DNA from: Geminicoccus sp.
Lineage (GTDB): Bacteria > Pseudomonadota > Alphaproteobacteria > UBA7985
NCBI GenBank assembly: GCA_002705565.1
Contig: PAHJ01000084.1
Coordinates: 1-32,052 of the forward strand
Direction of reading: 5' to 3'
Length of the DNA: 32,052 nt
The notes under the pieces were generated by a model. That model was not told the origin of the DNA. It worked only from the letters and a program-made list of their open reading frames with translations, and did no database searches. The translations under genes were made by a program, and so were the position numbers. How positions within the stretch are numbered: position 1 is the first letter of the stretch; each line of letters opens with the position of its first letter. Positions 1-32,052 of this stretch are shown piece after piece.

Positions 1-126
<126 letters not shown>

Positions 127-309
127 TCAGTATTCTGTTTCAAGCGCCAGTCCGCCGTAATGGCGATTGGCAGGAGCGGTATCGAGCAAGACCGTGACCC
201 CCGAATGGGGAGGAAACGGGGCCATCGGGCTTGCTCTTGACCAAAGGCAAACAGCGCAACGCTAAAGAGGAGGATGCGACGCCGCACTGCTTGTCATGGC
301 TCTATACAT

Positions 310-326
310 ACCAAGATGTGTGCCAA
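310..326 (-). promoter_or_regulatory. Candidate sigma-54 (RpoN) promoter for the P-II gene
   Basis: Read on the minus strand the site is TTGGCACACATCTTGGT. It fits the -24/-12 pattern (TTGGCAC-N5-TTGCW) with the exact ten-base gap between the GG and the second G pair, but the -12 element is GG instead of GC. It points towards the P-II gene and would start transcription near base 298. Family knowledge: glnK-amtB and many glnB genes are driven by sigma-54 with NtrC. No clear NtrC site was identified. Confidence 0.4.
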
Positions 327-516
327 CTTTTTAACCAAATATAAAAACGTTAATTATCAATGCGTTGCAGCATTGCGCGTCAATTAAAGGCAAAATTTCC
401 AATAGCGCTGACTGCTTGAAAAGAAGGCATTGCCCAATCATTAGGCAAAATTTGACCTGTGGCAGAGGATGTTTCTTTGGGGTGTGTCCCTATATGGTAG
501 TCATAGCCTTTCAGTC

Positions 517-1698
517 ATGGAACCTCACCACATGCAGCACTCAGACCCCGTGCGCGAAATCGTCATTGTCGGCGCCGGTTTAGCGGGGCTCATTCAGGCC
601 CACGCGTTGGCCGCCAAGGGCTTTTCACCGCACGTAGTCGATCCGCGCTCGGCCACGGCGTTGCGACAGTCTAACGCTGACACCCGTGCAACAGCCCTGA
701 CCCCGCGATCAATTGAGTTGCTGGGCTTGCCAGACGCGTGGCTTCAAACGCACGGCCAGCGGATCTCTGAAATGGTGGTGGACGGCGGACTGACCACGGG
801 ACTGGATCCGGCCAAGGCCTTGCATCTGGACAGTGGAGCCTGGGTGGTTTTCAACCGTGACCTTGTCGCCTTTCTGCTCGACGGTCTGGACCTGCAAGGC
901 ACCTTTGGACATGCAGTTGTGCAGAGCAGCCGGGCCGGAGCGCACCGGGTGTTGCATTTGGATCAACAGAAGAGCCTCCGAGCCAGCCTAGTCATTGCGG
1001 CCGATGGCAAGAACTCACAGCTGCGACGCGACGAAGACATTCAGCGCCACGAGCGCGACTTTCGCCAAACCGCTCTGACTGGCCGAATTGAGCACAGTCA
1101 ACCCCATCATGGCCGGGCCTTTCAGCGATTTTTACCCGGCGGCACCCTGGCTTTCCTGCCGCTGGCCGGTGCGGAGCAGGCCAGTAGCTTCATCTGGGTA
1201 GAACCCTCTGCCAAGGCCAAGGGCCTGTTCACGCTGTCCGCCGATTGCCTCGCCGGGCGGATGCAAGCCCGGTTCGGTGACACTCTGGGAACGCTGTCCG
1301 CTCGGGCGGATTCAGACTGGGGCCAGTTCCCGTTACGGGCGCATCACTGCAACACCATCATCGGCGAGCGCCTTGCACTCATCGGGGAGGCGGCGCACAG
1401 CATGCATCCCCTTGCCGGACAGGGGCTCAACATGACCATCAAGGATGTTGACGCGCTGACGGCGGTTCTGGTGGACCAGCGGCGGCACGGCCTCGACTTG
1501 GGTGATTTGCAGGGCCTGACGGTCTATCAACGCGACCGCCGGGCAGAAACGGCGCGGTTCACGGCGTTAACGACCGGGTTGCATGAGGTACTGGACCGGG
1601 GTCCGGCCCCGGTTCGGGCACTGGCGGCGACAGGTTTGCAGCTGATCGACCGGCTGGGGCCTGTGAAAGCTTTGCTCCGCGGCGAAGCCAACCGTTAG
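517..1698 (+). CDS. UbiH/UbiF/Coq6-family FAD-dependent hydroxylase (ubiquinone biosynthesis)
   Basis: A flavoprotein monooxygenase of about 393 residues. It has the N-terminal dinucleotide motif GAGLAG (residues 19-24), the middle motif ADGKNSQLR (162-170) and the C-terminal FAD-ribityl motif GEAAHSMHPLAGQGLN (290-305). These three motifs define the UbiH/UbiF/VisC/Coq6 family, which hydroxylates the ring of ubiquinone precursors with O2 and NAD(P)H. Which ring position is attacked (UbiH, UbiF or UbiL type) cannot be told from sequence alone. The start is uncertain. The same frame is open from an ATG at 469, but its purine-rich AGAGG abuts the codon; ATGs at 517 and 532 lie closer to the FAD motif but lack a good ribosome site. 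The gene is convergent with the Trm112-like gene, leaving only 16 bases between them. Confidence 0.85.
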   Translation: MEPHHMQHSDPVREIVIVGAGLAGLIQAHALAAKGFSPHVVDPRSATALRQSNADTRATALTPRSIELLGLPDAWLQTHGQRISEMVVDGGLTTGLDPAKALHLDSGAWVVFNRDLVAFLLDGLDLQGTFGHAVVQSSRAGAHRVLHLDQQKSLRASLVIAADGKNSQLRRDEDIQRHERDFRQTALTGRIEHSQPHHGRAFQRFLPGGTLAFLPLAGAEQASSFIWVEPSAKAKGLFTLSADCLAGRMQARFGDTLGTLSARADSDWGQFPLRAHHCNTIIGERLALIGEAAHSMHPLAGQGLNMTIKDVDALTAVLVDQRRHGLDLGDLQGLTVYQRDRRAETARFTALTTGLHEVLDRGPAPVRALAATGLQLIDRLGPVKALLRGEANR

Positions 1699-1714
1699 GA
1701 GCGCCCGTTCTGGC

Positions 1715-1933
1715 CTAGAGCCGTCGGGCTTTTTCGACCAGCAGGATAGGAATGCCATCACGAATGGGAAAGGCCAGCCCGGCCTGCTCCGAGACCAGTT
1801 CTAGGCGGTCCCGGTCGTAGTGCAGCGTGGTTTTGGTCAGCGGACACACCAGCAATTCGAGCATCTTTGGGTCAGGACCAGGCGCTGCACCAGATCTGGG
1901 TTCAGAGTTTGGGGTCGCAGTGTCGTCAGTCAC
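1715..1933 (-). CDS. Trm112/YcaR-family small protein
   Basis: A 72-residue protein with [15 protein letters not shown] near residue 23 and [17 protein letters not shown] at the end, the hallmark of the Trm112/UPF0434 (YcaR) family. Eukaryotic Trm112 is a zinc-binding activator of methyltransferases; the bacterial role is poorly defined. Only one Cys is present (VCPLT), so a full zinc site is absent, as in many bacterial members. Translation starts at a GTG. The ribosome site GAGGA overlaps the stop of the upstream Lon-type gene, nine bases away, so the two are probably translationally coupled. It is the last gene of a minus-strand group with the thioredoxin-TPR gene. Confidence 0.88.
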
Positions 1934-1942
1934 GGTGGATCC

Positions 1943-2629
1943 TCAGTTGACGGCGGCGTTAGCGTCCACCGTATCACTCAAGGTCGCCATGGTCATGATT
2001 TGAGTTAGGGTCTTGGCTCGCTCTGCGACATTGGCAGCTTCGAGCAGGGCTTGCTTCTCAATCGGATCGAAGGGGCACGCCATGCCAAGAGAGGTCACAA
2101 GCTCGCTCAAGCCCAGATTCTGGATACCGTCCCAGTCGGTGTTGAAGCCCTTGGCTTCAAAATATCGCTTGGTCGCGTCGATGAATGAGGCGCGCAAAAC
2201 GTCCTCATTGCCCGCCGCATCGCTCAGCTCGGATAGATCACCGGCAAAGTCTCCAAAGTCTGGCACAACACGCCGATAACCACCCGCCGCCAGCGGTAAC
2301 TCTTCCTTGATCGCAAAGCGTATGATGCCGGTGAGCGTGATCAGCATGGTGCCGTCATCGTTTTCCGAAAAGGCAGAGATCCGTCCTGCACATCCCAGGG
2401 TGTGCAGAGGCGCCTCACCCATGCTGACCGCCATGTCGGTGGTCTGCGTCATGCCAATAAGCCGTTGCGGGGTCAGCAACGCGTCGCTGATCATGGTCAG
2501 ATAGCGCGGCTCAAAAATGTTCAGCGGCAAGTGACCAACCGGTAGCAACAGGGCACCAGTAAGCGGAAAGATGGGGATTTCGCCGGGCATTTGTTCCAGC
2601 GATGTCGGCAGGAAAGCGCGAACCGTCAT
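1943..2629 (-). CDS. Lon N-terminal (LAN) substrate-binding domain protein
   Basis: A 228-residue protein made only of the N-terminal domain of Lon protease. It has IPIFPLTGALLLP (residues 18-30) and PLNIFEPRYL (35-44) typical of that domain, and a helical C-terminal part with GMACPFDPIEKQALLEA. No AAA+ ATPase or Ser-Lys protease domain follows, so it cannot be a protease by itself. Stand-alone LAN proteins are common in alphaproteobacteria; their substrate or partner is not settled. AAGG lies eight bases before the ATG. It sits between a chaperone-like thioredoxin and a Trm112-like protein on the same strand, which fits a protein quality-control setting (inference). Confidence 0.88.
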   Translation of the reverse strand: MTVRAFLPTSLEQMPGEIPIFPLTGALLLPVGHLPLNIFEPRYLTMISDALLTPQRLIGMTQTTDMAVSMGEAPLHTLGCAGRISAFSENDDGTMLITLTGIIRFAIKEELPLAAGGYRRVVPDFGDFAGDLSELSDAAGNEDVLRASFIDATKRYFEAKGFNTDWDGIQNLGLSELVTSLGMACPFDPIEKQALLEAANVAERAKTLTQIMTMATLSDTVDANAAVN

Positions 2630-2736
2630 GGGGCGGCCTTCTCCCTTAGCTGAGGTTGGATCGTATCGTTAGATTTGAATATGTGCTGACCTGGCGCTAA
2701 GGCAATGCCCTGTAAACGCGAAAACGCCGACCTGGC

Positions 2737-3687
2737 TTAGCTGAACAGCAGAGCAGACAGCTTCTTGCGGAAGGCGACCGTGAGCGGCGATCCGCTGCCA
2801 AGCGCTTCGAACAATTCCAGCATCGCTTTGCGGGCGCCGTCGTCGTTCCATTCGCGATCCTTGCGCATGATCGTCAGCAGGTGGTCCGCACCTGCTTCGG
2901 GCTGTCCCCGACCCAGCAGCGCCTGCGCGAGCTGATAGCGGGCGTCGTGGTCATCATCATCGGCCGCAACCGCCGCCTCGAGCTGCGATGTTGCGGGCAG
3001 GGAGGCGGCGCGCTCAGCCAGCGTCATCATTCCGGCCAGAGAGATGATCTCCGGGGCGGAGAGCAGCTCTTCAGGGATCTGCTCCATCATGGCCTGCACT
3101 TCGCTAAGACCGTTGTCAGCCAGCAGCGCGCGGGCATAGCCGCTGTAGGCTTTCACATTGCTCTGGTCTTCAACCAAAACGGCGCGATACAGTTCACGCG
3201 CCTGGTCGGTATCCCCGGCCGCAAAGGCGGCATCCGCACGCTCCAAAAGAGTGTCGAGATCTGCTGCACCATCGGTTCCCTCAGCCGCGCCGGGCTGGTT
3301 GCCGTTCAGAGCTACCATTTTGTCGATGAAGGCCTGAATTTGGCTTTCCGGCAGAGCGCCCATAAAGCCATCAACGGGCTGGCCCTGGTAAAAGGCATAG
3401 ACCGTCGGGATCGACTGGATACGCATTTGCTGGGCGAGCATCTGGTTGGTTTCAGTATCGATTTTGACCAGCTTGACCGCCCCGCCGGCGGCCGTCACAA
3501 CGCGCTCGATCATTGGGCCCAGCGTCTTGCAGGGACCGCACCATTCGGCCCAGAAATCAACGATAACCGGGCGCTCCATCGACGCTTCGATGACATCCTG
3601 CGCGAAGGTCGCTTCGGTGCCGTCAATGATGATGTCTGGCGCTGCCTTTGGCTGGACGGGGGCCTGAAGTCCGATAATTTCGGTCAT
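2737..3687 (-). CDS. Thioredoxin-TPR protein (CnoX/YbbN-like)
   Basis: A 316-residue protein with an N-terminal thioredoxin fold (about residues 22-125) followed by a helical TPR-like region (about 145-316). The active site reads WAEWCGPCK with Cys50 and Cys53. E. coli CnoX (YbbN) has the same domain order and works as a holdase that hands clients to GroEL and protects them from over-oxidation; its own motif lacks the first Cys. The complete CGPC here suggests that this protein keeps redox activity, as in Caulobacter-type CnoX. The ATG at 3687 is preferred over the upstream in-frame start because AAAGGAAC precedes it and conserved sequence begins here. It is followed by the Lon-type and Trm112-like genes on the same strand. 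Confidence 0.9.
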   Translation of the reverse strand: MTEIIGLQAPVQPKAAPDIIIDGTEATFAQDVIEASMERPVIVDFWAEWCGPCKTLGPMIERVVTAAGGAVKLVKIDTETNQMLAQQMRIQSIPTVYAFYQGQPVDGFMGALPESQIQAFIDKMVALNGNQPGAAEGTDGAADLDTLLERADAAFAAGDTDQARELYRAVLVEDQSNVKAYSGYARALLADNGLSEVQAMMEQIPEELLSAPEIISLAGMMTLAERAASLPATSQLEAAVAADDDDHDARYQLAQALLGRGQPEAGADHLLTIMRKDREWNDDGARKAMLELFEALGSGSPLTVAFRKKLSALLFS

Positions 3688-3778
3688 GGTGGCGTTCCTT
3701 TTGGTCTGAACAGGTCGTTTCCTGATCTCAATTTGGGCGCTTGTACCGGTCAGGGCAAGACCGATCTGGGTCCCGTGT

Positions 3779-4327
3779 CTAGAAGTCAAGAATGTGCGGG
3801 CTGTGCTCTTGCGCTTCGAGGAAGGTGACCAGATCACCGCTCTTGATCGACGTGGTCAGAAAGTTGCGCAGGGGGTGATAGTGCAGCTCGACGCAATCCA
3901 TCATGCGCCGTTGCAGCACCACTTGCACGCTATTCCCGCTATCGTTGACCACAGAAAACGGCGTCACGGAGCCGGGAATGACGCCCAGGAACTCCATCAG
4001 CCGCTCAGGCTTGGCAAATGACAGCTTCTCCCCCAGGGCAACGCCCAGCGCTTTGATGTCGAGACGTTGGTCTTCCAGCATGACCACCAGCCACATCTGC
4101 CCCTTTTTGTTGCGCAGGAACAGCGACTTGCAGTGCCCGTCCTCGCTGCTGTCCGTGCGCAAGCGTTGGGAGTCTTCGACCGTCCACATGGGATCGTGTT
4201 CGATGGTGGTGGTCTTAAACCCGAGCGCATCCAGCCGGGTCAACAGCTGCTCCGGGGTCCAGGCGTCCGGACGGTGCATCGCTTCAATATCTTCTAGGGT
4301 CGCCGGGTGCTGGTCGTGTTCGGTCAT
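3779..4327 (-). CDS. Prolyl-tRNA deacylase, ProX/YbaK-like editing domain
   Basis: A 182-residue single-domain protein of the YbaK/ProX family, which hydrolyses mischarged Ala-tRNA(Pro) in trans. Seen motifs are KSLFLRNKKGQMWLVV (with the conserved Lys), FLGVIPGSVTPFSVVND and HYHPLRNFLTTSIKSGDL near the C-terminus; all are characteristic of the stand-alone prolyl-tRNA editing group. The start is set at 4327 because AAGGAGA lies seven bases upstream; the longer in-frame extension to 4660 has no ribosome site and no recognisable sequence. It is encoded 91 bases upstream of the thioredoxin-TPR gene on the same strand. Confidence 0.88.
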   Translation of the reverse strand: MTEHDQHPATLEDIEAMHRPDAWTPEQLLTRLDALGFKTTTIEHDPMWTVEDSQRLRTDSSEDGHCKSLFLRNKKGQMWLVVMLEDQRLDIKALGVALGEKLSFAKPERLMEFLGVIPGSVTPFSVVNDSGNSVQVVLQRRMMDCVELHYHPLRNFLTTSIKSGDLVTFLEAQEHSPHILDF

Positions 4328-4873
4328 GCTGCGGTCTCCTTTACCGTTACGACCTAGCCGAAGGCCGCTGACAAAAAAAGGGGTTGTGCGCGCCAACGGG
4401 ATCAAGCGGCCGCAAGAGCCGCTGATAGCAGATTTGACAGGTGTTTTCAGAGGTTGGCCCCGAAAATGGCGCGCAGCCGCACAACTTAACTCAAAATGCT
4501 GCAACCGACGCGGGAGCGTGCGTCCTGCGGGGTGGGCGGAAACCCATCTCCCGACCCGAATTCGGTGAAAAACTTTGCATAACCCTGTAGTGCCGAACCT
4601 TTCAGGACAAATGGCTGTATCTCTGGGAGTTTTGAGGATTCTTGTCCCGCGCGCACTCAAAAATACAGAGTGCTCGTCTGCTGAGGACTAGCATTATGCG
4701 CAATTAATGGTGCCACGACCTCAAGTAAATGCGCGGAAAACTGGGTCATCCATCGGTCAAAACAGCATTTTTAATAAAATTTCAGTCAATTGCGCAAATG
4801 TTGCGAATGGATGCCGTACGACGCGAACCAGCGTCGGCTGAATTAAACTTTGAAAAAAATTATTGAGGACCCC
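4328..4873. other. Long non-coding interval with several inverted repeats
   Basis: About 545 bases between divergent genes with no credible coding sequence. The half near the ProX gene is GC-rich and holds nested complementary pairs: CTCAAAA (4490-4496) with TTTTGAG (4630-4636), CGGGAG (4511-4516) with CTCCCG (4548-4553), TGGG (4533-4536) with CCCA (4543-4546), and TTCGG (4561-4565) with CCGAA (4593-4597). The half near 4874 is AT-rich and probably carries the promoter of the secreted protein gene. I could not match it to 6S, SRP, tmRNA or RNase P RNA by eye. Confidence 0.4.
4819..4836 (+). promoter_or_regulatory. Perfect inverted repeat upstream of the dumbbell protein gene
   Basis: CGACGC-GAACCA-GCGTCG is a perfect 6-base inverted repeat ending 37 bases before the ATG at 4874. 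It could be an operator or a leader hairpin. Two more facing copies of TGCGCAATT lie upstream (4697-4705, and its complement at 4788-4796). No protein is known to bind these; the role is inference. Confidence 0.3.
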
Positions 4874-5872
4874 ATGAGACTTTATCACATAATTTGTGCC
4901 CCATTGATTGCTGCCGTTTCCATGACCGCCAGTCTTCAGGCTTCTGCCCAAACCGGCGGAGCAGGGCCTTGCGATCCTGAAAATAATCCCGGCTCAAATG
5001 CTTGTTTCCAGGAATTCGTGGCCGAAGAGTGTTCGACGACATTTTCTCAAATCAAGGAATTAGTCGCCGCACGGGACGTCCTGCTTGCCAGCCTCACTGA
5101 CGCTTCCGACGAAGAAGTCGATGAAATAAGAGATGCGCTGAGAGCCAACCATCGCGAATCGTTCGAGGCTCGCAACGAATACCGGTCTTGCCGCAAGTCT
5201 GCGCGCGCTGAATTTACGAGCAAAAACCCTCCCAAAAAAGGAAAACACGACAAGAAAGAAAAGGCCGACGGTAAACGTACCGATCGCCAGCAGGATAGGA
5301 TCGACCAACGTCGTGAAGACAGGGTGGAAGAACGTCGTGAGGACCGCCGGGCAGACCGTCGTGAAGACCGGGTGGAAGAACGCCGAGAAGACCGTCGCGA
5401 AGACCGGGCCGAAGACCGTCGTGAAGATCGGGTGGAAGAACGCCGCGAGGACCGCCGGGCAGACCGGGTCGAGGACCGTCGTGAAGAGCGCCGAGAAGAC
5501 CGGGCCGAAGAACGTCGTGAAGATCGGGTGGAAGAACGCCGCGAGGACCGCCGCGAAGACCGGGTGGAAGACCGTCGTGAAGATCGCCGGGCAGACCGGG
5601 TCGAGGACCGTCGTGAAGAGCGCCGTGAAGACCGGGCCGAAGAACGTCGCGAGGACCGCAAGGAAGGCGACGGCGAGGAGTATCCAGCAGCCTGTGGTGC
5701 CCTGGTTGAGTCTCTGGCGTCCTTGAATGCGGCCCGTGATACCCTCCGCGAACAGATCGAGCTGGCAAGCCGGTCCAAGAAGCAGGAATTGAAGAAGGTG
5801 GCGAGGTCTTTGTCTCGTGAAATCGGTGACCTGAAACAGCTCCTTCGTCGCTGTCACGACAAGCACAAATAG
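4874..5872 (+). CDS. Secreted dumbbell protein: two C-x52-C helical modules joined by an R-x-E-D tetrapeptide helix
   Basis: A 332-residue protein I do not recognise as a characterised family. Residues 1-25 form a clean signal peptide ending ASA|Q. A short C-x10-C stretch (Cys33, Cys44) follows. Module 1 runs Cys53-Cys106 and module 2 runs Cys274-Cys327. Both are exactly C-x52-C, both carry AARD twelve residues after the first Cys, and they align without gaps at about 15 of 54 identities. Between them lie a Lys-rich linker and, from residue 146 to 265, thirty strict tetrapeptides R-[R/V/A/K]-[E/A]-[D/E/G]. The mature protein has six Cys. A periplasmic or external protein with a long rigid charged rod is inferred. 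ATG 4874 is preferred over 4850 because TTGAGGA precedes it and the signal peptide begins there. It stands alone, ending at a strong terminator. Confidence 0.8.
   Translation: MRLYHIICAPLIAAVSMTASLQASAQTGGAGPCDPENNPGSNACFQEFVAEECSTTFSQIKELVAARDVLLASLTDASDEEVDEIRDALRANHRESFEARNEYRSCRKSARAEFTSKNPPKKGKHDKKEKADGKRTDRQQDRIDQRREDRVEERREDRRADRREDRVEERREDRREDRAEDRREDRVEERREDRRADRVEDRREERREDRAEERREDRVEERREDRREDRVEDRREDRRADRVEDRREERREDRAEERREDRKEGDGEEYPAACGALVESLASLNAARDTLREQIELASRSKKQELKKVARSLSREIGDLKQLLRRCHDKHK
5309..5668 (+). repeat. Thirty-unit 12-bp (tetrapeptide) coding repeat with a 132-bp block duplication
   Basis: The 360 bases encode 30 tetrapeptides in perfect register, such as RRED, RVEE, RRAD and RAEE. 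Three weaker units (KRTD, RQQD, RIDQ) precede them. Bases 5453-5524 recur at 5585-5656, 132 bases (11 units) later, with only 4 differences in 72, so the array has grown recently by block duplication. Arg/Glu codons lack stops in the other frames, which makes all six frames look open. Confidence 0.95.
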
Positions 5873-5917
5873 GGCTCGGAGGGTCCTGAATAGACCTGAA
5901 GATTGCCCTTGAGGCTG

Positions 5918-5961
5918 AAAGAAAGGGATGGCGGCAGTACCGTGGCCATCCCTTTTTCTTT
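5918..5961. terminator. Bidirectional intrinsic terminator
   Basis: GGGATGGC (5925-5932) pairs with GCCATCCC (5945-5952). The stem is extended by A-rich sequence on the left and TTTTTCTTT on the right. The plus strand therefore ends in a T tract, and the minus strand also reads hairpin then T-rich. It serves the convergent dumbbell-protein and PPIase genes. Confidence 0.85.
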
Positions 5962-5995
5962 GTCTGCGATAACCCGCCTATTTTGGGGTGGCAGC

Positions 5996-6919
5996 CTAGC
6001 GATCGCTTTCTAAAGGCTCAATGATGGTTTGGATTTCGGCCTTGGCGCGGAGTTCCTGCAGGACCAGGCTCAGACGCTGGGTCTCGAGCTGATTAATCAG
6101 CTGGTCTCGAACGTCGTCCAGGGTGGGCTTCATCTCGGTGCGATCGAGCACTTCGATGATGTGAAACCCAAAAGGGGTGGTGACGGCCTCCTGCGTGAAG
6201 GTATCCATGTCGAGTGCAAAGGCTGCTTGTTCGAAAGGTTCAACCATCCTTCCGCGTGGGAAGAACCCCAAATCGCCGCCTTGGTTCGCGGTTTCTTCGT
6301 CGGCTGAATACCGTTCGGCCAAGTCACTGAAATCAGCGCCCTGATTCAGTTGTCGAATGACATCCTGAGCCAGGCTCAGCGCGTCGCGAACATCGGCTTC
6401 GTCGTTGCTTTCCGGCGCGATCAGGATGTGACGGGCCTGCACGCGCTCCTCGAGCAGTAGTTTCATGGAAAAGACGGTGTAGGCGATCTCCAACGCTTCC
6501 TCGCTCAACTGCTCGGCCATCATATCGCGAATGAAACGTTCTTGCAGCAGCCGGTCAGCCTGAAACTGCAAGGCGGCCTGATAGCTTGCTTGCTGGTGAA
6601 TGCCCTGACTGACGGCTTCTTCGGCCAAAAGCCGCTGTTCCACCACCAGTTGCACGACTTGGGGCAGGATTTGCGCCAGTGGTCGGGCGCCGAGGTCGCC
6701 TGGCAGCAGGGTGTAGGCATATTCAACCTGACCGAAACTGATGGGGTTGTCGTTGACCACGGCGACAACCGTATCAGGTTCAAGCTCGCTTAAGTCCGGG
6801 TAAGGGCCACCGGCAGTCTCCCCGTCCTGGGCACCACTCGGGGGGCCGAAAAGAATCAAGGCACTGAGCGTTGTCAGAGCGCCGATGAGAAACAGGCGAC
6901 AACTGCGATTCGCAAACAT
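5996..6919 (-). CDS. Parvulin-type peptidyl-prolyl cis-trans isomerase, periplasmic (PpiC/SurA-like)
   Basis: A 307-residue protein with an N-terminal hydrophobic signal (about residues 8-30, ending SGA|Q). A SurA-N-like helical region (about 50-155) includes VVAVVNDNPISFGQVEYAY. A rotamase domain (about 162-258) has QARHILIAP, FSDLAERYSAD, GGDLGFFPRGRMVEPFEQA and TPFGFHIIEV. Such proteins help outer-membrane or periplasmic proteins fold. The start at 6919 is chosen because the signal peptide begins there; the frame is open to 6997 with further ATGs at 6934 and upstream, without better ribosome sites. It is convergent with the dumbbell-protein gene. Helping that protein fold is possible but is only a guess from position. 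Confidence 0.88.
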   Translation of the reverse strand: MFANRSCRLFLIGALTTLSALILFGPPSGAQDGETAGGPYPDLSELEPDTVVAVVNDNPISFGQVEYAYTLLPGDLGARPLAQILPQVVQLVVEQRLLAEEAVSQGIHQQASYQAALQFQADRLLQERFIRDMMAEQLSEEALEIAYTVFSMKLLLEERVQARHILIAPESNDEADVRDALSLAQDVIRQLNQGADFSDLAERYSADEETANQGGDLGFFPRGRMVEPFEQAAFALDMDTFTQEAVTTPFGFHIIEVLDRTEMKPTLDDVRDQLINQLETQRLSLVLQELRAKAEIQTIIEPLESDR

Positions 6920-7041
6920 GGCGAGTCCATCCATTGCGGATTGAGAGATTCTGTCACAATGGTGCAATCGCCGGGCCGATAATACTGAATTATCCATTTT
7001 TAAGAGATGTCTGCACCCTCGTTGAACGCGAAAGGGCGGAT

Positions 7042-7121
7042 TGCACAGCGGGAACTACACACAGCGCAGCAAATGCCTTATCTGTGCGGCGGCGGTTGAA
7101 GGATCGCTGACGATCTTTTTT
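7042..7121 (+). terminator. Structured leader ending in an intrinsic terminator (attenuator or small RNA end)
   Basis: GCACAG (7043-7048) can pair with CTGTGC (7082-7087). Then AAGGATCG-CTGA-CGATCTTT (7099-7118) forms a compact tetraloop hairpin that runs into six T residues (7116-7121). The hairpin ends 64 bases before the GTG start of the next gene, so it would end a short transcript or attenuate that gene. No convincing promoter was identified. Confidence 0.5.
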
Positions 7122-7185
7122 CGTGTTGCCTGGTCGGGTGCCAGACCCACCTTCGTTCCGATTTTGCGAGCAGGAGCCTTTTTGA

Positions 7186-8190
7186 GTGAGCGATTTACAG
7201 AAGCTTCAGGAGCTGACGGCAGATGCTGCGCAGCGAGGTGTGACCTTCAATAATGTCAAATTGGGCCAAAGTGACGCGGGCGATCTGATTTTGCAGACTA
7301 CCACCTCGGGGTCAGCGATCGAAATCTCGATTCCGGAGCCGCTGCATATCCCTATCAGCACCGTAAACATGTCCACCGGCCAGCTTGATGAAAAAGCCGA
7401 TATGGACGAGAGCCTGCGGGACTGGGTCAATGCCTATCTCGCGGCGCTGGTGACCGACGAGGACCGCCAGACCCTGTCAGGTATTCGCGAAGCGATCGAT
7501 GCCGAAAACCTGACCGCTAATAGCGCCTTTCGGGGGCTTGGTATCGCAAACTTTTTGACCATCAATACCAAGATTGAGGCCCTCAATCAGGCATTGCTTG
7601 CCCCCTCCGTCGTCGCGACCAACAAAGGTCAGGTTCTGCTGCCAATTCTGGGCGCAGCGCGGCCGGGAAACATGGGTGTTCCGCTGAACATTACCGCAGG
7701 CGGTTCGTTCCGTGCGACCGGCAAGGACATTCAGGACGAAATCCGTGTGACAGCGGGGCGCTTCGACTCCATGCATTCCCTGAACGCTCATGGACGGGCG
7801 TTGTCGTTCGGAGCGACCTTTTCCCTGCCAGCAACGCTGAGCTTGCAGGACCAGAGAACGCTGGTGATTGGACGGAACTTTAATGAAACGCGGACCGTCG
7901 GTCAGGCGCAGGTTCCCAAGGCCTGGGCCGACGGGAGCGCCATAAAAATGTCCTACTGCCCAGTCGCGCTTGGCGGCAATCCGCGCGCGGCGCAGCTTGC
8001 GTTTCGCACGGCACTGAAGCACTTGGATCTCACCGGGCAGGACGTGGCATGGTCCACCCTGCGTAACTATAATGTTTCGCGCCTCTTTGAGGCTTACGTC
8101 GCCACAGGCGATATCAAACACGACGGTCTTAGAAAAAAGTTGGCAGAGTCCATCGCTTGTCAGATTGAGACCATGCTGAAATCCATATAG
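7186..8190 (+). CDS. SET-domain-like protein, probably divergent or inactive
   Basis: A 334-residue protein that starts at GTG with CAGGAG about nine bases upstream. No family is certain. The order of patterns resembles SET methyltransferases of the Rubisco-lysine type: GVTFNNVKL with ISIPEPLHIPISTVN near the N-terminus, then GQVLLPILGAARPGN where those enzymes have LVPLxDxxNH, then GGSFRATGKDIQDEIRVTAG and RFDSMHSLNAHG where they have I-x-GEEI-x-x-SYG followed by a leucine-rich helix. The expected NH pair and catalytic Tyr are not visible, so methyltransferase activity is doubtful. There is no signal peptide. The sulfotransferase gene follows about 90 bases downstream in the same direction, suggesting a shared transcript. 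Treat the SET assignment as a fold-level guess. Confidence 0.5.
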   Translation: MSDLQKLQELTADAAQRGVTFNNVKLGQSDAGDLILQTTTSGSAIEISIPEPLHIPISTVNMSTGQLDEKADMDESLRDWVNAYLAALVTDEDRQTLSGIREAIDAENLTANSAFRGLGIANFLTINTKIEALNQALLAPSVVATNKGQVLLPILGAARPGNMGVPLNITAGGSFRATGKDIQDEIRVTAGRFDSMHSLNAHGRALSFGATFSLPATLSLQDQRTLVIGRNFNETRTVGQAQVPKAWADGSAIKMSYCPVALGGNPRAAQLAFRTALKHLDLTGQDVAWSTLRNYNVSRLFEAYVATGDIKHDGLRKKLAESIACQIETMLKSI

Positions 8191-8281
8191 AAACCTAATT
8201 TCGGGCTTATCGAAGAGAATGAGCCGCCTGAAACTAAAGACAACGTCGAGCCTAACAGACGTGGAAGCAGAGGACAGAATC

Positions 8282-9520
8282 ATGGACGCGCAAGAAAAAG
8301 ATCTCGCGACCAAGACTTCAGAGGAAGCACAGGACGCGCAGAATGCTGCAGACGTGCCGGAGCTTCCTGAAGTTCCCGCCTATATCAACCAGCAGCGCGC
8401 TGAAGTCTTGCGCAAGCAACTAACCCAGCAGCCGGTTCCGCCGGAAAAGGGGCTGATCTACCTCGCATCCTTCCCAAAGTCAGGGAACACCTGGACGCGG
8501 CTGTTCCTGTTTGCACTGTTCAATCCGCTGGCCCGTCAGGATTCCAACTTCAACCTGTCTGATATCGCAGGTCGGGCCGGGCAGATGGATGTGACGTTCC
8601 AGCTCTTCGAGCGGATTCTGGGAAAGCCGCATTATGAGATTAGCGACGTCGAAGTGGCACAGACCATGCCGATGGCGCAGAAGCTGTTGGCCGTGCAGCA
8701 GGAAAAGAAGGTTTTCGTGAAAACCCACCTGTGCAATGGCGCCTGGCATGGCACGCGCACCATTGGATTGGATACCTTCCGCTCAGCGGTCTACATCGTG
8801 CGAAATCCACTTGATGTAACCCCATCATTCGCCAGCCACATGAACACTGACATCAATGGTGCGATTCAGGGCATGGCGAACTCGACGCACTTCATCGGCG
8901 GGCGCCCAAAGAAATTCAATCTGGAAGCCGCCATCAAGATCGAAAAAGAGAAGCGCCCCGAGCTGACCGACGAAGAAGCCAAGGAAAAGGCACTCTCACC
9001 GGGTCAGATTCCGCAGCTGATGGGCTCCTGGTCCGAGCACGCGGCATCTTGGACTGCTGCCGCCGATCCGCGCGTGATTTACATGCGCTATGAGGACATG
9101 AAACACGATCCGGCCGACACCTTCTTCCGCACAACCCAGCACCTGGGCCTGCCTTTTAACCGCGATGATGTCATTGCTGCCGAAGAAGCGGTCAAGTTTG
9201 ACAAGATTCAGGCCAAGGAAAAGAAGGACGGCTTCAGGGAAAAAATGGGCGGCGAAGCTTTCTTCCGAAAGGGTAAAACTGGCTCCTGGAAAGAAGAGCT
9301 CACCGACCAGCAGGTTCGACAGGTGATCATGAATCACCACCATCAAATGCGTCGGTTTGACTATATTCCCGAGGAGTACAAAGACCTCGATGAAAAGCTT
9401 CTAAAGAGTCAGAAGCAATTTGCGATGGGCGGTGTCGTCGGTGTTGGACGCAAATTGACCTACTCCGACAAGCTGCGCATCAAGCGTGAGTTGAAGAAAA
9501 AGAAGAAGCTGCAAGGATAA
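8282..9520 (+). CDS. Sulfotransferase domain protein (PAPS-dependent)
   Basis: A 412-residue cytosolic sulfotransferase. The 5'-phosphosulfate loop is SFPKSGNTWTR (residues 63-73), the 3'-phosphate site is VRNPLDVTPSFASH (173-186) and the C-terminal loop is RKGKTGSWKEEL (329-340). KTH at 147-149 sits near the expected catalytic region. It moves a sulfuryl group from PAPS to an acceptor that cannot be named from sequence. A charged insert (about residues 208-240) and a Lys-rich tail ending RELKKKKKLQG are extra to the core fold. The start at 8282 is preferred because AGAGGACA precedes it; the frame is open from an ATG at 8219. It follows the SET-like gene and is itself followed, after nine bases, by the DUF3576 lipoprotein gene. 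Confidence 0.88.
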   Translation: MDAQEKDLATKTSEEAQDAQNAADVPELPEVPAYINQQRAEVLRKQLTQQPVPPEKGLIYLASFPKSGNTWTRLFLFALFNPLARQDSNFNLSDIAGRAGQMDVTFQLFERILGKPHYEISDVEVAQTMPMAQKLLAVQQEKKVFVKTHLCNGAWHGTRTIGLDTFRSAVYIVRNPLDVTPSFASHMNTDINGAIQGMANSTHFIGGRPKKFNLEAAIKIEKEKRPELTDEEAKEKALSPGQIPQLMGSWSEHAASWTAAADPRVIYMRYEDMKHDPADTFFRTTQHLGLPFNRDDVIAAEEAVKFDKIQAKEKKDGFREKMGGEAFFRKGKTGSWKEELTDQQVRQVIMNHHHQMRRFDYIPEEYKDLDEKLLKSQKQFAMGGVVGVGRKLTYSDKLRIKRELKKKKKLQG

Positions 9521-9529
9521 CCCCTGTCT

Positions 9530-10408
9530 GTGTTTTCCAATCCTCAAGGCCCTTTTGCGTGCCGTCCGGTGCGGGGGATGCTGGGCGTGGTTTGCGTCGG
9601 CCTCTGCCTTGCTGCCTGTGATTCCTTTGACGAGGTCAATCTGATTGCCGGCGACAATACAGTGAGCTTTGCGCAGACCGAGGGCGGTGCCTTTGTCCGC
9701 ACCGACGCCGGTGCGCTGGGCGACGTTTCGCAAGCCCTGCCTGAAGGCGTGGTGCCAGTGGGCAAGGTGCGATCGCCCCGTGGTAACGCACCAGAAACTG
9801 TTGTCGCGGCCAGCGATATCAGTAGCAACGGTGGCGGCTTCAATTTTGGCAATATCACGTTCCGCACTGCACGAAGCGCAGAGCGCGAGGCTGAGCGCGC
9901 CGCTGCGACGACCTCTGGTCAGTCGCTGTCTGCTGCCGCTGCTGACGAAGGCGAAGACCAGCCAGGCTTGCTGATGCGGTTGCTCGGCAGAGCCACCAAC
10001 GCAGGCGATGCCATCACGGGCTCCGAGTTGCCTGAATTGGGAAACGATGGACTGCCGCTGATATCCTTCGATACCGCGCAGCAGGGGCGGGCCAAGGTCA
10101 ATAAGTACCTCTGGAATGCCACGGCCCGCACGCTGGCCTTTATGCCCTTGTCGGTCGCAGATCAGCAGCGGGGGCTTTATGTTACGGACTGGCATATGGA
10201 TTCCCAGCAGAACCGGCCGGAGCGTGTACGGGTTGACGTGCAGCACCTCAGTGATGTCATTGGTCCCGGCGCCTTTCATGTAACGGTCTACCGCCAGGTG
10301 CTTGACGGCACAGTTTGGCGCGGGGCACCGACGTCGCTGCCTGCAGCGCGCGAGCTTGAAAGCCGCATTTTGCTGGCGGCGCAGGAACTCAAGATCGCCG
10401 ATGACTAA
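9530..10408 (+). CDS. DUF3576 domain lipoprotein
   Basis: A 292-residue protein. Its signal peptide ends in the lipobox LAAC (Cys30), so it should be a lipid-anchored envelope protein. The middle is low-complexity and Ala-rich. The C-terminal third carries the DUF3576 signature, with VNKYLWNATARTLAFMPL and then YVTDWHMDSQQNRPERVRVDV. This family is alphaproteobacterial and is commonly encoded just before leuS, as here. The GTG start at 9530 keeps the basic RPVRG ahead of the hydrophobic core; the ATG at 9578 would remove it. The function is not known; an envelope role fits the lipid anchor and the lptE neighbour two genes on. Confidence 0.85.
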   Translation: MFSNPQGPFACRPVRGMLGVVCVGLCLAACDSFDEVNLIAGDNTVSFAQTEGGAFVRTDAGALGDVSQALPEGVVPVGKVRSPRGNAPETVVAASDISSNGGGFNFGNITFRTARSAEREAERAAATTSGQSLSAAAADEGEDQPGLLMRLLGRATNAGDAITGSELPELGNDGLPLISFDTAQQGRAKVNKYLWNATARTLAFMPLSVADQQRGLYVTDWHMDSQQNRPERVRVDVQHLSDVIGPGAFHVTVYRQVLDGTVWRGAPTSLPAARELESRILLAAQELKIADD

Positions 10409-10524
10409 GCGCGCTCACCGCATGGCATCCCCAGCAGTGAAGGGCCGTTTTCTTGGCCGCCTACCCTGCGAGCCTTCTCCCTTGCTGTATGACAGCGTCT
10501 TTTGACCCCGATCAGGACTGATCC

Positions 10525-13077
10525 ATGAGCACCGAACGATACAACGCGTCCCTGTCTGAGAAGAAGTGGCAGGCTGCCTGGGAAGATCAGCAGGCTTTTC
10601 GCGCTGAAACCGATACGTCCCGCGAAAAGTACTACGTGCTGGAGATGTTTCCCTATCCGTCAGGCGCGATCCACATGGGCCACGTGCGCAACTATACGCT
10701 GGGTGATGTGGTGGCCCGCTACAAGCGGGCGCGGGGCTTCAATGTCATGCATCCCATTGGCTGGGATGCTTTTGGTCTGCCGGCGGAAAACGCGGCCTTT
10801 GAGCGCAAAGTGCACCCGGCCGATTGGACCTACCGCAACATTGATGCGATGCGGACAGAGCTGAAATCCATGGGCCTGTCGATCGACTGGTCCCGCGAAT
10901 TCGCCACCTGTGACCCCGAATACTATGAGCAGCAACAGCGCATGTTCATCGAGATGTATAGAAAAGGACTGGTGTACCAGAAGGAAAGCTGGGTGAACTG
11001 GGACCCCGTGGAAATGACGGTTCTGGCCAACGAGCAGGTCGAGGCCGGGCGCGGCTGGCGCTCCGGCGCGCTGGTGGAAAAGCGCCAGCTGACCCAGTGG
11101 TTCTTCAAGATCACCGACTATGCACCGCAATTGCTCGACGCCATCAAGGATGACCTCGATCGCTGGCCAGACAAGGTGCGCCTGATGCAGGAGAACTGGA
11201 TTGGTCGCTCCGAAGGCGCGGAAATGTCGCTGCCGATCCAAGGACGGGACGAGCAACTGGTGGTGTTCACAACGCGCCCGGACACGATCTATGGCGCGTC
11301 TTTCTTTGGCATGGCGCCGGAGCACCCCCTGGCCGCTGAACTGGCGCAAAGCAACGAAGAGCTGGCCGAATTCATCCGCGAGTGCCAGCGATCTGGCACG
11401 TCTGAAGCTGAGCTGGAAACGCAGGAGAAAAAGGGCTTCGACACGGGATTGCGGGTGCAACACCCGGCCAAGCCTGACGAAACACTTCCGCTGATGGTCG
11501 CCAATTTCATCTTGATGGATTACGGCACAGGCGCGATTTTTGGCTGTCCGGCGCATGACCAGCGCGATCTGGATTTCGCCCGCAAATATAACCTGCCCGT
11601 GACCCGCGTGGTCGCCGGTCCTGATGGTGACGAAGGACCAATCGGGGAAGAGGCCTATGTTGGCGATGGCCCGCACGTCAACTCCGGCCCTATGAACGGT
11701 ATGATGACCGCCGAAGCCAAAAGCGCTGCGATCAAGACGCTGGAAGAGCAGAAGGCTGGTGCGGGTCGCATCACGTACCGCCTGCGCGATTGGGGCGCAT
11801 CGCGGCAGCGCTACTGGGGCTGTCCGATCCCGATGACGCACTGCGAGGTATGCGGTGTCGTGCCGGTTGCCGATGATCAATTGCCTGTTGAGTTACCCAA
11901 GGACGTCAGCTTTGACACGCCCGGTAACCCGCTCGACCACCACGAAAGCTGGAAGCAGACGACCTGCGGAAAGTGTGGCGGTCCGGCGCGGCGGGAAACC
12001 GATACGCTCGATACCTTCGTCGATTCTTCCTGGTACTTCGCTCGCTTTACCTCGCCGCGCGCGGAAACGCCGGTGATCCGTGAGGATGCAGACTACTGGT
12101 TGCCTGTCGATCAGTATGTGGGCGGCGTTGAGCACGCGGTGCTACACCTGCTCTACTCGCGCTTTTTCACCCGTGCGATGAAAGTCATTGGACAAGGCGC
12201 GGTTGATGAGCCCTTTGCCGGGCTGTTTACCCAGGGCATGGTTTGCCACGAGACCTACAAGGGCCCGGACGGCAATTGGCTCGCCCCGGACGAAATCGAG
12301 AAGTCGGGCGAAGGTTACGTCACCATCGAGGGCGCACAGCCGGTGGAGGTTGGCCGGGTTATCAAGATGTCCAAGTCCAAGCGCAATGTCGTTGCGCCGG
12401 CCCAGATTATCCAAGTGTACGGTGCCGACACGGCACGCTGGTTCATGCTGTCCGATTGCCCGCCTGACCGCGATCTGGAGTGGACCGAATCCGGCGCTGA
12501 AGGTGCGTGGCGCTACACACAGCGCGTGTTCCGGCTGATCAACGAAGCCATCCCCATGCTGTCCCAGCCGGGTGATGCCGACGCTGACGCGATGAAGGCA
12601 CTGCGGGTGTCCACGCACAAAATGGTGCATGGCGTGACCGCCGATATCGAATCCTTCGCGTTCAATAAATCGGTTGCGCGGCTTTATGAGTACGCCAACG
12701 ACCTGAGCAAAGCGCTGGGCAAGGATGGGGTCGCGGGTGAACCACTGGCCGAGGCGCTGCGGTTCTTCGTAAGGTCCTTCGAACCAATGATGCCGCATTT
12801 GGCGCAGGAGCTCTGGGCCGCTTTGGGTCAGGACGACCTGATCTGTCAGGCTCCGTGGCCCGAGGTCGATGCCGCCCTACTGGTGGACGATTCGGTCACC
12901 ATCGGCGTGCAGGTCAACGGCAAGCTGCGCGGCACCATCGACATGGCCAAGGATGCCTCCAAGGAGGACACCGAAGCGGCAGCCATGGCGTTGGAAGGGG
13001 TTCAGCGCGCGCTCGACGGCGGCACGCCAAAGAAGGTGATCGTGGTGCCTGGGCGCATCGTGAACATCGTGGCCTAG
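10525..13077 (+). CDS. leuS: Leucyl-tRNA synthetase
   Basis: An 850-residue class I synthetase that charges tRNA(Leu). The HIGH-type motif is HMGH (residues 50-53) within [11 protein letters not shown] and the second motif is KMSKS (614-618). The CP1 editing domain shows the threonine-rich [11 protein letters not shown] Cys-rich stretch (CEVCG, then CGKCG) lies near residues 436-491. Length and order are normal for bacterial LeuRS. AGGA lies about eight bases before the ATG. It is followed after four bases by lptE and then holA, a gene order conserved in alphaproteobacteria. Confidence 0.98.
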
Positions 13078-13081
13078 GCTG

Positions 13082-13585
13082 ATGAACCGGGCCGCCCTCG
13101 CCCTGTTGATGCTCCTGGGACTCGCCGCGTGCGGGTTTCAGCCCCAGCTGCGCGACACGAGCGGCCAATATGATATCTCTATTCCAGCGCTGGATGGCCG
13201 CGATGGCCAGATCCTGCGTGCGGCGTTGGTCCAGCGGGTCAATCGGTTCAACCAACCGATCACCCCGACCTACGTCCTCGACCTGGCACTGGCCGTTGAA
13301 GCCCGCGAGGTGGTCCGCTTCGAGCAGGAAGGATGCGCGGCAAGTGGGCAGAATTGCACGTGGCTGGAAATCGTTGCTCAATCACCCGTCACCATTCGCG
13401 CCAACTCGCTTAGCCACGGCAATCTCATGGTTTGGCAGGGGGTGGCGCGCGGTCGGGCAGACGTCCGGTTGGCGCAGCTGGGGTGGGCCGGCGCGCCGAC
13501 GCTGGAACAGGCCAAGGAACGGGCCCTGATTCAACTTGCCGACGACATCGCCATGCAGGTTGGACTGGCCCTGTCCCGCCTATGA
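13082..13585 (+). CDS. lptE: LPS assembly lipoprotein LptE
   Basis: A 167-residue protein with a short signal peptide and the lipobox LAAC-GF (Cys17), followed by GFQPQLRDTS, as in LptE (RlpB). LptE plugs the outer-membrane LptD barrel and is needed to place lipopolysaccharide in the outer leaflet. The pattern of an early GFxP, a short beta-rich body and a C-terminal helix (QAKERALIQLADDIAMQV) fits. Its stop overlaps the holA start as ATGA. The call rests on the lipobox, size and conserved place between leuS and holA more than on strong motifs. Confidence 0.88.
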   Translation: MNRAALALLMLLGLAACGFQPQLRDTSGQYDISIPALDGRDGQILRAALVQRVNRFNQPITPTYVLDLALAVEAREVVRFEQEGCAASGQNCTWLEIVAQSPVTIRANSLSHGNLMVWQGVARGRADVRLAQLGWAGAPTLEQAKERALIQLADDIAMQVGLALSRL

Positions 13586-14604
13586 CGAAGATTTCCGCCG
13601 CCAACGCAGACAGCTTCTGCAAAACCGCACCCCGCTCGGCCCGGTTTGCGCTCCTGTACGGTCCGGACCGAGGGCTGGTGCAGGAGCGGGCCGGTCTGGT
13701 TCGCAGCGCTGTTTTCGGGAACGACTATGACCCGATGAACCACGTCAAACTGACCGCCACAGAGGTCGAGACCGACCCTGTGCGGCTGATCGACGAAGCG
13801 CGGTCGCTGTCCCTCATGGGCGGACCGCGGCTGGTTGAGGCCAGCGGCTCGGATGCTGATCTGGTGCGGGCGCTGACCCCCCTGATCGCTGAACCAGGAA
13901 CGCTGTCTGCCTTTATGCTGATCACCGCTGACGATCTGAACACACGCTCGAAACTGCGCACGCTGGCCGAGAAGACGGACGGCTTTGGCGCGGTCGCCTG
14001 CTACGCCGATGATGCACGGACCATCCCGGTGCTGATCCGCAGCGTGCTGGAGGAGCAGCACGGTCTGACCATTGGCGCCGATGCGCGCCAGGCCTTGTCC
14101 CAGCAATTGGGCGGGGATCGGGCACTGACGCTGGGCGCGTTGGAGAAACTGGCGCTCTACGTTCGCGAGGGGGAAGTGCGGCTCGAGGATGTACAGGCCT
14201 GCGCCATCGACGCCGCTGCGCTGGACATGGACCGCTTGCTGTTCGCCGTGACCGCCGGTGATGGGGCGCGAGTCGACGCGGAGTTCGACCGACAACTGCG
14301 AGCAGGAACCGATCCGAATGCGATTCTGGCCATGCTGCGGCTGCACCTAAACCGCTTCATGAACGTCGGCATCGGCGTCAGTGAGGGGCAGCCGCTGAGC
14401 GCTGCTGTCGGCGCGCTGAGACCGCCGCTGTTTTTTAAGATCAAGGACGCTTTTATAGCCCAAGTCCGCGATTGGCCGCTGGACCGCTCGCTGCGGGCGC
14501 TGGACCGGGTCCGCGACACCCTCGTCAGCATCCGCCAAACCGGCGCGCCCACGGTCGCGCTGACGCGGCAATGCTTGTTCGATGTGGCGTCAATACGGAC
14601 TTAA
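13582..14604 (+). CDS. holA: DNA polymerase III delta subunit
   Basis: A 340-residue protein. The N-terminal part has ARFALLYGPDRGLVQERAG, the degenerate AAA+ start of HolA. TLSAFMLITADDLNTRSKLR and FGAVACYADD follow in the middle. The C-terminal clamp-loader collar contains GGDRALTLGALEKLALY and NAILAMLRLHLNRF. Delta opens the beta sliding clamp in the clamp loader. The ATG at 13582 overlaps the lptE stop by ATGA, which fixes the start and implies coupled translation. It converges on rlmN with 22 bases between them and no clear terminator. Confidence 0.93.
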   Translation: MTKISAANADSFCKTAPRSARFALLYGPDRGLVQERAGLVRSAVFGNDYDPMNHVKLTATEVETDPVRLIDEARSLSLMGGPRLVEASGSDADLVRALTPLIAEPGTLSAFMLITADDLNTRSKLRTLAEKTDGFGAVACYADDARTIPVLIRSVLEEQHGLTIGADARQALSQQLGGDRALTLGALEKLALYVREGEVRLEDVQACAIDAAALDMDRLLFAVTAGDGARVDAEFDRQLRAGTDPNAILAMLRLHLNRFMNVGIGVSEGQPLSAAVGALRPPLFFKIKDAFIAQVRDWPLDRSLRALDRVRDTLVSIRQTGAPTVALTRQCLFDVASIRT

Positions 14605-14626
14605 TCCAGAATTAGATGGTCGGGAC

Positions 14627-15823
14627 TCACTCCTGAGCGGCGACCTGCGCGGCGAGGTGTGAGGCGGCGAGGGCGTCGCGTTCGGAACGTCGCATTTTCT
14701 GGCTCTCGGACTTGAGCTGACCGCAGGCCGCGAGAATGTCTTCCCCCCGTGTGGTCCGAACCGGCGCAGACATGCTCGCCTCTTGCACAATTGACTGAAA
14801 CGACGCGATCCGGCGGGCGCTGGAGCACTCGTAGTCCGAGCCCGGCCAGGGGTTGAAGGGGATTAGGTTGATCTTTGAGGGAATGCCGCGCAGCAACCGG
14901 ACCAACTGGCGCGCGTCCGCGTCGCTGTCGTTGATGCCCTTGAGCATGACGTACTCAAAGGTAATCCGCCGTGCATTGGTAACACCCGGGTAGGTGCTGC
15001 AGGCGTCGAGCAGTTCTTCGAGCGGGTATTTCTTGTTGATCGGCATGATGGCGTCGCGGGTATCATTATCGACGGCGTGCAGCGATACGGCCAGATTGAC
15101 GTTCAGCTCTTCCCCGCACTTACGCATGGCCGGAACCACGCCAGAGGTTGAAAGCGTGATCCGGCGCTTGGACAATGAAATGCCTTCGCCATCCATGACA
15201 ATCCGCAGCGCTGCGGCGACGTTGTCGTAGTTATAGAGCGGCTCGCCCATGCCCATCATCACCACGTTGGTGATCATCCGCGAATGATCTGATGGGGTCG
15301 GCCACTCGCCAAAAGCATCGCGGGCAAGCATGAGCTGACCGACGACCTCTGAGGCTGTGAGATTGCGCACAAGGCGCTGGGTGCCCGTGTGGCAGAACGT
15401 GCAGGTAAGCGTGCAGCCCACCTGGCTCGACACACACAGCGTGCCGCGATCGGCTTCGGGGATGTGAACGGTCTCGACTTCGTTGCCATCAGGGAATTTC
15501 AGCAGCCACTTGGCTGTGCCATCGACTGAATTCAGCGCTTCAGACACGGTTGGGCGTTCGATGACGAATTCGTCGGCGAGCTGGCGACGAAAGTCCTTTG
15601 AGAGGTTGGACATGGCATCAAAGTCGGTGACGCCCTGCCAATAGAGCCAGTGCCAGAGCTGCTTGGTGCGGAAATTCTTGTGCCCGCGTTCCTCCAACAT
15701 GCCGGCCAGTTGCTCACGCGGAATGCCGATCAGGTTGATTTTCTGACCGTCAGCGGAGGCGAACTGATCTGGGTTCAGCGCCATTGAGGCGCTCATCTGG
15801 GGATTGGCAGCGACGTGATTCAT
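14627..15823 (-). CDS. rlmN: Dual-specificity 23S rRNA A2503 / tRNA A37 C2-methyltransferase (radical SAM)
   Basis: A 398-residue radical SAM enzyme. The [4Fe-4S] motif is CTLTCTFC (Cys137, 141, 144), followed by [17 protein letters not shown] (residues 191-202) is the SAM-binding GxGEPL motif. The methyl-relay Cys lies in [11 protein letters not shown] (Cys367), and the C-terminal core has [14 protein letters not shown]. These features separate RlmN from general radical SAM proteins. It makes 2-methyladenosine in 23S rRNA and in some tRNAs. The 30-residue Lys/Arg/Ala tail after the catalytic Cys is a usual variable end. The start is the first ATG; internal Mets at residues 10 and 14 are alternatives. 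Confidence 0.96.
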
Positions 15824-15958
15824 GGCTCACCAGTGCCACAGCCCGCCACCATTCTCAACTCCGGACGGCCATGCGTCGGTCGCTGGGCCTCAAACTGGGG
15901 CCGTGCGTGAAGAGCGACGTCGATGTCTGGCCGATTCTCTTGCCGCTCTTTGCGACGA

Positions 15959-16471
15959 TCAGATGCCGCAGGCTTCGCTGATCTTGTTGAAGGCTTTGGT
16001 GAAACCGCGCAGTGAAAAGACGTCGTTGATGTTGTTGCCACGCGATGAACGGCTGTCGAGGCTGATCGTCAGGCCCCGTTTCATGGCGTTGACCAGCGTT
16101 CCGTCATCGTTGGGGTGGCCCCAGGCGGTTTCGCGGCCCTTGGTGAACATGGCAAAGCGCTGGTTGCCGATGGAGGCAATAGGCTCGTTGTTCGTTTGGA
16201 ACGGGAAACCCGACTCAAAGGACACGACGCTTTTCTCTACGCCCGGACGGTGCGCGATCAACAGCCAAATCGGGCCACGGCGCAGATTGTCGGGCTTAGA
16301 GGACTGCGGCTGCGTTGCCATAAAGCAAACGACTTGGCCGGTGGTTTCAACAACACGGAAGGCTCGCCAGTCAGTGTAGGTGCCCAGATCTTCAGGAACC
16401 TGAGCCGAAGCGTTGGCGCTCAGGGTGAGGAGCGCGATCATGGACACGAGCCAGAAACGCATGGTCTTCAT
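15959..16471 (-). CDS. Invasion-associated locus B (IalB) family protein
   Basis: A 170-residue exported protein. The signal peptide (residues 1-23, ending ASA|Q) is followed by YTDWRAFRV, GQVVCFMATQP, PIWLLIAHRP and SFESGFPF, with a C-terminal AFNKISEAC. This is the IalB pattern seen across alphaproteobacteria. Bartonella IalB affects red-cell invasion, but most homologues are in free-living species and have no proven role. Two Cys, one early and one near the end, may form a disulfide. The ATG at 16471 is chosen because GGGAAGA lies eight bases upstream; the frame is open to 16621 without signal-like sequence. It lies between the bactofilin gene and rlmN on the same strand, with a hairpin in its leader. 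Confidence 0.85.
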   Translation of the reverse strand: MKTMRFWLVSMIALLTLSANASAQVPEDLGTYTDWRAFRVVETTGQVVCFMATQPQSSKPDNLRRGPIWLLIAHRPGVEKSVVSFESGFPFQTNNEPIASIGNQRFAMFTKGRETAWGHPNDDGTLVNAMKRGLTISLDSRSSRGNNINDVFSLRGFTKAFNKISEACGI

Positions 16472-16496
16472 TGATTTTCTTCCCAGGTCATCAATT

Positions 16497-16516
16497 GGTT
16501 CCACTGGGGTGGAACC
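16497..16516 (-). promoter_or_regulatory. Perfect 8-bp hairpin in the ialB-like gene leader
   Basis: GGTTCCAC (16497-16504), a four-base loop and GTGGAACC (16509-16516) form a perfect hairpin. It lies 25 bases upstream of the start at 16471. There is no T tract after it on the minus strand, so it is not a terminator for the bactofilin gene. A leader hairpin or a dimeric repressor site is possible. Confidence 0.4.
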
Positions 16517-16630
16517 CTCTTGTTGTTCAATTTTTAGGGTCTGTTTGCGTCGAAAACTAGGCCAAAATCCCATTTTCATCCACCCCTGGATCAAAATATG
16601 GCGATCAACCGCCGGAATCACTGGTGCGAA

Positions 16631-17311
16631 TTAGCCCTCAGAGCCACGCAATGCTGGCGCACGAGCGGGTGTTCCGGCGATGGCGACGTCCCCTGTCATG
16701 GTCCCGCCGCGTTCAACCTCGAGTTCGCCAAAGCGGATCGTTCCGATAATCCGACCTGTCGACGCCAGCGTCAGCAAGCCCTCAACGGTCAGGTCACCTT
16801 CGAAGTGTCCAGCGATCTGGGCGGAATCGACCACAGCTGTTCCCGTAAAATAGCCGCCCGAGGCGACTTCAAGTGCGCGGCTGTCCATCAGCGCGGCTTC
16901 GACCGACCCTTCAACCACCAATCGCTCACAGGACGTGATTTCGCCCTTCATCTTGATTTCGCGGCCGACGATCAGTTTTCCAGTTTCCTGCATAGCGTTC
17001 TGAACACCTCTTCCTTGTTGCACGGCGGGGCGCGGTGCCGGGTTTTGCACGGTTGCGCCACTCATGCCGTCAGCGACGCCAGGGCGACGTTCAGCGCTGC
17101 GCGCAGGCGCGACGGTGGCGGCACGGGGTGCAGGCGCAGCGGCCGGAGCTGCTGCGGATGTGTTAGGGGTAGGCACGGTGGCGCGCGGCGCTACGGCCGG
17201 CCCTCCGGGCGTACCAGGTGCCGGGCGCGCAACGGGGTGTGCGGTGCTTTCTTGTGCGCCAACACCCTCGTCCGTGCCGTTAGGACCGTCTTTTTTTGTC
17301 TTGGAAAACAT
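16631..17311 (-). CDS. Bactofilin (polymer-forming cytoskeletal protein)
   Basis: A 226-residue protein. The first 105 residues are a disordered Ala/Pro-rich tail. The core (about residues 111-212) is a right-handed beta-helix with GKLIVGREIKMKGEI, LVVEGSVEAAL, GHFEGDLTVEGLLTL, GRIIGTIRFGELEVERGGTMTGDV. The repeated hydrophobic pattern with G-x-x-x-G turns is typical of bactofilins, which polymerise without nucleotide. In Caulobacter, BacA and BacB localise a cell-wall synthase at the stalk. Here there is no wall enzyme beside it. The start at 17311 has GGGAGG 14 bases upstream and gives the usual short MFSK N-terminus. Confidence 0.93.
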   Translation of the reverse strand: MFSKTKKDGPNGTDEGVGAQESTAHPVARPAPGTPGGPAVAPRATVPTPNTSAAAPAAAPAPRAATVAPARSAERRPGVADGMSGATVQNPAPRPAVQQGRGVQNAMQETGKLIVGREIKMKGEITSCERLVVEGSVEAALMDSRALEVASGGYFTGTAVVDSAQIAGHFEGDLTVEGLLTLASTGRIIGTIRFGELEVERGGTMTGDVAIAGTPARAPALRGSEG

Positions 17312-17463
17312 GGGCCAAGCGACCTCCCAAACTGAAACAGGCTGAAAGGGCGGGTGAAAAACCGCCGTTCTTATGCGCCGTTTTACGTGTAAATCGAGCT
17401 AAAACCAAGCTCTTAAACACCGAAGATCCAGAGAATCTTAGCAATTCGCCTTATTTATTCATC

Positions 17464-19731
<2,268 letters not shown>

Positions 19732-19787
19732 GTTGAAAACCCCTTCTTACCCAACTTCGGGAATTTGGTTAGCGGTACTACCTGATA

Positions 19788-22523
19788 ATGCGAGAAACAA
19801 ATGACCAAGTCGTAGCAGAGTCAACCTCCGCTGAGCGAAGGGCAGAGGCTTCGCCGATGATGATCCAGTATCTGGACATCAAGGATGCGCATCCTGACAG
19901 CCTGTTGTTTTACCGGATGGGCGACTTCTACGAGCTGTTTTTTGAAGACGCTGAACGGGCCGCAGCGGCGCTGGACATCGTGCTGACCAAGCGCGGCACA
20001 CACGGAAATGAACCCATCCCGATGGCGGGAGTGCCCCATCACGCGGCGGAAAATTACCTTTCACGGCTGATTCGTGCCGGATTTAAGGTTGCCATCGCTG
20101 AGCAAACCGAAGATCCCGCTGAAGCCAAAAAACGGGGCGCGAAGTCCGTGGTTCAGCGCGAGGTCGTCCGCATTGTCACGCCGGGAACGCTGACCGAGGA
20201 TTCGGTACTCCAAGCCGGCTCGCACAACTACCTTGCAGCTGTTGCAAAGGTGGCGGGGGGGCTGTCGCTGGCCTGGTTGGACATGTCTACCGGCGAATTT
20301 CGCGTGCAACTGGCAAAAAGCGAAACCGCTCTGGCGCAGGCGCTCGACATTATCGCGCCGGCTGAAATCGTTTTCCCGGAGTCGGCCTACGATGAACCGA
20401 GTTTCTTCCAGGCCCTGACCGGCACCGACGCGGCTCAGACGCCTTTGCCCAAAGTCCGCTTTGACAGCACCAACGCCAACGAGCGCCTGTGCAAGGCCTT
20501 CGGGGTCGCCAATCTAGACGCCTTTGGTGATTTCAGTCGGGCGGAGATTTCGGCTGCCGGGGCGGTCGCGGATTATGTCTATCTGACACAAAAAGGTGCC
20601 ATGCCGCGCCTGCGCCCGTTGCAGCAGGTTCAGACCGGTTGGTCGCTGGACATCGACCCGGCCTCACGCCGCAATCTGGAGCTTTTCGCCACCCAGAGCG
20701 GTCAGGCCAAAGGCAGTCTGTTCTCCTTGATTAACCGTACGCTGACTTCGGCGGGGTCACGGCGACTGCGCGATTGGTTGGCGCTGCCCTTTGCGCAGAT
20801 TGGGCCCATTGAAGACCGGTTGAGCGCGGTTGACGCGCTGGTCGCAGACGCGGGCCTGCGGGCGGATCTGCGCGAGGCCTTGCGGCAGGTTCCGGACATG
20901 GAGCGCGCCTTGACCCGCTTGTCACTGGGGCGCGGTGGGCCGCGGGACGTGCAGGCGATCCTGACCGGCTTGACCGGTACGCAGCACGTTGCTGACCGCA
21001 TGGTGCAGAGCCTGAGTCAGCGCTTGCTGCCCCCCTTGCTCGATGAGTGCCTGGCCGATGTTGGCCAGCCGGACGCGCTGTTCCCCGATCTGCACGCGGC
21101 GCTGGTGGAAGAACCGCCCACGTTGGCGCGCGATGGCGGCTTTATCGCACTGGGCTACGAGCCTGAACTCGACCGCCTGCGCCGCCTGCGTGATGACGCG
21201 CGCGGATTGATTGCGGGCTTGCAGGCGAAGTACGTCGAGCAAACCGGTATCCAGACGCTGAAAATCAAGCACAACAACGTGCTGGGTTACTTCATTGATG
21301 TGTCGGCCGTGAATGCTGACAAAATGCCGAGTGGGCCGGACAGCGGCTTCATCCATCGCCAGACACTGGCCAACGCCATGCGGTTCACAACGGTTGAGCT
21401 GAATGAACTGGAAGGCGAAATCCGCTCGGCGGCGGACAAAGCGCTGGGGCTGGAGTTGGACCTTTATACACAGATGGTCGCGGACATCCTTGCCCAGAGC
21501 GCTGATCTGGATCGGCTGACCGCCGCGATGGGGAGTCTCGACGCGCTGACGGCTCTGGCGGAACTGGCGGCCCAGCACGGCTGGACTCGCCCTCGCTTTG
21601 TCGAAGGGGCCGCCACCTTGCGGGTTGAGAGCGGGCGGCACCCGGTGGTGGAGCGGGCCCTGCGCGCGGCTGACGGCGAGCCCTTCATCGCCAACGACTG
21701 CGCCTTGCATGCCGACGACCTGCTGTGGCTGCTCACGGGCCCGAATATGGCGGGTAAATCCACATTCCTGCGGCAGAACGCGCTGCTGGTCGTGTTGGCG
21801 CAGATGGGGTCGTTCGTGCCCGCGCAGGCGCTGGAACTCAGCCCTGTGGACCGGCTGTTCTGCCGGGTGGGGGCTTCGGATGATCTGGCGCGCGGGCGGT
21901 CCACGTTCATGGTGGAGATGATCGAAACCGCTGCCATCCTCAATCAGGGCACGCAGCACTCCTTCGTTATCCTCGACGAAATTGGGCGCGGTACGTCGAC
22001 CTTTGACGGGCTGTCTATTGCCTGGGCCACGGTGGAGCATCTGGTCACGCGTCTGGGCTGCCGCTGCTTGTTTGCCACGCACTATCACGAGCTGACCGCC
22101 CTGGCCGATCAGATCACGTCCGTGACGTGCCACCGTATGGCAATCAAGGAGTGGGAGGACAGCATCGTGTTTCTCCACCAGGTTGTCGCCGGCGCCTCTG
22201 ACCGATCCTACGGGATCCAGGTCGCCAAGTTGGCCGGTCTGCCCCACAGCGTTGTGGAGCGTGCCTTTGCTGTGTTGCAGGCGCTGGAGGAAACCGATGT
22301 GAAGGGCGTGCGGGCAGAGGCATTGGGTCTGGATCTGCCGCTATTTGCTACCCTGACCCAGCCGCCACCGCCAACGGCCGCCGCTGTGTCTGATGCCCCA
22401 CCCAGAGGATGGGCGGAGGTGCTGGAGGTTGTTTCGGCGCTGGACCCTGACGACATGAGCCCAAAAGAAGCCTTGGATGCGCTCTATGCCTTGCGCGACC
22501 TGCACCGGTCTAAGGTAGACTAG
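19788..22523 (+). CDS. mutS: DNA mismatch repair protein MutS
   Basis: A 911-residue MutS. Domain I has the mismatch-wedge motif FYEL (residues 47-50) within [14 protein letters not shown]. The ATPase has Walker [10 protein letters not shown] (651-659), Walker B region [14 protein letters not shown] (Asp730, Glu731) and ATHYHELT. The C-terminal end DALYALRDL matches the helix-turn-helix tail. It binds mispairs and recruits MutL. No strong ribosome site precedes 19788; an internal ATG at 19857, preceded by AGAGG, would start at [15 protein letters not shown] and is a credible alternative. Four bases separate it from glnD. Confidence 0.97.
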
Positions 22524-22527
22524 GCCC

Positions 22528-25224
22528 ATGATACTCGCTGACATGAATCCTCCTTGCCTGCCTGAATTGGGCGACGGCGACCTGTTTGCCACCGATCGGC
22601 CGCGGCTGATCGAACGCATCCGTGCGGAGCGTGCGCGTGTTCTGACGAAGCTGGGGGAAAGCCTGGCCGCGGGAGATGACACGGGTTCGACCGCTGCTGT
22701 ACGCCTGGCGCACTGGAGCGACGTGCTGATCACTGCTGTTTTCGAGCAAATCCAGAACGCCAAGCCGGAGAGCCACCGGACGCCGATGGCATTGGTGGGT
22801 CTGGGCGGCTATGGGCGCGGCCAGTTGGCGCCACATTCAGACATCGACCTGCTGTTCTTGACGCAAAACCCGATCAGTGACGATTCCGCCGGGGCGGTCG
22901 AGGCGTTGCTGTACGTGCTCTGGGATGCCGGGTTCAAGGTCGGACAGGCCGTGCGCTCTATGAATCAGTGCATGACCGAAGCCAACGAAGACGTGCGCAC
23001 CCTGACGTCGATGATCGAAAACCGCCTGATCACCGGGGATGTCGGCCTGTCGACCCGGCTGAACGACAAAATCATCCGCTTGCTGCGCGGCGGTGGGCGT
23101 AGCCGGCGGTTCACGGATGAAAAGATGGCGGAACGGCGCAACCGCTATATGCAGCCCGGAAACAGCCGCTACGCGCTGGAACCGCATGTCAAAGAGGGCA
23201 TTGGCGGCTTACGTGACCTGCACACGCTGTACTGGATCACCTTAGCCCGCTTTGCCGATAGCGGCCCAACCCTGCTGCATGAACAGGGCTTGCTGACCGC
23301 CGGACAAGCGGAGCGGATGCGGACGGCGGAAACCTTCTTCTGGACGGTCCGATTTCACCTGCACCTGCTGACAGGACGGGGCGAAGACCGGCTGACCTTT
23401 GACCTGCAGCTCGATGTCGCCAAGGCCCTGGGGTACGCCCCCCGCGGTGGCCAGCAGGCGGTCGAGCGGTTCATGACGCGCTACTATAAAATGACCCGCG
23501 ACGTCGGGGCGCTGTCTTATTTCGTGCTGGCTAGCGTGCTGGATGACGTCAAGGCCGAGGGCAGCCTGAGCCTGCCCAACTTCTTGATACCGCGCTCGGA
23601 AATCGACGGGTTTCAGGTGCAGGACAACCGCCTGCGCGTCTCGCGCGCCAGGCAGTTCGACGAGGCGCCCATCGACCTGATCCGGATTTTCCGCGTGTCG
23701 TTGGATGAGGGCTTGGAGATTCATCCCAAGACCCTGCAAACGATCATGCAGAAGGCAAGGATGGTTTCTGCCAATGGCTTGCATGACGACAGGGAAGCCA
23801 ACTCGGTGTTCTTGGACATCCTCACCCACCGGCATAACCCGCTCGAAATCCTGCGGCTGATGAATGATACCTCCGTGCTGGGTTATCTGCTGCCCGAGTT
23901 TGGCGCCGTGGTCGGTATGATGCAGTTCAACCGCTATCACCACTATACCGTGGACGAGCACACGCTGCGGGCGGTTGGGGTCATGCACCGCGTTGCTGCC
24001 GACCAAGGCGACGACGGCATGGGACGGGCTTCAGCGGTGTTTGGAGACATCGTGCAGACCCGCGCGCTCTATGTCGCCATGCTGCTGCACGACCTGATGA
24101 AGGGTCGCGACGAACCCCATGAGATCCTGGGCGCGGAAATGGCCAAGCAGATGGGGCCTCGCATGGGGCTGACCGAAAGTGAAACGTCCTTTGTCGCCTG
24201 GTTGATCCGTGAGCATCTGAACATGTCAGCGGTGGCATTCCAGCGGGACATCGACGATCCTGAAGTCATCAAGGACTTTGCCGCGCAGGCAGGTTCGCTG
24301 GAACGGCTACGGGCGCTGTTTGTGCTCACGGTGGCCGATATCCGGGCGGTCGGACCGGATGTGTGGAACGGGTGGAAGGCCTCGCTGCTGGGTCAACTTT
24401 ATGTCGGAGCCGCCGACGTGTTGACGCTCGGGACCGACTCGCCGCGCGAAGCCGACCGGGCGCGGGAGTGTCAGGACACCGTCGAGGCGGCCAACGGTCC
24501 CGATCGTTCGGACCAGCTCGAAACCCTGCGCCAGGTCGCGCCTCGGTCTTACTGGCTGGCCTATGACCCTGATACCATTGTTTGTCACCTTGACCTAATG
24601 GCGGAAACCGAAGCCCGGGATGCCAAAATAGGCGTGTCTTTTCGCCAGTACGATAACGAAGGCTGGACCGAGGTCTTTGTCTACGTCCTCGATCACGCAG
24701 GCATGTTTGCCGGCATCGCCGGCGCGGTTGGTGTGTGCGGTTTTGATATCGACGGAGCCAAGGCGCACACGCTGGGTAATTCCATGGTGCTGGACACCTT
24801 CGCCGTCTCGACCCACCAGGGCGACGCGCTCGACAACAGCCAGCGGGATCGACTGCGCGAGACCATTTTCCGCGTGGTGACCGGCGAAATGCGCCTGGGC
24901 CCGGAAATCGAAAAGCGCCTCAAGCGGCGTTCCCAGCGCATTCAGGTGCTCGACCCCGATCATGCCATCGTCGTGAACAACCGCGCTTCGGACAAATTCA
25001 CCCTGCTCGAAGTCAGCGGCCCGAACCGCCCCGGCGAGCTCTATCGCATCACCCGCGCTTTGGGCGCGGACGGGTTGGCCATCCATAGCGCCAAAATCAG
25101 CTCCTACGGCCAGCGCTACGTCGATGTGTTCTATTTGCTCGATGGACTGGGCGGGAAAATTGAGAGCACGGATCGGCTCGCTCGGATCAGAACGCGGGTG
25201 ATGGAAAGCCTCTCGGATGGCTGA
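22528..25224 (+). CDS. glnD: Bifunctional [protein-PII] uridylyltransferase / uridylyl-removing enzyme
   Basis: An 898-residue GlnD. The nucleotidyltransferase domain has GGYGRG (residues 93-98) and PHSDIDLLF with Asp105 and Asp107. The HD domain has HHYTVDEHTLRAVGV and LLHDLMKG (His521, Asp522), the uridylyl-removing part. Two ACT domains follow (from about 714 and 825) that bind glutamine. It uridylylates P-II under low glutamine and reverses this when glutamine is high. Its substrate is encoded at the left end of this window (1-108). It lies in a mutS-glnD-murJ-trpS run, an order common in alphaproteobacteria. Its last bases overlap the murJ start by eight bases. Confidence 0.97.
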   Translation: MILADMNPPCLPELGDGDLFATDRPRLIERIRAERARVLTKLGESLAAGDDTGSTAAVRLAHWSDVLITAVFEQIQNAKPESHRTPMALVGLGGYGRGQLAPHSDIDLLFLTQNPISDDSAGAVEALLYVLWDAGFKVGQAVRSMNQCMTEANEDVRTLTSMIENRLITGDVGLSTRLNDKIIRLLRGGGRSRRFTDEKMAERRNRYMQPGNSRYALEPHVKEGIGGLRDLHTLYWITLARFADSGPTLLHEQGLLTAGQAERMRTAETFFWTVRFHLHLLTGRGEDRLTFDLQLDVAKALGYAPRGGQQAVERFMTRYYKMTRDVGALSYFVLASVLDDVKAEGSLSLPNFLIPRSEIDGFQVQDNRLRVSRARQFDEAPIDLIRIFRVSLDEGLEIHPKTLQTIMQKARMVSANGLHDDREANSVFLDILTHRHNPLEILRLMNDTSVLGYLLPEFGAVVGMMQFNRYHHYTVDEHTLRAVGVMHRVAADQGDDGMGRASAVFGDIVQTRALYVAMLLHDLMKGRDEPHEILGAEMAKQMGPRMGLTESETSFVAWLIREHLNMSAVAFQRDIDDPEVIKDFAAQAGSLERLRALFVLTVADIRAVGPDVWNGWKASLLGQLYVGAADVLTLGTDSPREADRARECQDTVEAANGPDRSDQLETLRQVAPRSYWLAYDPDTIVCHLDLMAETEARDAKIGVSFRQYDNEGWTEVFVYVLDHAGMFAGIAGAVGVCGFDIDGAKAHTLGNSMVLDTFAVSTHQGDALDNSQRDRLRETIFRVVTGEMRLGPEIEKRLKRRSQRIQVLDPDHAIVVNNRASDKFTLLEVSGPNRPGELYRITRALGADGLAIHSAKISSYGQRYVDVFYLLDGLGGKIESTDRLARIRTRVMESLSDG

Positions 25225-26809
25225 GTCGCCCCAAGTTGATGCCGCGCAGGACGAACTGGCCAGGTCCGTCGGTACGGTCGGCGGGCTGACACTTATCAGC
25301 CGTTTGCTGGGCTACGTCCGCGACATCTTCATGGCGACGATCATCGGCGCAGGACCAATAGGCGACGCCTTCACATTTGCGCTCACCCTGCCCAACTCGT
25401 TCCGCCAGATTTTTGCTGAAGGTGCCTTCAACGCAGCATTTGTGCCGACCTATACCGAGACGCAGACCCGCGAGGGTAAGGCGAAGGCAGCACGCTTTGC
25501 AGGGCAAGTGATGGCCCTGCTGCTGCTTATATTGGTGCCGTTGAGCGCGCTGGTCCTGTGGCAGATGCCAGCGGTGGTGGGGTTCTTATCCCAGGGGTAC
25601 GAGCCCGGCGGTGAGCGGTTCGTGCTGGCCGTGCTGTTCAGCCGGATCATGTTTGGCTACCTGACGCTGGTTTCTCTGATGGCGCTGTGCGTGGGCATGC
25701 TCAACGCCAACCGCCGTTTCGCGCCCGGCCCGGCGGTGCAAATTGGCTACAACGTGATCTTGATAGCTGCTCTGGTGGGTCTGGTGCCGATGCTGGGTTA
25801 TCCCGCACACGTGCTGAGTGTCGGGGTGCTCTCCGCTGGCGCGTTCCAGTTTGCCGTGGCGTGGGTGTTGGTGAGCCTGCTGATTGGCATCACGGTGATC
25901 CCTCGCCTGCCGCGCTTTGACGCTCGGCTGCGGTCCATGTTGCTGCTTATGGGGCCGGGGATCGTGTCGGCTTCGGGGTTGCAGATTGCCTCGCTGGTCA
26001 ACCGTGCGCTGGCATCAGAAGCTGTGGGGGCCCAGGCGCAGTTGTATTACGCTGAACGGCTGTATTTCCTGCCGCTGGCCATCATTGGTATTGCCTTTGG
26101 CGTGGTGATCCTGCCCACGCTCAGCCGCGCGCTGGCCCAAAACGACTCCCAGCAGGCGGAAGCGACCATTCAGGACGGTTTGAGTCTTGCCGTGTTCATT
26201 GCGTTGCCTGCTTCGGTGGCGATGGCGGTGATGCCGCGGGAGATCCTTTCGGCGCTGTTCCAATATGGTGCCTTTGACATCCTCGCGACCGAGCAGGCGG
26301 GCTGGATCCTGCTGGCACTGGCGCTGGGTCTGGTGCCAGTCATCGTCCAGCGCATCCTCTACCCGACATTTTATGCGCGTAAAGACACGCTCACGCCCAT
26401 GCTGCTGACTCTCTTCGGTGTGGCTGTGCAAGTGGCCGTTGCGGCGAGTTTGTTTCCGCGACTGGGTGTGCTGGGTTTGGGATTGTCCGTGGCGCTGGCA
26501 GCGTGGGTGCAAGTGTTTGTTGCAGGATGGGTGACACAGCGGCGCGGGTTTTGGCGGCTTCAAACTGGTCTGGTTTGGTTGGTGCTGCGGTGCGCCATGG
26601 CGGCGGGGTTGATGGGTCTGGCACTGGCATTGCTCAAAGCGCCCCTGACCTCGATGTTCCAGGCGTCCACACTCTGGCCCAAAGTGCCGATTCTGGGTCT
26701 GCTGGTGATTTTAGGCGCAGCAATCTATATATTAACATGTATTGGTTTTAAGGCGGTGCCGCCTTCTGCCATGGCAGCGTTGCGAAGGTTCCGCAAGCGC
26801 TCGGGTTGA
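25217..26809 (+). CDS. murJ: Lipid II flippase MurJ
   Basis: A 530-residue integral membrane protein of the MviN/MurJ MOP family with about 14 membrane segments. The N-terminal TLISRLLGYVRDIFMA and the downstream PNSFRQIFAEGAFNAAFVPTY are highly characteristic. It flips lipid II across the inner membrane for peptidoglycan synthesis. The ATG at 25217 lies inside the end of glnD, so the two are translationally coupled. An AT-rich patch near 26720-26750 interrupts the otherwise GC-rich C-terminus. A gap of 69 bases follows before trpS. Confidence 0.96.
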   Translation: MAESPQVDAAQDELARSVGTVGGLTLISRLLGYVRDIFMATIIGAGPIGDAFTFALTLPNSFRQIFAEGAFNAAFVPTYTETQTREGKAKAARFAGQVMALLLLILVPLSALVLWQMPAVVGFLSQGYEPGGERFVLAVLFSRIMFGYLTLVSLMALCVGMLNANRRFAPGPAVQIGYNVILIAALVGLVPMLGYPAHVLSVGVLSAGAFQFAVAWVLVSLLIGITVIPRLPRFDARLRSMLLLMGPGIVSASGLQIASLVNRALASEAVGAQAQLYYAERLYFLPLAIIGIAFGVVILPTLSRALAQNDSQQAEATIQDGLSLAVFIALPASVAMAVMPREILSALFQYGAFDILATEQAGWILLALALGLVPVIVQRILYPTFYARKDTLTPMLLTLFGVAVQVAVAASLFPRLGVLGLGLSVALAAWVQVFVAGWVTQRRGFWRLQTGLVWLVLRCAMAAGLMGLALALLKAPLTSMFQASTLWPKVPILGLLVILGAAIYILTCIGFKAVPPSAMAALRRFRKRSG

Positions 26810-26878
26810 CCCCATCGGTCTAAGGGCGTCATAGGGACCATGACTTTTTAGGCCGCCTCAAATTCAGGGAGCAGCGCC

Positions 26879-27928
26879 ATGACCGATCAGGGTCCAACCA
26901 CAAAACGCATTTTCTCCGGTGTCCAGCCGACCGGTGGTCTTCACTTGGGTAACTATCTGGGTGCGGTGCGGAACTTCGTTGATCTGCAAGACGAATACGA
27001 GTGTGTCTACTGTGTTGTTGATCTGCACGCGATTACCGTGTGGCAGGATCCGACCAAGCTCGCCGAACAGACACGGGAAATTACAGCTGCTTTCCTTGCG
27101 GCCGGAATCGACCCCAAAACGTCGATCATCTTCAATCAGTCCCAAGTCCGTGCGCATGCTGAGCTGGGCTGGATGTTCAACTGTGTGGCGCGGGTTGGCT
27201 GGCTGAACCGCATGACGCAGTTTAAAGACAAGGCTGGCAAGAACCGCGAAGCCGCCTCGGTAGGCCTCTACGGCTATCCCGTGCTCCAGGCTGCGGACAT
27301 CCTCGCCTATCTGGCGACCCACGTGCCGGTGGGCGAAGACCAGAAACAGCACCTGGAGCTGACCCGCGACATCGCCGGAAAGTTCAACAACGACTTTGGG
27401 GTGGATTTCTTCCCCTTGATCGAACCGCTGATCATGGGCGCTGCGGCGAGGATTATGTCCTTGCGGGACGGCTCCAAGAAAATGTCCAAATCCGAAGCCT
27501 CTGACATGTCGCGCATCAATCTGCACGACGATGCTGACGCCATCGCCAACAAGATCCGCCGCGCCAAAACTGACCCCCAGGCCTTGCCCGGGGTTGAAGT
27601 GCTGGATGAGCACGGCGCGATCACCGACGCCTTTTCCAAGGAACGCCCAGAAGCGGCCAACCTGGTCACGATCTACGCGGCCTTGGGCCGGCAGTCTCTG
27701 AGCCATGTTCTTGACGAGCTGGCTGGTAAGTCATTCAGCGACTTCAAGGGCATGCTGACCGAGCGTGCTGTTGACCAGATGGCCCCTATCGGCTCGGAAA
27801 TGCAGCGCCTGATGAATGATCCGGCGCACATTGACGGGGTACTCAGAGAGGGTGCCGAGCGGGCGCGAGCCATCGCGGATCCAGTCATCGACCAAGTTTA
27901 CGACATCGTCGGGCTCCTCCGCGCGTAA
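26879..27928 (+). CDS. trpS: Tryptophanyl-tRNA synthetase
   Basis: A 349-residue class Ic synthetase that charges tRNA(Trp). The HIGH-type motif is HLGN (residues 22-25) inside [12 protein letters not shown] and the KMSKS motif is intact (201-205). [17 protein letters not shown] is the family-specific stretch before it. Length matches bacterial TrpRS. GGGAGC lies about nine bases upstream of the ATG. It is the last gene in the mutS-glnD-murJ run. Confidence 0.97.
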
Positions 27929-27983
27929 GTTTTCCAAGAGTAAGGTAACAGAGAATGCAGCATCGGAAGGGAACATCAGCACA

Positions 27984-28907
27984 ATGAGCATGTATCTTCC
28001 GATTGCCGAGATGGCGACCAACCCTTTTGTGATTGTCTTTTTTGGCGCGCTGGTTGGTGCCATGAGTGGGTTGTTTGGCGTCGGTGGCGGGTTCCTGATG
28101 GCGCCGATCCTGTTTTTCCTCGGTATTCCCCCTTCAGTGGCTGTTTCCACCGAGGCGACACAGATTTGTGCAGCGTCGGTTTCCGGCTCACTGGCGCACT
28201 TCCGGCGCGGCAATCTCGATGTGAAGATGGGCGCGCTGCTGGTTGCCGGGGGCTTGGTGGGCTCGACCCTGGGGGTGTTCACGTTCAAATGGCTGATCAC
28301 GCTGGGATCGATCGATTTGGTGATTCAGCTGTTCTACGTGGTGTTCCTGGGCGGCGTCGGGGGCCTGATGTTCCTCGAAAGCCTCCAGGCCATGATGCGC
28401 CGTCGCGCGGGCAAGACTGCGACCCACAAACGCCGCCACGGCTTTATGCACGGCCTGCCCTTCCGCACCAAATTCCCCCGCTCCAAGCTCTACATTTCCG
28501 CCATTTTGCCAGTAGCGGTCGGCCTCGGTGTCGGTTTTCTAAGCGCGATCATGGGGGTCGGCGGTGGTTTCATCATGGTTCCCGCGATGATTTACCTGCT
28601 CGGCATGCCGACAATGGTGGTCGTCGGGACGTCGCTTTTCACCATCATCTTTGTAACGGGCAACAACACACTGCAGCACGCCTGGTTCAACGGTACCGTC
28701 GATCTGGTGTTGGCGGGGCTGCTGCTGGTCGGTGGGGTTATCGGGGCGCAGATTGGCGTGCGGCTTTCGGGCCGCTTCAATGCCGAACAGCTTCGAATCC
28801 TGTTGGCGCTGATCGTCTTGGCGGTCTGCTTCAAAATTCTCTCTGACCTGCTGGTGGGCGGACCGCCGATCCAATTCTCGTTTAGGGAGGTCGCGGGTCA
28901 TGGTTAA
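27984..28907 (+). CDS. TauE/SafE-family permease (putative sulfite/sulfonate exporter)
   Basis: A 307-residue membrane protein with about eight segments and the doubled TauE/SafE motif: GLFGVGGGFLMAPIL in the first half and IMGVGGGFIMVPAMIYLLG in the second. Between the halves is a basic cytoplasmic loop (MMRRRAGKTATHKRRHG). Family members export sulfite, sulfoacetate or similar anions, but the substrate here is unknown. The ATG at 27984 has GGAAGGGA upstream and gives a normal length; the frame is open into the trpS end without meaning. The TIGR02186 gene overlaps its end by eight bases, and this pair recurs in alphaproteobacteria. Confidence 0.9.
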   Translation: MSMYLPIAEMATNPFVIVFFGALVGAMSGLFGVGGGFLMAPILFFLGIPPSVAVSTEATQICAASVSGSLAHFRRGNLDVKMGALLVAGGLVGSTLGVFTFKWLITLGSIDLVIQLFYVVFLGGVGGLMFLESLQAMMRRRAGKTATHKRRHGFMHGLPFRTKFPRSKLYISAILPVAVGLGVGFLSAIMGVGGGFIMVPAMIYLLGMPTMVVVGTSLFTIIFVTGNNTLQHAWFNGTVDLVLAGLLLVGGVIGAQIGVRLSGRFNAEQLRILLALIVLAVCFKILSDLLVGGPPIQFSFREVAGHG

Positions 28908-29610
28908 GGGGTTGGCGCAGCGCATCACGGTTCGGCTGATTGGTGGCATGGTGCTTGTCCTCGCCGTCGTCCTGGCCGGATTAACCCTGAGCCCCGTCAG
29001 CGGTGCCCAGGGCCCAGACGTGGCAGCGGTGGAGAGCAAAGTTTCTGTGGGCTTATTCAGCGGCAAGACCGTTGTGCGCGTGTTTGGCTCTACCGCGACC
29101 CCGGATGTGCCAATCCGGCTTGAGCTTACTGGCCCCGACCGTGAAGTGAAGTTTACGCGCGACGTCCGACGCTTCGGCATCAAGGTCGCCCAGACCATAG
29201 AAGACGCCCCGCAGGTCATCCCGGCCATCCGTGCGGAATTGTCCTCCGGAGATATTCCGCTGCGCCGAGAAGGCGATGCATTGGAAGACGCATTGATCCG
29301 CGAAGGCGTGGTGATCATCCGGCCCAACGCCATCAAGATGGAGCCTTCGGGTCTGTTTTTCGCTGAAATCCCACTACCGCCGAGCGCGCCCGTGGGTGAC
29401 TACAAGATAGAGATTTTCCAGGAGGGCGCGCTGCGCACCGTTGCGAAAATCAAGCTCGCAGAAGAGTCTTTTTCCATTCAGCAGCAGGGTTTTGTGGCTC
29501 TGGTGTCGCGTGGAGCGAAGGATTATGCTTTATTTTATGGTCTGATATGCGTATTAGTCGCCGTCGCGGCTGGTTGGATTACAGAACGGGTGTTCCGCAA
29601 CCGACGCTGA
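28900..29610 (+). CDS. TIGR02186-family membrane-anchored protein (partner of TauE-type permease)
   Basis: A 236-residue protein. The N-terminal hydrophobic stretch (about residues 12-36) looks like a signal peptide or anchor ending SGAQ. A beta-rich external body follows, with ESKVSVGLFSGKTVVRVFG, then VIIRPNAIKMEPSGLFFAEIPLPP. A C-terminal membrane segment (about 207-229) ends with basic residues. This is the alphaproteobacterial Alph_Pro_TM family, of unknown function, nearly always beside a TauE-family permease. The eight-base overlap with that gene points to coupled expression and a probable complex; the last point is inference. Confidence 0.88.
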   Translation: MVKGLAQRITVRLIGGMVLVLAVVLAGLTLSPVSGAQGPDVAAVESKVSVGLFSGKTVVRVFGSTATPDVPIRLELTGPDREVKFTRDVRRFGIKVAQTIEDAPQVIPAIRAELSSGDIPLRREGDALEDALIREGVVIIRPNAIKMEPSGLFFAEIPLPPSAPVGDYKIEIFQEGALRTVAKIKLAEESFSIQQQGFVALVSRGAKDYALFYGLICVLVAVAAGWITERVFRNRR

Positions 29611-29641
29611 TGAAGGCGATTTCAATGCTGATGGAGACTCT

Positions 29642-30154
29642 ATGACGGACGCAACTCTTGCGCCTCACACGAACGACTTGCCCTTGTTGCTGGTGGTGAT
29701 CGATGACTCGGAAGAGTCGACGGTCGCGCTGAATTATGCCTGCGCGCGGGCCAAGGCGACATCGTGCCGTGTGGCTTTGCTGCGGGTTATTGAGCCGGAC
29801 AACTTCATGCATTGGGCCAGCCTGCGCGAAATGGCGGAGCAGGAAGCCCGGGAGGAAGCCAACCACCTGCTCGCACGGAATTCAGCCGACGTGGTGCGTC
29901 TGTCTGGGCGAGAGCCGGTCAACTTCGTACGCTTTGGCAATCGAGCGGATGCCATCCTCGAGCTGATTAGCGAGCGGCATGAAATCGTGGTTTTCATTCT
30001 GGCCGCCGCCAAGGGCGAGAACCCCGGTCCGCTGGTCAGCTCCCTGGCGCGGAACCTGATCAACCAGTCACGCGTGCCGATTACCGTCGTGCCGCCAACC
30101 CTGACGCAGCAGGAAATCGACCGGCAGTTTCTGGTGAACACTCAGAGCGAATAG
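29642..30154 (+). CDS. Universal stress protein (UspA) family
   Basis: A 170-residue protein with the UspA alpha/beta fold: LLLVVIDDSEESTVALNYA at the N-terminus, then VALLRVIEP, IVVFILAAAKG and VPITVVPP at the end. The usual ATP-loop pattern G-x2-G-x9-G-[S/T] is weak here (KGENPGPLVSSLARN), so ATP binding is uncertain. A tail of about 18 residues follows the fold. It lies 31 bases after the TIGR02186 gene. Its last 13 bases overlap the end of the convergent DUF3429 gene. Confidence 0.88.
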   Translation: MTDATLAPHTNDLPLLLVVIDDSEESTVALNYACARAKATSCRVALLRVIEPDNFMHWASLREMAEQEAREEANHLLARNSADVVRLSGREPVNFVRFGNRADAILELISERHEIVVFILAAAKGENPGPLVSSLARNLINQSRVPITVVPPTLTQQEIDRQFLVNTQSE

Positions 30155-30597
30155 AGCCCTGCGAGGGTCAGACTGCCTGCGGCACCCAGGGTCAGAACGA
30201 CCCGCATGCGCGGGTACCACGAGGGAAAATCCCCCGCCTGGCCCCGGATCAGGTCAAAAATCAGCAAGATGACAAAACCCAACGCCAGCGCGATCATGAG
30301 CAGGCCAACCTCTGCCGGATTGATCAGTGAAAGCCCCCAGATCAGCCAACCATAAAGCGCCGGCAGTACCGAGACGCCGTAGGGCCAGGCTCGATCGGGT
30401 TCACGCTCCAGCGCCGTGCCCCAATGAATGGCGCCCATAAATGACAGGATAACTGCACCGTAGGACAGCATGATGCGAGGCCCATCGGGTGCAAGGCCAT
30501 CCACCACCGACGAGGACCAGTCTCCGTTAAGCGTGGTGACCAGCCCGAAGGCAAAGGGAGCGAGGCCAGAAAGCCCAAGGAACCAGGCAAAACGCAT
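30142..30597 (-). CDS. DUF3429 integral membrane protein
   Basis: A 151-residue protein with about five hydrophobic segments. It carries MLSYGAVILSFMGAIHWG near the middle, LPALYGWLIWGLSL after it, and a late WYPRMRVVLTLGAAGSL. These are DUF3429 signatures. The function is unknown. The first residues MRFAWFLGLSGLAPFAFG fit a start within the first membrane segment. It is convergent with the universal stress gene and their ends overlap by 13 bases. The pterin dehydratase gene lies 75 bases upstream on the same strand. Confidence 0.82.
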   Translation of the reverse strand: MRFAWFLGLSGLAPFAFGLVTTLNGDWSSSVVDGLAPDGPRIMLSYGAVILSFMGAIHWGTALEREPDRAWPYGVSVLPALYGWLIWGLSLINPAEVGLLMIALALGFVILLIFDLIRGQAGDFPSWYPRMRVVLTLGAAGSLTLAGLYSL

Positions 30598-30672
30598 GCG
30601 TAACGGTCTCCAGATCAGGCGTTCAGGTGGCTGCCCCGGACGGGCCCTCGGCCACGGGTACTCTGGTGGGCA

Positions 30673-30984
30673 TTAGCCCACGGACAGCCGCTCCGCAAGG
30701 ATCTCGATCCGGCTGAGCAGGCGCGCATCAAGATTACTCAACCCGCCCGTATCGTGGGTCGTCAGGCGGATTTCGACGGTTCGATAGACGTTTGACCACT
30801 CGGGGTGATGGTTGAGCTTTTCCGCTTCGATTGCAACGGCGGACATAAAGGCAAAGGCGTGGACAAAGTCACGGCCCTGGAACTGCCGCGAGACAGCGTC
30901 TCCGACCTCGCTGAGGCTCCATTTGGGGTGATCAGCCAGCAATTGCTGACGCTGTTCGTCTGATAGAGGGGTGGCGTGCGGCAT
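30673..30984 (-). CDS. phhB: 4a-hydroxytetrahydrobiopterin dehydratase (pterin carbinolamine dehydratase)
   Basis: A 103-residue PCD/DCoH protein. The motif EKLNHHPEW carries the H-H-P catalytic signature, followed by [18 protein letters not shown]. It dehydrates the 4a-hydroxypterin made by aromatic amino acid hydroxylases; no hydroxylase gene is present here, so the physiological use is unclear. The frame is also open from an ATG at 31008, which adds eight residues; 30984 is preferred because AGGG lies about six bases upstream. The promoter is shared in a short gap with the divergent truB. Confidence 0.93.
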
Positions 30985-31076
30985 GGGAAACCCTGTTTTT
31001 CTAGGCATGGGACCCGGGAAGCGCTAGGAACCCGGCTCAACTACTTGTTTGGTACAGACTGGTTAATCATAGAGAT

Positions 31077-32000
31077 ATGGCGCGACGCAAACGGGGCCAG
31101 CCCATTCATGGCTGGATTATCATCGATAAGTCACAAGGGCTGCAATCAACCGAGACCGCCAACCGGGTTCGGCGGTTGTTTGATGCGCAGAAGGCGGGCC
31201 ATGGGGGCACACTGGACCCGCTGGCCACCGGCGTTCTGGCCGTGGCGCTGGGCGAGGCGACCAAAACCGTTCCCTATGTGATGGATGGCCCAAAGACCTA
31301 TACCTTTACCGTCGCCTTTGGCGCTCGGACGGCGTCGGATGACGCGGAGGGCGCTGTGCTGGAGACCAGTGATGTTCGCCCTAGCGAGGCCGATGTTCGC
31401 GCTGCGATGGAGGATTTCAACGGCGAGATCATGCAGGTTCCGCCTAAAGTCTCGGCGATCAAGGTCGATGGCGAGCGCGCCTATGACCTCGCCCGCGACG
31501 GCGAAGATTTTGAACTCGCCGCCCGGCCGATGACGGTGTATCGACTCGAATTGCTGTCTTATGCGCCTGAGGCGGCAGAATTTGAGGTCGAAGCAACCAA
31601 GGGTTTCTACGTTCGCGCACTGGCCCGAGACATCGCTTTAGCCTGTGGAACGCTGGGGCATGTGACGAGCCTCCGCCGTCTTGCAACCGGGCCATTCGAT
31701 TTAGAGCAGGCGGTTTCACTGGAAAAACTCGAAGACTTAGGGCAAGAGAGCGTCCTGTTTGAATACCTCGCAGATCCAATTCATGCGCTGGCCGGCATCC
31801 CGGCTGTGGACTTGGATCCGACGGAGGCGGTTCGCATGCGTAACGGCAATCCGGTTTCACTGGTGCGCCGGTCCCAAATCGGCAGACTCGGGGACATTGG
31901 TCCTGATGATGAGGTTGTCGTGACGGTGCAGGGGCGACTTCTCGCGCTTGCTCGGTTTGACGCGGGACAATTGCAGCCCATCCGTGTGTTCAATCTTTAA
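31077..32000 (+). CDS. truB: tRNA pseudouridine(55) synthase
   Basis: A 307-residue TruB. The catalytic motif GGTLDPLATG holds Asp47. The N-terminal HGWIIIDKSQGLQST and the middle YTFTVAFGARTASDDAEG with PPKVSAIKVDGERAY are typical. The C-terminal extension has a PUA-like end (RLLALARFDAGQLQPIRVFN). It makes pseudouridine 55 in the T loop of tRNAs. The start at 31077 sits 68 bases from the divergent dehydratase. It is followed after 29 bases by rpsO. Confidence 0.97.
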   Translation: MARRKRGQPIHGWIIIDKSQGLQSTETANRVRRLFDAQKAGHGGTLDPLATGVLAVALGEATKTVPYVMDGPKTYTFTVAFGARTASDDAEGAVLETSDVRPSEADVRAAMEDFNGEIMQVPPKVSAIKVDGERAYDLARDGEDFELAARPMTVYRLELLSYAPEAAEFEVEATKGFYVRALARDIALACGTLGHVTSLRRLATGPFDLEQAVSLEKLEDLGQESVLFEYLADPIHALAGIPAVDLDPTEAVRMRNGNPVSLVRRSQIGRLGDIGPDDEVVVTVQGRLLALARFDAGQLQPIRVFNL

Positions 32001-32029
32001 ATGAAGATGCTGCCGACAAGGAAATACTC

Positions 32030-32052
32030 ATGTCTATTACGGTAGAACGTAA
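32030..32052 (+). CDS. rpsO: 30S ribosomal protein S15, first codons (runs off window)
   Basis: Only 23 bases are inside the window, reading MSITVER and then a partial codon. MSIT-x-ERK is the usual alphaproteobacterial S15 start, and rpsO next to truB is a conserved order. AAGGAAA lies eight bases upstream of the ATG. S15 binds 16S rRNA in the central domain. Confidence 0.85.

Follow-up and report, generated by a model that had tools for sequence, protein, structure and literature searches.

The window, a stretch of 32,052 nucleotides from a Geminicoccus sp. contig (PAHJ01000084.1), contains an orphan gene (4874..5872, + strand) that encodes a predicted secreted protein of 332 amino acids. 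The ORF begins with an ATG, four bases upstream of which lies a GAGGA Shine-Dalgarno (SD) sequence (4865-4869); a TTG at 4850 has no SD and the ATG was preferred. Residues 1-25 (4874..4948, + strand) were recognised by eye as a signal peptide, with R2, a hydrophobic core (IICAPLIAAV) and a likely AxA cut between ASA and Q at 25/26. Cysteines occur at residues 8, 33, 44, 53, 106, 274 and 327 (7 in total) and, with Cys8 inside the signal peptide and removed with it, the mature protein keeps six, in agreement with an earlier note on this DNA that had claimed a signal peptide and six mature cysteines. Export of the protein is therefore supported by its sequence. No lipobox was seen in the N-terminus, and neither an anchor nor a known partner gene was found beside the gene. 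Upstream, the region 4385..4873 (+ strand) is AT-richer (GC 0.51); a promoter scan and an Rfam scan returned nothing usable there, and no promoter or RNA family was recognised. Downstream, an inverted repeat at 5922..5955 lies between the orphan gene and the ppiC-like gene, which converge on it, and is flanked by T-rich sequence on both sides and strands; the RNA fold of 5910-5970 has an energy of -29.8 kcal/mol (z -4.9), and the hairpin is likely a bidirectional intrinsic terminator common to both genes.

The gene sits in a lineage-specific insertion with approximate limits 4381..6013, placed where alignments to congeners stop (at 4382 at most) and resume (at 6015 or later). The insertion, about 1.6 kb long, carries the orphan gene only. 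It is flanked by a ybaK-like (tRNA_edit) gene (3782-4330, - strand) and a ppiC-like gene (5996-6997, - strand), which are 117-183 bp apart in four congeners and 1.67 kb apart here, and both flanks are collinear with the congeners. In congener G005, ybaK is present and no ppiC-like match was obtained at E <= 1e-20. The congeners nearest by flank identity (G002 and G004) are also without the orphan gene, so it is simpler to suppose that this lineage gained it. The GC content of the insert (0.556, compared with 0.598 for the window) and the GC3 of the first cysteine-ended module of the protein, the N head (0.52, compared with 0.65-0.77 in neighbouring genes), are in keeping with acquisition from elsewhere. 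A search for signs of a transposon origin found no inverted repeats at the edges of the insertion. In those genera of the order that were checked, the two flanking genes (ybaK-like and ppiC-like) lie on separate contigs or far apart. Between the ppiC-like gene and leuS, ORFs 7186-8190 and 9530-10408 have no convincing NCBIfam match, and ORF 8219-9520 resembles a sulfotransferase by eye (SFPKSGNTW).

No relative of the orphan protein was found in its own genome or in five congeners, in 11 genomes of the order, 96 relatives, 385 genomes of the class and 398 of the phylum, in two scans of 84,980 species contigs, or in viral contigs and plasmid or phage sets. The contig scans, built on short peptide patterns, can detect only close relatives, and so distant relatives could be missed. 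The earlier note knew of no described family with this layout, which is supported by the lack of any family match in Pfam, NCBIfam, PHROGs or PDB. The matches that did arise were rejected: one was antisense of a PEP-carboxykinase-like gene (G024/L002), another lay antisense to a DEAD-box helicase, in its RGG tail (G000:C130/L023), and a third an MlaD-like coil (G544/L168); tblastn matches on plasmids and phages had E of 0.5 or more, and weak PDB or Pfam matches (E 0.015-0.1) were to generic coils or designed repeats. Within the searches made, the gene is a genuine, lineage-specific orphan, known from one draft genome.

Two modules, the N head (residues 53-106; 5030..5191, + strand) and the C head (residues 274-327; 5693..5854, + strand), are both exactly C-x52-C. 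Aligned without a gap, they are identical at 15/54 positions (28%), and AARD occurs at equal offset in both, twelve residues past the first Cys; all of this reproduces what had been reported of them. When composition was shuffled with Cys fixed, the null mean was 6.6 identities (sd 2.0; P(>=15) = 3.5e-4) and the null Blosum62 score was -11 +/- 14, compared with 57 for the heads. Shuffles preserving the pattern of hydrophobic, charged and small residues gave P = 0.025 for identity and P = 0.004 for Blosum. Register 0 was the top of 52 head rotations (Blosum 39 versus 10), and none of 6,458 real 52-mers from 15 neighbouring proteins scored above 26 (Blosum; heads 39). Since the likeness exceeds shuffles, rotations and every real 52-mer compared, we take it as real, and the presence of two like heads is supported. 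Between the heads, codons match at position 2 in 25 cases (15.6 expected) and at position 3 in 11 (13.5 expected), a pattern expected of an old duplication. Judged by sequence, an ancient internal duplication likely gave rise to the two heads.

The models agree with this likeness. AlphaFold2, given the mature sequence and no alignment (mean pLDDT 78.7, pTM 0.34), predicted a hairpin at 54-74/79-117, a helix at 137-250, a weak stretch at about 251-270 and a second hairpin at 272-297/300-331. The N head, modelled with the C head added as a second row, formed helices 54-75 and 79-114 (pLDDT 93.8, pTM 0.75), the same hairpin as in the full model, where the pLDDT of the C head (helices 272-297 and 300-331) is about 81-89. 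Both modules are thus predicted to be antiparallel helical hairpins and not different folds. Of the earlier claim of one duplicated hairpin, likeness above chance and a common predicted fold stand, and the duplication is likely, not proven. Both heads were matched, with Z up to ~10, to solved antiparallel hairpins such as Kif21A, the arm of seryl-tRNA synthetase and designed two-helix oligomers; homo-oligomers of two-helix design and antiparallel coiled coils were among the best matches, and ZraP (3lay) was also matched (Z 8.2, rmsd 3.1 over 67 residues). As such Z scores are common for helical models, these matches speak for a simple fold common to both heads and say nothing of function, and a fold search of PDB and BFVD gave no match at E <= 0.001. 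Taking the turn centres from the helix limits (about 77 and 298.5), the two Cys of each pair are offset by 4-5 residues across the turn in both models. Disulfide closure of each hairpin, as proposed in the earlier note, is therefore putative: a bond near the frayed hairpin ends is possible on these models, and Cys44 may be an alternative partner of Cys106 in the N head, competing with Cys53.

The 167 residues between the heads (107-273) begin with a basic, K-rich linker containing PP (residues 107-133; 5192..5272, + strand), in part of which pLDDT falls below 50. A mixed-charge tetrapeptide array follows (residues 134-265; 5273..5668, + strand), consisting of three degenerate units (134-145) and a strict core of 30 units of R-x-[EA]-[DE] (146-265), most commonly RRED, RVEE, RVED and RRAD. 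Within the array, TRF detected a higher-order tandem repeat of 96 bp, or eight units (5354..5619, + strand; 2.8 copies, 87% matches). Differences between the copies fall at codon position 3 in 18/22 cases (P = 4e-6), and 13/22 are synonymous compared with 24% expected (P = 5e-4), both P values being optimistic because repeat copies are not independent. The nine nonsynonymous changes comprise five E/D, three E/A and one A/V, and charge is never reversed. That most differences between copies fall at the third codon position suggests that the charge pattern of the array is under selection, with the further caution that an antisense frame at 5047-5778 has the same degenerate codon position as the array frame.

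The array is 88% charged, with a net charge of -6 over 120 residues and a kappa of about 0.01. As its period is exactly 4, i/i+4 charge pairs are all like-charged (0 attractive, 89 repulsive), and i/i+3 pairs are balanced (47 versus 45). Stabilising charge networks, of the sort that underlie predictors of single alpha-helices (SAH) (PMC5812594), number zero in the array compared with about 2.9 per residue in EEEEKKK. Therefore, the array does not qualify as a classical ER/K single helix. Nor did it contain a nonpolar coiled-coil seam, as power was near zero at 3.5, 3.6 and 3.67 and only period 4 was prominent. AlphaFold2 without an alignment nonetheless drew a 114-residue helix (137-250) with pLDDT mostly 83-91, a method that may favour helices in charged repeats, and mean helix propensity is as favourable in the array as in the heads. 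A 120-residue helix would be 18 nm long, and its charge dipole would rotate about 40 degrees per unit, resulting in winding positive and negative stripes that would suit side-by-side association of arrays. If the array is not helical, its very low kappa predicts an expanded chain. Helix, bundle and expanded coil are thus all candidates for its state. The earlier description, of heads held about 168 residues apart by a linker and a 120-residue rod, holds for the strict array and, at 167 residues, very nearly for the spacing; the word rod is weakened, since the charge pattern does not justify it despite the AlphaFold2 helix.

We propose, with a probability of roughly 0.4, that the protein is a secreted envelope protein in which two hairpin heads of common origin and the charged array together make a bivalent spacer or cross-linker. 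After export, the heads would fold as hairpins, each probably with an oxidised Cys pair, and would bind either a partner or the heads of another molecule. The array would hold the heads up to roughly 20 nm apart, and arrays may also associate side by side through their winding positive and negative stripes, such that the protein would form networks, either periplasmic or extracellular. Disulfides, self-association, the spacer role and a location beyond the inner membrane are what we infer here. This proposal is supported by the likeness of the heads, the hairpin models with designed homo-oligomers and antiparallel coiled coils among their best matches, the charge of the array, the coding constraint and the gene's own SD and terminator; it is weakened by the lack of a homologue, anchor, lipobox or partner gene, the absence of i/i+4 salt bridges and the generic nature of the head matches. 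That the protein represents a new class of envelope scaffolds in bacteria, in which duplicated Cys-ended hairpins and period-4 array helices with winding stripes build a side-by-side network, is quite unlikely.

Other explanations bear on the array and on the protein as a whole. One is that the array, instead of a rod, is a mixed-charge chain that expands or condenses, and that the protein is a protective, gel-forming or hydrophilin-like envelope protein, in principle as CAHS D is. Very low kappa and a high charge fraction do predict expansion, CAHS D consists of two terminal regions separated by a well-mixed charged linker (PMC10949331), and arginine-rich mixed-charge domains condense (PMC9324279). 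However, the heads are confidently predicted alpha hairpins instead of collapsed, beta-prone ends, the array helix is modelled at fair confidence and there is no stress context, and we consider this explanation unlikely. If the AlphaFold2 helix is taken at face value, together with a helix propensity equal to that of the heads and the missing nonpolar seam, the array could instead be a rigid single alpha-helix of fixed length, a ruler spacing the two heads, for example across the periplasm; the exclusively repulsive i/i+4 pairs, the even i/i+3 balance and the absence of charge networks make this rather unlikely. Secreted hairpins, the structural match to ZraP and a sub-threshold NCBIfam CpxP match (E 0.046) would also fit a protein of the CpxP/Spy/ZraP type, a periplasmic hairpin that acts as a chaperone or binds metal, with an incidental repeat, yet the LTxxQ motif is absent, the Pfam matches include no family of this type, the N head has no Pfam match at E <= 1 and the CpxP match reaches 13.7 bits, far under the cut-off of 148, such that this is very unlikely.

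The remaining explanations question the likeness of the heads or the gene itself. The heads could be non-homologous, ordinary Cys-ended hairpins that converged in composition. In support of this, their identity is only 28%, their score is unexceptional when residues are shuffled inside fine physicochemical classes (P 0.34), and codon position 3 matches are not in excess. Exactly equal length, common Cys and AARD offset, and an excess over coarse-class shuffles and real proteins argue otherwise, and the fine-class test conditions on similarity itself; we consider convergence unlikely. As to the gene, a draft genome that is 82.8% complete in 163 contigs, the orphan status and the low GC3 of the N head would allow for an ORF that is spurious or in decay, or for a repeat that was wrongly assembled. 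This is highly improbable given the signal peptide, SD, strong terminator and confident hairpins, the third-position bias in the array and flanks that are both collinear with congeners.

If the spacer or cross-linker proposal is true, one lineage has gained a compact natural two-headed spacer or network former for its envelope, and the linker offers a test case of how a charge repeat with a strict period of four residues, which should not favour a lone helix, behaves. If it is false, a well-defined orphan gene remains, at a clean insertion site and with internal signs of coding constraint that need no homologues. The layout is unusual; the mechanism is one that we infer.

Comparison with known systems places the protein between several. 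CAHS D of tardigrades is its nearest functional analogy, not a relative: both have two ends parted by a highly charged, well-mixed linker, at least partly helical in CAHS D and predicted to be so here (PMC10949331), yet CAHS D is eukaryotic, with beta-prone ends where Cys-ended hairpins occur here and an amphipathic linker, and no sequence relation is shown. ER/K SAH domains resemble the array in their long R/E/D run, lack of a hydrophobic seam and possible use as spacers, but differ from its exact period of 4, like charges at i/i+4 and missing charge networks. Arginine-rich mixed-charge domains of the SNRNP70 and NELFE type likewise combine R with D/E, well mixed and near neutral (PMC9324279), whereas the array belongs to a secreted bacterial protein with folded heads and has two-plus-two charges with V/A inside units. 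ZraP, CpxP and Spy are exported alpha-helical hairpins, as the orphan protein is by its sequence and models, but it is without LTxxQ, has Cys at the hairpin ends and carries the hairpin twice with a repeat array between. Periscope proteins are exported and use tandem repeats to hold a head away; their repeats are folded domains and they are surface-attached, in contrast to tetrapeptides with no anchor found here (PMC9704523).

Arrays of related pattern occur elsewhere. Other R-x-[ED]-[ED] arrays in the 385 class genomes were set aside as unrelated proteins without Cys heads, for example an RNA methyltransferase and a DEAD-box helicase tail. R-R-D-D or R-x-E-E arrays were observed in a DEAD-box helicase tail, the N-terminus of an RNA methyltransferase and an unnamed protein of other class members (L035, L029 and L031), and tandem R-W-E-E or W-E-E-R units, possibly the wrong frame of another repeat, in frames of many viral contigs, L051, L063, L074, L097 and L107 among them.
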